Of a stretch of DNA of 64,000 nt, positions 1 to 64,000 are shown in pieces (position 1 is the first letter of the stretch; every line of letters begins with the position of its first letter). The translations under genes were made by a program, and so were the position numbers. Under the pieces are notes generated by a model. The model saw nothing but the letters and a program-made list of their open reading frames with translations. It did no database searches and had not been told where the DNA came from. The stretch is from Tuberibacillus sp. Marseille-P3662. GTDB lineage: Bacteria; Bacillota; Bacilli; Bacillales; Sporolactobacillaceae. The stretch is from NCBI RefSeq assembly GCF_900178005.1, contig NZ_FXBS01000005.1, positions 124,001-188,000 on the forward strand, written 5' to 3'.

Positions 1-210
1 AAGAAGGTGGTTGATACGGTTGGTGCCGGTGATGGATTTGATGCAGGGTTTGTTCACGGCATCATGCATGATTGGCCACTCGAGAAGACGTTACGCTTCG
101 CCAATACGATTGGGTCAATGGTGGTTAGTGTGGAAGGCGACAATGAAGGGCTTCCTTATCTCGATGAAGTGCTCGTCCATTTAGGAGAAAAAGATTTCAT
201 AGAAAGGTAA
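1..210 (+). CDS. PfkB-family sugar kinase, C-terminal part
   Basis: The window opens inside this gene; about 69 codons remain, read from base 1. The fragment carries the PfkB signature DTVGAGDGFDAGF, which holds the catalytic aspartate and the anion hole of ribokinase-like kinases. These enzymes transfer phosphate from ATP to a sugar or sugar acid in the cytoplasm. It ends 15 bases before the hexulose-phosphate synthase gene, so it is very likely the kinase step of the same operon. The substrate cannot be read from the tail alone; a keto-sugar or sugar acid imported by the TRAP transporter downstream is an inference. Confidence 0.85.
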   Translation, partial: KKVVDTVGAGDGFDAGFVHGIMHDWPLEKTLRFANTIGSMVVSVEGDNEGLPYLDEVLVHLGEKDFIER

Positions 211-224
211 TTGGAGGTGGCATA

Positions 225-863
225 ATGACTCTACAGTTGGCCCTTGATCGATTAACGAGGGAGCAATGCTTTCAAGTTTTGACTGAAACAGCATCGAATG
301 TGGACTGGATTGAGGCCGGCACGGGTGTTATTAAAGCGTACGGAATGGAAATTGTTAGGGAACTCAGACAAGCTTATCCTAATAAAACAATCGTTGCTGA
401 CATGAAAACATGCGATGCAGGAAAGCATGAAGCCGTCCAGGCATTTGAAGCGGGAGCGGATGTGACCACGGTTATGGCCTTTTCCGCAGATCAAACCATT
501 AAGGATACGGTGACGGTTGCCCGCCAATATGAGAAGCGAGTCATGATTGACTTGCTGGGTGTGACTGATCGAACGAGATTATTTGAATTAAAAGATATGG
601 GCGTCAATCTCGTTAGTTTACATTTTGGAAAAGATATGCAAACAACAGGGGCGTTTCAGGCGGATTTGTTCTCACTCATTCAAGATATTTCTGATGTTGA
701 AGTCGCGGTTGCAGGAGGCATTGATTTGCAAACGCTGCCAGATATCATTAAACAGCGACCAGAAATTGTTATAGCAGGAAGTGCGATTACGAAGCAAGAC
801 AATCGCAGTGAAGTCGCTCGACAAATGAAAGAGGTGATATGTGACTATGAAAAACATGATTAA
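225..863 (+). CDS. hxlA: 3-hexulose-6-phosphate synthase-like aldolase
   Basis: A 212-residue protein of the orotidine-decarboxylase suprafamily, which contains 3-hexulose-6-phosphate synthase (HPS) and 3-keto-L-gulonate-6-phosphate decarboxylase (KGPDC). The N-terminal LQLALD strand, the metal and catalytic motif VADMKTCDAG near residue 65 (D-x-K-x-x-D conserved) and the C-terminal phosphate-binding VAGGID and VIAGSAI stretches are visible. HPS joins formaldehyde and ribulose 5-phosphate or runs in reverse; KGPDC decarboxylates a keto-acid phosphate. The start has a GGAGGTGG ribosome site. It overlaps the isomerase gene by 17 bases, as in HPS/PHI operons. The motif differs from the classical ADLKIMDAG, so the exact reaction is uncertain. 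Confidence 0.82.
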   Translation: MTLQLALDRLTREQCFQVLTETASNVDWIEAGTGVIKAYGMEIVRELRQAYPNKTIVADMKTCDAGKHEAVQAFEAGADVTTVMAFSADQTIKDTVTVARQYEKRVMIDLLGVTDRTRLFELKDMGVNLVSLHFGKDMQTTGAFQADLFSLIQDISDVEVAVAGGIDLQTLPDIIKQRPEIVIAGSAITKQDNRSEVARQMKEVICDYEKHD

Positions 864-1407
864 CACAGTTGCTCAAGAGATCACTCACGTACTATCCAGT
901 GTGGATGAGACGCAGGCTTTATTATTATCTAAAAAAATGAATAAGAGCAAACGCATTTTTGTGTCAGGTGAAGGCCGCTCTGGACTTATGGGTAAAGCCC
1001 TCGCTATGCGGCTAATGCATGGAGGATTTGAAGTCTATGTAGTGGGAGAGACGATCACACCGAATATTGAAAACAATGATTTGTTGATTGCCATTTCAGG
1101 ATCCGGATCAACGGCCTCTCTTTTACAGTTTGCAACGCAAGCAAAAGAGGTTGGCGCTGATGTTTTTCTTGTTACAACAAACTCTGATTCGAAAATTGCT
1201 GCAATCAGTGATGGGATTCTCGTTGTTCCAGCAGCGACCAAAAAGCGTCGGCCGGAAGAGCCGAAAACCATTCAACCGCTTGGTAATCAATTTGATCAAT
1301 CCGTTCATTTGCTGCTTGACGCCATTCTTATATATACCATTCAAAAAGGGGCGGATACGGGATCTAAATATGAAGAGATGACCCAGCGTCATTCTAACTT
1401 GGAATAA
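847..1407 (+). CDS. hxlB: 6-phospho-3-hexuloisomerase (SIS domain)
   Basis: A 186-residue single SIS-domain protein. It shows the isomerase hallmarks GRSGLMGKALAMRLMHGGF, VYVVGETITP and LLIAISGSGST (phosphosugar loop), then the C-terminal QFDQSVHLLLDA helix with the family's acid/base region. The reaction interconverts 3-hexulose 6-phosphate and fructose 6-phosphate. I chose ATG 847, about 8 bases after AGAGGTGAT; GTG 841 is in frame but too close to that site. It is translationally coupled to the synthase and followed by a 62-base gap and the TRAP genes. The family call is firm; whether the physiological role is formaldehyde fixation or sugar breakdown is open. Confidence 0.88.
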   Translation: MKNMINTVAQEITHVLSSVDETQALLLSKKMNKSKRIFVSGEGRSGLMGKALAMRLMHGGFEVYVVGETITPNIENNDLLIAISGSGSTASLLQFATQAKEVGADVFLVTTNSDSKIAAISDGILVVPAATKKRRPEEPKTIQPLGNQFDQSVHLLLDAILIYTIQKGADTGSKYEEMTQRHSNLE

Positions 1408-1469
1408 TTAATGAAGACTTTTATATATAGGCAGGTCCAGGATTTCAATAATAGGAAGGATGAATGATC

Positions 1470-2501
1470 ATGAAAAAAATCGTATCTGTATTGTTAGTTA
1501 TGGTTATGACTTCGGTCTTCGCCTTGACAGGGTGTGGGAATGGTAAGGAAGCTGGCTCTAAATCTGGGGACGGCGGTAAGATTAAAATTGTTGCGGCTCA
1601 TAACCAGACTTCACCGAAAAACCCGTATCAAAAAGGCATGTTAAAGTTTAAAGATGTCGCTGAGAAACAATCGAATGGCAATATTGAAGTGGAGGTTCAT
1701 GCTGGGACACTTGGTACAAGTGAATCAGAACTGGTACAGAAACTGAAGCTGGGTTCTGCTGATGTCGTCCTTGTTTCACCAGGTTTTATGGCGAAAACAG
1801 GTATTGATGAAATACAAATGTTTGCACTTCCTTATATGTTCGACAGCTATGATCATTGGGAAAAAGTTGTTGATGGGGAAGTTGGAGACCGCATGGCGGA
1901 TATCATTAATAAAAAGTCCAATAATACCTTTAAATTGCTAGGTTATTGGTCAGCAGGTGTTCGTCACTATTATGGTAAGAAACCGTTACATTCGATTGAT
2001 GATATTAAAGGTATGAAATTTAGAACGCAAACGTCGGGTCCGGTATCCGAATATTGGAAGAAAACGGGTGCTGTCCCAACGTCCGTAGCATGGGGTGAAC
2101 TCTATCAAGGACTTCAACAAGGTGTCGTTGATGCCGCTGAGAATTCCTATCCGTACTTTGTACAACAAAACCATCACAAAACAGAAAATGGTCAATATAT
2201 TACAGAAACGGCCCATGATTATACGACGCGTTTCTTGTTAATCAACGGCAAGAAATTTGATTCTTATACCGACAAACAGAAAAAGACGATCATGGAGGCG
2301 GCTGAAGCTTCTGTTAAAGCAGAAAGAAAAGCGCTTCATAATCAAGAAGAAAAGTATAAGAAGAAGGCAATTGAGGATGGCGCCGAAGTCAATCAAATTA
2401 ACCGCCAGCCATTCATCGATGTAGCAAAACCGATTCAAGATAAAATCGCCAAGAAGGTTGGCTTGGAAGATGTGCTTAAAAAAATTAGAGACATGAAATA
2501 A
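1470..2501 (+). CDS. dctP: TRAP transporter substrate-binding lipoprotein (DctP)
   Basis: A 343-residue extracytoplasmic binding protein. The N-terminus is a lipoprotein signal peptide ending in lipobox LTGC near residue 20, and the mature part carries the DctP-family features: the HNQTSPKNPYQKG ligand-entry region, the RTQTSGPVSEYWKKTGA segment with the carboxylate-binding arginine, and WGELYQGLQQGVVDAAENS. It captures a carboxylate- or polyol-type substrate outside the membrane and hands it to DctQM. ATG 1470 is chosen because it lies 9 bases after AGGAAGGA; ATG 1464 is in frame but too close. Neighbouring sugar-phosphate enzymes suggest a sugar or sugar acid ligand. Confidence 0.92.
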   Translation: MKKIVSVLLVMVMTSVFALTGCGNGKEAGSKSGDGGKIKIVAAHNQTSPKNPYQKGMLKFKDVAEKQSNGNIEVEVHAGTLGTSESELVQKLKLGSADVVLVSPGFMAKTGIDEIQMFALPYMFDSYDHWEKVVDGEVGDRMADIINKKSNNTFKLLGYWSAGVRHYYGKKPLHSIDDIKGMKFRTQTSGPVSEYWKKTGAVPTSVAWGELYQGLQQGVVDAAENSYPYFVQQNHHKTENGQYITETAHDYTTRFLLINGKKFDSYTDKQKKTIMEAAEASVKAERKALHNQEEKYKKKAIEDGAEVNQINRQPFIDVAKPIQDKIAKKVGLEDVLKKIRDMK

Positions 2502-2588
2502 CATCATTTGGAGCTAAGATAATGTTGAGGATGGGTACTTTAGCGTATCCTTCCCTATTATCTTCTTCAAAGGGAGTGAGTGAGAGAC

Positions 2589-3068
2589 ATGTTTATCAAA
2601 CTTCTTGAGAGAATTCAAATAACGGTTGGAACCTTATTTTTATCGATTTTTTTCATTGATATTGTTATTCAGGTCATGACGAGGTTATTAGGCATCTCTG
2701 CCGTTTGGACCACTGAAGTGGCCAAATACTCTTTTATATGGTCAGTATTTATGGGAGCGGCAGTCATGCTTAATAGGAGAGAACACTTCAAGTTCGATAT
2801 GTTGTTAAATAAGTTAAAAGGTAAGGCAAGAAATGTTTTATATATGATTAATGATCTTATTCTTTTACTATTTAGTTTCGCAATTTTCTATTATGGTATT
2901 GATGCGGTTCAAAGTTTCTGGAATTATAATTGGGTATCCTTGCCACAAATGAAGATGGGTTATGTGTGGATTTCCGTACCGATTATGGGAGGAACGATGG
3001 TTATTTACACGATTGCCCATTTAATAAGAACCATCAAACATTTTAATAGAGAGGAGTCCGTCCAATGA
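2589..3068 (+). CDS. dctQ: TRAP transporter small permease (DctQ)
   Basis: A membrane protein of about 159 residues with four predicted helices (near residues 12-34, 45-62, 86-107 and 126-147) and the DctQ-type EVAKYSFIWSVFMGAAVMLNRREH motif between helices 1 and 2. It forms the small membrane subunit that pairs with DctM in a sodium- or proton-driven TRAP carrier. ATG 2589 sits about 9 bases after a GGGAGTGA ribosome site; GTG 2580 is an in-frame alternative. The gene overlaps dctM by four bases. Confidence 0.9.
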   Translation: MFIKLLERIQITVGTLFLSIFFIDIVIQVMTRLLGISAVWTTEVAKYSFIWSVFMGAAVMLNRREHFKFDMLLNKLKGKARNVLYMINDLILLLFSFAIFYYGIDAVQSFWNYNWVSLPQMKMGYVWISVPIMGGTMVIYTIAHLIRTIKHFNREESVQ

Positions 3069-4354
3069 TTGGGACTATACTTGTTGGTTTATTTGTCTTG
3101 CTGATGCTTATCGGGATCCCGATTGCTTTTGTTATTGGCATTGTTGCTTTTCTCGGAATCATGAATGTTGAGTATATCCCTCAAGTGACGGTTCCGGTTA
3201 AAATGTTCAACGGTCTCGATTCCTTTGTTCTGTTGGCCGTGCCGTTATTTATTCTGGCGGCGAATCTCATGAACAGCGGCCAGATTTCGCAAAAATTGAT
3301 CGACTTTGCACTCTCTGTAGTCGGACATATCCGCGGGGGACTGGCTCATGCTAACATCCTTGTATCCATGCTTTTTGCCGGCGTATCGGGTGCGGCTCAA
3401 GCTGATACGGCGGGTGTCGGGAAAATCTTGATTCCGAACATGAAAAAACAAGGGTATGATACAAAGAATGCCGTTGGAATCACGGCTGCTTCATCCACGA
3501 TTGGCGTCATTATTCCACCGAGTATTCCGATGATTATCTATGCCGGGCTGACGAATGTTTCTGTGGGGGCTCTATTTTTAGTTGGAATCATTCCCGGGAT
3601 TGTAATAGGTTTGGGCATGATGGCCGTTGTCTATACGTTTGCTATGAAGAGAGGCTATCCGACATATCAGCGCGCATCGTTGAAGAAATTCTTGAAGCAT
3701 TTTGTTCAGACGATTCCGGCATTAATGACTCCTGTTATTCTGATTGGTGGTATTGTTACAGGAATCTTCACGGCAACTGAGGCCGCAGCATTTGCTTCTT
3801 TATATACTGTATTTGTGGGCATGTTCTTCTACAAGACACTGAAGTTGAAAGATATTCCGGGGATTTTACGGGATACATTGACTTTAAGTTCACTATCTCT
3901 GTTCGCTTTAGCGGCTGCTAGTGCCCTCGGGGAACTGATGAGTTATTATCAACTTTCTGATTGGGTACAGCAATTCTTTACGAATAACATTGATAGTAAA
4001 TGGGTGTTCTTACTCATTATTATTGCTTTCTTCTTGTTCATTGGAACATTTATGGATGCGATTCCAGCCATGATTTTGTTCATTCCAATTATTTTGCCCG
4101 TCGCTTTAGCGTTTGACATCAGTCCAGTCATTCTTGGAATTGTCACGGTTATGACGCTGGCGGTTGGTTTAGTGACCCCACCTTATGGGTTGTGTCTACT
4201 ACTGGCCGCTAAAATTGGTAACCTAACGATTGAGCGATCGTTTGGTGCTGTGATTCCGTATATTTCAATTATTGTGGTTGTACTACTTGCAGTCGCCTTT
4301 ATCCCGGGTATTGTTATGTACCTACCTGAAAAGATCAATCCGGGGTTGTTTTGA
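3065..4354 (+). CDS. dctM: TRAP transporter large permease (DctM)
   Basis: A 429-residue polytopic protein of the DctM/SiaM family, normal length (about 425-430). Family signatures include FILAANLMNSG, AGVSGAAQADTAGVG, AASSTIGVIIPPSIPMIIYAG, GTFMDAIPAMILF and AVGLVTPPYG. It is the ion-coupled transport subunit of the three-part carrier with the preceding lipoprotein and DctQ. Its ATGA start overlaps the dctQ stop, indicating coupled translation. The operon ends at the hairpin starting near base 4387. Confidence 0.95.
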   Translation: MIGTILVGLFVLLMLIGIPIAFVIGIVAFLGIMNVEYIPQVTVPVKMFNGLDSFVLLAVPLFILAANLMNSGQISQKLIDFALSVVGHIRGGLAHANILVSMLFAGVSGAAQADTAGVGKILIPNMKKQGYDTKNAVGITAASSTIGVIIPPSIPMIIYAGLTNVSVGALFLVGIIPGIVIGLGMMAVVYTFAMKRGYPTYQRASLKKFLKHFVQTIPALMTPVILIGGIVTGIFTATEAAAFASLYTVFVGMFFYKTLKLKDIPGILRDTLTLSSLSLFALAAASALGELMSYYQLSDWVQQFFTNNIDSKWVFLLIIIAFFLFIGTFMDAIPAMILFIPIILPVALAFDISPVILGIVTVMTLAVGLVTPPYGLCLLLAAKIGNLTIERSFGAVIPYISIIVVVLLAVAFIPGIVMYLPEKINPGLF

Positions 4355-4380
4355 CCATGGACCACTCATTTTAGTTATAT

Positions 4381-4421
4381 AAAAAACAGGTGAAACCGTC
4401 AGCGGTTTCACCTGTTTTTTT
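4381..4421. terminator. bidirectional intrinsic terminator
   Basis: A perfect 12-bp stem (4387-4398 with 4403-4414) and 4-base loop is flanked by an A run on the left and a T run on the right. It can stop both the TRAP operon and the convergent yxjG-like gene. Confidence 0.92.
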
Positions 4422-4428
4422 GCAGGAA

Positions 4429-5568
4429 TTACTTCCAAACATCTTGAGCGATATCAATGCCGTGTCGCAATTTTGCCCATTGTTGGTCTTCTGTGAGCAA
4501 ATTACCTTCTTCTGTTGATGCAAATCCACATTGTGGACTGAGGCATAATTGGTTCACATCGACAAAACGCGATGCCTCATCAATGCGACGCTTGATATCT
4601 TCGGGATTTTCCAATTCACCAAATTTGGATGTAATTAAGCCAAGGACAACCTGCAGATCGGGTCGTTGCACAAAACGAAGAGGCTCAAATCCACCTGCCC
4701 GATCGCTATCATATTCTAGGAAAAATCCATCGATATTAAGGCCGGCAAAGAGTGTTTCTGCCACGGGTTCATAACCGCCAGATGCAATCCATGTTGAGCG
4801 GAAATTACCCCGGCATATGTGCATGGTAATCGTGAGATCATTAGGACGATCCGCGATGGCTTCATTAATCATTTTTGCATACAAAGTGGTTAGTTCATTA
4901 GGATCTAATCCCCGGGCGCGCATTTGCTCTTTTTGTTCTTCTGAGCAAAAATAAGCCCACGATGTGTCATCAAGCTGAAGATAGCGACAGCCCGCATCAT
5001 AAAAAGCTTGAATTGCTTTTTTATACGTAAGGGCTAAATCATGAAAAAACGCTTCTTGATCACGGTAAGCATGTTCGTCAATTTCCCCGCGAAAATGAAG
5101 CATACTCGGGCTCGGAATCGTCATTTTGGCGGTATGATCGCCAGCGATGCTATGCAGAAACTTGTAATCTTCCAGCATTGGGTGATCCGTGAAGTCCAGT
5201 TTGCCGGTCACTTTAATCGCCCGGGCCTTAGTTTGTTGTTGTTGAAATTGGATGCCTGTATCGGCTTCATAACTCTCAACGCCATCGAGACCTTCAAGAA
5301 AATCAAAATGCCACCAGCTTCGGCGGAATTCTCCGTCTGTGACCGCCTGTAATCCAATTTCTTTTTGTTTCTCGACGATGCGGGTAATCTCTTCATTTTC
5401 AATCAGCCGTAATTGTTCAGCAGAGATGTCACCGGCAGTCTTCTGCGAACGCGCTGTTTTAATGCGTTCTGATCTTAACAAACTACCGACCTGATCCGCT
5501 CGATAGGGTGGCTTTTGCCGATGAAGTAATGATTGTTGCTGGATGACTTGATTAGCCTGTTGAGTCAT
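4429..5568 (-). CDS. yxjG: cobalamin-independent methionine synthase-like protein (YxjG/YxjH family)
   Basis: A 379-residue protein matching the catalytic C-terminal half of MetE, as in Bacillus YxjG/YxjH. Visible features: RADQVGSLLRS near the N-terminus, VTDGEFRRSWWHFDFLEG, the substrate aspartate in YLQLDDTSWAYFC, and zinc ligands in TMHICRGN and LSPQCGF. It is expected to transfer a methyl group to homocysteine or a related thiol using zinc in the cytoplasm. It lacks the N-terminal half of MetE, so folate may not be its methyl donor. A good ribosome site (AAAGGGGGAG) precedes the ATG. Unlike Bacillus homologues, no S-box is seen: the promoter lies only about 35 bases upstream. Confidence 0.9.
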   Translation of the reverse strand: MTQQANQVIQQQSLLHRQKPPYRADQVGSLLRSERIKTARSQKTAGDISAEQLRLIENEEITRIVEKQKEIGLQAVTDGEFRRSWWHFDFLEGLDGVESYEADTGIQFQQQQTKARAIKVTGKLDFTDHPMLEDYKFLHSIAGDHTAKMTIPSPSMLHFRGEIDEHAYRDQEAFFHDLALTYKKAIQAFYDAGCRYLQLDDTSWAYFCSEEQKEQMRARGLDPNELTTLYAKMINEAIADRPNDLTITMHICRGNFRSTWIASGGYEPVAETLFAGLNIDGFFLEYDSDRAGGFEPLRFVQRPDLQVVLGLITSKFGELENPEDIKRRIDEASRFVDVNQLCLSPQCGFASTEEGNLLTEDQQWAKLRHGIDIAQDVWK

Positions 5569-5602
5569 ACGAACTCCCCCTTTTGCCTACTAAATAATTA
5601 AA

Positions 5603-5631
5603 ATGTTAACAAATTTTCTGATAGATGTAAA
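5603..5631 (-). promoter_or_regulatory. sigma-A promoter of the yxjG-like gene
   Basis: On the minus strand TTTACA and TAACAT are separated by exactly 17 bases and lie about 35 bases before the start codon. The short leader leaves no room for a riboswitch. Confidence 0.65.
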
Positions 5632-5646
5632 CTTATCATGAGTTAA

Positions 5647-6035
5647 ATAAAAAGGGTCTGGAACAAAAGTATATTCGTCACATATGAAAATAGCTATTCC
5701 TGTCATTGCTTCGCCAAAATCCTTCGCTTGCCGCGGGCACGGCCTCAGCTAACTTGGTAAAAAAACCTTTACCAAGTGGATCTTCGGCTCGTGCTCCTGC
5801 ATCTTCAAGTCTATTCAGAGAAGCAATATGCTTCGTCGCAGTCCAAAGAAGGATATTCTAAGGCGTTCGTGCTCCTGCATCTTCAAGCCTATTCAGAGAA
5901 GCAATATGCTTCGTCGCAGTCCAAAGAGGCATATTCTAAGGCGTTCGTGCTGTTCCCGCAGGCGTCTACGTATTTTGACGACGCTTAGAACTTGTTATTG
6001 CCGTATTTTTATATTTAATTGACCACAAATAACAA
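5647..6035 (-). repeat. dispersed intergenic element, expanded copy
   Basis: This noncoding stretch matches the reverse complement of the element at 38432-38647. The shared left part runs from a GGTCTGGAACAAA end through ATTCCTGTCATTGCTT and CTTCGCTTGCCGCGGGC. The shared right part is AGGCGTCTACGTATTTTGACG (ACATATTTTG in the other copy) and an AT-rich tail. Between them this copy holds an extra hairpin (ACTTGGTAAA / TTTACCAAGT, about 5752-5780) and two 78-base tandem units. It has no coding capacity; open frames here are low-complexity artefacts. Confidence 0.7.
5791..5946 (+). repeat. two 78-base tandem repeats inside the dispersed element
   Basis: Units 5791-5868 and 5869-5946 are nearly identical, each starting GTGCTCCTGCATCTTCAAG and ending with AAGGCGTTC. 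A partial third unit (GTGCT) follows. The few differences show that the duplication is recent or conserved by conversion. Confidence 0.9.
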
Positions 6036-6170
6036 GGACGGATAATAGTGGATAAGTGTAGAACCTGCTTTTATCTTCCAGAGGATAACATCACTTTGAT
6101 TGATGTCGGTAGGAAAATCGGCATTTATAGTAAAGGCCGCCCCTTTAATTAAAGGGTCATTGTTTTAGGT

Positions 6171-6401
6171 TTATATAAATTCTATAATTGTTCCTAAAAG
6201 AATAACAAAAGCAACAAATAACCAAAGCCCTCCTAGAAACTTTTCATTATTTTTAAGTTTTTCTGTACCAAACGATAAGCCCAAAAGGAACATAATAGTA
6301 TCAAATACTTTATCATTCATTTCAAAATTTTGACTGATTAAATCATAAGTAACCATGATAAGTATGATTATCGCAATACCGATATTAATTTTCCTTAACA
6401 A
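6171..6401 (-). CDS. small membrane protein, DUF3953-like
   Basis: A predicted 76-residue protein with three hydrophobic segments (near residues 6-24, 31-46 and 56-75), built like the DUF3953 small membrane proteins of Bacillus (motif DLISQNFEM after the first helix). Function unknown. I chose TTG 6401 because a strong AAGGGGG site lies 7 bases upstream; an in-frame ATG at 6452 has no ribosome site. It lies alone between a repeat element and the plasmid-like region. Confidence 0.5.
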   Translation of the reverse strand: MLRKINIGIAIIILIMVTYDLISQNFEMNDKVFDTIMFLLGLSFGTEKLKNNEKFLGGLWLFVAFVILLGTIIEFI

Positions 6402-6452
6402 ATTGGTATCCCCCTTAGCTTTAATAATCCTCAAATATTTGTATTCTAACAT

Positions 6453-6883
6453 GTAATCTAAAAATTTCGTTTCCGTTGAGCGAAAATAAATAAGTTGTCT
6501 CTTTAACTAACTGACACGGTAATTATTCTCCTTCCATAGTTTAGCAGGTGATTTAACAGGGGTTTTAAATGATGAAAAGGGTATGCACATTACCTATACC
6601 CCTGCCTGGTCGTTAATATAATAATACTGTAACCAAATGATTAAATGATTGTTTAGTGATTATTAATAGGGGTGAAAATCTGACTTACACATTACGTAAT
6701 TCAGATCACAAATAGCAAGTCTAATCGTGTGGAATCAGTTGGTGAGTGATGAGCCATTCCGTCCAGACGGGTAAAGCCAAACAGTAATGGATGTAGGGTA
6801 GGGGAGCAACGTCCGTCATTGTCAGGGTGTTGCTTTTTCTAGTTTTTGTTATATTTGAATATATGCAGAGGGTTAGATGCTTT
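6453..6883. other. AT-rich intergenic stretch without a recognisable gene
   Basis: No open frame here has a convincing ribosome site or a recognisable product. A weak GCAAC/GTTGC hairpin followed by T residues (6806-6838) precedes the iteron array, in the same position as the stronger hairpin at 8357-8384 before the second array. Confidence 0.5.
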
Positions 6884-7040
6884 GTATACAATTTCGAGTA
6901 CATGAATACGTTGTGTATTCTTTATGTACTCATTTTTGTGTACAAGATTACAAATACGTACGCATATTGATTCAATAGTATGTATACATTTTAGTTGCGT
7001 TGTATACTAATATGCATGCATGTTTTCTATTTTGTAAACA
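6884..7040 (+). repeat. centromere-like iteron array A
   Basis: AT-rich DNA with repeated GTATAC-type words at 6884, 6982 and 7002, and intervening TACATGAATAC, TGTATTC and GTGTACAAG motifs. It aligns base for base, with nearly the same spacing, to array B at 8434-8600 just before parM. Such repeats upstream of parM-parR operons act as parC centromeres bound by ParR. This copy has no intact par gene behind it. Function as a centromere is inferred from the homology and from array B's position. Confidence 0.6.
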
Positions 7041-8160
7041 AAGACATATTAAGGAATAAAGGAAATGAATATATGGAAAGAATCCCTCATTTATAGAAGG
7101 ACAAATGGTGATAACAATGATTAAGACTGAAATCAGCGAGTGAAAAGGTGTCAAAAGGTTATAACCTGTTAAACAGACAAAGATGGTATATAGATAGAGG
7201 CGAAAAATGATTGTATTATGAATGTGGCCTTTGACTATTTAAAAGTAGTGAGAAACGCAACGCAAGATGATAAGGTAGAGGTTCTTGTATGTTGGAACTA
7301 TAGGATGATTTGGGCTTGTGCCATGACAGATAAAGGTGGTGATGGCCATTGGGTTTCATTAGGTCCATTCCGAACTTTTTCATTGTTGTAAATCCTACCT
7401 CCGTGTCCAACTCGCACTAATGTACTTTTAAAATGAGCTAAATTCCTTTATAAATCTAGGTCACACATGGAAATGCCATATGGAGGCTATTCCAAATGAA
7501 GCAAAAGTAAAATAACTCTATCTTTGATTCTGATTGGTTTTTTAGTGGTGGGGGGGGTATTGGATCAAAATGTAAAAAAGTAAATGTGAGTTGACAAAGG
7601 AAGTTGTTGAACGACCCACCGCTTACGAAAAAAACACTTATGTTGAAGAGGGGGATTCCTACAAGGATTAGAGCAATCGCTTATAGTCTTAGTAGGCCGG
7701 TAGTCCCTATGGTGACTGTGAATGACTTTTTACGTTGGGCTCCATCAATCTAGGGTACTGCTTGGTTTTCGCCTTTCGTCTAAATGGGACGATTGAACAA
7801 TGAAAATTTCTCGTTGCAGATGGCATTCCTGCAATAACCTTATATCTTCAGCTTTCGATGATCAAATATTTTACTGTTGAATCTGATGATCTAAATGATT
7901 GACGATGATGAAATCCATGCTTATTTAGAGTGTTTTTTCTTGCCAATTCGTTAGTCCTTTCATTGCGGAGGATAAGGATTGATGAAGAAAATCCATTACT
8001 GTAAATCAAAATAGGTGTGAGCCCTTTGCTGAAATTGTTTGTACGTTTACTGAAACGTGTTTAGTCGTTGATAACCTTTCCATTCCTTTAATTCCTTAGT
8101 CTGTATAAAGTTTGTTTCTGAATCAGATAATATTCTTGATCATGTTTGATTTTATAAATA
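7041..8160. other. gene-poor, probably decayed accessory DNA
   Basis: About 1.1 kb between the two iteron arrays has only short, broken frames. A frame at 7218-7391 (57 codons, containing CWNYRMIWACAMTDKG) reads protein-like but lacks a good ribosome site. Around 7610-7670 a frame reading VVERPTAYEKNTYVEEG ends at stops after about 25 codons. A run of eight G residues lies at 7550-7557. This looks like remnants of one or more genes that once followed array A. Confidence 0.4.
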
Positions 8161-8180
8161 AACAGGAGGGGACTATCTGT

Positions 8181-8333
8181 ATGGTCAATAAGGAAAAAGA
8201 ATGGAATAATCAGTTTAAAAAGAACAAGAACAGCGGTGAGCATAAGAATGGCCGTCTGAGTCAATTTAAAAACAATGCTGCCGATGGCGAAGAAACACCA
8301 AATGAATACGTTAGTAAAAAAGACGAGGAATAG
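8181..8333 (+). CDS. small hydrophilic protein of unknown function
   Basis: A 50-residue, highly charged protein rich in lysine, asparagine and glutamate, starting at an ATG 8 bases after a strong AGGAGGGG site and ending just before a terminator (8357-8384). No hydrophobic core or known motif is visible, so it may be disordered, like small spore or DNA-binding proteins. I do not recognise the family. The strong ribosome site and the terminator are the reasons to call it. Confidence 0.55.
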   Translation: MVNKEKEWNNQFKKNKNSGEHKNGRLSQFKNNAADGEETPNEYVSKKDEE

Positions 8334-8356
8334 GAAGATGAAGAGGAAACGTTTAG

Positions 8357-8384
8357 GCAACGTTCATATCTCAATGAACGTTGC
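8357..8384 (+). terminator. intrinsic terminator after the 50-residue gene
   Basis: Perfect 11-bp stem GCAACGTTCAT / ATGAACGTTGC with a 6-base loop, then TTTTA. It separates the small gene from the iteron array. Confidence 0.8.
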
Positions 8385-8433
8385 TTTTACTTATTAAGTA
8401 TTTTATGTATATAAATAGTCTATAAAAAGATAG

Positions 8434-8600
8434 GTATACAATAGTGAATACATGAAAACATTATGTATTCTTTGTGTTTTCGTTTCCGTTTACAAGAATA
8501 CAATGACGTATGCATTTTGTTTATTAGCGATGTATACATAATTGTTTATGTTGTATACAAACTAGCGTACAAGTTTGCGTTTTTGCTTACGAAGTTGTAT
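8434..8600 (+). promoter_or_regulatory. centromere-like iteron array B (putative parC and parMR promoter region)
   Basis: GTATAC-type words at 8434, 8532 and 8553, with TACATGAA, TGTATTC, TTTACAAG and GACGTATGCAT motifs between them, directly upstream of parM. Type II partition loci typically carry a repeated centromere here that also serves as ParR operator. The array is collinear with array A. The call rests on repeat content and position. Confidence 0.6.
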
Positions 8601-8642
8601 AAATAAACTATAACTCTATTAAGTGAGAAAGGATTGGTAAAT

Positions 8643-9833
8643 GTGAGTCAATCGAGAGTAGCGGCCATTGATGTCGGAAACGATTCGGTGAAAGCTTTAT
8701 TCGGAAAGTTAGATTCAGAATTATACATACCAAATGTCACAGCCATCGATACAGAGGATCGTCCCGTCATTGGCATTGAAGACTTGGACAAGAAGGACCC
8801 ATTAGATGGTATCCATATTAGGGTTCACTCCCCTGCCCTACAAGAAAATAACACCATTTATCGGGTTGGTAATCTAGCAACTAAGGCAGACAACGCTACT
8901 GAGTTAGATCCTGGTAGCAGTAAATCAGAAGAAGATCAGACTTTAGTGATGTTGCTAGCTTCTATGGCTTTAGATGCCGTCAAACCGGAAAATAAACAAG
9001 TCTTTAATCGGTCTAATCAAGTTGTTGAAGCTAATTACACATTGGGTACTGGGTTGCCGCTTCGTGAAGTGAAAGAAGGCAAGGATGTCGGCTATCGCTC
9101 GCAATTGCTTGGTTCCGTTCACCAAGTGGAGTTTTTGGTCACGCCAAAATATCAAGGTCTTAAAGTTAATATCAAACTGGATGAAGTTAAAATTTACCCT
9201 GAAGGCTTTGCTGCTTTTATTAATCTTGTGATGGATAACAACTTGAATATTATTAATAAAGATTTAATTGATAAGCAAATCTTGATTCAGGATATCGGTG
9301 GTTTATCCACGGATATTGCTGTGATTCGGAATCGCAATGTCGATGATGACAAGGCGCAAGGGTATAACTTAGGTGTATCTGAAGCCTTGGAAACGATTAG
9401 AGATGAAATTAATAAGAAGCATGGGGTTGAATTGGACAGCCGACGTGATGTGGTTGATATCATTACGAAGAAAAATGACCGTAACCACATTATGGTCAAA
9501 GGTAGCCGGACCAGCGTTCACGACATTACGGATCGGGTGCTTCTTGAATTAGCGAAGAAACAATATCGTCATTTGCGCAATACGTGGCAAAGAAACTCGC
9601 AAACGGAAATCTGTTATTTTGTCGGCGGCGGATCTAGTGTATTAAAAGATTATATTAAGACCTTAAATAATAGTTTAGATGGATTTAATATCGATTTCTT
9701 TGAAGATGAGAAAGAGAGCATTTGGATGATGGCTAATGCTTACTACAAGTTGATTAGTGAATTCATCCAACAACAGAGCAAAGATAAACAAGAAAAACCA
9801 GCCGAGAAACAAAAAGCAGCATCCAATAAATAA
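8643..9833 (+). CDS. parM: ParM/StbA-like actin-fold ATPase
   Basis: A 396-residue actin-like ATPase. Nucleotide-binding motifs in order: phosphate-1 AAIDVGNDSVK near residue 7, phosphate-2 IQDIGGLSTDIAVI near residue 219, and the adenosine motif YFVGGGSSVLKDYI near residue 326. Type II partition ATPases form filaments that push plasmid copies apart. The C-terminal 20 residues are a Lys/Gln/Glu-rich tail. GTG 8643 is chosen because it lies 9 bases after GAGAAAGGA; TTG 8634 abuts that site. It is followed 11 bases later by an RHH adaptor gene and preceded by a repeat array, completing a parCMR layout. Chromosomal copies usually mark integrated plasmids or phages. Confidence 0.85.
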   Translation: MSQSRVAAIDVGNDSVKALFGKLDSELYIPNVTAIDTEDRPVIGIEDLDKKDPLDGIHIRVHSPALQENNTIYRVGNLATKADNATELDPGSSKSEEDQTLVMLLASMALDAVKPENKQVFNRSNQVVEANYTLGTGLPLREVKEGKDVGYRSQLLGSVHQVEFLVTPKYQGLKVNIKLDEVKIYPEGFAAFINLVMDNNLNIINKDLIDKQILIQDIGGLSTDIAVIRNRNVDDDKAQGYNLGVSEALETIRDEINKKHGVELDSRRDVVDIITKKNDRNHIMVKGSRTSVHDITDRVLLELAKKQYRHLRNTWQRNSQTEICYFVGGGSSVLKDYIKTLNNSLDGFNIDFFEDEKESIWMMANAYYKLISEFIQQQSKDKQEKPAEKQKAASNK

Positions 9834-9844
9834 GGTGATGTTTT

Positions 9845-10450
9845 ATGGCGAATACCGAGATTAAAAGGGGCCAGGCCATTACGTTCCGCATTCCTTCAGA
9901 TACCCCTGACCATCTATTGAAGCAGTTGCAACGTCTAAAAGAGACGGAGCGACGTAACTTTTCTAGTAAAATGGCGGAGTACGTGTTAGAAGGGGTTAAT
10001 CAGTCGTTGACAAAAGACAAGGAAGCATTGACGATACCGCTTCCGAAAATGTTAAGTCAATCTCAGCGTAATTGGGTCAAGCATGAACATTCTGAAGCGC
10101 TTCTAGGAACGATCATGTATCAGTTAATTGCTGATCCTGTGCGCTCGGCATCATTGTTGGCATCGTTAAACAGTGATGCCCTAGACATAGACGAAGCATT
10201 GTATCTTCAGGAGCAGCCAGAGTCAGCGCCATTAGAACAGCAGGTAAAACATCAAGATGAAAAGGTAGAAATAGAGTCTGAGGAACCTCAGGTTGATCAA
10301 CCTTTAGGTGATATCGAAGACGATTTAGCAAATTTTGATTGGAATGAGGCTCAAAAGCAAGTCGCATCTTCGGAAGAGGAAACAGAAGAAAAGGAAGAAG
10401 AAAGTACAGAAGATCTCCTTGGAGGTTTTCTATCTCGGATGAATCAATAA
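9845..10450 (+). CDS. parR: ParR-like centromere-binding adaptor
   Basis: A 201-residue protein. Residues 1-55 resemble a ribbon-helix-helix DNA-binding domain (beta strand QAITFRIPSD followed by two helices ending in MAEYVLEGV), as in ParR. The middle (55-120) is helical. Residues 120-201 are very acidic and rich in Glu, Gln and Asp, probably a flexible tail for contact with the filament. Its position directly after parM identifies it as the adaptor that links the repeat centromere to ParM. The assignment comes from context and fold pattern; sequence identity to known ParR is low by nature of the family. Confidence 0.72.
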   Translation: MANTEIKRGQAITFRIPSDTPDHLLKQLQRLKETERRNFSSKMAEYVLEGVNQSLTKDKEALTIPLPKMLSQSQRNWVKHEHSEALLGTIMYQLIADPVRSASLLASLNSDALDIDEALYLQEQPESAPLEQQVKHQDEKVEIESEEPQVDQPLGDIEDDLANFDWNEAQKQVASSEEETEEKEEESTEDLLGGFLSRMNQ

Positions 10451-10451
10451 T

Positions 10452-10497
10452 TTTTAAGGCCCAAGCGAACCTATAGGATCGCTTGGGCCTTAATTTG
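10452..10497 (+). terminator. terminator after parMR
   Basis: A 13-bp perfect stem (10456-10468 with 10479-10491) with a 10-base loop closes the par operon. The T tract is short and interrupted. Confidence 0.75.
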
Positions 10498-10609
10498 TAA
10501 AAAAGGATTATCTTTAAATATCTCGAAATAGTATCATTAAAAGGGTCTTATTCAAATTATGAAAGCACTTAGTCCGCTGGGTCGGTGAAATGATGGGGAG
10601 GCGTCATCA

Positions 10610-11587
10610 ATGACTAATATCATCGAAGTTGAGGATTTAAAGAAACGGTATAAAGACGTCGAGGCGGTTAAGGGCGTTGATTTGCAAGTTAAAACGGGCG
10701 AGATTTTTGGATTTCTAGGTCCAAATGGAGCTGGTAAGAGTACAACGATTAATATGCTATCGACGATTATCAGACCATCGGAAGGAATCGCTCGTGTCAA
10801 CGGGTACGATAATGTGAAGCAGAAGAATGATGTCCGTGCCAGCATTGGGTTGATATTTCAGGAGTCAACGCTTGATGAGAAGTTAACAGCTAACGAAAAT
10901 TTGAAGCTTCATTGCAAGTTCTATGGTGTTGAAAAAGATAAGCGGGAGGCGCGTATTCAGGAAGTGTTGGAAATCGTGGATTTAACAGATAAACGGTCAA
11001 ACATCGTACAGACGTTTTCCGGAGGTATGAAGCGGCGGCTTGAAATTGCTAGAGGGTTGCTTCACTATCCCAGAGTACTCTTTTTAGATGAACCGACAGT
11101 TGGACTGGATCCACAGACGCGTAACCATATTTGGGAATATATTTTAAAATTAAAGGAAAAAGCCGGGATTACGATATTCCTAACGACACACTACATGGAT
11201 GAAGCGGAAATTTGCGATCGTGTGGCTGTCATGGATCATGGGGAATTAATTGCGCTTGATACACCAGAGCAGTTGAAAACCAATGTTGGTGGCGATATTT
11301 TGGAGATTTCAACTGAAGATAATTCAGCCGCGAAAAAGATGATTGAAGACACTTATCAGGCGGAAGTAACTGAGTCAAGTGAAGACACGTTAACCTTTAA
11401 TGTGAATAAAGGCAATGAGTTTTTGGTTAATTTTGTTAAAAAGTTCGAAATACCCATAACAAGTGTAAATTTACGGCGTCCCACTTTAAACGATGTTTTT
11501 TTGCATCTGACAGGCCGGGAAATTAGAGAAGAGACCCTGTCGCAGCGTGATATAGCCAAACAAAACATGCGAAGGGGGCGCGGATAG
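10610..11587 (+). CDS. ABC transporter ATP-binding protein, DrrA type
   Basis: A 325-residue ATPase of the daunorubicin-resistance/NodI class. Walker A GPNGAGKSTT near residue 40, Q-loop IFQESTLDE, signature FSGGMKRRLEIARGLL near residue 140, Walker B VLFLDEPTVGLDP and switch TTHYMDEAE are all present. A C-terminal extension of about 100 residues is typical of this class. It energises the membrane partner encoded one base downstream. The likely role is export of a drug, peptide or lipid-like compound; the substrate cannot be told. Confidence 0.92.
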   Translation: MTNIIEVEDLKKRYKDVEAVKGVDLQVKTGEIFGFLGPNGAGKSTTINMLSTIIRPSEGIARVNGYDNVKQKNDVRASIGLIFQESTLDEKLTANENLKLHCKFYGVEKDKREARIQEVLEIVDLTDKRSNIVQTFSGGMKRRLEIARGLLHYPRVLFLDEPTVGLDPQTRNHIWEYILKLKEKAGITIFLTTHYMDEAEICDRVAVMDHGELIALDTPEQLKTNVGGDILEISTEDNSAAKKMIEDTYQAEVTESSEDTLTFNVNKGNEFLVNFVKKFEIPITSVNLRRPTLNDVFLHLTGREIREETLSQRDIAKQNMRRGRG

Positions 11588-11588
11588 T

Positions 11589-12419
11589 ATGGAAGGTATG
11601 CTAGCGATTTGGCAACGTGATGTCATTAAATTTTTTAGGGATCGTGCCCGGTTGATTGGCTCCTTTGCCATGCCCTTCATGTTTCTCATTTTGTTTGGAA
11701 GTGGTATGAGTGGTGCGATGGCATCGATGCTAGGCGGTGGAATGTCATCCGGACCGCTAAGTGATTTTGACTTTGTGGAGTTCATGTTTCCTGGCATTAT
11801 CGGAATGACGGTTTTTAATACAGCGATTTTTTCAGCTTTATCAGTTGTTCAAGACAAGGAATTTGGCTATATGCGCGAGATTCTGGTATCGCCTATGTCC
11901 CGGGTAGCGATAGCGATTGGTAAAATTCTTGGCGGTAGTACGGTTGCGGTGTTTCAAGGTTTGCTTATGCTCATTTTTGTTCCCTTTATCGGTGTGTCGA
12001 TTTCGGTTCTTATGGTATTGAAATTGATTCCGGTCATGTTCTTAGTTGCGTTTGCGTTATCCTCTATTGGATTGCTCATAGCAAGTGCTCTCAAGACATC
12101 GCAGGGGTTTCAGATGGTGATTCAAGTGTTAGTCTTCCCGATGCTGTTCCTATCTGGTGCGCTGTTTCCACTTAACGGAATGCCTATTTGGATGAACATC
12201 TTAGTTAAAATCAATCCGCTTACTTACGCTGTGGATATGTTCAAAAAGATTATTTTACAACCTGACCAAATGACTGCGGCCTTAAGAGAAGCCATGGGCC
12301 TCAATTTATCGCTCTTTGACCATATTATGACCTTACCACAAGAAATTCTTGGTGTCGCATTACTTAGCGTTGTTTTTGTCATTCTTGCAACAATGCGGTT
12401 TTCGCGTACGGAGACCTAA
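11589..12419 (+). CDS. ABC-2 type permease, DrrB type
   Basis: A 276-residue membrane protein with six predicted helices and the ABC-2 permease plan: cytoplasmic N-terminus with KFFRDRARLIGSF, GIIGMTVFNTAIFSALSVVQDKE, a conserved EILVSPMSR segment, FPMLFLSGALFPLNGMP and a final helix. It forms the exporter with the preceding ATPase. Start ATG 11589 lies after the ribosome site GAAGGGGG in the end of the ATPase gene. Confidence 0.92.
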   Translation: MEGMLAIWQRDVIKFFRDRARLIGSFAMPFMFLILFGSGMSGAMASMLGGGMSSGPLSDFDFVEFMFPGIIGMTVFNTAIFSALSVVQDKEFGYMREILVSPMSRVAIAIGKILGGSTVAVFQGLLMLIFVPFIGVSISVLMVLKLIPVMFLVAFALSSIGLLIASALKTSQGFQMVIQVLVFPMLFLSGALFPLNGMPIWMNILVKINPLTYAVDMFKKIILQPDQMTAALREAMGLNLSLFDHIMTLPQEILGVALLSVVFVILATMRFSRTET

Positions 12420-12459
12420 AGCATTGAATTAAAAATAAGTTATATGAAAGGTGGAAAAA

Positions 12460-13446
12460 ATGATGCACTATCGTCAATTAGGGAATACCGGTTTAGAAGT
12501 TAGTGAAGTCAGCTTTGGGACTTGGGCCATTGGTGGAGCTTGGGGGAAAACCAATGATGAAGAGGCACTGAAGGGCCTACAGCGGGCTATTGATGCCGGC
12601 GTGAATTTTTTTGATACAGCTGATGTTTATGGTGATGGGCATAGTGAAGCATTGTTGGCCAAAGCCACTCAAGGTCAAGAAGACAAAATACATATTGGAA
12701 CTAAATTTTGTCGTGCTGGGGATATTCATGACCCAGCGAACTATTCCTATGAGGCTGTTAAAACTTACTGTGAAAACAGCTTGAAACGGTTGAATCGTGA
12801 ACGCATTGATCTTTATCAAATTCACTGTCCTTCTTTTGATATTTTAAAGGACGGGCAAGTGTTTACGGTTCTTGATCAGCTAAAGCAGGAAGGCAAAATT
12901 CGCCACTATGGTGTCAGTGTCGAAACGGTGGAAGAAGGCCAGTTTTGCCTTGAAAATCCGAATGTCAGCACATTACAGGTTATATTTAACATTTTTCGCC
13001 AGAAACCACTGGAACAATTGTTGCCAAAAGCCAAAGAACAAGGCGTTGGTATTTTGGCCCGTGTACCACTTGCGAGCGGGTTATTAACAGGCAAGTTTAA
13101 AAAACAAACCGCCTTTGAAGCGGATGATCATCGACATTTTAATCGCGAGGGTGAGGCTTTCAATGTCGGCGAAACATTTGCAGGACTTGAATTTAATAAG
13201 GGTGTTGAGTTAAGTGAACAACTTAATTGGATAACTGAAAATAGAGGGAATATGACAAGAGCTGCTTTGCGCTGGATTCTTGATCAGCAAGGAATATCGT
13301 GTGTAATCCCTGGGTTTAGAAATGTTAAGCAAGTTGAAGATAGTTTGCAGGCAGCGGATGTACCGTCCTTTAGTCAGGATGAACTCAAGCAATTAAGGGC
13401 ATTTTATGATCAAGAGGTTCATGAGAACATCCGGGGTGTTTATTAA
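12460..13446 (+). CDS. aldo/keto reductase
   Basis: A 328-residue NADP-dependent oxidoreductase with the (beta/alpha)8 fold. Catalytic set: Asp and Tyr in NFFDTADVYGDGHSE (about residues 50-64), Lys in HIGTKFC and His in DLYQIHCP. The C-terminal cofactor region includes CVIPGFRNVKQVEDS. It resembles YajO/IolS-type reductases that reduce small aldehydes and ketones. ATG 12460 follows an AAAGGTGG site; GTG 12451 lies inside that site. It is separate from the exporter genes by 40 bases and ends at a palindromic terminator. Confidence 0.9.
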   Translation: MMHYRQLGNTGLEVSEVSFGTWAIGGAWGKTNDEEALKGLQRAIDAGVNFFDTADVYGDGHSEALLAKATQGQEDKIHIGTKFCRAGDIHDPANYSYEAVKTYCENSLKRLNRERIDLYQIHCPSFDILKDGQVFTVLDQLKQEGKIRHYGVSVETVEEGQFCLENPNVSTLQVIFNIFRQKPLEQLLPKAKEQGVGILARVPLASGLLTGKFKKQTAFEADDHRHFNREGEAFNVGETFAGLEFNKGVELSEQLNWITENRGNMTRAALRWILDQQGISCVIPGFRNVKQVEDSLQAADVPSFSQDELKQLRAFYDQEVHENIRGVY

Positions 13447-13455
13447 AATATGTCA

Positions 13456-13494
13456 ACTGCGACCCATAGGATTTTTTATCCTATGGGTCGCAGT
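13456..13494. terminator. palindromic terminator-like hairpin
   Basis: Perfect 16-bp inverted repeat (13456-13471 with 13479-13494) after the aldo/keto reductase gene. It lacks a clear T tract, but its stability suggests termination or transcript end protection. Confidence 0.65.
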
Positions 13495-13533
13495 CATTAA
13501 CTAACAACGGGTAAGTTCTGTGAATATGGTTTC

Positions 13534-13758
13534 TCAGTGTGTTTCTTTAAAAACAGGTTTAACTCCGAGACGCTTCGCTATTTCCCGGGCAATTTCGACA
13601 TCAAATCATGTCGATTTTTCCGCTTTTTCATTGTGGAAAGCAAATGGCGGATAGGTTCTTCTCCAATCATGAGTTTGCCATCCCCTTTAGTTTGCTTTAT
13701 CTCCATTCCCTGTATCTTTATTTTGATTACTTTCAGTTATCTCTTTAAGTCTTTTCAT
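13534..13758 (-). pseudogene. relic of an amino-acid ABC transporter binding protein
   Basis: On the minus strand, short frames spell consecutive pieces of a family-3 solute-binding protein: DGKLMIGEE in one frame, YPPFAFHNEKAEKST in another, then after a stop FDVEIAREIAKRLGVKPVF. These match the usual N-terminal order of such proteins, but frameshift and stop changes break the frame, and neither the signal peptide nor the C-terminal two thirds is present. It is a decayed fragment with no product expected. Confidence 0.7.
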
Positions 13759-13887
13759 GGTGAGACATCCAATTGAAGTCGGGTGCAATTAAAAATTTGA
13801 TTGGCATAGTGAATAACATATGGCTGTCATTCAACTGAAATTTAGTTTGTGTATATAAAGGAAGGCCCACTTTAAAAAACTTTTTTC

Positions 13888-13917
13888 TTGTTAGCATTTC
13901 AATGGTTGTGGTATGAT
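13888..13917 (+). promoter_or_regulatory. putative promoter of the DHA2 exporter
   Basis: TTGTTA and TATGAT with an 18-base spacer, about 110 bases before the start codon of the exporter gene. Confidence 0.4.
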
Positions 13918-14028
13918 ATCTTATTGTACATGAAATTATCCCACTTCAACATTTAACGTCTTCATAAAAAAAGGTCGTAAGTGTTATTAATAAAATATCT
14001 ATACTAATGAAAGAAAGAAGGGCACGAT

Positions 14029-15495
14029 ATGGCTAATAGTCACAATCAAGAAACCACCGGGCCGACTTTTAATAAAATACCGCTCATGCTTGTACTTATT
14101 TCAGGGGCTTTTGCCGCAATTTTGAATCAGACACTATTAGCGACAGCGCTGCCCCATATTATGAAGGATCTACACCTTGAAGCGAGTACCGCTCAGTGGT
14201 TAACCTCTATATTTATGCTTGTTAATGGCATTATGATTCCGATTACGGCCTTCTTAATTGGACGTTTTACAACTCGAACGTTGTTTTTGTCAGCTATGGG
14301 TTTATTTGCTTTAGGGACTTTAATTTGTGCGATTGCCCCTAATTTTGGAATATTAATGGTTGGAAGAATCATCCAAGCTTCGGGTGCTGGAATTATCATG
14401 CCATTGATGCAAACGATCCTTATGCTTATCTTTCCTGTTGAGAAACGCGGAACAGCCATGGGGATGTTTGGGTTAGTCATTGCATTTGCACCTGCTATTG
14501 GTCCGACTCTATCGGGGTGGCTCGTGGAACAGTTTCCATGGAGAAGTTTGTTCTATGTTATCTTCCCAATCGTTGTTATTGATTTTATTGTTGCTTATTT
14601 CGTTCTTATTAACGTAACGAAACGGACGTTTCCGAAAGTTGATATCTTATCCATTATCCTATCATCATTAGGATTTGGCGGTTTGTTATATGGATTTAGT
14701 ACAGCAGGAAATAGCGGCTGGGGAGATGAACAGGTTATCATTTCACTAGCAATTGGTGTGATAGCACTTATCTGGTTTATATTTAGACAGCTGAAATTGC
14801 AAGAGCCCATCCTTGAATTTAGGGTATTTCGATATGCTATGTTCACGTTAACCACGGCTGTTGGTATGATTGTGTTTATGTCCATGATTGGCAGTCAAAC
14901 GGTTCTACCGCTTTTTATGCAGAATATGTTGCAGTACTCAGCATTGGACTCGGGGCTCATGTTATTACCAGGTGCTGTCGTCATGGGGATTATGAACCCA
15001 ATTACGGGCCGGCTATTTGATAAATTCGGGGCCAAATGGCTTGCCGTTTTTGGTTTAATTGTGGTAACCGTTACGACGTTTATGTTTACTGACTTGACGG
15101 CACAGACGTCATTCACTTATTTGGCCGCAGTCAATTCCGTTAGGATGTTGGGTGTTGCGATGGTTATGATGCCGGTGACAACGGCTGGATTGAACCAGTT
15201 GCCGCAGCATCTAATTCCACATGGTACAGCAATGAATAATACCATGCGCCAAGTATCGGGCGCGGTTGGAACGGCGTTGCTTGTTACTGTTATGGTAAAC
15301 AACGTCTTACACAAGTCAACGCCTCAAGACCCTAGCGGAGCGATTCATGGCGTTAACGTATCATTCTACGTTGCTGCAGGTGTTGCGGTTGTAGGCCTTG
15401 TTTTAGCCTTCTTTATTAAACGTAGTCAGCCTGAGAAAGACGATCATGAGGGAAGCGAACAGCAAAATAGTAACCAAACAGCAACTGAAAGCTAA
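14029..15495 (+). CDS. DHA2-family multidrug exporter (14 TM)
   Basis: A 488-residue major-facilitator protein of the EmrB/QacA/LmrB group with 14 predicted helices. Motif D1-like LNQTLLATALPHIMKDL is in helix 1, motif A-like GRFTTRTLFL follows helix 2, and motif C GLVIAFAPAIGPTLSGWLV is in helix 5. It exports lipophilic drugs in exchange for protons. The C-terminal 25 residues are polar (Glu, Gln, Asn). No TetR/MarR regulator is adjacent. Substrate unknown; LmrB-like lincomycin or dye export is possible. Confidence 0.92.
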   Translation: MANSHNQETTGPTFNKIPLMLVLISGAFAAILNQTLLATALPHIMKDLHLEASTAQWLTSIFMLVNGIMIPITAFLIGRFTTRTLFLSAMGLFALGTLICAIAPNFGILMVGRIIQASGAGIIMPLMQTILMLIFPVEKRGTAMGMFGLVIAFAPAIGPTLSGWLVEQFPWRSLFYVIFPIVVIDFIVAYFVLINVTKRTFPKVDILSIILSSLGFGGLLYGFSTAGNSGWGDEQVIISLAIGVIALIWFIFRQLKLQEPILEFRVFRYAMFTLTTAVGMIVFMSMIGSQTVLPLFMQNMLQYSALDSGLMLLPGAVVMGIMNPITGRLFDKFGAKWLAVFGLIVVTVTTFMFTDLTAQTSFTYLAAVNSVRMLGVAMVMMPVTTAGLNQLPQHLIPHGTAMNNTMRQVSGAVGTALLVTVMVNNVLHKSTPQDPSGAIHGVNVSFYVAAGVAVVGLVLAFFIKRSQPEKDDHEGSEQQNSNQTATES

Positions 15496-15502
15496 TGACT
15501 GC

Positions 15503-15534
15503 AAAACGACCACATCCATGTGGTCGTTTTTTTG
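15503..15534 (+). terminator. intrinsic terminator after the DHA2 exporter
   Basis: AAACGACCACA and TGTGGTCGTTT arms with a 4-base loop, followed by seven T residues. Confidence 0.9.
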
Positions 15535-15790
15535 CCTCTGGAAACCTCTCAGCCCCCCCTTTTTTATTACCGATAATATAAAACAGGGATTGTTATTTCG
15601 AGCAATTGTAAGTAATATCGACATTTGCAACAAAATTTGTTTAATGATAACAATATATCAAACCAATTTAAAAAATATTAAACTTTACGGTTTGTTTAAT
15701 TAATATTAAAATAAATGACGTTGTGCATGTTATCAGACATATGGATCGTACCAATTGCTGTCACGCAAGTAACAGGAGGTGAGTGACAGA

Positions 15791-16447
15791 TTGGATCAAA
15801 GTTTATGGGAATTCTTTGTTAGCTACCAAGAAAAGCTCATCACATTAACAGGAGAGCACATTCAGTTAGTGGGATTAGCTATTATCATCGCGATTATTAT
15901 AGGAGTTCCAACAGGAATTTATCTAACCGTTAATGAAAAGCTAGCTGAAACGGTTCTGCAAATTGCTTCGATCATGATGACGATTCCTAGCCTTGCTTTA
16001 TTTGGGATTATGATGCCTCTTTTATCTATAATCAATAAAGGCATTGGATTTGTACCCGGTGTCATTGCCTTAATTCTTTACTCACAACTCCCCATTATTA
16101 GAAACACTTATGTTGCAATTAAAAACGTCGATCCACAGATCCGTGATTCCGCAAACGGCATTGGAATGACGGCTTGGCAACGGCTTATCAAAATTGAAAT
16201 TCCTAATGCGATGCCGTTAATTATGGGTGGTATTCGAACCGCAGTTGTTTTGTGTATTGGCATCGGTGCGATTGCATCTTTTATTGGAGCAGGGGGACTT
16301 GGGGTTATCATTAACCAAGGTATTGCCCGGACCAATGAAACGATGGTTATAGCCGGCTCGATTGCTGTCTCAATTCTAGCGATTATTGCGGATGTACTTC
16401 TTGCCCTATTGCAGAGATGGCTGACACCGAAAGGCCTACAATCGTAG
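15791..16447 (+). CDS. opuCB: osmoprotectant ABC transporter permease (OpuCB/OpuBB type)
   Basis: A roughly 218-residue permease with about five helices and the binding-protein-dependent EAA loop (DSANGIGMTAWQRLIKIEIPNAMP). It is close to OpuBB/OpuCB, the membrane subunit for glycine betaine, choline or carnitine uptake. TTG 15791 is preferred because AGGAGGTGA lies 8 bases upstream; GTG 15779 overlaps that site. It is first of a four-gene operon with ATPase, second permease and binding lipoprotein. Confidence 0.9.
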   Translation: MDQSLWEFFVSYQEKLITLTGEHIQLVGLAIIIAIIIGVPTGIYLTVNEKLAETVLQIASIMMTIPSLALFGIMMPLLSIINKGIGFVPGVIALILYSQLPIIRNTYVAIKNVDPQIRDSANGIGMTAWQRLIKIEIPNAMPLIMGGIRTAVVLCIGIGAIASFIGAGGLGVIINQGIARTNETMVIAGSIAVSILAIIADVLLALLQRWLTPKGLQS

Positions 16448-16479
16448 AAGGAAGGGATGATTGCAGAGGTGAATGATAA

Positions 16480-17475
16480 ATGATTGAATTCAAGAATGTC
16501 ACTAAAATTTATGAAGAAAATCAGAAGGCGGTAGATGATGTTTCATTGACGGTTCCAGATGGTGAAACCGTTGTTCTTCTTGGGCCTTCTGGATGTGGGA
16601 AAACGACGTTACTTCGTATGGTTAATCGTCTGAATTCCATTACGGATGGGATTATTTCCATAAATGGTTCAGATATTCATTCAATGGATAAAATTGAGTT
16701 GCGTCGAACGATCGGCTATGTCATTCAAAGTAACGGTCTGTTTCCGAACTTAACCATTGAAGACAATGTTGTTGTTGTACCTGATCTCTTAGGCTGGGGT
16801 AAACGTGATAAGCGAAAGCGCTACAACGAATTAATGGATTTAATGGGACTTGATCCAGACCAATTCCGAAAACGCTATCCCCATGAATTGTCGGGTGGAC
16901 AACAACAGCGGATTGGTGTGGCACGTGCCCTTGCTGCAGACCCGCCCGTTATGTTGATGGATGAGCCATTCGCCGCGCTTGATCCCATCATTCGTACGCA
17001 TATACAAGATGAATTTTTACAGATCAAAAAAGAAGTGAATAAAACGATTGTTTTCGTCAGTCATGATATTGATGAGGCGATTAAAATGGGTGATAAGATT
17101 GCCATTTTGAAGGAAGGCAAGCTTATGCAGTATGACACACCAGCAGAATTATTGGCTCATCCCAACAGTGACTTTATTGCTAAATTTGTCGGAGAAGATC
17201 GGGCTTTGAAGAGCCTAAGCCTATTCAAAATATGGGATTTAATGGATCGACAGCAGCTGCGCCCGATTGATGCAAAAAGGCACAAAGGAGAACAAATTGT
17301 GGCCGACAGCGATTTGAAGGAGGCATTGTCTGTCCTTCTTAATAATGATACAGGTGCTTTGGCTGTGATTGATCAAAAAGGAAAACCTTTAGGTTCAATA
17401 ACAATGAATCATATTGAGACCTTCCTGCATCAAACCATAGATGGAAAGAGTCTTCAACAAGGAGTGGAAAAATGA
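16480..17475 (+). CDS. opuCA: osmoprotectant ABC transporter ATPase with CBS domain
   Basis: A 331-residue ATPase. Walker A GPSGCGKTTLLRM near residue 36, the Q-loop IGYVIQSNGLFPNLTI, signature LSGGQQQRIGVARAL, Walker B VMLMDEPFAALDP and the switch His in VSHDIDEAIKMG are intact. Residues 250-325 hold CBS-like sequence (VADSDLKEALSVLLNNDTGALAVID), the ionic-strength sensing domain of OpuCA/OpuA-type ATPases. It lies 32 bases after the first permease and overlaps the second by four bases. Confidence 0.93.
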   Translation: MIEFKNVTKIYEENQKAVDDVSLTVPDGETVVLLGPSGCGKTTLLRMVNRLNSITDGIISINGSDIHSMDKIELRRTIGYVIQSNGLFPNLTIEDNVVVVPDLLGWGKRDKRKRYNELMDLMGLDPDQFRKRYPHELSGGQQQRIGVARALAADPPVMLMDEPFAALDPIIRTHIQDEFLQIKKEVNKTIVFVSHDIDEAIKMGDKIAILKEGKLMQYDTPAELLAHPNSDFIAKFVGEDRALKSLSLFKIWDLMDRQQLRPIDAKRHKGEQIVADSDLKEALSVLLNNDTGALAVIDQKGKPLGSITMNHIETFLHQTIDGKSLQQGVEK

Positions 17476-18215
17476 AGCCGAACAATCTTGTGGCTCAGAT
17501 CGTTAGATGGATCTTTGTGCTCCTTGTCGTTGCCTTTTTTTTCTGGGCAATACAAAAAGGGTATTTCTCAAAAATTGTTAATGAACCAGATAGGTTTTTG
17601 GTTTTGCTAGGTCAACATTTAGGCATTGTTGGTTTGTCGTCACTTTCGGCGATTATTGTGGCTATTCCACTGGGCATTTTGATCACACGATCAAGCTTTC
17701 GTAAGCTAGAGTGGTTGATCATTAATATAGCTAATTTGGGCCAAACCATTCCAAGTCTGGCGGTGTTGGCTTTATCGATGGGGTTCTTAGGCTTGGGCTT
17801 TAAGCCTGCAGTATTCGCCTTATTTATCTATTCCATCCTGCCCATTCTTCGTAATACAGTAGCGGGGATTGATTCTATTGATGATAATGTGATTGATTCC
17901 GCTAAGGGTATGGGTTTTAAACCCTATCAAATCCTATTTCGTATCGAATTACCAAATGCTTCGTATTCCATCATCGCTGGCATACGGACGTCAATTGTCA
18001 TTAATGTCGGAACCGCAGCGCTTGCATTTTTAATTGGTGGTGGCGGTTTAGGAAGCTGGATTATCACAGGTATTAACTTGTTTGATAACTCTTATTTACT
18101 ATCGGGTGCCGTTCCAGTCACCTTGTTGGCGATTGCTGTTGACTATCTATTACGTTTTGTTGAATATATGATAGTTCCGAAGTCATTACGTCAATCATTA
18201 GCAGAAGCAAGCTAA
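17472..18215 (+). CDS. opuCD: osmoprotectant ABC transporter second permease
   Basis: A 247-residue permease with six predicted helices and an EAA loop (DSAKGMGFKPYQILFRIELPNASYS), paralogous to the first permease of the operon. The start overlaps the ATPase stop in an ATGA context. It has an N-terminal extra helix relative to the first permease. Confidence 0.9.
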   Translation: MKPNNLVAQIVRWIFVLLVVAFFFWAIQKGYFSKIVNEPDRFLVLLGQHLGIVGLSSLSAIIVAIPLGILITRSSFRKLEWLIINIANLGQTIPSLAVLALSMGFLGLGFKPAVFALFIYSILPILRNTVAGIDSIDDNVIDSAKGMGFKPYQILFRIELPNASYSIIAGIRTSIVINVGTAALAFLIGGGGLGSWIITGINLFDNSYLLSGAVPVTLLAIAVDYLLRFVEYMIVPKSLRQSLAEAS

Positions 18216-18230
18216 CCAAGGGGGATAAGC

Positions 18231-19151
18231 ATGAAAAAATATGTTTCGTTAGTCATGGTTGCAATACTTTCTATAGCTTTACTTGCTGCTTGCGGCAGCG
18301 ATAAAACATCAGGCAGTGGTGATAAGCATGTCACCATTGGTGCGAAAAATTATACTGAGCAATATTTGCTCTCCAAAATAACAGGTCTCTATTTGGAGGA
18401 TAACGGGTTCACTGTTGATGAAAAGAGTGATCTGGGAAGTACAGCTCTGCGGAAAGCTTTATTAAATGAACAAGTTGATTTTACGTGGGAATACACGGGG
18501 ACCGCCCTGGTGACTTATTTAAAACAAGATCCCATCGCCGATGCCCAAGAGTCCTTTGATGCTGTTAAGAAAATGGACAAGGAAAAAAATGATTTGGGTT
18601 GGATAAACTTGACCGATGTCAACAATACGTATGGTCTTATAATGACAGAAAAAGACGCTAAGGCATTAGGGATTAAGAGCATTAGTGATTTAGCGGCTTA
18701 TATTAACGATCATCCTGGCGAATTAACAATGGGTACGGATGCGGAATTCGCCAATCGTTCTGATGGCCTTAAGGGTGTTGAGAAAACCTATGGCTTTTCT
18801 TTTGGCCAAGACAATATCAAACAAATGAAAGCGGGTATTCAATATAAAGCATTAAAACAAGGTGAGATTGATGTGGCCATGTCATTTTCGACGGATTCAA
18901 GAATTGACGCTTTTAACTTAAGATTGTTAGAAGATGATAAGCAATTCTTCCCAGGTTATTATGCGGCTGTATCGATCAGACAACCGGTTCTTGATAAATA
19001 TCCTAAATTAAAGGATTTAACCGCTGATATTGCTGAGAAATTAGATTCTAAGACGATGAGAGAATTGAATTACAAAGTTGATATTGATGGGAAACAAGTT
19101 AAAGAAGTTGCAAAACAATGGCTTCTAGACAATGGCTTGTTAAGCAACTAA
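18231..19151 (+). CDS. opuCC: osmoprotectant-binding lipoprotein
   Basis: A 306-residue lipoprotein with lipobox LAAC near residue 18-21 and the OpuAC/OsmF-type features GAKNYTEQYLLSKI, DFTWEYTGT and MKAGIQYKALKQGEIDVAMSFSTD, which line the quaternary-amine pocket. It delivers betaine- or choline-type solutes to the OpuCB/CD permeases. Last gene of the operon, closed by a terminator. Confidence 0.93.
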   Translation: MKKYVSLVMVAILSIALLAACGSDKTSGSGDKHVTIGAKNYTEQYLLSKITGLYLEDNGFTVDEKSDLGSTALRKALLNEQVDFTWEYTGTALVTYLKQDPIADAQESFDAVKKMDKEKNDLGWINLTDVNNTYGLIMTEKDAKALGIKSISDLAAYINDHPGELTMGTDAEFANRSDGLKGVEKTYGFSFGQDNIKQMKAGIQYKALKQGEIDVAMSFSTDSRIDAFNLRLLEDDKQFFPGYYAAVSIRQPVLDKYPKLKDLTADIAEKLDSKTMRELNYKVDIDGKQVKEVAKQWLLDNGLLSN

Positions 19152-19164
19152 ATGTTGTATGACA

Positions 19165-19196
19165 AAGGCCGCTCCAGAATGGGGCGGCTTTTTGAA
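19165..19196 (+). terminator. terminator of the opuC operon
   Basis: GC-rich hairpin GCCGCTCC / GGGGCGGC (one G-T pair) followed by TTTTT. Confidence 0.85.
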
Positions 19197-19352
19197 TGCT
19201 TTTCTTTATTCAAACCCCATACTATTTTATTGTTTTCAAAATAACACTTAAATCCCACCATAAATAAAATTGAAAATATAACATAAGTTAGGATATCTGA
19301 GTTATTGATATTTCTTAATTTCAGGTTTGTTTTTAAAATTTAGAAAATAATG

Positions 19353-19400
19353 TTGCAACGGAGAATTGATTGTTGTATATTGATTGTGGAAACGATTTCA
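19353..19400 (+). promoter_or_regulatory. promoter with overlapping cre/LacI-type operator
   Basis: TTGCAA (19353-19358) and TATATT (19376-19381) are 17 bases apart. The palindrome TGGAAACGATTTCA (19387-19400) covers the expected transcription start and fits the CcpA cre consensus TGNNARCGNWWWCA. LacI-family proteins read the same kind of site, so it could be bound by CcpA, by the adjacent LacI regulator, or by both. Confidence 0.65.
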
Positions 19401-19499
19401 CATTAATCACAACTATAAGATGAACTAATCGCAATCCAAACGACCCAATATCATTCTATCCCATTATGAGTCGGGAGGTGTTCGCGGAAGGAGATTAAA

Positions 19500-20489
19500 T
19501 TGGCTACAATCGGTGATGTTGCAAAGTTAGCGGGTCTTTCTCGGACGACGGTTTCCAGAGTGATAAATCATCATCCTTATGTATCAGAAGAAAAAAAGGC
19601 GTTGGTCCGTCAAGCGATGAATGAGCTAAGTTATGTCCCGAATTCCATTGCTCAAAATTTGCGCAAACAGGTAACAAAAACGATCGCTGTACTGATCCCA
19701 AGAATATCCAATCCCTTTTTTAGTGTGATGGTGGAAGTTATGGAAAATGCTGCGGCGGAAAACGGTTATCAACTGGTCGTTTGTCAAACGATGTATAGTA
19801 AAGAGAGGGAACTTGTCTATCTTAATCTATTTAAAACAAAACAGTTTGATGGTGTCATTCTTGCTTCCATTGAAAATGATTGGAACGATATTCAGGATTA
19901 TACTCAGTATGGTCCTATTGTGATGTGCAATGAATATGATGATCGAGCTGAGGTGCCAATGATTCGTCTGAATCAATTTGAAGGCGGTTATATTGGGGCG
20001 AAACATCTCCTTGAAAGAGGTCATAATAAGATCGCCCATTCAAGAGGAAATCATCTGACAAACCTTACTCAGGACCGGAAAGACGGGTTTTTATATGCAT
20101 TAGAGGAATCAGGTCTTTCGAGTCATGATGACTGGATGTTTACAGGTGTTTCAAAAATTGAAGATGGCAGACAGTTGATGCGCAAAATTGTCCAAATGAA
20201 TCATTCACCAACGGCTATTTTTACCGGCAGTGATGAGGTTGCGGCAGGTATTATAAGAGAAGCCAAAGTTCTCAATGTTAAAATTCCAAATGACTTTGCT
20301 GTCGTGGGTTTTGATGACCAACCATTAGCGAGATTAATGGAGCCTACATTAACAACCATTTATCAACCTATTAAAACGATTAGTTATCAGACGATGGCAG
20401 CGATGTTCGATATGCTTAAAAATCCAGGAAAACTAGAACGGCAAACAATTGATCTGTCATTGCATCTCATTGTCAGGGAGTCAACCTAA
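19500..20489 (+). CDS. LacI-family transcription regulator
   Basis: A 329-residue repressor. Residues 1-60 are the LacI helix-turn-helix and hinge helix (TIGDVAKLAGLSRTTVSRVI, then VPNSIAQNLRK); residues 60-329 are a periplasmic-binding-protein-like sensor domain with IAVLIPRISNPFFSV and VVGFDDQPLARLMEPTL. It should sense a sugar or sugar phosphate and control the downstream ABC transporter operon, and probably itself through the palindrome upstream. Start is TTG with AAGGAG 6-7 bases upstream. Confidence 0.93.
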   Translation: MATIGDVAKLAGLSRTTVSRVINHHPYVSEEKKALVRQAMNELSYVPNSIAQNLRKQVTKTIAVLIPRISNPFFSVMVEVMENAAAENGYQLVVCQTMYSKERELVYLNLFKTKQFDGVILASIENDWNDIQDYTQYGPIVMCNEYDDRAEVPMIRLNQFEGGYIGAKHLLERGHNKIAHSRGNHLTNLTQDRKDGFLYALEESGLSSHDDWMFTGVSKIEDGRQLMRKIVQMNHSPTAIFTGSDEVAAGIIREAKVLNVKIPNDFAVVGFDDQPLARLMEPTLTTIYQPIKTISYQTMAAMFDMLKNPGKLERQTIDLSLHLIVREST

Positions 20490-20551
20490 TGGTGACGATC
20501 AAAGCAAATTTTTTAAAAATGTGGAATCGATTTCATAAAGGAGGCATAACG

Positions 20552-21859
20552 ATGGTTAAAAAAGTAAAATTCCTTTCAATTATTTTGGCAGTCGTATTAG
20601 CCCTTTCCGCTTGTAGCTCAAGCAATTCATCTGGGAGTGAAGGCAACGGGGAAGGCGCATCAACGGAAAACTCAGGTGATCAGAAAAAGGTCAAGATTGT
20701 TTATGCAGGTGGTAAAGATGTCACTTCAGCTACTGCCAAAACCATCAAGGCATTTGAAGAGTCTCACCCAAATATTACAGTAGAATTTCGGGAAATGCCT
20801 AGTGACAGCGGCAAACAGCATGATGCCTACGTCACGCAATTAAATGCCAAATCATCAAAGATTGATGTCTTTGAGATGGATGTTGTTTGGCCAGCTGAAT
20901 TTGCACAGGCGGGTTATACGCTTCCACTCGATCGTTTTATTAAGCAAGATAATATCAATTTAGATCGATATAACCAAGGAGCATTATCCGCAGCTAAATT
21001 TAATGGGAAAATATGGGCGCTACCGAAATTTATCGATGCAGGGATGATGTTTTATCGCACAGACTTCGTAAAAGAAGTACCTCAGACGTGGGATCAACTC
21101 ATCGCTAAGGCGAAAAAATTACAAGGTAAAAAGGGCATGGATTACGGCTATGTTATGCAAGCGAAGCAATATGAAGGGCTTGTAACTAATGCAGTGGAAT
21201 TTATTGCAGCTTACGGCGGACAAATCATTGACGAAAACGGTAATGTCGTTGTTAACAGTCCGGATACGATACAAGGATTAAAGAAAATGGTTCAGGTCGC
21301 AACTTCCGATTTTGTACCTGGAAATGTAACGACCTTTACAGAGATTGAATCGAACATCGCGTTTATCGAAGGTGAATCACCATTTGTTCGTAACTGGCCA
21401 TATCAATGGTCCACAGCTAATAATAAAGAGAAGTCAGAGATAGCCGGCAATGTCGGTGTTGCACCACTTCCTGCTGGAGACGCAGGTCATGCAGCAGCAT
21501 TAGGTGGCTGGATGGCAGGCATCAACAAGTATTCTGAGCATAAGAAAGCTGCATGGGAGTTTTTGAAATTCATGACTGGGCCAAAAGGGCAGAAAATTGA
21601 TGCCATTTACGGTGGTCATGCACCAACTATTCTGTCTTTATATGAGGATGAAGAGGTCATTAAGGCTAATCCATATTTCAAAAAGGGAGGATTTCAAAAG
21701 GCTTTAGAAAGTGCAGTATCACGTCCTGTTGTGCCAAATTATCAAGAGGTATCCCAAATTATCCAAACCAATGTTTCCGAAGCCATCTCTGGTGCAGCAA
21801 CAGTCAAAGAGGCGGCCAAAAACATGGAAAAGGAACTCAAAGCAGCAGTAGGTAAATAA
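20552..21859 (+). CDS. sugar ABC transporter binding lipoprotein (family 1)
   Basis: A 435-residue extracellular binding protein. The signal peptide ends in lipobox LSAC near residue 20, followed by a Ser/Gly/Glu/Asn-rich linker. The mature part follows the maltose/trehalose-binding plan: KVKIVYAGGKDVTSATAKTI, an IDVFEMDVVWPAEFAQAGY segment, GKIWALPKFIDAGMMFYR, and FVRNWPYQW. ATG 20552 follows an AAAGGAGG site; an upstream in-frame start is unlikely. The substrate is probably a disaccharide or other glycoside. Confidence 0.92.
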   Translation: MVKKVKFLSIILAVVLALSACSSSNSSGSEGNGEGASTENSGDQKKVKIVYAGGKDVTSATAKTIKAFEESHPNITVEFREMPSDSGKQHDAYVTQLNAKSSKIDVFEMDVVWPAEFAQAGYTLPLDRFIKQDNINLDRYNQGALSAAKFNGKIWALPKFIDAGMMFYRTDFVKEVPQTWDQLIAKAKKLQGKKGMDYGYVMQAKQYEGLVTNAVEFIAAYGGQIIDENGNVVVNSPDTIQGLKKMVQVATSDFVPGNVTTFTEIESNIAFIEGESPFVRNWPYQWSTANNKEKSEIAGNVGVAPLPAGDAGHAAALGGWMAGINKYSEHKKAAWEFLKFMTGPKGQKIDAIYGGHAPTILSLYEDEEVIKANPYFKKGGFQKALESAVSRPVVPNYQEVSQIIQTNVSEAISGAATVKEAAKNMEKELKAAVGK

Positions 21860-21867
21860 TAGGCCGT

Positions 21868-21907
21868 ACATTAGCCTTCTATTAGGTAGGAGGCTAATGT
21901 CCTTTTT
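21868..21907 (+). terminator. intercistronic hairpin after the binding-protein gene
   Basis: ACATTAGCCT / AGGCTAATGT arms with a 13-base loop followed by CCTTTTTG. Such hairpins cause partial termination or protect the transcript, so that the binding protein is made in excess over the permeases. Confidence 0.65.
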
Positions 21908-21925
21908 GAAAAGGAGGTACCAAAG

Positions 21926-23248
21926 ATGAGGAATGACAATAAACCACCGAAAAAACGTAAGATAGGAGGATCTGACAGGAACGCGGCTTGGTTGCTGATT
22001 GCACCATCTCTGATCCTTATCCTTGCGATATCCATATATCCTGTCCTTCAATCGTTTTATTTTAGTTTGTTTGATTTGCAACTGAATACGCCCACAAAGT
22101 CATCAACACATTTAAAATACAATATTCAACTGGATCAGTACTTAAAATATTATCCCTTTTTAGAAGATGAACTCACAAATGAAATAAGTGAAGTAGATGA
22201 ACCGTTGAAAGGCAAACTCACTGATATTAAAAAAGACTTAACGGCACTTAATAAACAAATTCGCGATGACTCAGAAGGTGCCTATGAAAAAGTTAATCAA
22301 ACCCTAAATAATTACGAAACCCCATCTCAAGAATTGGCAACGGTTGAAATAAGTAATGAAATGGCCAACCAATTTACCCAAAGAATTGCCAGTATTAATA
22401 AAAGATTAACAGGCATTGAAAATAGAGAGGCCCTTTCAAATGCCAAGGAACTAATTGGTCTTGCTGATGGTCTACGTGGTGCAGTGATTGAACCCAACTT
22501 TATCGGTTTTGAACATTACGCTAATCAATTAACGAACCCAAGGATGTGGTCGTCATTATGGAATACAGTTGTATTTACCGTCCTTTCAGTTTTCTTTGAA
22601 TTTGTGCTTGGTTTCGCAATAGCCCTTTTAATTAATAAAGTGTTCATTGGTAGGGGAATGGTTCGGGCAACTGTGCTTATTCCATGGGCGATTCCCACAG
22701 CTGTATCGGCGATGATGTGGAAATTTCTTTATGATGGTCAGAATGGTATCATCGCGAAGTTTTTTACGGAAATTGGGTTGATCGATAGCATGGGTTCCCT
22801 ACTCACGACCGATGCGGGAGCCATGTTTGCTGTTGTTTTAGCAGACGTGTGGAAAACAACGCCTTATATAGCTTTGCTATTATTGGCCGGTTTGCAGGTG
22901 ATCCCGAGATCGCTTTATGAGGCATCAGCTATTGATGGTGCAGGTAAGTGGAAGCAATTTATTAGCGTCACCTTACCGCTGATGAAGTCAAGTATTCTAG
23001 TTGCTCTGTTGTTCCGTACATTAGATGCCTTTCGCGTGTTTGACTTGGTTTATATTCTTACTGGAGGTGGACCTGCGAACGCGACTGAAACTATTTCAGG
23101 TTATGCCTATGAAATTATGTTTTCCCAAACAAACTTTGGAGCAGGATCTGCTATATCCGTTATAGTGTTTATTTGTGTTGCGATCATATCAATTATATAT
23201 GTCAAACTGCTTGGTTCCGACCTGTTACCGGAAGGCTCGAAAAAATAA
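21926..23248 (+). CDS. sugar ABC transporter permease, MalF-like, with large insertion
   Basis: A 440-residue permease, about 140 longer than usual Gram-positive sugar permeases. Helix 1 lies near residues 23-45. Residues about 52-190 form a charged, Leu/Asn/Lys/Glu-rich helical segment (likely coiled coil) outside the membrane. Then come five further helices with the EAA loop EASAIDGAGKWKQF near residue 330 and VFDLVYILTGGGP. The insertion sits where Escherichia coli MalF has its P2 loop, but its sequence looks unrelated. It partners the next permease. Start ATG follows AAAGGAGG. Confidence 0.9.
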   Translation: MRNDNKPPKKRKIGGSDRNAAWLLIAPSLILILAISIYPVLQSFYFSLFDLQLNTPTKSSTHLKYNIQLDQYLKYYPFLEDELTNEISEVDEPLKGKLTDIKKDLTALNKQIRDDSEGAYEKVNQTLNNYETPSQELATVEISNEMANQFTQRIASINKRLTGIENREALSNAKELIGLADGLRGAVIEPNFIGFEHYANQLTNPRMWSSLWNTVVFTVLSVFFEFVLGFAIALLINKVFIGRGMVRATVLIPWAIPTAVSAMMWKFLYDGQNGIIAKFFTEIGLIDSMGSLLTTDAGAMFAVVLADVWKTTPYIALLLLAGLQVIPRSLYEASAIDGAGKWKQFISVTLPLMKSSILVALLFRTLDAFRVFDLVYILTGGGPANATETISGYAYEIMFSQTNFGAGSAISVIVFICVAIISIIYVKLLGSDLLPEGSKK

Positions 23249-23261
23249 GGAGGGGATGAAC

Positions 23262-24089
23262 ATGGAAAGGAAAGCTGGCCCATTTTTCTATATATTTCTT
23301 GTTACTTTTATTTTTGTTGTAATGTTTCCATTTATTTGGGTGTTTCTAAGTTCAATTAAACCTCCTTCAGAACTGTTCGGGGCAGAGGCTTTTAATTGGT
23401 TTACAGATCACCCATCTTTAAAAAATTACGCTTCAGTTTTTTTTGATCACCCGTTTTTAACGTATTTGAAAAATAGTTTCATCGTTTCATCGGTGACCAC
23501 CATTTATACTGTTTTTATTGCCTCGTTTGCGGCTTATGCCATTGCACGTCTAGAATTTCGCGGAAAAGCTGTGATTTTGGGTCTTGTCTTATCAGTTTCA
23601 ATGTTTCCACAAATCGCAACGTTGTCACCGATTTATATTATTTTGAAAAACTTAGGGCTAACGAATAGTTATCTTGGTTTGATTATTCCTTATACGACGA
23701 TTACGCTTCCTTTATCGATCTGGATTTTAGTGACCTTTTTTAAAAAAATACCGCATGATCTTGAGGAAGCAGCGAAAATTGATGGTGCTTCTCTTATGCA
23801 GACGTACTGGCGAATTATTTTTCCATTGGCTGTTCCGGGTATTTTTACAACCGCCATTCTTGCCTTTATCGCCGCATGGAATGAATTCCTATATGCATTA
23901 ACAATCAATACCGTCCAGGAGTATAAAACCGTGCCGGTTGGCATCGCCATGTTTCAGGGGCAGTACACGATTCCATGGGGTGAAATTAGTGCGGCTACAG
24001 TGATCGTTACGATACCACTTGTCATTATGGTGTTAATCTTCCAGAAACGCATTGTTTCAGGTTTGACATCCGGTTCGGTCAAAGAATAA
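23262..24089 (+). CDS. sugar ABC transporter permease, MalG-like
   Basis: A 275-residue permease with six predicted helices. The family EAA loop is EEAAKIDGASLMQTYWRII, followed by PLAVPGIFTTAILAFIAAWNEFLYAL, typical of MalG-type subunits. ATG 23262 lies 7 bases after AAGGAGGGG and 13 bases after the MalF-like gene. No ATPase is encoded in this operon, so a shared MsmX-type ATPase from elsewhere is expected. Confidence 0.92.
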   Translation: MERKAGPFFYIFLVTFIFVVMFPFIWVFLSSIKPPSELFGAEAFNWFTDHPSLKNYASVFFDHPFLTYLKNSFIVSSVTTIYTVFIASFAAYAIARLEFRGKAVILGLVLSVSMFPQIATLSPIYIILKNLGLTNSYLGLIIPYTTITLPLSIWILVTFFKKIPHDLEEAAKIDGASLMQTYWRIIFPLAVPGIFTTAILAFIAAWNEFLYALTINTVQEYKTVPVGIAMFQGQYTIPWGEISAATVIVTIPLVIMVLIFQKRIVSGLTSGSVKE

Positions 24090-24110
24090 ATAGAAGAGGA
24101 GAGTTATAGA

Positions 24111-24833
24111 ATGAACATTACAGTATGGAATGAAAATCGTCATGAACAATCGAATCCAAAAGTTAGAGAGGTTTATCCTGAAGGCATTCATGGTGCGATA
24201 GCGGGCTTTTTGAAGGAAGCAGGATTTGGTGTTCGGACGGCGACACTTGATGAGCCGGAGCATGGTTTGACAGATGACGTATTGAGTCTGACTGACGTTT
24301 TGATATGGTGGGGACATCAAGCGCATGATGATGTCCATGATGATGTTGTCGCTAAAGTTCAGCAGCGCGTACTTGATGGCATGGGATTGATTGTCTTGCA
24401 TTCCGGTCATTTTTCAAAGATTTTCCGGACATTAATGGGGACGTCTTGTGACTTAAAATGGCGTGAAGCTGATGAAAAGGAACGGATGTGGGTCGTTAAT
24501 CCAAGTCATCCGATTGTTGACGGCATCGGGGAAACCATTGAATTAGATAAAGAAGAGATGTATGGCGAACACTTTGATATTCCGGTCCCTGATGAGTTGG
24601 TATTTGTCAGTTGGTTTGAAGGTGGCGAGGTCTTCCGCAGTGGGTGCACTTATAGACGTGGTTTAGGAAAAGTTTTTTACTTCCGGCCGGGTCATGAAAC
24701 ATATCCGACGTACCATCATTCGGAAATTCAAAGCGTGATCACCAATGCGGTTCGCTGGGCAGAGCCAACGACACGTCCACAACCGATTCGCGGGAACGCC
24801 AAGCCATTAGAAACAATTGCTGAGAAGGAATAG
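24111..24833 (+). CDS. thuA: ThuA-family protein
   Basis: A 240-residue ThuA-like protein with a class-I amidotransferase-like fold. Visible: [11 protein letters not shown] at the N-terminus, [34 protein letters not shown] (the position of the usual nucleophile loop, here with a histidine) and the C-terminal [15 protein letters not shown]. ThuA with ThuB acts on trehalose and related disaccharides in rhizobia, where recent work links it to 3-keto sugars. In this operon it lies between transport genes and oxidoreductases, which supports a role in glycoside breakdown. Confidence 0.9.
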
Positions 24834-24865
24834 TTGAAGATATACAGAGAAGGAGATGGTGATCC

Positions 24866-25888
24866 ATGCAATTAAATATAGGTGTTGTCGGAAACGGAAG
24901 CATAGCTAAACATCGTCACTTACCAGAATATCACGCCAATGAGCAGGTGAATATTGTTGCTGTTTGTGATGTTATTGAAGAACGGGCCGCCGCTATGGCT
25001 GAGAACTATGGTGCTAAGGCCTACACGGACTACAAAAAGCTACTAGCTGATAACAACGTTGATGCTGTTAGTATTTGCTTGCCCAATTATTTGCATGCAC
25101 CAGTTACGATTGATGCTTTAAACGCCGGTAAGCATGTGCTCTGTGAAAAACCGATGGCAACGTCGGAGCAAGAAGCCCATGATATGATGCAAGCAGCCGA
25201 AAAGAACGGTAAAAAGCTCATGATTGCCCATAATCAACGGTTTGTGCCATCTCATGTTACAGCGAAACGGCTTATTGAAAACGGTGATATAGGTAAGGTA
25301 TATAGCTTTCGGACCACCTTTGGCCATGGTGGCCCTGAAGATTGGAGTATTGACGGTAAGGAGAGTTGGTTTTTCAATAAACATGAGGCTTTTATCGGTG
25401 CCATGGGTGACCTGGGCGTGCACAAATCGGATTTGATTCGGAATTTGCTCGGTCAAGAAGTCATTGAAGTTTCAGCGATGGTGGAAACGAGCGCCAAGTC
25501 CAATACCAATGTTGATGATAATGCTGTTTGCGTGCTCAAAATGGAAAACGGCGTTATCGGGACTTTAACAGCCAGCTGGTCCTATGTGTCCCGAGAAGAC
25601 AATTCGACTATTATTTATGGGGAAAAAGGCATTATACGGCTTGAGGATGATCCAGATTATTCGTTGATTGTTCAATATAAAGATGGTGAAACCGTCAATT
25701 ATCAGTTAGGACAAATTCAATTCAATGATAACGATGGGCAATCGGATTCCCATGTCATTGAGCAATTTGTTGATTACGTGTTGAATGGGGGACCATCGCC
25801 CGTGTCAGGAGATGAAGGTAAGAAGTCACTTGAAGTGATTCTAGCTGCCTTAAAGTCCAATGAAACGAAACAATTTGTGCAAATTTAG
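24866..25888 (+). CDS. Gfo/Idh/MocA oxidoreductase (ThuB-like)
   Basis: A 340-residue NAD(P)-dependent sugar dehydrogenase. N-terminal Rossmann motif GVVGNGSIAKHRHLPEY, CEKPMATS with the conserved lysine near residue 96, and in the substrate domain GAMGDLGVHKSDL with the catalytic Asp-x-x-x-His pair. It probably oxidises a glycoside hydroxyl, perhaps at C3, or reduces the keto form. It lies between thuA and a TIM-barrel isomerase gene. Confidence 0.92.
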   Translation: MQLNIGVVGNGSIAKHRHLPEYHANEQVNIVAVCDVIEERAAAMAENYGAKAYTDYKKLLADNNVDAVSICLPNYLHAPVTIDALNAGKHVLCEKPMATSEQEAHDMMQAAEKNGKKLMIAHNQRFVPSHVTAKRLIENGDIGKVYSFRTTFGHGGPEDWSIDGKESWFFNKHEAFIGAMGDLGVHKSDLIRNLLGQEVIEVSAMVETSAKSNTNVDDNAVCVLKMENGVIGTLTASWSYVSREDNSTIIYGEKGIIRLEDDPDYSLIVQYKDGETVNYQLGQIQFNDNDGQSDSHVIEQFVDYVLNGGPSPVSGDEGKKSLEVILAALKSNETKQFVQI

Positions 25889-25922
25889 TTAATTCCCAAT
25901 CAATGTGAAAGGTTGTGAAACT

Positions 25923-26891
25923 ATGAAACTAGGTGTATTCACTGTTTTATTTTCCGATAAAAGCTTTGAGGAGATGCTTGACCATGTGAAGGCTGCTGGC
26001 CTTGATGCTGTAGAAATCGGCACAGGTGGCAATCCTGGCGAAGCTCATTGTCCCCTCGATGAATTACTTGAAAGTGAAGACAAACGAAAGAAGTACCTTG
26101 ACGCTGTACATTCCAGAGGATTGACCATCAGTGCGTTCAGTTGTCATGCCAATCCCATCTCACCTGATCCCAATTATGCTAAGGAATCGCATGAAACTTT
26201 CGTTAAAACGGTTCAATTGGCTGAACTTCTGGGTGTTACCGTCGTTAATTGTTTTTCAGGAACAGCAGGTGACCATGAAGGGGCGAAATATCCGAATTGG
26301 CCAGTGTCCCCTTGGCCCAATGAATATAGTGAAGTGCTCAAATGGCAATGGGAAGAAAAACTCGTTCCCTACTGGAAGAAATGGGGACAATACGCTAAGG
26401 ATCATAATGTCAAAATTGGACTCGAACTCCATGGCGGATTTTTAGTCCATACGCCGTACACGATATTAAAGTTACGCGAGGAAACTTGTGATGCTGTCGG
26501 TGCGAATCTTGATCCAAGTCACTTATGGTGGCAAGGGATTGAACCTGTGGGTGCGATTAAGATTTTAGGTCAAGCTGGTGCGCTTCATCACTTCCACGCG
26601 AAAGATACTTACATTGATCAAGATAATGTGAATATGTATGGTTTAACGGATATGCAGCCATACGACAAGGTGCAGACAAGGGCTTGGACGTTCAGATCCG
26701 TCGGCTGCGGACATAGTGTTCAGGAATGGTCTGATATGATGAGCGCACTAAGAACTTATGGCTATGATTATGCCGTGAGTATTGAACATGAGGATCCACT
26801 GATGTCCATTGATGAAGGATTCAATCGTGCTGTCAATAACTTGCAATCCGTATTAATCAGGGATAAACCTGCCGATATGTGGTGGGTCTAG
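25923..26891 (+). CDS. sugar phosphate isomerase/epimerase family TIM-barrel protein
   Basis: A 322-residue xylose-isomerase-like (AP endonuclease 2 fold) protein. Metal and catalytic residues are visible in IGLELHGGF (Glu), NLDPSHLWWQG (Asp, His), HHFHAKDT (His, Asp) and AVSIEHEDP (Glu). Relatives include sugar epimerases and 3-keto-glycoside hydrolases. ATG 25923 is preferred, 10 bases after AAAGG; GTG 25905 is upstream in frame. The neighbouring Gfo/Idh/MocA genes on both sides favour a keto-sugar substrate. Confidence 0.88.
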   Translation: MKLGVFTVLFSDKSFEEMLDHVKAAGLDAVEIGTGGNPGEAHCPLDELLESEDKRKKYLDAVHSRGLTISAFSCHANPISPDPNYAKESHETFVKTVQLAELLGVTVVNCFSGTAGDHEGAKYPNWPVSPWPNEYSEVLKWQWEEKLVPYWKKWGQYAKDHNVKIGLELHGGFLVHTPYTILKLREETCDAVGANLDPSHLWWQGIEPVGAIKILGQAGALHHFHAKDTYIDQDNVNMYGLTDMQPYDKVQTRAWTFRSVGCGHSVQEWSDMMSALRTYGYDYAVSIEHEDPLMSIDEGFNRAVNNLQSVLIRDKPADMWWV

Positions 26892-26906
26892 TAAGGGGGA
26901 AATGAC

Positions 26907-27911
26907 GTGATTCGTATAGCTTTACTAAGTCGATGGCATGTTCACGCCGGAGATTATGCTCAACAAGCCCAAGATCATCCGGATCTTTCCATTGAAATGG
27001 TTTGGGATGAGGATCCAGCTCGTGGCAAAGCATGGGCCGGGGAGCTAGGGGTGCGCTTTGAAGCAGATTTAAATCACGTGCTAACGGATCCCAATATTGA
27101 TGCTGTGATCGTTGATACGCCGACCAATATGCATAAAGATGTCATCGTTCAGGCAGCAGCCAGTGGCAAGCACATTTTCACGGAAAAAGTGTTAGGTTTG
27201 ACGGTTGAAGACTGCGAGACCATTTTTCGGACCGTTGAAGCATCGGGGGTCCAACTCATGTTATCCCTGCCCCGGTTAACGGAAAATTATTATTTATATG
27301 CTCAGGATATCGTTGATCGGAACATGCTCGGTCAATTGAGCATGATTCGTTGCCGGGTCGCACATAATGGTGCTGTGCCATCCAATGAACATCCGGGCGG
27401 CTGGCTGCCTGAGCGTTTTTTTGATAAAGAAACCTGTGGTGGCGGGGCTTTGATTGATCTGGGTGCCCATCCAATTTATTTAACGAATCGGCTGGCAGGA
27501 CTTCCAAAAGCCGTGACCGCCCGTCTATCATCTGTTTTTGCTTCTGAAGTGGATGACAACGCAATGGTTTTACTTGACTATCAGTCCGGCACTCTTGGAA
27601 CGATTGAGACCAGTTTCATTTCCAATGGTAGCCCCTTTCAACTGGAATTGTATGGAACCGGGGGAACGCTGCTTATTGAAGATGACAACGTGCGATTAAA
27701 AAGTGATTATATGGAAACTGATGATTGGTATACGCCTGATCATCTGCCTGAATCTCTGCCTATGCCGATGGAACAATGGGTTCGTGCAATTAAAAGGGGT
27801 TCAGCACCATCGATTACGAAGGATGACATGTATCAATTGACGGTCATGAATCAGGCCGCTGCCCGGTCTCACCAAATGGGGAAGCAAATTTTCATAGAGG
27901 ATATGAAATAG
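26907..27911 (+). CDS. second Gfo/Idh/MocA oxidoreductase
   Basis: A 334-residue paralogue of the preceding oxidoreductase. The N-terminal Rossmann start IRIALLSRWHVHAGDY is unusual in lacking the classic GxGxxG. TEKVLGLT replaces the EKP motif, and GGGALIDLGAHPIY carries the Asp and His of the active site. Because the glycine motif is altered, cofactor affinity may differ or the enzyme may have a related non-redox role. GTG start after AAGGGGGA. Last gene of the operon before the terminator at 27933. Confidence 0.88.
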   Translation: MIRIALLSRWHVHAGDYAQQAQDHPDLSIEMVWDEDPARGKAWAGELGVRFEADLNHVLTDPNIDAVIVDTPTNMHKDVIVQAAASGKHIFTEKVLGLTVEDCETIFRTVEASGVQLMLSLPRLTENYYLYAQDIVDRNMLGQLSMIRCRVAHNGAVPSNEHPGGWLPERFFDKETCGGGALIDLGAHPIYLTNRLAGLPKAVTARLSSVFASEVDDNAMVLLDYQSGTLGTIETSFISNGSPFQLELYGTGGTLLIEDDNVRLKSDYMETDDWYTPDHLPESLPMPMEQWVRAIKRGSAPSITKDDMYQLTVMNQAAARSHQMGKQIFIEDMK

Positions 27912-27932
27912 ACCAGAGGAGTAGTGAAGTCG

Positions 27933-27968
27933 ACCCTGAGCAACATTTTTGCTTAGGGTTTTGTTTTT
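27933..27968 (+). terminator. terminator of the LacI/ThuA sugar operon
   Basis: ACCCTGAGCAA / TTGCTTAGGGT stem (one G-T pair) and T-rich tail. Confidence 0.85.
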
Positions 27969-28079
27969 GTGATGCTATAGTTTTATTATAAGAATACTTA
28001 CAGGCAAAATATTGCGAAAATTTAATGTTTGTGTTTTAATTTTTATACCATCCTTTTAAAGAAGAGAAAGGTGATCTCC

Positions 28080-29201
28080 GTGAACCATACGTTAAAAAAC
28101 CCTATTTTAGATTTATTTCATCATTTTCATAGTCATCCGGAAACAAGCTGGCATGAGGTCGAAACGACGGCATACATTACGAATCTATTAAAAGAAAACG
28201 GATGCCGTGTCAGGACATTTGCTGATTGCACAGGTGTTGTCGGTGACATCGGTGCAGGTGAGCCGGTTGTTGCTATTCGGGCGGATATGGATGCATTATG
28301 GCAGGAGGTTGATGGTGACTTCCAGGGCAATCATTCTTGCGGTCACGATGCCCATATGGCCGTGGTGCTTGGGACTTTGTTGACCATTAAACAGAGCGAT
28401 CAGCCATTGAACGGAACAGTACGGTTTATTTTTCAGCCTGCTGAGGAAAAGGGGACCGGCGCTCTGAAAATGGTTGACGAACAGGTTGTCGATGATGTGG
28501 ATTATCTTTATGGCGTTCATTTACGCCCCATTCAAGAAATCCCTCATGGGACGGCTTCTCCATCGCTTTATCATGGTGCTGCACGATTTATTTCCGGGAA
28601 AATAAAAGGTGAAGATGCTCATGGTGCTCGTCCGCATTTAAATACCAATGCCATTGATATAGGGGCGGCGCTTGTTAATCGGGTTAATAGCATACATCAG
28701 GATCCGATGATCCCTCACTCAGCGAAGCTCACATCCTTTCATGCGGGTGGAGAAAGTGCGAACATTATTCCCGGTTCAGCGCAGTTCAGTATTGACTTGC
28801 GGGCGCAGTCGAATGAGGTAATGGAAGGATTGACTGCCCAATTGGAAAAAAGTGTGCGCACACTTGAAGAAGACTATGGTGTCACTATTGAGTTGCAAAG
28901 GCAAGCTGACGTTGCCGCGGCGGTTGTTCACCCGGAAGCACAAAGCTTAATGGAAAAGACCATTATCAGTGTATTAGGATCAGAACAGTATCGAGCGCCG
29001 CTTGTCACAACCGGTGGCGATGATTTTCATTTTTACACGATCAAGCGTCCAGAATTAAAGGCAACCATGCTCGGATTGGGGTGTGATCTTGAGCCGGGTT
29101 TGCATCATCCACATATGTCATTTAATCATGAAGCGATTTTGAATGGTGTCGATATTTTGACAGACGTCATTCTACGAACGCTTAATAAGGAAAGGGATTA
29201 G
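28080..29201 (+). CDS. M20 metallopeptidase, N-acyl amino acid deacylase-like
   Basis: A 373-residue M20D amidohydrolase resembling Bacillus AmhX. Metal ligands: Cys and His in NHSCGHDAHM near residue 82, Glu-Glu in QPAEEKGTGA, His in YGVHLRP and the C-terminal His in PHMSFNHE. The reaction is hydrolysis of an N-acyl (possibly N-succinyl) amino acid to the free amino acid. GTG 28080 follows AAAGGTGAT. The next genes encode a GNAT and a racemase of the enolase superfamily; the trio matches the D- to L-amino acid conversion set described in Geobacillus. Confidence 0.88.
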   Translation: MNHTLKNPILDLFHHFHSHPETSWHEVETTAYITNLLKENGCRVRTFADCTGVVGDIGAGEPVVAIRADMDALWQEVDGDFQGNHSCGHDAHMAVVLGTLLTIKQSDQPLNGTVRFIFQPAEEKGTGALKMVDEQVVDDVDYLYGVHLRPIQEIPHGTASPSLYHGAARFISGKIKGEDAHGARPHLNTNAIDIGAALVNRVNSIHQDPMIPHSAKLTSFHAGGESANIIPGSAQFSIDLRAQSNEVMEGLTAQLEKSVRTLEEDYGVTIELQRQADVAAAVVHPEAQSLMEKTIISVLGSEQYRAPLVTTGGDDFHFYTIKRPELKATMLGLGCDLEPGLHHPHMSFNHEAILNGVDILTDVILRTLNKERD

Positions 29202-29205
29202 AACA

Positions 29206-30027
29206 ATGCGACATTCCATTGATATTCAAAGACTCACAAAATTAGATGACATACAAGACATACAAACGATTGAAGCGGATGTTTGGAATATGAATCCCAT
29301 ACCGATTCACCAAACGTATACCGTGGCTCAAAACGGCGGAATCATCCTTGGCGCTTATGATCAGAATAGATTAGTCGGATTCCTATATAGTTTTCCAGGT
29401 TTTAAAAATGGTCACCCTTATCTTTGTTCGCATATGTTAGGGATCCATCCGGATTATCAGATGACCGGTCTTGGTGAACGAATGAAGCTTAGGCAGAAGG
29501 AAGAAGCGATTAACATGGGTTATGAGCTCATAACATGGACATTTGATCCGCTTGAAAGTGTGAATGGCTATTTAAATCTTCATAAACTATGCAGTATAGG
29601 GGCCGTTTATTTAAAAAATCACTATGGAGAGATGAACGATAAGTTAAACAAAGGTTTGCCCACGGATCGTTTTTTAATTGAATGGTGGCTCAAAAGTGAT
29701 TACCTGAAGAAACAGCGAAGCGAAACTTCTTCTGCTGCTAGCCCTCTTCTTGAGACGGAACTGAACCGGGACGCGCAGCCATTCATTTATCGCGATCTGA
29801 TCGAAACATTTGATTCAAGTGTTGAAGCGTGGCTTGTTCCCATTCCCAATCAGTTTCAATCGATCAAAAAAAGTCATGCCGAATTGGCGCGGGATTGGCG
29901 TCTGAAAACAAGGACCGCCTTTCAGCTTCTCTTGGCTAACGGTTTTGTTGCTGTGGATTTCGTTCGGCAAAAGCAATCTAAAACAAGCTATTATATTTTT
30001 AAAAAGCGTCAGCAGTTATCACTTTAG
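29206..30027 (+). CDS. GNAT acetyl/succinyltransferase
   Basis: A 273-residue GNAT-family protein (COG3375-like). The acyl-CoA binding motif is LGIHPDYQMTGLGERMKLRQ near residue 83-102, followed by WTFDPLESVNGYLNLHKL. In the Geobacillus N-succinylamino acid racemase operon a GNAT adds succinyl to D-amino acids; this gene's place between the deacylase and racemase genes supports the same job. Spacing to the previous gene is 4 bases and to the next 16. Confidence 0.85.
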   Translation: MRHSIDIQRLTKLDDIQDIQTIEADVWNMNPIPIHQTYTVAQNGGIILGAYDQNRLVGFLYSFPGFKNGHPYLCSHMLGIHPDYQMTGLGERMKLRQKEEAINMGYELITWTFDPLESVNGYLNLHKLCSIGAVYLKNHYGEMNDKLNKGLPTDRFLIEWWLKSDYLKKQRSETSSAASPLLETELNRDAQPFIYRDLIETFDSSVEAWLVPIPNQFQSIKKSHAELARDWRLKTRTAFQLLLANGFVAVDFVRQKQSKTSYYIFKKRQQLSL

Positions 30028-30043
30028 ATAAGGAGGGGATCGG

Positions 30044-31180
30044 ATGAGTTCTATAGAATCATTGATACCCGTAGAGAAAGTCATTTTACATAAACTACAA
30101 ATGAAGCTAAAAAATCCGTTTTCAACCAGTTTTGGGACGTTTACGGACAAAACGTTCTTCATTATTGAAGCGATAGATCCTGACGGAAACCAAGGCTTCG
30201 GTGAATCTGTGGCTTTTGACAGTCCTTGGTATAGCGAGGAGACTGTGAAAACCACTGAACATATGCTTGAAGATTTTTTGATTCCATTACTATTCGAGCA
30301 ACCGGTAGCGCATCCCGACCAACTCATGGAGCGTTTCTCAACGATTCGTGGTAATCGGATGGCTAAAGCAGCGATTGAAGGTGCGATTTGGGATCTCTAT
30401 GCTAAACGGGAACAGCTTCCCCTTTATAAAGCACTAGGCGGCGACAAGACTAGCATAGATGTTGGTATAAGTATTGGTGTCCAGCCTTCAATTGAGGCAC
30501 TTCTAAACACAATCGAAACCCATGTGGCGGAAGGGTTCAAGCGGATAAAGATCAAGATAAAGCCGGGGTGGGATGTTGATGTTTTAAAAGAGGTTAGGAG
30601 GCAATTTCCCGAAATTGCATTAATGGCTGATGCGAACTCAGCATATACTCTACATGATACCAAACATTTGCAACAGTTAGACAATTTGGACTTGATGATG
30701 ATTGAGCAACCACTGGCCCATGATGACATCATTGACCATGCCCGGATGCAGGCTGCGCTTGATACACCAATTTGTTTAGATGAAAGTATTCATTCTCTCC
30801 AAGATGCAAAGAAAGCTGTTGATTTGGGTAGCTGCCAAATCATAAATATTAAAATCGGACGCGTCGGGGGGCTTACTGAGTCGAAAAAAATCCATGATTA
30901 TTGCCGCGATCACAGTATTCCCGTTTGGTGTGGCGGTATGCTCGAAGCAGGTGTCGGGAGGGCTCATAATATTGCATTAACAACGCTCAATCAATTTATT
31001 TTACCTGGTGATACGGCTGGTTCTTCAAGGTATTGGGAAAAGGATATTATTAAGCCTGAAGTGGTTGTGAACGATGGTGTGATTCAAGTTCCGGATCAAC
31101 CGGGCATTGGTTATCATATCGATCGCGAGGCAATGGAGGCTTATACGGTTTCTAAGAAGGTCCTTACAGATCAAAAGTAG
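30044..31180 (+). CDS. enolase-superfamily N-acylamino acid racemase / o-succinylbenzoate synthase
   Basis: A 378-residue member of the MLE subgroup, NSAR/OSBS type. Catalytic lysines in [10 protein letters not shown] near residue 168, metal ligands Asp in MADANSAYT, Glu in MIEQPLA and Asp in CLDESI, second catalytic lysine in [10 protein letters not shown], and the C-terminal [13 protein letters not shown] and [12 protein letters not shown] loops characteristic of the NSAR/OSBS family. It epimerises N-acyl amino acids. No menaquinone genes are nearby, while a deacylase and GNAT gene are, so the racemase role is preferred over OSBS. Confidence 0.9.
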
Positions 31181-31204
31181 GATTTTTTAAGGGGGGAGAT
31201 GTGT

Positions 31205-32353
31205 ATGAATCGTTTGTTTGACGGGGCATTTGGAAGGTATCTCGTGCCAGGGATCGTTCTCCAATCGGTTTTAATCGGAGGAGGGTACGCAACTGGCCGT
31301 GAAATTGTGGAATATGGAGCTAAGTATGGGGCCCTAGGCTGGATCGGTGGTCTGACCATCTTCATTGGTTTTACGATTATGGCCATCCTCACTTTTGAAT
31401 TAGCTCGAATGTTCCAAGCCTATGATTATCGAAGTCTTATGAAACGCTTGATTGGTCCGTTTTGGGTGTTATATGACATTATTTATTTACTTTTAGCGAT
31501 TTTAATCATTTCCATTATGGCTTCAGCGACCGGTGAAATTTTAGAGAATACACTGGGGCTCAATTACTGGGTCGGTGTGATTGGCGTGGCGGCGATTGTC
31601 GGTGTTCTTAACTTTTATGGCAAAGGTTTAATCGAGAAATTCAAAACTTTCGGGACAGCCGCACTCTTTATTGGTTATATTATTTTTGGGATACTTGTTA
31701 TTTCAACGACTTGGGATCAAGCAAAAGAGGTGTTGTCATCTGGTGATACAAGCTATATGAGCGGAGAGGTTAGTCTCTTAAGTGTGTTATGGAGCGGTAT
31801 TTTATATGTTGGTTATAACCTTGCCGTTTATCCAGCTACATTATTTACTATTAAAAGACAGAAGGCGAGAAAAGAAAGTGTGATTTCTGGCATCATTGCT
31901 GGTGTGCTCATGACCATTCCCTGGTTCTTAACGTATATTAGTATTCTAGGTTTCTATCCGTCAGAGAACGTCTTAGGAGCATCCGTTCCATGGTTAGAAA
32001 TGCTTAATGGTTATTCCTATTGGGTTATTATTTTATTTGGTATTGTTGTCGGTTGGACGTTAATCGAAACGTCATCGGGCATGATCCATGCTTTCCTTGA
32101 CCGTATCAACCAGCACATCGTAGAAAAAAGGCATCGCCAATTAACAAAACCTCAACAAGCGTTGGTTGCGATGGGAGCACTCGCTCTATCCGTTATCTTA
32201 GCCCGGGTCGGTGTTATCAACTTGATTTCCAAAGGTTATACATGGATGGGTTACGGCATGATCATTGTCTATGCGTTACCGATGTTAACGTTGGGGGTGC
32301 GGTATATATTTAAAAAGCAGTCAAAGCATAATTCGATGACCAAAGAAATGTAA
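31205..32353 (+). CDS. ykvI: YkvI-family membrane transporter
   Basis: A 382-residue polytopic protein with about ten helices, related to YkvI and the APC superfamily. IGGGYATGREIVEYGAKYG near residue 25 is a conserved glycine-rich loop in helix 1. It probably imports or exports an amino acid or its derivative; position at the end of the racemase operon supports amino-acid uptake. ATG 31205 is preferred because the GGGGGGAG site abuts the upstream ATG 31199. Confidence 0.85.
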   Translation: MNRLFDGAFGRYLVPGIVLQSVLIGGGYATGREIVEYGAKYGALGWIGGLTIFIGFTIMAILTFELARMFQAYDYRSLMKRLIGPFWVLYDIIYLLLAILIISIMASATGEILENTLGLNYWVGVIGVAAIVGVLNFYGKGLIEKFKTFGTAALFIGYIIFGILVISTTWDQAKEVLSSGDTSYMSGEVSLLSVLWSGILYVGYNLAVYPATLFTIKRQKARKESVISGIIAGVLMTIPWFLTYISILGFYPSENVLGASVPWLEMLNGYSYWVIILFGIVVGWTLIETSSGMIHAFLDRINQHIVEKRHRQLTKPQQALVAMGALALSVILARVGVINLISKGYTWMGYGMIIVYALPMLTLGVRYIFKKQSKHNSMTKEM

Positions 32354-32364
32354 GTAATCTTTAT

Positions 32365-32412
32365 AAAGGCTTTTGCGATGTCCCATTAGACGACATTGTA
32401 AGAGCTTTTTTT
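32365..32412 (+). terminator. terminator after ykvI
   Basis: Imperfect stem AAGGCTTTTGCGATGTC / GACATTGTAAGAGCTTTT with a T-rich tail. Confidence 0.65.
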
Positions 32413-32433
32413 GCGTCTTTTTTTAAATAATCA

Positions 32434-32485
32434 TTGAAACGCTTACAGTTATCTATTAAAATACATATGTGAAAACGAATTCACA
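32434..32485 (+). promoter_or_regulatory. promoter of the galactonate operon with two cre-like sites
   Basis: TTGAAA (32434-32439) and TAAAAT (32457-32462) with a 17-base spacer. A perfect palindrome TGTGAAAACGAATTCACA (32468-32485) covers the start region and contains the cre match TGAAAACGAATTCA. A second cre-like sequence with one mismatch, TTGAAACGCTTACA, overlaps the -35 box. Carbon catabolite repression by CcpA is likely; the palindrome could alternatively be the IclR operator. Confidence 0.65.
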
Positions 32486-32529
32486 GATATGATTTTGAAA
32501 TCACATACATAAATAAAGGAGGGTGACAG

Positions 32530-33288
32530 ATGGCAGTAAAGTCAGCGGTACGGGTATTAGATATGTTCGAATTGCTTGTTCATTATCCCGAAGGATTGAC
32601 GATGAATGACATTGCTGAGCGTCTGTCCTTACCGCAGAGCAGCACCTTTCATTTAGTTCGGACGTTGGCTGATTATCATTATTTAATTCAAACAGATTTG
32701 AAAACGTTTAAATTAGGACCAAAGTTAATCCAAGTTGGAACCAAAGCTTTGGAATCCATCGATATTAATGCGGAAGCTGGGCCTGAGCTTCGCCGGTTGA
32801 TGGAGACGGTGGAAGAAACGGTTTTTATGGCCGTCCTTCTTGATCGGGAGCTGGTTTACATTTCTAAGGTTGACAATCATCGTTCCGTTAGGACAAGTGC
32901 ACAAATTGGTGCACGGAAGCCACTATATTGTACAGGGCTAGGGAAAGCCTTCCTTGCCTATTTACCGGACGACATTAGAGAAGACATGATCTCGGAGTCT
33001 GGTCAGCCTGCTGTCACGCCTAACACGATCACAGATGCCTATGAATTGAAGACTCAGCTGATGCAATACCGGCAGCAAGGGTATGCGATTGATGACGAGG
33101 AGAGTGAAGAAGGTCTTTATTGTTTGGCAGCGCCTGTCTTCAATGTTGAGGGACGCATGGAAGCGGCAATCAGTGTTGCCGGGCCCAAGGACAGAGTTTT
33201 TTCCAGAAAGGCATCGATTGTCAATGAACTCAAGTCAACGGCTGAGGCGATATCTTACAAATTAGGTTATGAGACGATACATTCTTGA
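32530..33288 (+). CDS. IclR-family regulator
   Basis: A 252-residue regulator with an N-terminal winged helix (residues 5-65, TMNDIAERLSLPQSSTFHLV recognition region) and a C-terminal GAF-like effector domain (RKPLYCTGLGKAFLAYLP, EEGLYCLAAPVFN). It heads the operon with galactonate dehydratase and a GntP-type permease, so it probably senses galactonate or its breakdown product 2-keto-3-deoxygalactonate. Start ATG follows AAAGGAGGGTGA. Confidence 0.92.
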   Translation: MAVKSAVRVLDMFELLVHYPEGLTMNDIAERLSLPQSSTFHLVRTLADYHYLIQTDLKTFKLGPKLIQVGTKALESIDINAEAGPELRRLMETVEETVFMAVLLDRELVYISKVDNHRSVRTSAQIGARKPLYCTGLGKAFLAYLPDDIREDMISESGQPAVTPNTITDAYELKTQLMQYRQQGYAIDDEESEEGLYCLAAPVFNVEGRMEAAISVAGPKDRVFSRKASIVNELKSTAEAISYKLGYETIHS

Positions 33289-33312
33289 TGATTAATGAGG
33301 AGGCTTTATTAT

Positions 33313-34461
33313 ATGAAGATCACACATTTTGAACTTTATCAGGTCCCCCCGCGTTGGCTGTTTCTCAAAATTGAGACAGATGAAGGCATTACGGGTTGGG
33401 GCGAGCCGATTGTTGAAGGCCGTGCTCATACAGTAAAAGCATGTGTTGATGAATTGATGGATTATTTAATTGGAAAAGATCCTAGGTATATTGAAGACCA
33501 CTTTCAAGTGTTATACCGCAGCGGTTTTTACCGTGGGGGGCCCGTGCTCATGAGTGCGATATCCGGCATTGAACAGGCTCTTTGGGATATCAAAGGCAAG
33601 TATCATGATATGCCTGTATACGAAATGCTCGGAGGTGCAGCCCGTGATAAGATTCGTGTCTATTCCTGGATTGGCGGTGACCGTCCACAAGATGTGGGCG
33701 CAGCAGCAAAAGAAAAAGCTGACGCTGGGTTCACAGCCATTAAAATGAATGGCACAGAAGAGATCGACTATATTGATAGTTATTCAAAAGTTGAAGCGGC
33801 TGTTTCCCGTGTGGCCGCAATTCGGGAAGCGACTGGGAATGACTTCGGGATTGGCATTGATTTTCATGGGCGCGTCCATAAGGCAATGGCCAAAACGTTA
33901 GTTAAAGAGCTTGAACCTTATCGGCCGATGTTCATTGAGGAACCTGTCTTAGTTGAAAACATGGAAGCATTTAAAGAGATTGCTAATCATACAACAACGC
34001 CTATTGCCACGGGTGAGCGTAATTATACACGTTGGGGCTTTAAGCAAATGCTCATCGATGGCCATGTTGATATTATTCAGCCCGATTTATCCCATACAGG
34101 TGGTATTTTAGAAGCAAAAAAAATTGCTGCTATGGCCGAGACTTTCGATGTTGCTGTGGCGCCACATGCACCGCTTGGGCCGATTAATCTAGCAGCTTCA
34201 TTGCAAGTCGATGCCTGTACGCCGAACTGTATAATTCAGGAGCAAAGTCTAGGGATCCATTACAACCAAGGCAGTGACTTACTAGATTATTTGGAAGATC
34301 CGACTGTGTTTAAATATACTGATGGATTTGTAGAAATGCCGAAAGGACCCGGCCTTGGCATAACAATTAATGAGGACCGCGTTAAGGCTGCGGTAGAGGA
34401 AGATCACCGGTGGAAAAATCCAATTTGGCGCCATGAAGATGGCACTATTGCTGAATGGTAG
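33313..34461 (+). CDS. dgoD: D-galactonate dehydratase
   Basis: A 382-residue enolase-superfamily dehydratase, the same length as Escherichia coli DgoD. Metal ligands and catalytic residues are visible in GIDFHGRVHKA (Asp, His), MFIEEPVLVEN (Glu), IATGERNYTRW (Glu), IIQPDLSHTGG (Asp) and VAPHAPLGPI (His). It converts D-galactonate to 2-keto-3-deoxygalactonate. ATG 33313 follows GAGGAGG; the upstream frame start 33295 has none. No kinase or aldolase for the product lies in this window, so the rest of the pathway must be elsewhere. Confidence 0.93.
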   Translation: MKITHFELYQVPPRWLFLKIETDEGITGWGEPIVEGRAHTVKACVDELMDYLIGKDPRYIEDHFQVLYRSGFYRGGPVLMSAISGIEQALWDIKGKYHDMPVYEMLGGAARDKIRVYSWIGGDRPQDVGAAAKEKADAGFTAIKMNGTEEIDYIDSYSKVEAAVSRVAAIREATGNDFGIGIDFHGRVHKAMAKTLVKELEPYRPMFIEEPVLVENMEAFKEIANHTTTPIATGERNYTRWGFKQMLIDGHVDIIQPDLSHTGGILEAKKIAAMAETFDVAVAPHAPLGPINLAASLQVDACTPNCIIQEQSLGIHYNQGSDLLDYLEDPTVFKYTDGFVEMPKGPGLGITINEDRVKAAVEEDHRWKNPIWRHEDGTIAEW

Positions 34462-34503
34462 TCTGGCATAGTCATTAATGATTCAATATTTAGGAGGAAC
34501 ATC

Positions 34504-35850
34504 ATGTCTTCAACAGCACTCGTATTAATTGCCGCATTTGGGATTGCCTTGCTGCTTTTCCTTGTTATGCGGACGAAATTACAAGCGTTTTTTGCCCTAA
34601 TCGTTGTCAGTTATATCGTTGGACTTCTATCGGGGATGAACACATCGGAAATTCTTAAGGCTGTACAGGATGGTATGGGTGGTACTGTTGGTGAGATTGC
34701 CGTTATTATCGGTATAGGTGCCATGTTTGGCGAGGTGTTAAAAGTATCCGGCGGTGCTGAGCGATTGGCGCTCACTCTTATGAAAAAATTCGGTGAAAAA
34801 CGCGTACACTGGGCCCTTATGTTAACCGGTTTTATTATTTCCATTCCCGTCTTTCTCGATGTTGCTTTTGTTATCTTAGTGCCGATTTTATATAGTATGG
34901 CGCAAAGGACTAAAAAATCCTTGCTATACTTTGGTATTCCATTGCTAGCGGGTCTAGCCGTTACGCACAGTTTTGTGCCGCCAACGCCAGGGCCGATTGC
35001 CGTAGCTTCCTTGCTAGAGGCAAACATTGGTTGGGTGATTCTCTTCGGTCTATGTGCGGGTATTCCAGCTGCCATTTTAGCTGGTCCGGTATTCGGTAGA
35101 TATATTGCCAAAAAAATTCATGTTAAAGTCCCTGAAGTTATGTTAGAACAAATGCCGGAACAAAAAGATGAAAAGGAACTTCCGAGCTTTGGTATGATCG
35201 TGTTTCTCGTGCTCATTCCACTCATTCTCATTTTAACGAATACACTTTCAACAGCTGTTTTAGAAGAAGGCAACAATGTTCGGGCTGTTTTTGAATTTAT
35301 CGGTAACCCGGGTGTTGCTCTAACGATTACCGCCTTGCTAACTTTTTATTTATTGGGGACCCGCCGTGGTTACTCGAAGGAAGACCTCCAACAAATTGCG
35401 TCGAAGGCATTGGAACCAGCCGGCGTGATCATTTTGATTACGGGTGCCGGCGGCGTTTTCGGGCAAATGTTAGTGGAAACCGGTGTCGGTGATATTTTGG
35501 CGAATGCTATGGCGGACCTGAACATGCCAATCATTGTGTTTGCTTTTATTGTAGCAGCAGTTGTCCGGATTGCCCAAGGTTCGGCAACAGTATCTATGGT
35601 AACGGCTGGAAGCTTGATTCATCCTATGATTGAATCCCTCGGTATTGGCGGGCCGATGCTAGGTCTTCTTGTGATTGCAATTGCATCAGGTGCAACGATT
35701 GCGTCTCACGTTAATGACTCTGGTTTTTGGATGGTCAACCGCTTCTTTGGCTTATCTGAAAAAGATACCCTACGTTCATGGACGATGATGGAGACGATCA
35801 TTGCGCTTGTCGGATTTGTAGTTACCCTGATTATCAGTCTGATTATTTAA
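34504..35850 (+). CDS. GntP-family gluconate/galactonate permease
   Basis: A 448-residue GntP-type symporter with about 12 helices. Family sequences include GMGGTVGEIAVIIGIGAMFGEVLK, THSFVPPTPGPIAVASLL, GAGGVFGQMLVETGVGD, RIAQGSATVSMVTAG and ASHVNDSGFWMVNRFFGLSE. It imports a sugar acid with protons; next to dgoD the substrate is probably galactonate. RBS AGGAGGAAC before the ATG. Closed by the terminator at 35859. Confidence 0.93.
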   Translation: MSSTALVLIAAFGIALLLFLVMRTKLQAFFALIVVSYIVGLLSGMNTSEILKAVQDGMGGTVGEIAVIIGIGAMFGEVLKVSGGAERLALTLMKKFGEKRVHWALMLTGFIISIPVFLDVAFVILVPILYSMAQRTKKSLLYFGIPLLAGLAVTHSFVPPTPGPIAVASLLEANIGWVILFGLCAGIPAAILAGPVFGRYIAKKIHVKVPEVMLEQMPEQKDEKELPSFGMIVFLVLIPLILILTNTLSTAVLEEGNNVRAVFEFIGNPGVALTITALLTFYLLGTRRGYSKEDLQQIASKALEPAGVIILITGAGGVFGQMLVETGVGDILANAMADLNMPIIVFAFIVAAVVRIAQGSATVSMVTAGSLIHPMIESLGIGGPMLGLLVIAIASGATIASHVNDSGFWMVNRFFGLSEKDTLRSWTMMETIIALVGFVVTLIISLII

Positions 35851-35858
35851 CAATTGGG

Positions 35859-35900
35859 GTCAGGCCCCCGCTGCTTTTAAGCAATGGGGGCCTGATCCTT
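35859..35900 (+). terminator. terminator of the galactonate operon
   Basis: TCAGGCCCCC / GGGGGCCTGA arms (35860-35869, 35886-35895), with a further GCTGCT/AGCAAT inner stem, followed by TCCTTTCT. Confidence 0.8.
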
Positions 35901-35933
35901 TCTGTATGGTATCATTGGTTCGGGGTGATGGAT

Positions 35934-36668
35934 ATGTCGGAATGGTTTTATAATCCACAGGTTGAATTTGATATGTTTGGTTCCGCTCATATAGTAACCA
36001 TCGGGACGGTTGCGTTACTCGTTATTGCGTTTTACTTATTTCGAAAAAAGCTATTACCCTATCGTGAGGGCATCCGCATCACCATTGGCTGGGCAATGAT
36101 TGGTACCCGGTTGGCCCTGGACATCTGGTATTTGGCAACGGGTCAATGGCATTACGAGTTTGCCTTGCCGCTTGAGCTCTGTAGTATTTCCTTGATATTG
36201 GGCGGTATTATGTTGTTGACTAAGAACAGGGTATTATTTGAAATCATCTATTTTATTGCTATTGGTGGGGCTATTCAGGCAGTCATGACACCTTTTTTAA
36301 ATTATGGATTTCCACAATTTCGTTATATGCAATTTTTCTTCGCCCATTTATTGGTGTTGATAGCACCACTTATTATGACCTGGCTGTACCAATATAAGAT
36401 CACATGGCAATCACTATTGAAGTCTTTTATCGCAGTGAATGGCATTGCGCTTGTTAATTTTGTCATCGATGCCTGGTTGAATGTTAATTATATGTATTTG
36501 GCAGGGAAACCTGATTCATCTAGTATGTTGGATATTCTTGGGCCTTATCCTTATTATATTTTGTCTTTGGAGGCCGTGGCTTTATTGATCTTCAGTTTGT
36601 TGTATTTGCCGTTTGGGTTGGTATCTATATGGCAAAAAAACCAGCGGTCTTCCGCTGGTAATCGTTAA
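35934..36668 (+). CDS. ywaF: YwaF/TIGR02206 family membrane protein
   Basis: A 244-residue protein with seven predicted helices of the YwaF/TMEM164-like family. Conserved features include FGSAHIVTIG near the N-terminus, GTRLALDIWYLATGQW, LPLELCSISLILGGIMLL and GIALVNFVIDAWLNVNYMYL with KPDSSSMLDILGPYPYYI. Function in bacteria is unknown. ATG 35934 is 7 bases after CGGGGTG; ATG 35928 is closer but in frame. Its last codons contain a hairpin that works as a terminator on the other strand. Confidence 0.85.
   Translation: MSEWFYNPQVEFDMFGSAHIVTIGTVALLVIAFYLFRKKLLPYREGIRITIGWAMIGTRLALDIWYLATGQWHYEFALPLELCSISLILGGIMLLTKNRVLFEIIYFIAIGGAIQAVMTPFLNYGFPQFRYMQFFFAHLLVLIAPLIMTWLYQYKITWQSLLKSFIAVNGIALVNFVIDAWLNVNYMYLAGKPDSSSMLDILGPYPYYILSLEAVALLIFSLLYLPFGLVSIWQKNQRSSAGNR
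36634..36659 (-). terminator. minus-strand terminator inside the end of ywaF
   Basis: ACCAGCGG / CCGCTGGT stem with 4-base loop. On the minus strand it is followed by seven T residues, so it ends the convergent spore-protein transcript while lying within ywaF coding DNA. Confidence 0.75.
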
Positions 36669-36757
36669 GCGACAGTTAAAAAGGTTTATGAACCCTCCAG
36701 GTGAAATATAATCACCAAAATTCAAGTCAACCATTCCAATGAGTCGTTTTTATCCTG

Positions 36758-36967
36758 TTAATGTTCTTCTGATCTTTGTATCTGTTGTCTGACTGTCTCA
36801 ACATCAGTATTGCTAAGAAACTGTGTATCTTGCCCACCCGTTGTCCGGGCAATATATTCCATGGCCTCATTATATGACATTCCTGAATCATCATTCTGAC
36901 GCTTGACTTTATCGATAGCTGTCCCAGCTTCGGTTACGTTCGATTTGCTATGCTCATGTTGTTTCAT
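36758..36967 (-). CDS. gamma-type small acid-soluble spore protein, atypical
   Basis: A 69-residue hydrophilic protein. Two gamma-SASP-like repeats are visible: EAGTAIDKVKRQNDDS near residue 13 and FLSNTDVETVRQQIQRSEE near the C-terminus, as in SspE repeats with VRxQNQ. Between them lies an inserted segment MSYNEAMEYIARTTGG, which is not in the Bacillus subtilis protein. Gamma-SASPs are amino-acid stores degraded when spores germinate. Translation from ATG 36967 (9 bases after AAAGGAG) is preferred over 36976. The insert makes the family call moderately sure. Confidence 0.65.
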   Translation of the reverse strand: MKQHEHSKSNVTEAGTAIDKVKRQNDDSGMSYNEAMEYIARTTGGQDTQFLSNTDVETVRQQIQRSEEH

Positions 36968-37054
36968 TTGAATCATCTCCTTTTGTCCGTTATTGTTATC
37001 TGCTTGTATTCGTTTTAACCACGCATGAACGATATCATTGAAGGAAATTGGGTT

Positions 37055-37083
37055 TTGACATATTCGGACAATATCGGTATAAT
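37055..37083 (+). promoter_or_regulatory. consensus sigma-A promoter ahead of the MFS exporter
   Basis: Perfect TTGACA and TATAAT with a 17-base spacer. Transcription should start near 37090, giving an approximately 115-base leader before the start codon. Confidence 0.85.
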
Positions 37084-37140
37084 TAAAAGGTTGATTATAA
37101 AATGTGCTTTACCTAATGATATATTTTTAGATTCAATAGG

Positions 37141-37185
37141 AACCACCTCTCTTTATGTGACAGACAGGAGAGGGGTTTATTTTTG
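37141..37185 (+). terminator. leader attenuator hairpin ahead of the MFS gene
   Basis: AACCACCTCTC pairs with GAGAGGGGTT (ten pairs, one bulged A) and is followed by TATTTTT, about 25 bases before the start codon. It lies between a consensus promoter and the gene, as in antibiotic-inducible transporter leaders. A four-codon frame (ATG at 37102, MCFT) precedes it. Confidence 0.6.
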
Positions 37186-37207
37186 AGAAATGGAAAGAGG
37201 TGAGTGT

Positions 37208-38428
37208 ATGTCAGCTAACACAAAGCAAGCCCCACTTTGGACGAAATCATTTTTTATGCTAATATTTGCAAACTGGTTTGTGTTCATGGGATTCCAAATG
37301 TTAATCCCAACATTTCCGCCTTATATTCAATCTTTAGGCGCATCGAGTCTAGAAATTGGCCTAGTCACGACGCTTTTCTCAGTTGGTGCTGTGTTTGCCC
37401 GCCCATTTATCGGCTATCTGTTGTCATTTAATAAAAGACGACCAATGGTCTTACTGGGTGTAGCGACGCTTTTGGTGCTAACCATCCTTTATCCTGTGAC
37501 TCAAATCATTTTTATCTTTCTTTTGTTTCGTCTCGTTCATGGTTTGGCATGGGGATGGACGTCAACATCGAACGGAACCGCCGCAGTTGACCTTGTTCCG
37601 AATTCTAGGATCGGTGAAGGCATGGGTTATTATGGATTATCAGTAACCTTATCCTTAGCAATTGCCCCGAGTTTGGGGATTTATGTGTATCAACAGTTTA
37701 ATTTTAACTGGGTGATTGTCATATCGACGCTTCTCTGTGTAACGTCATTCATTCTCATGTCGCGCGTTCGTTTTCAAACACCTGAGGCCATTAAACAAAC
37801 AGAGCGTAAGGATGTTCATTTCTCCTACTTTGGATCTTTAATAGAAAAAAGAAGTTGGTACCCAGCGTTGATCACCTTACTAACGACATTTGCTTATGGA
37901 TCTATTGTTACGTATATTGTGATTTTTGCCCAAGAGCGTGGTCTCGAGCATATTTTTCTTTTCTATTTGTTTAACGCGACATTTGCATCAGTGTCTCGGC
38001 CATTCTCTGGAAAATGGTTTGACCGCCATGGACCAAAAGCGATGGTTTCCGTGTGTGCCATCTTTGCATTCGCGGCTCTGTGGGTACTGTCGTTCGCAAC
38101 ATCAGATATTTACATCATTATTGCCGGCATATTATTCGGGATTGGTTATGGATCCATGCTGCCTTCATTGCAAGCGTGGATTTTGTCCAAAACAACAACC
38201 GAACGTCGCGGTGTCGCCAACGGAATGTACTTCTCGTGCATTGATGGCGGTATTGGTTTGAGCGCGATTGTGTTCGGCTTTATTTCAACGTTTGTGTCTT
38301 ACGGCGCTCTTTTTCAGATTGCGAGCTTTTGCTTTGTTGCGGTTTCATTATTGACGGTATTGGCTAAATCAGACAATAAGCAGGGTCAAAAACCGAATCA
38401 CACAAAAAAAGTTGCAGCCAATGAATAG
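37208..38428 (+). CDS. MFS exporter (12 TM)
   Basis: A 406-residue major-facilitator protein with 12 predicted helices. Helix 1 is followed by IPTFPPYIQSLGASSLEIGL, then a motif A-like ARPFIGYLLSFNKRRPM after helix 2 and motif A repeat ATFASVSRPFSGKWFDRHGPK in the second half. It resembles YwoG/YfkF-like putative drug exporters. ATG 37208 follows AAAGAGGTGAG. The leader structure upstream suggests inducible expression. The substrate is unknown. Confidence 0.9.
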   Translation: MSANTKQAPLWTKSFFMLIFANWFVFMGFQMLIPTFPPYIQSLGASSLEIGLVTTLFSVGAVFARPFIGYLLSFNKRRPMVLLGVATLLVLTILYPVTQIIFIFLLFRLVHGLAWGWTSTSNGTAAVDLVPNSRIGEGMGYYGLSVTLSLAIAPSLGIYVYQQFNFNWVIVISTLLCVTSFILMSRVRFQTPEAIKQTERKDVHFSYFGSLIEKRSWYPALITLLTTFAYGSIVTYIVIFAQERGLEHIFLFYLFNATFASVSRPFSGKWFDRHGPKAMVSVCAIFAFAALWVLSFATSDIYIIIAGILFGIGYGSMLPSLQAWILSKTTTERRGVANGMYFSCIDGGIGLSAIVFGFISTFVSYGALFQIASFCFVAVSLLTVLAKSDNKQGQKPNHTKKVAANE

Positions 38429-38431
38429 TGA

Positions 38432-38647
38432 AAAGAGGCTGGGATAAATTTAAAACAGGATACTCAAGAGCCGAACAATTAGATATAAAAGCAAATTCTA
38501 AGCGTCGTCAAAATATGTAGACGCCCGCGGCAAGCGAAGTATTTTGATAAAGCGATGACAGGAATGGCGATTTTCAACAAATAATCCGAACTGATTAAAA
38601 CAAGTTCGGATTATTCTGTGACTAAAATACTTTTTGTCCCAGCTTTA
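38432..38647 (+). repeat. dispersed intergenic element, compact copy
   Basis: A 216-base noncoding element with near-perfect inverted ends: AGGCTGGGATAAA at the left and TTTTGTCCCAGCTTT at the right. An internal hairpin AATAATCCGAACT/AGTTCGGATTATT lies near 38579-38617, with a GCCGCGG core. It matches the reverse complement of the longer element at 5647-6035. It resembles the many small palindromic repeat elements of Firmicutes. Confidence 0.75.
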
Positions 38648-38654
38648 TTATACT

Positions 38655-38942
38655 CTAATTGTTTACAAACTTCGCATCGAAAATAAACGGGCCAAACGGG
38701 ATCACAGATGCTAATGCGGCTAACAATGTTTTAATTATCCGCCAACGGTAGACAACTGTCATAATGAGGGCTCCAAGGATATATAGAATAAACAGGCCGC
38801 CGTGAAGGCCCCCCACAATGGTGACGACCATATGATAGTCAAAGATATACTTTAAAGGCATGGCGATACACAGTAATACTAAGTAGGACACACCTTCTGC
38901 ATAGCCGATCATGCGGAATATGCCTGGAAGGTTTTTTGACAT
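38655..38942 (-). CDS. DUF3817 family membrane protein (YdzA-like)
   Basis: A 95-residue integral membrane protein with three helices, matching the DUF3817/YdzA family (IFRMIGYAEGVSYLVLLCIAMPLKY, then GGLHGGLFILYILGAL). Function unknown. The start codon follows an AGGAGATGATGAC site. Confidence 0.85.
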   Translation of the reverse strand: MSKNLPGIFRMIGYAEGVSYLVLLCIAMPLKYIFDYHMVVTIVGGLHGGLFILYILGALIMTVVYRWRIIKTLLAALASVIPFGPFIFDAKFVNN

Positions 38943-39064
38943 GTCATCATCTCCTATGAGACTGATTTTACAGCTATTATAACAACGGCTGCTCGGCGAT
39001 AGAGAGATGAAAATAACGTTTTTGTGACAAGTCATGACTAGTAGTCATCTGGATGTCCTTTGTA

Positions 39065-40018
39065 TTAGTCAAACCAACCTTTCTTCCGGAACCAAATGAA
39101 CAAACCGGCCCCGACTATAAGCATCAGTCCAAGAATGATAAAGTAGCCATAATCCCATGTAAGTTCGGGCATATATTGAAAATTCATACCGTAAACACCG
39201 GCAATAAAGGTTAGTGGACTGAAAATAACGGTAATCACGGTCAATACCATCATTGTCCGGTTTTGCTGAAAAGAGTTGACTGAAAGATGGCTATCACGGA
39301 TATCTGCGGTCATTTCCCGGTTGGATTGGATCATGTCCGTTAGTTTTAAAAGGTGGTCGTGGATATCGGCAAAATACTCTCGCCGTTCGTGGACCCCTGG
39401 CAAATGGGTTGAATTTAACATCCGGTATAGTAAGTCACGCATGGGATTGATGGTCTGTCGAATATTCAATAAATCCTTCCTCGTATCAAATAATTGTTCC
39501 ATTAATACTTGCATCGGTTCCTCATCCGTGTTTTCGTCAATTTTATTTAAGTGGTCTTCGATTTCATACAGTAATGGAAAATAATTATCGACCATTTTAT
39601 CCAGAATTTCATAGACAATATAGTACTCATCCCATCTCTGTTCTCTGTCTGCCGTATTCTCAATCCGCTGCCATACATTGTTGATTTCTGTTGTTGCCTT
39701 TTTATGAAAGGTAACAATAAAATTGTCGCCTAAAAACATATCAATTTCGTGCTTGTCTAAATGACCCTTCTCAATAGCATGGGTAGCAATGAAAAAAAAT
39801 TGATCATAATAATCTAATTTTGGACGTTCAAGGGTTTTAACACTGTCTTCAATGGCCAATGGGTGAAAATGAAAGAAGGTCTCCAACTGCAAGATTTCCG
39901 CTTCAGTTGGCTGATTAAAATCGACCCAATAACGGTCAATATCTGGGTCATTTAAGCGCGTTAGGGAAGCGTCTGTTTCCAAACGTCCGTTAGTTGTTAC
40001 AATCAGTGTTCGTATCAT
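39065..40018 (-). CDS. corA: CorA-family magnesium/cobalt transporter
   Basis: A 317-residue CorA protein. The N-terminal two-thirds form the cytoplasmic funnel. Two C-terminal helices follow (near 258-278 and 291-311), with the selectivity motif YGMNF between them. It mediates Mg2+ (or Co2+/Ni2+) uptake as a pentamer. The start follows GAGGTGAGACC. No M-box riboswitch is visible upstream. Confidence 0.95.
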   Translation of the reverse strand: MIRTLIVTTNGRLETDASLTRLNDPDIDRYWVDFNQPTEAEILQLETFFHFHPLAIEDSVKTLERPKLDYYDQFFFIATHAIEKGHLDKHEIDMFLGDNFIVTFHKKATTEINNVWQRIENTADREQRWDEYYIVYEILDKMVDNYFPLLYEIEDHLNKIDENTDEEPMQVLMEQLFDTRKDLLNIRQTINPMRDLLYRMLNSTHLPGVHERREYFADIHDHLLKLTDMIQSNREMTADIRDSHLSVNSFQQNRTMMVLTVITVIFSPLTFIAGVYGMNFQYMPELTWDYGYFIILGLMLIVGAGLFIWFRKKGWFD

Positions 40019-40146
40019 GGTCTCACCTCACATCCTACAATAACTTCATGCCAAGGCAAAGGTCTCTCAATGACGTCGGCGTTAACTGTCGTCCCCATTG
40101 TAAGCGATAATGTTATTAAATGCGACGTTATAGCACAATGAAAGGG

Positions 40147-40175
40147 TTTACTTTTAGTGACATTTAATCTATACT
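40147..40175 (+). promoter_or_regulatory. promoter of the rsgA-paralogue leader
   Basis: TTTACT and TATACT with a 17-base spacer. The expected start near 40182 leaves a roughly 210-base leader before the rsgA start codon. Confidence 0.6.
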
Positions 40176-40208
40176 ACGATTAACAATGAAACGAAAGGGT
40201 GATGTGTT

Positions 40209-40280
40209 ATGACACAAGTGAACATCATGTTTGAAGTTGCCGTTAATTTCATAGCACAGCCCGCCGGACGAATTTTATAG
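40209..40280 (+). CDS. putative 23-residue leader peptide upstream of rsgA
   Basis: A short frame with an AAAGGGTGATG ribosome site 5-6 bases before its ATG encodes MTQVNIMFEVAVNFIAQP and five further residues. Its last third includes the left arm (GCACAGCCC, 40254-40262) of a hairpin whose right arm lies at 40329-40337, downstream of the stop. A ribosome in this frame would block the hairpin. That arrangement is typical of attenuation or translation-coupled leaders. It is called from structure and ribosome site only; no homologue is known to me. Confidence 0.45.
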   Translation: MTQVNIMFEVAVNFIAQPAGRIL

Positions 40281-40376
40281 TTTTTCATTTCCATTGATGA
40301 TTGTTTATAGGTGAAATGGATGACCCGTGGGCTGTGCCAGTTGCTCAGGGGTTTTTTGTGTTTTACAAAATCATTT
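40254..40376 (+). promoter_or_regulatory. leader hairpin and T-tract ahead of rsgA
   Basis: GCACAGCCC (40254-40262) pairs perfectly with GGGCTGTGC (40329-40337) around a 66-base loop. A TCAGGGGTTTTTTG segment follows about 15 bases later. The left arm lies in the leader frame. Confidence 0.5.
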
Positions 40377-40392
40377 AATGGAGATGTTTGTA

Positions 40393-41454
40393 TTGAATTT
40401 GAATAAATTAGGATGGCATACAGATTTTGAAGAGGCATTTACAGGTTATAGAAAAGAAGGTTTAACCGTCGGACGGGTTGCCTTGGAGCATAAAGGAAGT
40501 TACCAAGTTTTTGCCGAATATGGCTCGTTACGGGCTGAAATTTCAGGGAAGTACCACTATCAAGCTGAGACGCGGGAGGATTTCCCGGCTGTCGGTGATT
40601 GGGTGGTGATTTCGCTAAGGCCTGAAATGAATCAAGCCATGATCCACGCTGTTCTTTCGAGGAAGAGTAAGTTTTCAAGAAAGTCGGCGGGTGTGAAGAG
40701 TGATGAGCAAATTGTCGCAGCGAACGTTGATACGGTCTTTCTCGTCATGGCTTTAAACCATGATTTTAATATTCGCAGAATCGAGCGTTATCTTGTCATG
40801 GCATGGGAAAGTGGCGCCAATCCTGTGATCATTCTAAGTAAAGCAGATCTTTGTGACGATACAGATGAAAAAGTCAGCGACGTTGAGTCAGTGGCGTTGG
40901 GTGTCCCGATTCATGTCATCAGTGTGGTGGATGAAACAGGCTTCGATGGACTAACTCAATACTTGGATGAAGGGCAAACCATCGCTTTATTAGGTTCTTC
41001 AGGTGTTGGAAAATCAACATTGATTAATCATCTTTACGGTGAAGCTGTTCAACATGTACAGGATACCCGCCTAGGGGACGATAAAGGTCGACATACAACG
41101 ACCCATCGGGAAATGATCCTTTTGCCAAGTGGAGGGGTTCTCATTGACACACCCGGCATGCGTGAACTGCAATTGTGGGATTCAATAGATGGTATTGATC
41201 ACAGTTTTTCTGATATAGAAGCGCTCGCACGTGAATGCAAGTTCAATGATTGCCGCCACGACTCGGAGCCTGGCTGTGCGGTGAAAGCAGCGATTAAGGA
41301 TGGTCAATTGGATCAAGGACGTTATGACAGTTATGTAAAATTACAAAGGGAACTTGCCTTTTTACAGAGAAAGAATGATAAGAAAGCGCAATTAGAAGAA
41401 AAGAAAAAGTGGAAGAAGATCGCCGGTGACCGGACGAGGTTCCATCGAAGATAA
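40393..41454 (+). CDS. rsgA: ribosome small subunit GTPase RsgA, long paralogue
   Basis: A 353-residue circularly permuted GTPase. Order of motifs: N-terminal OB-like domain (VGRVALEHKGSYQV), G4 ILSKADLC near residue 158, G1 LLGSSGVGKSTLINHL near residue 200, G2 GRHTTTHREM, G3 DTPGM, and the zinc domain with CKFNDCRHDSEPGCAV. It binds the 30S subunit during late maturation. The TTG start 40393 lies 6 bases after GGAGATG. It is of the longer second-copy type found in Bacillales. A terminator follows. Confidence 0.9.
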   Translation: MNLNKLGWHTDFEEAFTGYRKEGLTVGRVALEHKGSYQVFAEYGSLRAEISGKYHYQAETREDFPAVGDWVVISLRPEMNQAMIHAVLSRKSKFSRKSAGVKSDEQIVAANVDTVFLVMALNHDFNIRRIERYLVMAWESGANPVIILSKADLCDDTDEKVSDVESVALGVPIHVISVVDETGFDGLTQYLDEGQTIALLGSSGVGKSTLINHLYGEAVQHVQDTRLGDDKGRHTTTHREMILLPSGGVLIDTPGMRELQLWDSIDGIDHSFSDIEALARECKFNDCRHDSEPGCAVKAAIKDGQLDQGRYDSYVKLQRELAFLQRKNDKKAQLEEKKKWKKIAGDRTRFHRR

Positions 41455-41462
41455 GATATTGA

Positions 41463-41498
41463 ACAGCGTTGCTCAAAGACGAGCAACGCTGTTTTTTA
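41463..41498 (+). terminator. terminator after rsgA
   Basis: ACAGCGTTGCTC / GAGCAACGCTGT 12-bp stem with a short loop and TTTTTT. Confidence 0.9.
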
Positions 41499-41611
41499 TC
41501 AGGGCTCTTTCTAAGAGATTGTTGCCTATTTTAAATAGACCTATGAAAGCTAAAGGTCGAAAATCAACCTCTCCTCTCAAATAGCAACAAAGTTTACGAA
41601 AATAGCCTTTA

Positions 41612-42826
41612 TCAAAAAGCCGTCATACACATTGGTTTCTTCGTAGCTGGAAAGATCGCTTGGATTACAGCATAGGCCTCTGGATCAGATAGTTCCACGA
41701 GCCCTATTTGATAGAGATTCTGGAAGGATGCGGTTCCCATCATAAGGGAGGAAAATTCGCTAATACCTATCTTCATTGCAAAATCATAGGATTGTTCGCT
41801 GCGGCTTACTTCGATACCTTCTGGAGATGTTGTGACCCAATAATCCCCATGAACGTCTGTCATAAACGGATCGTTAATGGTCAGCTTAAATCGAGTATCG
41901 GTAAGGTTGGCGTGTTGCTGTCCATAAGATTCAAGCACCATTTTAATATTAAGCACGCGGTACATGGGGCCAACACCAGCTATGTAAGATTCGTGATAAT
42001 CGGCGATAAAGCCATCCGTCATGTGGTGGTACCCATTTTCCGGATGATCTAAAAGAAAATAAAACGCTTCGTCAGTAGTATTCAACACGATTCGGTCAAC
42101 TTGGTCACGTTGATCGTACAGAAACCGCGAGAGTGCTTTTAACTCGGCAGGTGATTCATAGACGAACTCATGGATAAGCAGCTGATCGTTTTGAAAGGAA
42201 TATATGAGATAGCCCGTTAATCGACCAGAGTACGACCGGTATCCAATAATGGACCAAGCGTTGTAACTGCGATTTAGTTCACTTTCGAATTTTGGACGAT
42301 AGAACAAACCATGATTGTGTGCAGCAAAACGATTATAACAATCCATTATGTTGGGCTTATCGCTATCTGTTAAGTGGACAAGGTAGGCTTTTGATCCATG
42401 ACTTGGAAAAGCCTCTGGTTTGACGTGGTATTGTCTCACTTCAGTGCCTGTGCCAAACCCCATCTGTTTATAAAAGTGTGTATTGAAGGGGTGAAGCATT
42501 GCCCATGCAGCGTTTTGTTGACGGTAGTATTCAATAAAGAATTGGACAAGGTCACGAGCGACTTTCTCCTTCTTATGCAAAAGATCAACGGCCAGCAAAC
42601 CGAGCCCACCGGTAGGCATGTATTGTCCATAAACATTCATGTCAAAGTCAAATAACCTCATCCCACCAAGTAGCTGATCATTTTCATACAATCCGTACAA
42701 GTGCTGATTGGGATGGACTTTGAGCGTCGGCCACTTCATCACGTTTAAATCTGGAAAAGCGAGCTGAGCGATTCGTTGATACTGCATGGTTGCCTGCTGA
42801 CTTTGTATTTCCTTAACTACTCTCAT
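41612..42826 (-). CDS. Eis-like N-acetyltransferase
   Basis: A 404-residue protein with the three-part Eis plan: N-terminal GNAT domain (GGLGLLAVDLLHKKEKVARDL, acetyl-CoA loop near residue 75-95), a central second GNAT-like domain, and a C-terminal SCP2-like domain. The C-terminal residues are ...MCMTAF, giving the terminal carboxylate that acts in Eis enzymes. Known Eis proteins acetylate aminoglycosides and lysines. The Bacillus homologues have unclear roles. Start ATG 42826 lies after a GGAGGG site. Confidence 0.85.
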   Translation of the reverse strand: MRVVKEIQSQQATMQYQRIAQLAFPDLNVMKWPTLKVHPNQHLYGLYENDQLLGGMRLFDFDMNVYGQYMPTGGLGLLAVDLLHKKEKVARDLVQFFIEYYRQQNAAWAMLHPFNTHFYKQMGFGTGTEVRQYHVKPEAFPSHGSKAYLVHLTDSDKPNIMDCYNRFAAHNHGLFYRPKFESELNRSYNAWSIIGYRSYSGRLTGYLIYSFQNDQLLIHEFVYESPAELKALSRFLYDQRDQVDRIVLNTTDEAFYFLLDHPENGYHHMTDGFIADYHESYIAGVGPMYRVLNIKMVLESYGQQHANLTDTRFKLTINDPFMTDVHGDYWVTTSPEGIEVSRSEQSYDFAMKIGISEFSSLMMGTASFQNLYQIGLVELSDPEAYAVIQAIFPATKKPMCMTAF

Positions 42827-42971
42827 CAATGACCCTCCCTGGATGATTTATTATAGCGTAAGTCGGGCATATTGTATAAGGGGCAAAATAGAATTTTAAA
42901 AGGTATTTACATGAGAAGGTATAAGGATTATCATAAAAAGAAAGCGGTTACAAAGGTTGGGTGATTGTTCA

Positions 42972-43133
42972 ATGATCATGGAATCTCAATACCGACGTCA
43001 AGCCATGCAAGCACTTAAAGGTGCCGAATTTGCGAATGAAGGCAGGCAAAAGCCTAAGGTTAGGCGTAGACATAATCGTATTCATCACTTTTTCACTGTG
43101 TTTTTTTCAATAACAAGGATAAACGGTCAGTGA
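42972..43133 (+). CDS. small basic protein, unknown
   Basis: A 53-residue frame (ATG 42972, GGGTGATTG upstream, alternative ATG 42978). The N-terminal 40 residues are rich in Arg, Gln and Lys (YRRQAMQALKGAEFANEGR), followed by a hydrophobic stretch HHFFTVFFSI. It could be a small membrane-associated or RNA-binding protein. I do not recognise it. It lies alone between two minus-strand genes. Confidence 0.4.
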   Translation: MIMESQYRRQAMQALKGAEFANEGRQKPKVRRRHNRIHHFFTVFFSITRINGQ

Positions 43134-43154
43134 TGTTTACATCAGAAGATATAA

Positions 43155-43186
43155 AAAGCCCCCCGCTCTTAACAAGGAGGGGGCTT
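43155..43186 (-). terminator. terminator of the sulP gene
   Basis: AAGCCCCC/GGGGGCTT arms; reading on the minus strand a TTTTTA tail follows. It can also stop the small + strand gene. Confidence 0.8.
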
Positions 43187-43197
43187 AACATTGCCGT

Positions 43198-44646
43198 TTA
43201 GTGACCCGTCGACGAGAGGCCAATTTGATTCACAATCGATTGACTTTCTTCGTTAAGACCAATGATATGGACGGTTTTTCCGGCTTTTTGGTATTTAGCA
43301 ATGACTTTGGCAATCGCCGTGACGGCTGAGTGATCCCAGACATGGGAATGGCTGAAGTCAATGGTGACCACTTCAGGATCTGCTTTAACTTCAAATAAAT
43401 CAATAAAGTGACTCATTGTGCCAAAAAACAGCTGTCCAGATATCGTGTAGACTTTAACGTCGTCTTGGTAGCTGTTTGTTGCTTTGATCTTGGCCATTTT
43501 CCAACCGAAAATCAAGGCACTTACAATCACACCGGCAATGACACCTTTAGATAGATCGTGAGTGGAGACAACAACGGCGACGGTCAGAATCATAACCAAT
43601 GCATCTGAGCGCGGCATTCTCCACAAGTCACGTAAGGACTGCCAGTCAAATGTGCCAATGGACACCATGAACATCACACCGACAAGCGCAGCCATCGGAA
43701 TTTGTGTCACAACATCACCAAGGATCATAATCAGAAATAGTAAGAAGACACCGGCCACCAAAGCTGACAGTCGTCCGTTGCCGCCTGATTTAACATTAAT
43801 GACGGATTGTCCAATCATGGCACAACCAGCCATACCGCCGAAAAATCCAGTCGCAACATTAGCGATGCCTTGTCCTTTTATTTCTCGATTTTTATCACTC
43901 TTGGTTTCGGTCATTTCATCAACGATGGTTGACGTGAGTAGGGTCTCAGTCATACCAATGATGGCCAAAGTAATTGAATAAGGTAAAACGGTCATGAAAG
44001 TGTGAAATGATACATCAATGTTAGGCAAATGAAAAGTTGGAAGGGACTGCGTTATGTTGCCCATATCACCGACGGTTTTTAATTCAAGGCCAAATGAAAT
44101 GGTAATGATCGTCATAATGATGATGGCAATCAATGGCGCGGGAACGGCTGTTGTGAGTCGAGGTAACAAGTAAATAATTGCTAAGGTTCCTGCAACCATG
44201 GCGTACATCATCCAGGATTGTCCTTCAAAATGTGGCAGCTGGGCCATGAAAATCAGAATCGCTAAGGCATTGACAAATCCAATAATGACCGTTTGTGGTA
44301 GAAAAGTAATAAGACGGCCGAGTTTTAACGCACCCATAATCAATTGAATAATGCCGGTTAAAATGGTGGCTGCGAATAAATATTCAAGACCGTGATCGGC
44401 GACAAGTGTGACCATTAACAAAGCCATTGCTCCCGTGGCACCTGAAATCATACCCGGACGTCCGCCCGTGAAGGCAATGACAACGGCGATACAGAAAGAT
44501 GCATAGAGTCCTACCATCGGGTCAACACCGGCGATGATCGAGAAGGCAATGGCCTCGGGAATCAGAGCAAGTGCCACGGTCATTCCAGCTAAGACATCCC
44601 CGCGAATATTGGAAAACCATTGTTGTTTAATTGTTGCTAGATTCAA
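43198..44646 (-). CDS. SulP-family anion permease with STAS domain
   Basis: A 482-residue SLC26/SulP carrier: about 12-14 helices with [24 protein letters not shown] at the N-terminus and [14 protein letters not shown], then a C-terminal STAS domain (residues about 400-482, [18 protein letters not shown]). Substrates in the family include bicarbonate, sulfate and other anions; this one resembles the bacterial bicarbonate or unknown subfamily. Start ATG follows AAAAGGAGG. Confidence 0.92.
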
Positions 44647-44857
44647 AGACTGTACCTCCTTTTAAAATAGTTAATTATATATAAAGCAAAACTAAGCTTG
44701 ATATTTTTTATTCAGACCAAAACATCATAACATGATAATGTCAAAACACCAAAAATGATGTAAGCGTATATCATCCCCTAATTGCTTCACTATTCTCTAA
44801 TATGGTCGTGGTATCTATGCAATCTTTATAATGAGTCATGAAGGTCAAATGGATATA

Positions 44858-44967
44858 TTCCTAAAAATGGATAAGAGCGCAATAAACGGTCTAAAGAGCG
44901 CAATTCCTTGTAGAAAGGCCGCAATTCCACGTAAAAATAGCGCAATTCTCATTCAACTCGCCGCAAT
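44858..44967 (+). repeat. GCGCAATT array copy 1 (110-base direct repeat)
   Basis: This 110-base segment is, by eye, identical to 46057-46166 and contains five CGCAAT units spaced about 20-22 bases apart. It begins with the same final 17 bases that close the NERD gene (TTCCTAAAAATGGATAA), although no intact NERD frame precedes it. Confidence 0.95.
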
Positions 44968-45101
44968 AACTCTGTATGTAAAAATTTAAATTATGTATTT
45001 ACGTTTGATCTATGAATCATTATTATATAGAAAAGCGGTGGAATGTTAGGTGAAAAAGTCCGCAAAAAAGAGGGCAATAATAATATAGGAGGGTTACTTA
45101 T

Positions 45102-46073
45102 TTGATTGTCAAAAAAAGATCTGTTCCGCTTAAACTAGAAATGGATGAGGCATTGTTAAGAAGACTGGTCCATGGTCACGTAAAACGGCAGGACATTCAA
45201 ACGGATGCAACCAAGAGAAGCGCTGGTTACCGCGGTGAAATGTCATTAGATTATTACCTCGACGGCCTACCCCAGACTGAATATCGGATTTTTAATGATC
45301 TTCGACTTCCTGCACGCCATGGCAGTGTCTTTCAAATCGACACATTAGTCCTCTCAAAGTTCTTTGCTCTCATTATTGAAGTCAAAAATATAGCTGGGAC
45401 GCTGTTCTTCGATACATCTTTCCATCAGCTGATTAGATCATATCTAGACAAGGAAGAAGGCTTTATCGATCCACTCTCACAGGTTGAACGTCATAAGTTC
45501 GAATGGCACACATTTTTACATAATAATAACCTCACACCTTTGCCGATTGAAACGCTCGTCAGCATTAGTAACCCCAAAACCATCCTCAAAACAACACCTA
45601 ACAATCAAGCTGTGTATGAAAAGGTCATTCATAATGAGCAACTGCTAAATAAAATCAATGAATTAAAAACGAAATATCACAATCCCGTTATGAGTTCTAA
45701 TAGGCTAGATCAAATCAGTGAATGCTTATTGCAGGCACATCAACCGCCCGCATTTAATATCCTTGAGACTTATGGTATTGATAAAAAAGACATTAGACGT
45801 GGTGTCCAATGCCCTAATTGTGGAACCTTTGCAATGAAACGTATTGTTCGAAATTGGTATTGCCCCTTCTGTCAATCCTATTCGAAAGCAGCTCATGAAC
45901 AAGCGATAAGAGACTATCTTCTTCTTATTCATCCATTTATCACCAACCAAGCGTGTTGTCAATTTCTCCATATTCCATCCCGACATGTTGCCAATAGAAT
46001 TTTAAATTCAATGAATCTATGCTCTCAAGGATCAACCAAAGGTAGACATTATTATCTTCCTAAAAATGGATAA
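45102..46073 (+). CDS. NERD-domain nuclease-related protein with zinc ribbon
   Basis: A 323-residue protein. Residues about 40-150 match the nuclease-related NERD domain: the GEMSLDYYLDGLP helix, IDTLVLSKFFALIIEVKNIAG with the restriction-endonuclease-like Asp and Glu-x-Lys motif. Residues about 237-260 are a zinc ribbon (CPNCGTF, YCPFC), followed by a helix-turn-helix-like C-terminus. It is expected to bind or cut DNA. Start is TTG with TAGGAGGG 10 bases upstream. The stop codon lies in a 110-base repeat that also precedes the gene. Role unknown; such genes occur in many Bacillus genomes. Confidence 0.85.
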   Translation: MIVKKRSVPLKLEMDEALLRRLVHGHVKRQDIQTDATKRSAGYRGEMSLDYYLDGLPQTEYRIFNDLRLPARHGSVFQIDTLVLSKFFALIIEVKNIAGTLFFDTSFHQLIRSYLDKEEGFIDPLSQVERHKFEWHTFLHNNNLTPLPIETLVSISNPKTILKTTPNNQAVYEKVIHNEQLLNKINELKTKYHNPVMSSNRLDQISECLLQAHQPPAFNILETYGIDKKDIRRGVQCPNCGTFAMKRIVRNWYCPFCQSYSKAAHEQAIRDYLLLIHPFITNQACCQFLHIPSRHVANRILNSMNLCSQGSTKGRHYYLPKNG

Positions 46074-46166
46074 GAGCGCAATAAACGGTCTAAAGAGCGC
46101 AATTCCTTGTAGAAAGGCCGCAATTCCACGTAAAAATAGCGCAATTCTCATTCAACTCGCCGCAAT
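46057..46166 (+). repeat. GCGCAATT array copy 2 (110-base direct repeat)
   Basis: Second copy of the array at 44858-44967. Its first 17 bases encode the last four codons and stop of the NERD protein. A frame running through it is low-complexity and not a real gene. Confidence 0.95.
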
Positions 46167-46221
46167 TAACCCCTTATGGGCAGGACAGATCAAAAGTTCG
46201 ACATATTTTTTAACAATCATA

Positions 46222-46250
46222 TTGAAATCGCATACACCATATGCTAAAGT
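46222..46250 (+). promoter_or_regulatory. putative promoter of the DUF3870 gene
   Basis: TTGAAA and TAAAGT with a 17-base spacer, about 115 bases before the start codon. Confidence 0.4.
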
Positions 46251-46367
46251 AATGATGAAAATTCAAAAATTCAAAATCCCGGAAAGCGCACATTCTGTAA
46301 TGTCTATCTGTTTTCATCGACAGGTATCCCATGCGGAAGATGTTGGAACTTTCTGAGGAGTGATAAA

Positions 46368-46685
46368 GTGTACGAACAGAATACCGTTGATTTTGTCGGT
46401 GAAGCTAAATCACCGGAGAATAACCCAATTACGAAACAATACACGACGTTTTTCGCTGGGTTTGTCATAAACCGTGAGAATGGCGAAATTATAGATGTTG
46501 ATTGTACAGCCATTCTCGACTCTACGAAACAATTTATTCAAGCCCTGTTTATTGGCAAAAGTTTTTGTGATCCAGATGGGGTCATTAAAGCCATCGAGGA
46601 AAGATACTTTGGCTCTTCACAAAAAGCTTTGATTGTCGCATTCAAGAATGCCCAGAAAAAATATGATGACACCCTGCAAAAGTAG
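46368..46685 (+). CDS. DUF3870 family protein
   Basis: A 105-residue protein matching DUF3870: FVGEAKSPENNPITKQYTTF, VDCTAILDSTKQFIQALF, and ALIVAFKNAQKKY. Function unknown; such genes often lie near amino-acid or peptide catabolism operons. GTG start with GAGGAG upstream. A terminator separates it from the DUF819 permease. Confidence 0.85.
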   Translation: MYEQNTVDFVGEAKSPENNPITKQYTTFFAGFVINRENGEIIDVDCTAILDSTKQFIQALFIGKSFCDPDGVIKAIEERYFGSSQKALIVAFKNAQKKYDDTLQK

Positions 46686-46716
46686 GGAAGCTGCTTTATC
46701 TATTTGATGCGTAGGT

Positions 46717-46766
46717 AAAACCCAGCTGATAGGAATCAATCTTTTCCTATTGGCTGGGTTTTTATC
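46717..46766 (+). terminator. terminator after the DUF3870 gene
   Basis: AAACCCAGC-TGATAGGAA pairs with TTCCTATTGGCTGGGTTT; T-rich end. Confidence 0.85.
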
Positions 46767-46796
46767 ATATATATCATTAAAAAGGGAGGTATCGAT

Positions 46797-47963
46797 ATGA
46801 TACAAGATGGTTTTTTATACCTTGGCGTTATGATTGGATTAGCTGGACTTATCGCCTATATCGAAAAAAGTTCAGCAAGCCGGTTTTTCAATGTTGTTCC
46901 TGGTATTATCCTTATTTATTTGGTTGGCGCCTTTCTGAAAACAACCGGAATTCTCGGTTCTTCAGATGCCATTGACTCAGCCTATAGCAATGTTCGCGGC
47001 GCATTACTGCCAACCCTCATTTTATTAATGTTATTGAACTGTGATCTGAGGAAATTGATCAAGTTAGGCCCGAAAATGCTGCTGGGGTATTTTACAGCTG
47101 TTGTCAGTATTATCTTAGGATTTGTCATCACTTTTCTTATCTTTAAAGGGCTATACGTATCTGATACGTGGCAGGCGCTTGGGGCGCTAGCGGGAAGCTG
47201 GACAGGTGGCTCAGCCAATATGGTCATCATTCAAGGTATTCTCGATGTTCCGGAAAATATTTTTGGTTATGCCCTTATTATGGATACCATCAATTATTCG
47301 ACATGGGTAATGGCTATGTTTTGGCTGGTTCCTTTTGCAGCGATTTTTAATCGCTGGGCGAAGGCGAATACATCGCACTTAGATGAAGTGAGTTCTGAAC
47401 TCATCGCTGAACACGAAGAAAAGCAGGACCAATCGGTGTCCTTTGTTCATATCATTGGTTTGTTTGCGATCGGTCTGTTCACGGCTGCAGTTGCGACAAA
47501 AGTAGGCAGTCTGTTACCGGAGTTTGGAACGATTGTGAGTACGACGACGTGGACCATTTTTATTGTATCTATTATTGGTATTTTACTAGCGATGACAAAG
47601 GTTTCGAAGATCCCAGGTTCGATGGATGTGGCCAATGTTTTGCTTTATGTCGTCATAGCGCTGATCGCCTCGCGTGCCGATTTCTCTGATCTGTTACAGG
47701 CACCGATCTATATTGTTTCTGGTTTCATGATCCTTCTTGTGCACGCTGTGATCATGGCGTTGGTGGCTAAGTTGTTCAAACTCGACTTGTTCACACTAGG
47801 TGTCTCAAGCTTAGCCAATATCGGTGGTATGGCGTCAGCGCCGCTTTTAGCAGGGGCGTACAATCGGGCTCTCATTCCCATCGGTGTATTAATGGCACTT
47901 GCGGGATCATTTATGGGAACTTACTTCGGATTAATAACGGCCAAGATTTTATCAGTATTATAA
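46797..47963 (+). CDS. DUF819 family membrane protein (YjcL-like)
   Basis: A 388-residue protein with about ten helices, YjcL/DUF819 family: AGSWTGGSANMVIIQGIL and ANIGGMASAPLLAGAYN are typical loops. Members are predicted carriers, often beside dipeptide epimerase genes. Here it shares an operon with the YkfB-type epimerase (13 bases) and YkfC-type endopeptidase, so import of murein-derived peptides is possible. Confidence 0.88.
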   Translation: MIQDGFLYLGVMIGLAGLIAYIEKSSASRFFNVVPGIILIYLVGAFLKTTGILGSSDAIDSAYSNVRGALLPTLILLMLLNCDLRKLIKLGPKMLLGYFTAVVSIILGFVITFLIFKGLYVSDTWQALGALAGSWTGGSANMVIIQGILDVPENIFGYALIMDTINYSTWVMAMFWLVPFAAIFNRWAKANTSHLDEVSSELIAEHEEKQDQSVSFVHIIGLFAIGLFTAAVATKVGSLLPEFGTIVSTTTWTIFIVSIIGILLAMTKVSKIPGSMDVANVLLYVVIALIASRADFSDLLQAPIYIVSGFMILLVHAVIMALVAKLFKLDLFTLGVSSLANIGGMASAPLLAGAYNRALIPIGVLMALAGSFMGTYFGLITAKILSVL

Positions 47964-47976
47964 GGAGATATGAGCA

Positions 47977-49044
47977 GTGAAAATTGTCGATTTAGAATGC
48001 CGTCAGACGTCTGTAGCATTAAATCAACCTTTTAAAACCGCACTAAGAACAGCAACCGCTATAGAAACAGTTGAAGTCGTCCTTCATTTGGATACAGGAC
48101 ACATTGGTTTGGGATCGGCTGTATCAACCTGGAAGATCACTGGAGAATCTTTAAGCAGTATTCAAGCTGCTATCACCGGACCGATCTATGAGACTATTAA
48201 AAACCGGAGCATTCTGGACTTGGAACGTTTACTGGTGGATGTTGATCGCAGTTGTGTCGCTAACTCAAGTGCTAAAGCTGCCGTGGACATCGCGCTCCAT
48301 GATCTATATTGCCATGTGTTTGATTTGCCGCTCTATGCCTTGCTTGGGGGTCGTATGCAAGGGTTAGAAACCGATATGACAATATCCATTGATGAACCTG
48401 AAGTGATGAAGGCGGACGCTGCCAAATGCTTGCAACAAGGGTATGACGTGCTGAAAATAAAAGTGGGTAACCATGAGCAAGAGGATATTGCACGGATACA
48501 ATCGGTTAAGGCAGCTGTTGGTGATCATGTGCGCTTGCGGTTAGACGCTAATCAGGGGTGGACCAGTAAACAGGCTGTGAAAATGATTCAGTACTTTGAA
48601 GATCATAATATCGCGATTGAATGGGTCGAACAGCCTGTCGCTATGCATGACTTTGCAGGATTAAAATTTGTTCGCGACCGCGTCGCAACCCCGATTATGG
48701 CTGATGAAAGTGTCTTTTCATCCCATGACGCTTTCCATCTTCTAAAGGAAGAGGCTGTTGATCTACTAAATATTAAACTAATGAAATCCGGTGGCATTCG
48801 CCGAGCTTGTCAAATTGCCGATGTCGCAGAAGCAGCGGGTGTGGCATGTATGATGGGCAGTATGATGGAATCCCAATTGTCGGTGACAGCTGCCGCTCAT
48901 GTGGCCACTGCTCATCGGAATATCACCCATTATGACCTCGATGCGCCATTATGGCTTAATCATGAATCAATGCGTGGGGGGATGCAATTCGACGGAAAAG
49001 TGATCACGTTACCGGATGGTGCAGGACTTGGCATTGAAAAATAA
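47977..49044 (+). CDS. ykfB: L-Ala-D/L-Glu (dipeptide) epimerase
   Basis: A 355-residue enolase-superfamily enzyme. The catalytic lysine pair is in VLKIKVG near residue 158, metal ligands in RLDANQGW, EWVEQPV and MADESVFS, and second lysine in NIKLMKSGG; the DLDAP substrate motif near residue 308 marks dipeptide epimerases. It isomerises L-Ala-D-Glu from peptidoglycan to L-Ala-L-Glu. GTG start after AAGGAGATATG. Partner genes ykfC and DUF819 agree. Confidence 0.93.
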   Translation: MKIVDLECRQTSVALNQPFKTALRTATAIETVEVVLHLDTGHIGLGSAVSTWKITGESLSSIQAAITGPIYETIKNRSILDLERLLVDVDRSCVANSSAKAAVDIALHDLYCHVFDLPLYALLGGRMQGLETDMTISIDEPEVMKADAAKCLQQGYDVLKIKVGNHEQEDIARIQSVKAAVGDHVRLRLDANQGWTSKQAVKMIQYFEDHNIAIEWVEQPVAMHDFAGLKFVRDRVATPIMADESVFSSHDAFHLLKEEAVDLLNIKLMKSGGIRRACQIADVAEAAGVACMMGSMMESQLSVTAAAHVATAHRNITHYDLDAPLWLNHESMRGGMQFDGKVITLPDGAGLGIEK

Positions 49045-49064
49045 CTTTTTGGAGGTATTATTAT

Positions 49065-50090
49065 ATGACAAAACGTTACTCTAAGTTCATTTATGCTTTA
49101 GTTGTTGTGCTCATTGCGAGTGTGTTAAATCCTTTATATGGTCATGCCGATGCCGCTACACAACATCAAGTGCAAAAAACATCGTATATTGATGTATCTG
49201 TTGCTACGCTATGGTCTGAACCAGGATTGAATCGGCCCGTTGATGCACCAACGATTTCTAATCCCGTCGATATGTGGGAGTGGACGACAAGCATGACCTT
49301 AGATCAGAAGTTAAATTTAGTTGGCAACCTACAAACCCAGGGACTTTATGGGCAGGAAGTGACCATTCTTGAGGAACAGGGTCAATGGGCTAAAGTCGCT
49401 GTCCATGGTCAGCCGACACCCAAGAATCAGTTAGGCTATCCTGCTTGGATGCCGAAACGCCAGCTTGCCAATCATGCGATGTATGACCACATGAAAAACA
49501 GCAGAGCCTTTGCTCAAGTAACCGACCCGACGGCATGGCTTTATGATGATAAGCAACAGAAGCGAAAATTTAAAGAAATCAGTTTTAATACGCGTCTTCC
49601 CGTAATTACTAAAGTAGGGGATACAGCCCTAGTCGCGACACCGAGTAACGGGATGAAATGGATCGCTGCATCTGACGTTACGATCTATGACTCTGAAAAA
49701 GATATTCCTAAGCCTACGGGTGAAGATCTTGTCGAAACGGCGAAGCAATTCCTAGGCTTACCGTACCTATGGGCAGGTGTGTCTGGATTTGGTTTTGACT
49801 GCTCAGGTTTCACCTATACCATTCATCGGGCACATGGCGTCACTATTCCGCGTGATTCAAGCGTTCAGGCAGAAAACGGAAAGCCAGTGGCTAAGGAAGA
49901 CTTGAAAAAAGGCGACCTCCTATTTTTTGCCTATAATGAAGGAAAAGGCAGCGTACATCACGTAGGTATGTATATCGGTAATGGCCAAATGATCCATTCC
50001 CCGAACTCTAGCAGCACTGTTGAAATCATTGATGTCTTTGACTCAGCCTATGCCAAGGAGTTTGCTGGAGCTAGAAGATATATAGATTAA
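49065..50090 (+). CDS. ykfC: NlpC/P60 gamma-D-glutamyl-L-diamino acid endopeptidase
   Basis: A 341-residue secreted or surface protein. Signal peptide in the first 30 residues (FIYALVVVLIASVLN, then GHADA), two SH3b-type domains (residues about 40-210) and the NlpC/P60 domain (residues about 220-341), with Cys in FDCSGF, His in VHHVGMYIG and the final His in MIHSP. It cuts between D-Glu and diaminopimelate in murein peptides, releasing L-Ala-D-Glu for the epimerase. RBS GGAGGT. Confidence 0.93.
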   Translation: MTKRYSKFIYALVVVLIASVLNPLYGHADAATQHQVQKTSYIDVSVATLWSEPGLNRPVDAPTISNPVDMWEWTTSMTLDQKLNLVGNLQTQGLYGQEVTILEEQGQWAKVAVHGQPTPKNQLGYPAWMPKRQLANHAMYDHMKNSRAFAQVTDPTAWLYDDKQQKRKFKEISFNTRLPVITKVGDTALVATPSNGMKWIAASDVTIYDSEKDIPKPTGEDLVETAKQFLGLPYLWAGVSGFGFDCSGFTYTIHRAHGVTIPRDSSVQAENGKPVAKEDLKKGDLLFFAYNEGKGSVHHVGMYIGNGQMIHSPNSSSTVEIIDVFDSAYAKEFAGARRYID

Positions 50091-50126
50091 TGAGTCATAT
50101 TATTTCCCGGAAATCAAAATGGATTG

Positions 50127-50168
50127 GGGCTCTCAAGGTAACTTGAGGGCCTGTTTTTGTTTTTTCAT
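50127..50168 (+). terminator. terminator of the ykfBC operon
   Basis: GGCTCTCAAG / CTTGAGGGCC stem, 4-base loop and T-rich tail. Confidence 0.85.
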
Positions 50169-50182
50169 ATTTAGGAATATCG

Positions 50183-50250
50183 GCGTGATTTCAGCAAAAG
50201 CACCGCAATTCCATGGCATACTCATACCTAATAAAATAGCGAGCAATTCT
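50183..50250 (+). repeat. degenerate GCGCAATT-type repeats
   Basis: Imperfect units GCGTGATT, ACCGCAATTCC and GCGAGCAATTC in an intergenic region just after a terminator; a decayed member of the family at 44.9, 46.1 and 57.7 kb. Confidence 0.4.
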
Positions 50251-50355
50251 TACCGAGTCAAAACCTTTGACCAAAACCCAAGCAAGGTGGTAGGCTTAGT
50301 GTAATTTTAAACTGTGGGAACATTTTGTTTAATTGACAACAAGGAGTTGAGCTTG

Positions 50356-51405
50356 ATGAGATATGGTTTTTGGCTGCCTATTTTTGGCGGCTGGTTACGG
50401 AACGTAAATGATGAGCAGATGCCGCCAACGTTTGATTATGCCAAAGAAGTGGTCCAATCAGCGGAACAATGGGGCTATGATACAACATTAATTGCGGAAC
50501 TGTATTTAAATGATATCAAAGGCACCGAAGCCGATACGCTTGAAGCATGGACAACAGCGGCGGGGCTAGCGTCGGTAACGGATTCGATGGAAATCATGGC
50601 GGCGGTCCGTCCTGTTTTTCATAATCCAGCGGTGACAGCTAAGATGGCTGCTAATATTGATCATATCAGCGGCGGACGGTTTACGCTGAATATTGTTTCC
50701 GGTTGGTGGGCGGAAGAGGCCCGCCAGTATGGCGGCGCTTTTACAGAACATGACGAACGTTATGAGCGGACGAAAGAATTTTTAGATGTGATGAGAGGCC
50801 TTTGGACAGAAGATCAGTTCAGTTATAAAGGCAAATTCTATGACATTGAAAACACACGCTTAGAGCCAAAGCCTGTTCAGCAACCGAATCCGAAGCTGTA
50901 TGCGGGTGGTGAAAGTGAACAAGGGAAAAACATCATCACCTCCCAATGTGATGCTTATGTGATGCATGGGGGTACTGTGGATGAAATTCACGACAAGGTA
51001 ACGGATATGAAACAACGTCGCCAAGAAGCGGGCAAGGATCCTTTCCAATCGTTTGGACTCGCTGCGTTCGTGATTTGCCGGGATTCTGAGGAAGAAGCGT
51101 TGGCTGAACTCGAGCGGATTACTCAAGACAACGAATCGGCTGCCGGTTTCGAAAGCATGGCGGATTTCACGAATAAGTCACAGTTGGAGCAAGAGGTCAA
51201 ACGGTTTGATTATTCTGTCTCCAATCGTGGACTAAGACCACGGTTGATTGGCACACCAGAGCAAATCGCTGATAAAATCTTAGAATTTGAAGATGCCGGC
51301 GTTAATCTATTATTGCTACAATGCTCACCGCAGCTCGAAGAAATGGAACGCTTTTCAAAACAAGTTATGCCGCTTGTTGAACAAAGACGTCAGGCCGTTC
51401 AATGA
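50356..51405 (+). CDS. LLM-class flavin-dependent monooxygenase (SfnG/SsuD-like)
   Basis: A 349-residue FMN-dependent oxidoreductase. N-terminal RYGFWLPIFGGWLRN is typical of dimethylsulfone monooxygenase SfnG-like proteins; IDHISGGRFTLNIVSGWWAEEARQ and LWTEDQFSYKGKFYDIENTRLEPKP follow the alkanesulfonate monooxygenase pattern. It uses reduced FMN to oxygenate a small organosulfur or other substrate. ATG 50356 has AAGGAG 9 bases upstream. The next gene, 23 bases on, encodes an ATP-grasp enzyme. No flavin reductase is adjacent. Confidence 0.9.
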   Translation: MRYGFWLPIFGGWLRNVNDEQMPPTFDYAKEVVQSAEQWGYDTTLIAELYLNDIKGTEADTLEAWTTAAGLASVTDSMEIMAAVRPVFHNPAVTAKMAANIDHISGGRFTLNIVSGWWAEEARQYGGAFTEHDERYERTKEFLDVMRGLWTEDQFSYKGKFYDIENTRLEPKPVQQPNPKLYAGGESEQGKNIITSQCDAYVMHGGTVDEIHDKVTDMKQRRQEAGKDPFQSFGLAAFVICRDSEEEALAELERITQDNESAAGFESMADFTNKSQLEQEVKRFDYSVSNRGLRPRLIGTPEQIADKILEFEDAGVNLLLLQCSPQLEEMERFSKQVMPLVEQRRQAVQ

Positions 51406-51428
51406 AAATGAGGAAGGAGTGATGCACG

Positions 51429-52379
51429 ATGGCGAAGGTATACATTATTCATGAGAATTCAGATTGGACTGAACATCTAACGCAACGACTGGATGAATTA
51501 AACGTCCCATACGAAGAATGGTTCCTCGATGAAGGAACCTTGGATTTAACAGAAGAACCGCCTGAGGGTGTGTTCTATAATCGTATGAGTGCTTCTTCCC
51601 ATACCCGCGATCACCGGTTTGCACCTGAATATACGCAAGCTGTCCTCCATTGGTTAGAAAGCCATGGGAGGAAAGTATTCAATGGCCGGCGGGCACTGGA
51701 ACTTGAAGTGAGTAAAGTGGCGCAATATCAGGCGCTCGGTGTGCATGGTGTACGAACACCGAAAACCGTTGCAGCGGTTGGTGGGAAGGAGCAGGTTATT
51801 CAAGCAGCAAAGGCATTTGGTACAACACCGTTTATCACAAAACACAATCGAGCGGGAAAAGGATTGGGCGTGCAGTTGTTTAATTCCATTGCAGCTTTAG
51901 AGCAATACGTTGAGTCCCCTGAATTTGAGGTGCCCATTGACGGCATAACACTCATTCAGGAATACATTGATTCACCTGAATCCTCTATTACCCGTTGTGA
52001 GTTTGTCGGCGGCCAATTTTTATATGCGGTGAGAGTGGACACTTCAGAAGGCTTTGAACTATGCCCCGCTGATGCATGTACCATTGACGACTTAAATTGC
52101 CCGATCGATGGCGAAAGTTCAGGCGAACAGTTCTTAATTATTGAGAACTTTAATGAATCCATCATTCAGCAATATCAAGCATTTTTGCAGGAGAATCAGA
52201 TCGCCTTTGCCGGTATTGAATTTATTCGTGACAAAGATGGGCAAATTTACACTTACGACGTGAATACAAATACGAACTATAACTCAGATGCTGAAGCTAA
52301 AGTTAACAAATACGGTATGTTGGAGATTGCGAAATATTTGCGCGAGCAATTAGAATACGCCACAGGAACAAAAGTCTAA
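51429..52379 (+). CDS. ATP-grasp family protein (RimK-like)
   Basis: A 316-residue enzyme with an N-terminal domain (VYIIHENSDWTEHL), then an ATP-grasp fold: TPFITKHNRAGKGLGVQLF (ATP lysine and glycine loop), TLIQEYIDSPESSITRCEFV, and YTYDVNTNTNYNSD (metal-binding Asp/Asn). Family members join amino acids or peptides to carboxylates using ATP. The pairing with a flavin monooxygenase suggests a two-step modification of one substrate, unknown. Confidence 0.85.
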   Translation: MAKVYIIHENSDWTEHLTQRLDELNVPYEEWFLDEGTLDLTEEPPEGVFYNRMSASSHTRDHRFAPEYTQAVLHWLESHGRKVFNGRRALELEVSKVAQYQALGVHGVRTPKTVAAVGGKEQVIQAAKAFGTTPFITKHNRAGKGLGVQLFNSIAALEQYVESPEFEVPIDGITLIQEYIDSPESSITRCEFVGGQFLYAVRVDTSEGFELCPADACTIDDLNCPIDGESSGEQFLIIENFNESIIQQYQAFLQENQIAFAGIEFIRDKDGQIYTYDVNTNTNYNSDAEAKVNKYGMLEIAKYLREQLEYATGTKV

Positions 52380-52414
52380 GCATCCGTTAGGCTAAGTCAG
52401 TTCATTAACCGATC

Positions 52415-52466
52415 CAAAAAAGGTAAGGGCTTATTAATCATGTTAATAGGTCCTTACCTTTTTATT
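52415..52466 (+). terminator. terminator after the ATP-grasp gene
   Basis: AAAGGTAAGG..TTATTA pairs with TTAATA..CCTTACCTTT, followed by TTTATTT. Confidence 0.85.
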
Positions 52467-52532
52467 TCTGTATATTTTCTTTGGAAATCAAAACAATAAT
52501 CATAGCAAAAGAATTTGAACGGAGGTTACATC

Positions 52533-53006
52533 ATGGGATTTGCCGTTTTTTGCTTGGCTTCATGGCTCATTATTGTCATATTTGCCCTTATACCAAAAAA
52601 ATTCTCTATTGTAGAGAATACATTTGTGTTTTTAATCTTACTGATCTTAACGATTAATGTATCATGGATCGTTTTTGAGGAAATGTCCCTGATTAAAGAA
52701 ACGCAAGAGGGGATGAAGCACGTTTCCTTTTTACTGAACCGGAGTGTCATCATTCCAATGACATTAATTACGCAATTAAATCTCGTTTATCGAACCAAGA
52801 CCTTTACAGGATCCCTATTAACGATGATGGCTTCCTTGGTATTTTTACTTATAATGAGAGGCTTTTCCCTCTATTTTAATATCATTACCTATGTTAAGTG
52901 GAACTTTGGCTATGATGTGATCTATTTAATCGTCATGTATGTCATCACGTTTTTCGCACTTTACTTATTTAGAAAATTGACGCATGGTGAGGTGGATGTT
53001 TCATGA
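52533..53006 (+). CDS. CBO0543-like membrane protein 1
   Basis: A 157-residue protein with four to five hydrophobic helices (LASWLIIVIFALIPKKFS at the start) and a short polar end. It resembles the CBO0543 family only loosely but has similar length and layout to the next gene. ATG 52533 follows CGGAGGT. Function unknown. It overlaps the next gene by four bases, showing an operon. Confidence 0.65.
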   Translation: MGFAVFCLASWLIIVIFALIPKKFSIVENTFVFLILLILTINVSWIVFEEMSLIKETQEGMKHVSFLLNRSVIIPMTLITQLNLVYRTKTFTGSLLTMMASLVFLLIMRGFSLYFNIITYVKWNFGYDVIYLIVMYVITFFALYLFRKLTHGEVDVS

Positions 53007-53494
53007 TGTTATGGGAACATTTTGACAAAAATGAAATATATTTATCGATCGCCTTTGTCATCGTATATGCTATTTTTTTCCTTTTGCCAAAGCGATTCCC
53101 TCGGGATGTGACCATGATGTATTTAGTATGGGGATTTGCTATTGCAACTTTATTTGATTTTACCATCGGAGGAGGGCTCATTAATTTCTACCAGGTCAAT
53201 GATTCAGGGGATTATGAATTGTTTGATGTGGTGACTTACTTTATGTTCGCGCCGATCAGTTACTTTTTTATTTACATCTATGATGCATTAGGCATTAATA
53301 AAAAAACCGTCATTGGGTTCATTATCGTATGGACGATCATTGGCTTAGGGGCCGAGTGGGTATCCTCTGTGATGGGTGTCACTCATCACCAACGAGGTTA
53401 TCAAATCCCTTATTCCGTCCCAGTTTTTCTCGTTGTCCAAACAATAACTTTGCTTTACTATGAACTGATTATGAAATTTAAGCGGCAAGGTTAA
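53003..53494 (+). CDS. CBO0543 family membrane protein
   Basis: A 163-residue protein with five predicted helices. The motif LLPKRFPRDVTMMYLVWGFAIATLFDFTIG and the segment YELFDVVTYFMFAPISYFFIYIYD match the CBO0543 family of Bacilli and Clostridia. Function is unknown. It overlaps the preceding gene and is closed by a terminator. Confidence 0.8.
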   Translation: MMLWEHFDKNEIYLSIAFVIVYAIFFLLPKRFPRDVTMMYLVWGFAIATLFDFTIGGGLINFYQVNDSGDYELFDVVTYFMFAPISYFFIYIYDALGINKKTVIGFIIVWTIIGLGAEWVSSVMGVTHHQRGYQIPYSVPVFLVVQTITLLYYELIMKFKRQG

Positions 53495-53495
53495 A

Positions 53496-53541
53496 AAGGA
53501 TATAGGCACACTGATCTGACCTATATCCTCTGATTTTTTGT
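53496..53541 (+). terminator. terminator after the CBO0543 pair
   Basis: AGGATATAGG / CCTATATCCT stem followed by CTGATTTTTTG. Confidence 0.85.
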
Positions 53542-53622
53542 ATATTCAGGGTGGCTTTCAAAAGCAATGAGTATTATTTCCTTGTTGTCGAGATCGACGG
53601 TATCATTCTCGCGTACGTATGC

Positions 53623-54468
53623 TTACCATCCAATTTTCTTAAGGGGTACAAAAGTTGGAATTAATGAATTGTCAAAGACTTCTTTGATGTGCTCAGCCAC
53701 ATCTTCTTGTTGGTAGATGTCAGCGAGTTTTTGTAATGTTGGATCATCCACGTCCTTGCTTTGGACCGCCAGGATATTGATATAAGGTGTTGCTGTGTCG
53801 TCTTCAAGGAACATTGCATCTTTCACAGGTGTGAATCCAGCTTCAACGGCAACGCCATTATTAACTACAGATGCGGCAACATCTGGTATGGACCTCGGTG
53901 TTTGTGCAGCAGCAACAGGTTTGAATTTGAGATCCCTTGGATTGCTTTTAATAGCTTTCAAGGTACCGACACCATCAAAATCTTTTGGCAGTTCAATTAA
54001 ACCAGCTGATTGTAAAAGTAAGAGCGCCCGCCCCATGTTAGTGGCTTCTTTAGGCAGGGCAATTTGGGCGCCATCAGGAATGTTCTTAGGTGACTTGAAT
54101 TTATCTGAATATAGGCCCATAGGTGCAATAATTGTTGTTGCGATCGGTTTTAAATCAAGATCACGTTCTTTAATAAACGAATCGAAATAGGAAACCGTCT
54201 GGAATGCATTCATATCAATATCGCCGGCCGCTAACGCCAGATTCGGGCGAACATAGTCGGAAAATTTTTTGAGTTGAACGTTAATCCCTTTGTTAGCCGC
54301 CTTTTTCTTAACATAATTCCAAATCGGCACGCCTGAAGGGTTGACGCCAACCTTTACTGTTTTGTCTTCGGTGTTGCCGCTCTCTGAACTTGATGCGCTG
54401 TTACCACAACCACTTAAGACACCGATGCTGAGTAAAGACAATGTGATGATAGCGATGTATTTTTTCAT
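53623..54468 (-). CDS. metQ: methionine-binding lipoprotein MetQ
   Basis: A 281-residue NlpA/MetQ family lipoprotein: signal peptide ending in lipobox LSGC near residue 18-21, then VKVGVNPSGVPIW, RPNLALAAGDIDMNAFQTVSYFDSF, and ATTIIAPMGLYSDKFK, typical of MetQ. It binds methionine outside the cell. Third gene of metNIQ, 25 bases after metI. Confidence 0.93.
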   Translation of the reverse strand: MKKYIAIITLSLLSIGVLSGCGNSASSSESGNTEDKTVKVGVNPSGVPIWNYVKKKAANKGINVQLKKFSDYVRPNLALAAGDIDMNAFQTVSYFDSFIKERDLDLKPIATTIIAPMGLYSDKFKSPKNIPDGAQIALPKEATNMGRALLLLQSAGLIELPKDFDGVGTLKAIKSNPRDLKFKPVAAAQTPRSIPDVAASVVNNGVAVEAGFTPVKDAMFLEDDTATPYINILAVQSKDVDDPTLQKLADIYQQEDVAEHIKEVFDNSLIPTFVPLKKIGW

Positions 54469-54493
54469 GAGTCAATCTCCCTTTTAATTGAGT

Positions 54494-55156
54494 TTATCGC
54501 CTTCTGATTGCGCGGGATAAATGATTACCTGTTGTTTGCACCAATTGAACGATAACAATTAATAATATAACCGTGACAATCATGACGTCTGTTTTGAACA
54601 TTTGATAACCGTAAGTAATAGCCAAGTCACCAAGACCGCCGCCGCCAACGAAGCCGGCCATCGCAGTCGCACCGATGAGACCAATGGTTGCAATGGTAAT
54701 ATTAAGAACGAGTGAACTGAGGGCCTCTGGTAAAAGGACGCGGAAAATAATTTGCCTAGGTTTTGCCCCCATGGATTCAGCAGCTTCAATCACACCAGGA
54801 TCGACTTCCAAAAGACTTGTTTCCACGAGCCGGCCGATGTATGGAGCGGCAAAGATAACGAGCGGCACAATCGTCGCAGTAGTACCAATCGATGTATGTA
54901 CAAGCAACCGGGTAAATGGAATGATGGCAACGAGTAAAATAATAAACGGGACCGAACGGATAATATTGATGATTGGATTTAAAATATTGAAAATGATTTT
55001 GTTCTCTAATAGGTGACCCGGTCTTGTAACGACCACAGCAATGCCTAAGGGTAACCCGATGCAGGTTGCAAATATGAGAGATATCCCCACCATTAGAAAG
55101 GTTTCATAGGTTGCATTGGCAACGGTCAGCCAAAAGCTGCTCCATTCAATTTGCAT
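54494..55156 (-). CDS. metI: methionine ABC transporter permease MetI
   Basis: A 220-residue permease with five predicted helices and the EAA motif EAAESMGAKPRQIIFRVLLPEA. It forms the channel of the methionine importer with MetN and MetQ. The gene overlaps metN by 11 bases. Confidence 0.94.
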   Translation of the reverse strand: MQIEWSSFWLTVANATYETFLMVGISLIFATCIGLPLGIAVVVTRPGHLLENKIIFNILNPIINIIRSVPFIILLVAIIPFTRLLVHTSIGTTATIVPLVIFAAPYIGRLVETSLLEVDPGVIEAAESMGAKPRQIIFRVLLPEALSSLVLNITIATIGLIGATAMAGFVGGGGLGDLAITYGYQMFKTDVMIVTVILLIVIVQLVQTTGNHLSRAIRRR

Positions 55157-56168
55157 GAGCTAAGACCTCCTGAACTTGGACGTTTTGATTGATATAATGT
55201 TTGGCCCTGTTAATTTCACTCGCCTCACCTTGAAGTTCAATCATTAAATGGCCAAACGGTGTCTCCTGGAGTTCGGTAATCTGCCCGTATAAGACATTGA
55301 CGTTGACATTAAATTGTTTTGCGACATCGGACAGAATCGGCTGACTTGTTGAATCACCAATGAATGTAACGCGATAAATATGTTCTGCACCGTTTTCCAG
55401 CGATTTTATGATGGATGCCGGTATGTCATCCTGCATAACCGAACTGACAAAATTTTGGGCGGTTGTGGTTTCAGGGGCGGAAAACACATCAAAAATGCTT
55501 CCTTCCTCAATGATTTGTCCGTTTTCCATCACAGCTACCCGGTTGCAAATATCACGAATCACCTGCATCTCATGTGTAATCATGAGAATGGTTATTTTGT
55601 ATTCACGGTTAATCTTTTTTAACAACTTTAAAATAGATGCCGTGGTATCCGGGTCTAAAGCTGATGTTGCTTCATCGCATAGGAGGACATCAGGTGAAGT
55701 GGCTAACGCCCGCGCAATACCGACACGTTGTTTTTGTCCGCCGGAGAGCTGGTCTGGGTATTGATCAGCCTGTTGACTGAGTCCGACAAATTTTAGTAAT
55801 TCCTCAACCCGTCTTTTAATAGCTGATGAATTTTCACCGAGAAGTTTCAAAGGAAAAGCGATATTGTCATAGATTTTTTTGGATTCTAAAAGATTAAAAT
55901 GTTGGAAAATCATCCCGATTTTCTTCCGTTCTTCACGGAGTTTAGGTTTGGCTAGTCTCGTTAAATCAGTATTGTTAATGATGACCTGACCGTGGTCAGG
56001 ATATTCAAGCAAATTCACACACCTTAACAGTGTGCTTTTACCTGCCCCGCTAAAGCCGATGACACCATATATATCACCTTTCTCAACAGTTAAGTTCACG
56101 TTGTCGATGGCTTTAATTTGTGATTCACCCGAATCGTAGACTTTCGTGAGTCCTTTCAGTTCAATCAT
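55146..56168 (-). CDS. metN: methionine ABC transporter ATPase MetN
   Basis: A 340-residue ATPase. Walker A GFSGAGKSTLLR near residue 38, signature LSGGQKQRVGIARAL, Walker B VLLCDEATSALDP and switch MITHEMQVI. The C-terminal 95 residues are the NIL regulatory domain (YGQITELQETPFGHLMIEL), which senses methionine. The operon is preceded by a SAM-I riboswitch and terminator. Confidence 0.95.
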   Translation of the reverse strand: MIELKGLTKVYDSGESQIKAIDNVNLTVEKGDIYGVIGFSGAGKSTLLRCVNLLEYPDHGQVIINNTDLTRLAKPKLREERKKIGMIFQHFNLLESKKIYDNIAFPLKLLGENSSAIKRRVEELLKFVGLSQQADQYPDQLSGGQKQRVGIARALATSPDVLLCDEATSALDPDTTASILKLLKKINREYKITILMITHEMQVIRDICNRVAVMENGQIIEEGSIFDVFSAPETTTAQNFVSSVMQDDIPASIIKSLENGAEHIYRVTFIGDSTSQPILSDVAKQFNVNVNVLYGQITELQETPFGHLMIELQGEASEINRAKHYINQNVQVQEVLAHAN

Positions 56169-56205
56169 TGCTGCCTCACTCCCTTGTAAACGTAAATAAG
56201 CATAA

Positions 56206-56382
56206 TAAAAACCCCTCTTCAGTAAGAAGAGGGGTTCAAATCATTATTGCATATGAAACAACCACGCTCTTCTTATCTTACAAGCCTAAAGACTTGTCGG
56301 AATTGGCACGGTGCTTCATGTTTTGAAGCCCGCTGCCGAGGTTTCAAAGGGCCGTTCCCTCCACCTCTCTGGATAAGAAGTT
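56206..56382 (-). ncRNA. SAM-I (S-box) riboswitch with terminator
   Basis: On the minus strand: CTTATCCAGAGAGGTGGAGG, the P2/P3 core ACGGCCCTTTGAAACCTCGG, GCACCGTGCCAATTCC and a closing GATAAG, matching the S-box consensus. A terminator (AACCCCTCTTC / GAAGAGGGGTT, then T residues, 56206-56236) follows, before metN. When SAM is bound transcription stops and methionine import falls. Confidence 0.95.
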
Positions 56383-56411
56383 ATCCGTATAGGGTTTTTA
56401 ATTTAAAAATA

Positions 56412-56440
56412 ATGATACGAGATCATGACACAACTGTCAA
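56412..56440 (-). promoter_or_regulatory. promoter of the metNIQ operon
   Basis: Minus-strand TTGACA and TATCAT with a 17-base spacer, about 30 bases upstream of the riboswitch. Confidence 0.75.
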
Positions 56441-56538
56441 TCATAATTTTTGTATCCTAGGCACTCACCTATTACAAAGGCTGCGCATACCTTAGAGTAT
56501 TGAGTCAATGATTGATCTTAAATGGGAGGCGTCAGTAC

Positions 56539-57645
56539 ATGTCAGGTCAGGTCTTAAATTACTATGCAGGCGGGAATACCGCCCGAGGCTTTCATGATCT
56601 TTTTGCTACGAATCTAGAACATCTTGAACGTGTATTTATTCTAAAAGGCGGTCCAGGAACAGGTAAATCTTCGTTAATGAAAACCATTGGTGAAACATGG
56701 CTCGAAAAAGGATTTGATATTGAATATTTACATTGCGCATCCGATAATGGTTCCATTGATGGTGTGATTATTCCGACATTAACAGTGGGTATTGTTGATG
56801 GAACGGCACCGCATGTGATTGAGCCAAAAGCTCCTGGAGCTATCGAGGAGTATGTCAATCTAGGTGTAGCATGGGATTCGGAAGCATTAGCCAAAGAAAA
56901 AGATCAGATTTTAAGCATTCAGAAAAATAATCGTGCGGCATATGACGCCGCATATGCTTGCTTTCAAGAAGCGTTAACAATTCACGATGAGTGGGAGGCG
57001 TATTACATTGACCATCTTGATCGTGAGCAAGCCAACCAACTGACAGATGAATTGATCAATAGACTTTATGGGGACCAAGTATTGAATAAGACGGCGGATG
57101 TCCGGCATCGCTTTTTGGGAGCTGCGACGCCACAAGGTGCCGTTGATTTCATACCGAATTTAACATCAGACGTCGCTAAACGTTATTTTATTAAAGGTCG
57201 TCCGGGATCGGGTAAATCAACCATGTTGAAGACGCTGGCAAAGATGGCTGAAGACCGTGGTTTTGATGTTGAGGTTTATCATTGTGGTTTTGATCCGTAT
57301 AGTCTAGATATGATTATTGTTAGAGAATTAGATTTTGCGATTTTTGATAGCACGGCGCCGCATGAACATTATCCAGAACGTGACAGTGACGAAGTGATTG
57401 ATATGTATGAGCGGGTCATCGAACCAGGTGTTGATGAAAAATATGCCGTTGGATTAAAAGATGTATCGGAACGATATTCGGAAAGAATGAAAGAAGCAAC
57501 AGCCCATTTGGCGAATGCCAAGGCATGGCATGATCAACTTGAAACCATCTACGTTAACGCCATGGATTTCACTAAAATTGATGATATCACGGAGCAAATC
57601 AAATCGGAAATTGTGTGTCGTGAAGATCGTTCTGTGGCAAAATAA
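56539..57645 (+). CDS. twin P-loop ATPase (PRK06851-like)
   Basis: A 368-residue protein with two Walker A motifs: LKGGPGTGKSSLMKTIG near residue 36 and IKGRPGSGKSTMLKTLA near residue 219. Each is followed by a related block (DIEYLHCASDNGSIDGV; DVEVYHCGFDPYSLDMI) and a IVDGTAPH / FDSTAPH segment. So it is a tandem duplication of one NTPase domain. No known catalytic domain is attached. Homologues occur in Bacillales and Clostridia without clear function. ATG 56539 follows GGGAGG; upstream in-frame start 56512 lacks a site. Confidence 0.8.
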   Translation: MSGQVLNYYAGGNTARGFHDLFATNLEHLERVFILKGGPGTGKSSLMKTIGETWLEKGFDIEYLHCASDNGSIDGVIIPTLTVGIVDGTAPHVIEPKAPGAIEEYVNLGVAWDSEALAKEKDQILSIQKNNRAAYDAAYACFQEALTIHDEWEAYYIDHLDREQANQLTDELINRLYGDQVLNKTADVRHRFLGAATPQGAVDFIPNLTSDVAKRYFIKGRPGSGKSTMLKTLAKMAEDRGFDVEVYHCGFDPYSLDMIIVRELDFAIFDSTAPHEHYPERDSDEVIDMYERVIEPGVDEKYAVGLKDVSERYSERMKEATAHLANAKAWHDQLETIYVNAMDFTKIDDITEQIKSEIVCREDRSVAK

Positions 57646-57659
57646 CATCATAATAAATG

Positions 57660-57760
57660 TAAAACAGCGCAATTCCGTTTAAAAACAGCGCAATTATGTG
57701 CAGGAAAGCGCAATTCTCTTTAAAGAAGCCGCAAATCACTTTACAATTGCCACAATTAAT
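57660..57760 (+). repeat. GCGCAATT array, divergent copy
   Basis: Five CGCAAT-type units at about 20-21-base intervals immediately after the twin P-loop gene. Units run GCGCAATT, GCGCAATT, GCGCAATT, GCCGCAAA and GCCACAATT, in the same order of types as at 44.9 and 46.1 kb, but with different bases between them. Confidence 0.85.
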
Positions 57761-57776
57761 CATAAAATCAACCGAA

Positions 57777-57818
57777 TACGAGGGTGCCCAAGTATTTTAT
57801 TTCTAGGGTACCCTCGTA
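57777..57818. terminator. palindrome after the twin P-loop gene
   Basis: TACGAGGGTGCCC pairs with GGGTACCCTCGTA (13 pairs, one G-U). There is no T tract, so it is a stable transcript end or inverted repeat. Confidence 0.55.
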
Positions 57819-57897
57819 TATTATTTGAAACATTATGCAAGGACCCTTTCTCGTACATAATATGGGAAGATGGTCGTTTATAAATGAGGGATTCAAC

Positions 57898-58974
57898 ATG
57901 CTGTTCAGAGAGAGTATCAATGTTTTTCAGAAGATCGGACTGACGTTTCAAGTGGCCAAAACAGCTCTGGCGGCTGGTTTGTCTTGGTTTTTTGCTAATA
58001 ATGTTGTTGATAGTGCCTTTCCAATATTTGCGCCGTTGGCAGCGATTTTGATCATCCAAGTGGCTGTGTTTGATACGTTAGAAAGGGCTTTTTATCGAGT
58101 CATGGGGGCGGTTGGCGGCGTCTGTATCGGCATTATCATTGGACAGTGGTTGCCGCTTAATGCTTTATCAATCACATTGGTTGTGTTAATCAGTTTCGGC
58201 ATTTCGACGGCTTTAAAATTTCCCCCTTATTTATTGGTACAAATTAGCGTTAGTGCTTTACTCGTGTTATTTTTCGGTCAACAGGAGGCCTATGCGCTTG
58301 CAAGAATTTTTGAAACTTTAATTGGTTCGGTCACAGGCGTCTTAATCAATATTTTGATTCGCCCGCCGAACCCTATACCAGCGTTTGAACGCAGAATGCC
58401 TGAACTTTGTCATAAAACCGCAACGGTCTTACGTGGCGTGGAAATGTCCAATCAATCCAACCATGATGTGATGTACAGCTTATTGGAAGCGAGACGCTTG
58501 GTGGCTGAAGCCGAGGATATTTTTCAAGAATTAGAATCAGCCAGAAAAAACCTTCGCTATAGCCCGCTGCAGAAGAAAGCTCGAAGTCAAATTAGTGAGC
58601 TTATCCATCATATGAAAGTGATTGAACGAATGATCATTCAAGTGAGGGGAATTGTTAGAAGTTTAATGGATATTAATACGAAAACGGATCATGTCTACAA
58701 TCTTAGCAAGACTATTAGATCCGTCTCAGGATGTCTGAACTTATTTGGAAGTTTTGTCAGTTATTCAAATAAAGTTTCTGTTGAATTGTTACGGGATGCT
58801 TTAAATAAAGCGCAGCAAGAATTAGAATCGAATTACCATATCATTCATGAACAAGAGAAAGATACGACAGTGATCATGAATTTAGGCAGTGTATTTACAG
58901 ACTTTAGTCGAATTTTGTTGGAAATTAAGACAGCGTTGGGAGATATCGAGAACAGAAATCAAGGAAATCAGTGA
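57898..58974 (+). CDS. FUSC/aromatic-acid-exporter-like membrane protein
   Basis: A 358-residue protein with six N-terminal helices (residues about 15-160) of the FUSC/ArAE type (QVAKTALAAGLSWFF, PIFAPLAAILIIQVAVFDTLERA, IFETLIGSVTGVLINILI) and a helical cytoplasmic domain (residues 170-358) of coiled-coil type. It may export aromatic or other acids, by analogy. ATG 57898 follows a GAGGG site. Confidence 0.85.
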   Translation: MLFRESINVFQKIGLTFQVAKTALAAGLSWFFANNVVDSAFPIFAPLAAILIIQVAVFDTLERAFYRVMGAVGGVCIGIIIGQWLPLNALSITLVVLISFGISTALKFPPYLLVQISVSALLVLFFGQQEAYALARIFETLIGSVTGVLINILIRPPNPIPAFERRMPELCHKTATVLRGVEMSNQSNHDVMYSLLEARRLVAEAEDIFQELESARKNLRYSPLQKKARSQISELIHHMKVIERMIIQVRGIVRSLMDINTKTDHVYNLSKTIRSVSGCLNLFGSFVSYSNKVSVELLRDALNKAQQELESNYHIIHEQEKDTTVIMNLGSVFTDFSRILLEIKTALGDIENRNQGNQ

Positions 58975-59241
58975 AGGATGCTTGATTACATAAATAATTT
59001 GAGTCAGACTGTATAATTCTTAAGAAAACATGGTATCTTGTTAGATAGGAGCATCGGCTTGATTTGAATAAACTTTCCTTCATCCATTGCTTTTGATATG
59101 ATCTTATGATAAGCTTATAAAGTTAAAAAGTACGGACATCGAAAAACCTTTATCGGCCTCTGATGAATTGCCCTAATGGACGAAAGAAGTGTTTGACGGT
59201 ATTCAACTTTTTATCCAATTTAATTAGGGAGGCCGACTCAA
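58975..59241. other. intergenic leader region of the cold-shock gene
   Basis: About 270 bases without a gene. A long untranslated leader is usual for cold-shock genes. A TATGAT-type -10 candidate lies near 59097, but its -35 partner is poor. The ribosome site AGGGAGG precedes ATG 59242. No other structure is certain. Confidence 0.4.
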
Positions 59242-59439
59242 ATGGAAGGTACAGTTAAATGGTTTAATTCCGAAAAAGGGTACGGATTTATTGAGAGAGA
59301 AGGCGGCGACGATGTTTTCGTTCACTTCTCAGCGATCGAAGGTGAAGGATTCAAAACGCTTGAAGATGGTGAATCAATTAAATTCGATGTTGAAGAAGGC
59401 AGACGCGGACCGCAAGCTGTCAATGTCGTTCGCTTATAA
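59242..59439 (+). CDS. cold-shock protein (CspA/CspB family)
   Basis: A 65-residue OB-fold protein with RNP1 KGYGFIE and RNP2 VFVHFSAI, the normal length and sequence of Bacillus Csp proteins. It binds single-stranded RNA and DNA and keeps mRNA unfolded in the cold. Terminator at 59466. Confidence 0.97.
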
Positions 59440-59465
59440 TACATGTGATCCACATTGAATCTCAG

Positions 59466-59503
59466 AAAGGGCGTATTCCGTGTATGGAATCACGCCCTTT
59501 TTT
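59466..59503 (+). terminator. terminator after the csp gene
   Basis: AAAGGGCGTATTCC / GGAATCACGCCCTTT stem with 6-base loop and T tail. Confidence 0.9.
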
Positions 59504-59584
59504 CACTAGACATGACCGGTGTATGGATAGACCGGCAAGAGCTTGAATAAAAAGTTATATAAAAAGTAAAGGAGTTAATGGTTT

Positions 59585-61078
59585 TTGGTATTATTTTCAC
59601 AGTTAAATCTTCACGAACCACTTCTCAAAGCTGTTAGCCAAATGGGCTATGAAGAAATGACATCCATTCAGGAAGAAGCGATTCCTCCGGGATTGGAACG
59701 TCAGGATATCATCGGTCAGGCACAGACGGGTACAGGAAAAACGGCTGCATTTGGGATTCCACTCATTCAAAATCTGCAAACAGAAAGTAGAAACGCACAA
59801 GGTGTTGTGCTCGCTCCTACCCGTGAATTAGCGATACAAGTCGCCGATGAATTGAATAAGATCGGCAGAGTTAAAGGTATTAGAACTTTGGCTGTATACG
59901 GCGGCCAAGATATTGATCGCCAAATTAAAGCTTTAAAGCGCCGGCCACAGATTATTGTCGGGACCCCGGGACGTTTTATGGATCATATGCGTCGTAAAAC
60001 GATTCGCCTTGATGATGTGTCGACAGTTGTTCTTGATGAAGCTGACGAAATGCTTAGCATGGGCTTTATTGAGGATATTGAGACAATCCTTGGAGCAATC
60101 CCGACCCAACACCACACAATGTTGTTCTCCGCGACTATGCCGAAGCAACTGCAAAACATCGCTGAGAAGTTTATGCATCAACCCAAGGTCATTGCGGTTA
60201 AAGCTCAAGAATTGACGGTCACCAATATTGAACAGCATTACTATGTAATTAAGGAAAGAGAAAAGTTTGATACTCTGACGCGGTTGTTTGATATTTACAC
60301 CCCAGAACTAGCCATTATTTTTGGCCGGACGAAACGCCGGGTGGATGAATTGACGGAGGCGCTGACAAAGCGCGGCTTTAACGTTGAGGGGATTCACGGT
60401 GATTTGCGGCAAAAACAACGTGACCGCGTTCTAACGCAGTTCCGGCGAGGAACCATTGATATCCTTGTCGCTACGGACGTTGCGGCTAGAGGACTTGATA
60501 TTAGTGGCGTAACCCACGTCATCAACTTTGATATCCCGCAGGATCCTGAAAGCTATGTGCACCGCATCGGCCGGACCGGTCGGGCAGGTAAGAGTGGTTG
60601 GGCCTTTACATTTGTGACCCCGCCGGAGATGGATCATTTGCGCAAAATTGAGGGCATGACGAAAAAGCAATTAAGCAAACAGCCGAAACCGTCGGAGGCT
60701 GAAGCCCTTCAAGGCCGTCAACAGCATGCGATCCAACAATTGTTGGATGTTGTGAACGACGGTTCTCAATCAAAGCATCAAGGGAAAGCTGAAGAGCTTC
60801 TTAAAGAGCATACAGCCGTTGATTTGGTATCAGCAGCTCTTAAAGCTCTAACCAAAGAACCGAGCCAGACGCCGGTCGAAATTACAGATATTCCGCCTGT
60901 TAGCGTAAAACGAGACAGAGGTGGAGGCGGTTCCCGCCAACGCAACAATCGTAACAAAGGCGGCGGTCGGCCTCATAATAAAGGCAGAGGCTACCAAAAA
61001 GGCCGGAACAATAATTATAAATCCTCTAACCGTCGCGGCGGTCAACACAAAAACCGCCGTCAACAACGGAATGACTAG
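59585..61078 (+). CDS. cshA: DEAD-box RNA helicase CshA
   Basis: A 497-residue helicase. Motifs in order: Q motif ([11 protein letters not shown]), I AQTGTGKT, Ia [59 protein letters not shown]. The C-terminal 60 residues are a Gly/Arg/Asn/Lys-rich tail, as in CshA. It unwinds RNA in mRNA decay and ribosome assembly in the cold; a cold-shock protein gene lies just upstream. The start is TTG 59585, 10 bases after AAAGGAG. Confidence 0.95.
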
Positions 61079-61097
61079 TCATACAAATGAAGTAACG

Positions 61098-61130
61098 AAA
61101 ACCCGTATCGAATAATGATACGGGTTTTTT
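61098..61130 (+). terminator. terminator after cshA
   Basis: AAACCCGTATC / GATACGGGTTT stem and TTTT tail. Confidence 0.9.
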
Positions 61131-61223
61131 GTATGGAGAGATATTTTATTTTAAAAATATGAGTTAACTCACCCCCTTTTTGTTGTCTGTCTTCTATATA
61201 TAGGGTGAAGGGAGGTGACAGAC

Positions 61224-61442
61224 ATGGCGACTTCAACAAAAGTGGATTCCCGCATGCAGTTAAGCTTTGATGCCGGAGTGGATGAAAAAGGCAGTCCGGT
61301 AACTAAGCACAAAAGCTTCAATAACGTCAAAATTTCAGCAACACCTGATCAACTGTACACGATTGCAACAGCACTTGAACCGCTTCAGACATTGCCGCTC
61401 ATTAACGTTGAGCGCGATGACACGTTAACGATTGCTGGTTAG
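61224..61442 (+). CDS. DUF1659 family protein
   Basis: A 72-residue protein of the DUF1659 family (MATSTKVDSRMQLSF, then KHKSFNNVKISATPDQLYTIATAL). Function unknown; it is the first of four small genes that commonly occur together in Bacillales. Start ATG 61224 follows GGGAGGTGA. Confidence 0.85.
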   Translation: MATSTKVDSRMQLSFDAGVDEKGSPVTKHKSFNNVKISATPDQLYTIATALEPLQTLPLINVERDDTLTIAG

Positions 61443-61482
61443 TACGAAAGATGAATGACAGGAAAGGAAGGGAGGGATTTAA

Positions 61483-61701
61483 ATGGCTAAGCAACTCGAT
61501 TTGCAATTCTATAATGAAGAAGAGCACACCGTTACCTATAGTCTTGACAACCCTGTTGAACCGGCTGATGCTGCTGCTATTTCAGCGGCGATGGATAGCA
61601 TCATTGAGCAAGATGCGTTCTCATCCTCTGGCGGTAATCTTGTATCCAAAAAGGGTGCTCGCATCGTTGAACGAAATGTTACAGATATTGAATTGGGTTA
61701 A
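61483..61701 (+). CDS. DUF2922 family protein
   Basis: A 72-residue DUF2922 protein (QLDLQFYNEEEHTVTYSLDN, then VEPADAAAISAAMDSII). Function unknown. RBS AAAGGAAGGGAGGG. Downstream lies a short direct repeat of GGTTAAAA units (61699-61724). Confidence 0.85.
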   Translation: MAKQLDLQFYNEEEHTVTYSLDNPVEPADAAAISAAMDSIIEQDAFSSSGGNLVSKKGARIVERNVTDIELG

Positions 61702-61779
61702 AAGGTTAAAAGGTTAAAAGGAAAGGGAGGGCTAGGCTCTCTCTTTTTTCTATCTTCAAGATAAGGAGGAGTGAAGATC

Positions 61780-61968
61780 GTGGAACAATGGTTGTCTCTC
61801 ATTAGTGATGTTGGTTTTCCGGCTGTTGTGACACTGTATCTGTTGCATCGCATTGAACGAAAGCTGGATACGTTGAATCAATCTATTGTGATGCTTCCGG
61901 AACGGATGAAAGAGCAGCCGCTGGCCGTATCGGATGAAACATCGATCGCAAATCTAAGGAAGGGGTGA
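61780..61968 (+). CDS. yvrJ: YvrJ family protein
   Basis: A 62-residue protein with one N-terminal membrane helix (WLSLISDVGFPAVVTLYLLHRIE), typical of YvrJ. Holin-like or phage-derived function has been proposed by context in this family. GTG 61780 is preferred with AAGGAGGA 9 bases upstream; GTG 61771 abuts the site. It overlaps the amidase ribosome site. Confidence 0.8.
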   Translation: MEQWLSLISDVGFPAVVTLYLLHRIERKLDTLNQSIVMLPERMKEQPLAVSDETSIANLRKG

Positions 61969-61973
61969 TGATG

Positions 61974-62663
61974 ATGACAATCATCATTGATGCTGGACAT
62001 GGTGGAAAAGATCCAGGCACTCATGGTTTCGGAGCAAAAGAGAAGGACTGGACGTTAGATGTTTCGCTTTATCAATACCACCGTTTTAAGGAACTTGGCG
62101 TTTCCGTATCACTTACGCGAGATCATGATATCACATTAGATTCATCGGAACGCTCTAATATTGTCAAAAACAGTGGCGCTGATTTCTGTATCAGTAACCA
62201 CTTCAACGCTGGTGGTGGTAGCGGCTGTGAAACGATCCATTCGATATTTACGAATGCCAAACTTGCCGAAAAGCTGGGTCACGGCATTGCGGATGTTGGT
62301 GGTATGTCATACCGCAGGACTTATAGTCGAAGAGATCAGAACGGTCTCGATTACTACTACATGCACCGGCTAACTGGAAGAGTTCGAACGATCATTGTTG
62401 AATACGGCTTTATCGATAATGAACATGATTATAACCTGTTAAATACATCAAAAGAACGGCAAATCTTTGCGGAAGCTGTAGTCCGTGCAATGTGCAATTG
62501 GATCGGAGCCGACTACCGAAAGCCCGAGCATGTAAAACAGTCCGTAGATATGAGCGGCACGTTTTATAGAGTGCAAGTGGGTGCCTTTAAGAAACGACAG
62601 AATGCGGATGAACTCAAAGATGAGTTACAGCATAAAGGTTACCAGGCGATTGTGAAGGGTTAA
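61974..62663 (+). CDS. N-acetylmuramoyl-L-alanine amidase with SPOR-like domain
   Basis: A 229-residue amidase_3 enzyme: IIIDAGHGGKDPG (zinc His), SSERSNIVKNSGADFCISNHFNAG (second His and ligand) and VRTIIVEYGFIDN with the catalytic Glu. The C-terminal 40 residues resemble a SPOR domain (FYRVQVGAFKKRQNADELK), which binds denuded glycan. No signal peptide is seen, as in phage-type lysins. Together with the upstream YvrJ it suggests a lysis or spore-coat related cassette. ATG 61974 is preferred over two overlapping ones. Confidence 0.9.
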   Translation: MTIIIDAGHGGKDPGTHGFGAKEKDWTLDVSLYQYHRFKELGVSVSLTRDHDITLDSSERSNIVKNSGADFCISNHFNAGGGSGCETIHSIFTNAKLAEKLGHGIADVGGMSYRRTYSRRDQNGLDYYYMHRLTGRVRTIIVEYGFIDNEHDYNLLNTSKERQIFAEAVVRAMCNWIGADYRKPEHVKQSVDMSGTFYRVQVGAFKKRQNADELKDELQHKGYQAIVKG

Positions 62664-62685
62664 GGGAATATAAGGAGACGGGTGG

Positions 62686-62718
62686 AGGCATCTCTTGGTT
62701 GAGATGTCTTTTTTTACT
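62686..62718 (+). terminator. terminator after the amidase gene
   Basis: GGCATCTC / GAGATGTC hairpin (one G-U pair) with 6-base loop and TTTTTTT. Confidence 0.85.
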
Positions 62719-62861
62719 TTAACTGATTTAATTCCTTTTCTATCTCAACATCCAGTTGACTTAAAAGGTTATTGTACTAATTTCATATTTTAAATCAGTC
62801 ATCCCTTTTGACTTCATAGTATACCCTGAGCTGCATCAGCAGGATGATGCAGCTTACATCA

Positions 62862-63383
62862 TTATTGATTTTTAAATGCATCCCGGACGCATTGTCTGAT
62901 ATCACGAAAATCTTGACTTGGTTTGTGCGTGCCATGGGTGCGCCAGTTTTTGATAAGCGTATCAATCGCTGCTGGTTGATTTAGTTGTTCATGCAAACGA
63001 TCTTGATTTGGGTTAGCTTTCGATTTTCGATGGTCTGTTGATACCATCTGAAGGTCATTCATATGTTCCAGCCAGTACAAGACCGCGGCGACGATGTGTT
63101 TGCATACTCTGGCATCGTCAGGGCAATCACAGCCGAACATGACGTTGTTGACGACATAATCTGGGGTTGTCGTTAGCCGCAGCATGACTTGATAGGTGTA
63201 GGCGCGGCTGCCTTGAACAGCAGCCATGGCCTCCCGCCCATAATCATTAAGATGAAAGGATTCAACACTACCGCTTTTGTATAAGCGTCTTCCGCGGGTT
63301 AAACGGCTATCATCAGCTAAATCCAAACAATCATTTTCAAGACGTTCTTTGACCCCTCTAAGTCTTATCGATCCACGATTCAT
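62862..63383 (-). CDS. SWIM zinc-finger protein (YwqB-like)
   Basis: A 173-residue protein with a central SWIM motif, CDCPDDARVCKHIVAAVLYW (C-x-C, C-x-H), that binds zinc and often nucleic acid or protein partners. It is the downstream partner of the SNF2 helicase gene, as in ywqB-ywqA of Bacillus subtilis. Role unknown. The start codon overlaps the helicase stop (TAATG). Confidence 0.85.
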   Translation of the reverse strand: MNRGSIRLRGVKERLENDCLDLADDSRLTRGRRLYKSGSVESFHLNDYGREAMAAVQGSRAYTYQVMLRLTTTPDYVVNNVMFGCDCPDDARVCKHIVAAVLYWLEHMNDLQMVSTDHRKSKANPNQDRLHEQLNQPAAIDTLIKNWRTHGTHKPSQDFRDIRQCVRDAFKNQ

Positions 63384-64000
63384 TAAAGATCAACCTTTTC
63401 TCGTAATTGAACCAGTTCGTAAATTTCCTGGTCGTTCATTTCTGTTAACCACTGATCCCCTTGACCAAGGATATTTTCTGTTAATGCCTTTTTGCTATCA
63501 ATAAGCTCGTCAATTCGCTTCTCTAGTGTGCCTTCACAGATTAATTTATAGACTTCGACATTTTTGTATTGGCCGATCCGGTACGAGCGGTCGGTTGCTT
63601 GTTCTTCAACCGCCGGATTCCACCAACGATCAAAGTGGATGACGTGATTCGCTTCGGTTAAATTTAAACCTAGTCCACCAGCCCTTAATGATAAAATCAG
63701 GACTTTTTTCTGTGTACTTGGGTCTTGAAAATGATCAACGACGGTCTGACGTTTTTTTGCATTAAGCTGTCCATGGAAAAACGCGACCTGAGCATCCGGA
63801 TATTGATGTTCGATTGTGCTTTGAATCATATGGCCCATGCGAACGTACTGCGTGAACACAAGGACATTTTCATCTTCGGCCATTAAAGGATCTAGAATGT
63901 TAAAAAAGGCGGACAACTTGCCGGATGATATGAGATCAGGTTGGGCGTCTGTCTGTACCAAGGCTGGGTGATTGCAAATTTGTTTCAGCCGATTTAAGGA
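63383..64000 (-). CDS. SNF2-type helicase, C-terminal part (YwqA-like)
   Basis: The last 205 residues of a SNF2/RapA-like ATPase; the N-terminal part lies beyond the window end. Visible are helicase motifs IV (VLVFTQYVRMGHMI), V (ILSLRAGGLGLNLTEANHVIHFD) and VI (QATDRSYRIGQYKNVEVYKLI). It moves along DNA using ATP. The frame is open to base 64000. Confidence 0.92.
   Translation of the reverse strand, partial: SLNRLKQICNHPALVQTDAQPDLISSGKLSAFFNILDPLMAEDENVLVFTQYVRMGHMIQSTIEHQYPDAQVAFFHGQLNAKKRQTVVDHFQDPSTQKKVLILSLRAGGLGLNLTEANHVIHFDRWWNPAVEEQATDRSYRIGQYKNVEVYKLICEGTLEKRIDELIDSKKALTENILGQGDQWLTEMNDQEIYELVQLREKVDL

Follow-up and report, generated by a model that had tools for sequence, protein, structure and literature searches.

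A putative chromosomal, origin-proximal ParMRC locus of Tuberibacillus sp. Marseille-P3662 with a second centromere-like array in cis

Analysis of a stretch of 64,000 nucleotides from Tuberibacillus sp. Marseille-P3662 (hereafter the window) indicated that it probably carries an origin-proximal, vertically inherited ParMRC locus in which array A, an upstream array, would be a second and still constrained ParR-binding centromere beside array B, which adjoins parM. The features of the locus are as follows.

6803 to 6836, forward strand: terminator-like hairpin before array A, GCAAC...GTTGC followed by a T-rich stretch (-14.4 kcal/mol, z -3.2)
6883 to 7040, forward strand: array A, upstream copy and second centromere-like array (13 TGTATACA-type words; profile E=5e-23)
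7041 to 8432, no strand: spacer between the arrays, non-coding, no parM or parR remnant (tblastn, blastx)
8181 to 8333, forward strand: 50-aa ORF, lysine- and asparagine-rich, ending just before the array B terminator
8355 to 8386, forward strand: intrinsic-terminator-like hairpin before array B, 13 pairs (-20.0 kcal/mol, z -7.7)
8433 to 8591, forward strand: array B, centromere-like, adjoining parM (13 TGTATACA-type words; profile E=2e-22; orthologous arrays in the same place in 80 named loci)
8643 to 9833, forward strand: parM, actin-like partition ATPase, 396 aa (Pfam, PHROG, Foldseek)
9845 to 10450, forward strand: parR, predicted DNA-binding adaptor, 201 aa (position after parM; profile match)

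Alignment of the nucleotide sequences of the two arrays revealed that they are homologous. The GTATAC words of array A begin at positions 6884, 6982 and 7002 (offsets 0, 98 and 118) and those of array B at 8434, 8532 and 8553 (offsets 0, 98 and 119), exactly where the original prediction of twin arrays had placed them. Without gaps the arrays are 78% identical over 89 nt and share a further block offset by the same 1550 nt, and their local alignment scored 68 against 12.3±2.0 (maximum 21) for 1000 pairs of dinucleotide shuffles. The alignment starts with the 3' arm of the hairpin, GTTGCTTTT, and ends near 7050/8604. The array unit is an imperfect palindrome, TGTATACA, of which G2 and C7 are almost invariant. 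In both arrays the words are spaced 12-8-11-11-12-8-12-24 and then 20/21-12-8-12 bp (20 in array A), and the same expected word, near 6993 in A and 8543 in B, is missing from both, so that A and B appear to share an ancestor that postdates its loss.

The G and C of GnnnnC are intact in 13 of 13 words in A and B alike. The core word bases of the two arrays agree at 49 of 52 positions and the other bases at 55 of 94, with a p value of 2e-6 that is indicative rather than exact since the words had been chosen to fit the register of the arrays; expressed as mismatches, 41% of the non-core positions differ and 6% of the core positions. A profile built from the arrays of 29 relatives, with the window left out, scored array A as high as array B, and among the best-ranked candidates of the 3.68-Mb genome exactly these two arrays rose above noise. 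Judged by its 13 intact words and by a score equal to that of B on the outside profile, array A does not seem eroded; it is likely still functional and a candidate ParR site.

The same kind of array was found directly 5' of the orthologous parM in the loci of 80 named relatives. The family array comprises about 14 words in about 160 bp; in the fullest relatives the words follow at 12, 8, 11, 11, 12, 8 and 12 bp, then after a gap of 24 bp at 12, 8, 12, 8 and 12 bp, which matches the spacing of A and B, and the commonest distances between word pairs over the 80 loci were 20, 12, 8 and 42. Whole-genome searches, in which the top-ranked candidates of each genome were scored so that weak distant arrays could escape, revealed the array in all 24 ParM-bearing genomes (that of the window and 23 others), with best matches of 32-90 bits, and all significant matches in the 23 others lay beside parM. 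Among the candidates scored in 30 genomes of the order that lack this ParM there was no convincing array, the best match being 17 bits in two of them. The original prediction had read both arrays as centromere-like, and this distribution bears it out.

In plasmid par loci whose ParM is about 42% identical, about four words of this kind (TGTATACA, TGCATACA and TGGATACA) are located at the parM promoter, while the plasmid loci examined gave no match to the 14-word array profile. The comparison with related genomes and plasmids that had been suggested at the outset returned the same array in the relatives and the same word type in the plasmid loci. The words are identified as putative ParR sites by comparison, from the link between array and parM, from the plasmid words at the promoter and from the homology of the plasmid proteins in the ParR position. 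The spacing of about one word per helical turn would suit a row of ParR dimers. That the array is the ParR site and that the locus is native to the chromosome are, taken jointly, very probable.

As had been predicted, array B lies directly before parM and parR. The ParM-like product of 8643-9833 matched the Pfam families Alp7A_like_C (5e-36) and ALP_N (4e-8) and the partition protein PHROG 691 (3e-39), while its match to the sequences of solved structures was weak (E 0.006). A Foldseek search with the low-confidence ParM model returned BtParM, Alp7A and Dh-cParM1, and also the cyanobacterial CorM filament. The ORF 3' of parM, 9845-10450 in the window, is conserved in all named loci. Its product in the window had no Pfam match and no significant sequence match among solved structures, whereas profile-profile comparison (hhalign) with the plasmid proteins in the ParR position gave a probability of 99.8 and an E value of 1e-28. 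The predicted ParR consists of an N-terminal strand-helix-helix, an acidic linker and a C-terminal tail, DDLLGxFLxxMNK, which is kept among 35 aligned relatives. Helices 22-34 and 39-49 follow a strand-like ITFRIP and would fit a ribbon-helix-helix; the fold search with the model (pLDDT 67) was unmatched. The predicted structures are modest for ParR (pLDDT 67) and poor for ParM (pLDDT 51) because there is too little variation within the family. Among the features of a type II (ParMRC) locus, an actin-like ParM ATPase, a parR beside parM and an iteron array beside the operon were found.

Both arrays are preceded by GCAAC..GTTGC hairpins, as the original prediction held. RNA folding indicated a strong terminator-like stem 5' of array B and a weaker one 5' of array A; as they resemble transcription terminators, the hairpins were set aside as a part of the centromere. 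The DNA behind array A, described at first as decayed, is indeed 1.4 kb of non-coding sequence save for the 50-aa ORF, but nothing shows that it was once a par cassette. Searches of positions 6450-8430 with ParM and ParR by tblastn gave a best E of 0.4, and blastx of the spacer against the ORFs of the 80 relatives matched only the window's own ORF; with tblastn against all loci compared, the 50-aa ORF matched this genome only. Between the arrays of the two-array relatives there is no gene longer than about 116 aa and none that is shared, these spacers being likewise non-coding. The lack of a par trace behind A and the non-coding spacers of the relatives suggest that an array and its terminator edge were duplicated, and not a cassette of which one copy eroded. 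Upstream of array A, at positions 5789-5951 of the window, a non-coding tandem repeat with a 78-nt unit (2.1 copies, 96% matches) was also noted.

Of 397 genomes sampled from the order, 200, belonging to 55 of its 136 genera, carry a single-copy ParM orthologue at 78-85% identity, and orthologues at 76-80% identity occur in some genomes of the class outside the order. Beneath this range, the wider class sample showed a gap in identity down to 44% or less; the plasmid relatives stand at about 42%. One ParM frame (G097:C20:24190-25359) carries a single in-frame TAA, which may reflect a recent loss or an error in sequencing. The ParM phylogenetic tree tracks the genera, with 18 label changes against a minimum of 14 and 44.5 after shuffling, and groups the window with Scopulibacillus. 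The parMR of a record titled Pseudomonas sp. ISL-84 (L058) groups within Cytobacillus, and that assembly is probably misnamed or contaminated. No ParM homologue was found in phages, and a phage origin was set aside.

Of the 15 genomes with dnaA and parM together on a contig of known length, 14 have the two genes 35-108 kb apart (48 kb in that of the window) and one has them 234 kb apart; in seven further genomes the contig opens with dnaA at base 1 and parM is close to its far end. In all 22 genomes parM occupies the same side of dnaA, with transcription directed away from the origin. Two genes for ParB-family proteins (soj-spo0J/Noc type) lie between dnaA and parM in the window's genome. The immediate neighbours of parMR differ between genera, so that the locus has held its place with respect to the origin without a conserved local synteny; with only parM and parR common to all loci, an operon or island with conserved neighbour genes was rejected. 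The best explanation of these sequence comparisons is that the window holds a type II (ParMRC) partition locus that is resident on the chromosome and vertically inherited.

The presence of two arrays in cis, part of the original prediction, is real and is also seen in other lineages. Extra arrays occur in about 10% of genomes, in several lineages. Whole-genome searches (best candidates) showed multiple arrays in 5 of the 24 genomes, namely that of the window, G001 (three), G034, G352 and G371; among the 80 named loci, L037, L038, L058, L067, L071 and L079 likewise have extra arrays. In G034 (L004) the arrays flank parMR, one upstream of parM and one past the parR position, and both are oriented like parM. 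In G001 (L017), which belongs to the window's own family, three arrays, each weaker than usual, lie in a row upstream of parM (C9:6982-7758). The second arrays of the window, L038 and L037 are most like their own partners and the three of G001 resemble each other, so that these duplications look like separate events, while the second arrays of L058, L067 and L079 (Cytobacillus) were inherited together.

Three other explanations were weighed against a resident ParMRC locus with a constrained second centromere. The original prediction had suggested a duplicated par cassette, one copy of it eroded, and possibly the scar of an integrated plasmid. In favour of this, the system is of the plasmid type and the only intact gene behind array A in the spacer is the 50-aa ORF; however, no par remnant lies there, orthologues occur in 55 of 136 genera at 78-85% identity against about 42% on plasmids, and a single-copy gene with a constant place relative to dnaA and a tree that tracks genera points to vertical inheritance. 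We regard such a scar as highly improbable. That array A is a dead duplicate without present function, like B only through recent copying or gene conversion, has somewhat more in its favour, for no gene lies behind A, the array is 1.55 kb away and the word loss near 6993/8543 common to A and B implies an ancestor after that loss. Against this, the differences between A and B are concentrated outside the core (41% against 6%), array A scores like B on a profile from other genomes and second arrays recur in several other lineages, which makes a dead copy rather unlikely.

It is also possible, if unlikely, that the array is the parMR operator only and that ParM was taken over for a cytoskeletal job in cell shape or envelope, the chromosome being left unmoved. 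There is a precedent in FcmB of Nostoc, a plasmid ParM turned chromosomal cell-shape protein (PMC12645912), and the structure search with the low-confidence ParM model also returned the cyanobacterial CorM filament. However, autoregulation in the plasmid relatives uses only four promoter words and not about 14 words over 160 bp, extra array copies that arise without a gene behind them are not expected of a cytoskeletal gene, and neither is the keeping of one side and one orientation near the origin.

Actin-type ParMRC systems are known from plasmids, in which ParR dimers coat the parC words and the tail of the resulting clamp catches the ends of ParM filaments. In the parC of R1 and pSK41 a cluster of iterons, about one word per helical turn, is located upstream of parM; the locus described here differs in its words and in having two arrays 1.55 kb apart in cis. 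The type II ParMRC of Bacillaceae and Paenibacillaceae plasmids (pBM69, pPPKN03045 and pBkBDGP4A; Alp7A-related) have the same gene order, with words 5' of parM and parR after it, a ParM about 42% identical, a homologous ParR (hhalign probability 99.8%) and the same kind of word or a variant of it. They differ in having about four promoter words, while here an array of about 160 bp is chromosomal and origin-proximal and a second array is possible. ParABS with parS is likewise a segregation locus near the origin, with other proteins and another site; no parS within 2 mismatches was found in the 64-kb window. The sole Rfam match in the window was a SAM riboswitch (S-box leader; 56270-56379, reverse strand, 92 bits). 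Two 21-nt tandem repeats of one consensus, AAAGAGCGCAATTCCACGTAA, are located 1.2 kb apart at 44893-44948 and 46092-46147, and a related array, AAAAGCGCAATTCTC..., follows some 11 kb beyond them at 57660-57743.

Chromosomal ParMs were reported in 2025 in J Biol Chem, where two were characterised (Dh-cParM1 and Cb-cParM) and Bt-cParM1/2 of Bacillus tropicus (WP_001968526.1 and WP_000025611.1) were listed and reported as conserved among the chromosomes of several Bacillus species (PMC12270681). These genome-encoded cParMs resemble the present locus in that parMR lies on chromosomes and is conserved within a genus; they differ in that the accessible text of that paper gives no origin-linked position or array family, the comparison with Bt-cParM1/2 being one of descriptions. 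FcmB/FcmC (CorM) of filamentous cyanobacteria is a chromosomal ex-plasmid ParMR acting on cell shape (PMC12645912); it too is a plasmid ParMR settled in a chromosome, whereas here the array is strictly retained beside parMR. In the accessible text of PMC12270681 and in the other papers found, the origin-linked position, the 14-word array and the duplication of the array are not described. As far as these sources go, novelty appears to lie in the conserved placement near the origin, in the array of 14 words and in the recurrence of a second array, while chromosomal ParM was already known.

We infer ParR binding to the arrays, filament formation and a role in the positioning or segregation of the origin. 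ParR dimers would bind the TGTATACA words of array B in a row, about one per helical turn, and the ParR-coated words would come together as a clamp, from which the conserved C-terminal tail of ParR would contact one end of a ParM filament. A filament growing from one clamp to another, or from a clamp to the end of the cell, would move or hold the origin region. Array A would be a cis duplicate of the array alone and probably a second loading site 1.55 kb from B; it would double the loading sites per chromosome and might make the clamp stronger or promote pairing in cis. That the locus acts on the segregation or positioning of the origin region seems slightly more probable than the contrary. 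Counting against it, half of the order is without this ParM, and since two ParB-family proteins are already near the origin, a second segregation system may be dispensable. We give about even chances to the wider proposal that about one in two of the genomes sampled from the order has, beside a ParB-type system, a native actin-driven ParMRC whose dedicated centromere, with about 14 words, is located 35-110 kb from oriC, that this system pushes, pulls or tethers sister origins, and that a second cis centromere was gained independently in several lineages to strengthen or pair it.

If true, this would be the first actin-type machine that segregates a chromosome rather than a plasmid. The occurrence of a single chromosomal locus in about half of the genomes sampled, beside the origin wherever measured, suggests that an actin filament helps to position or separate chromosomes in these bacteria. 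With a single-copy, vertically inherited and origin-proximal ParMRC and its putative centromere in about half of the genomes sampled, this can be tested in many non-pathogenic species, and the natural one-array and two-array genomes offer a ready comparison for centromere dosage in cis.
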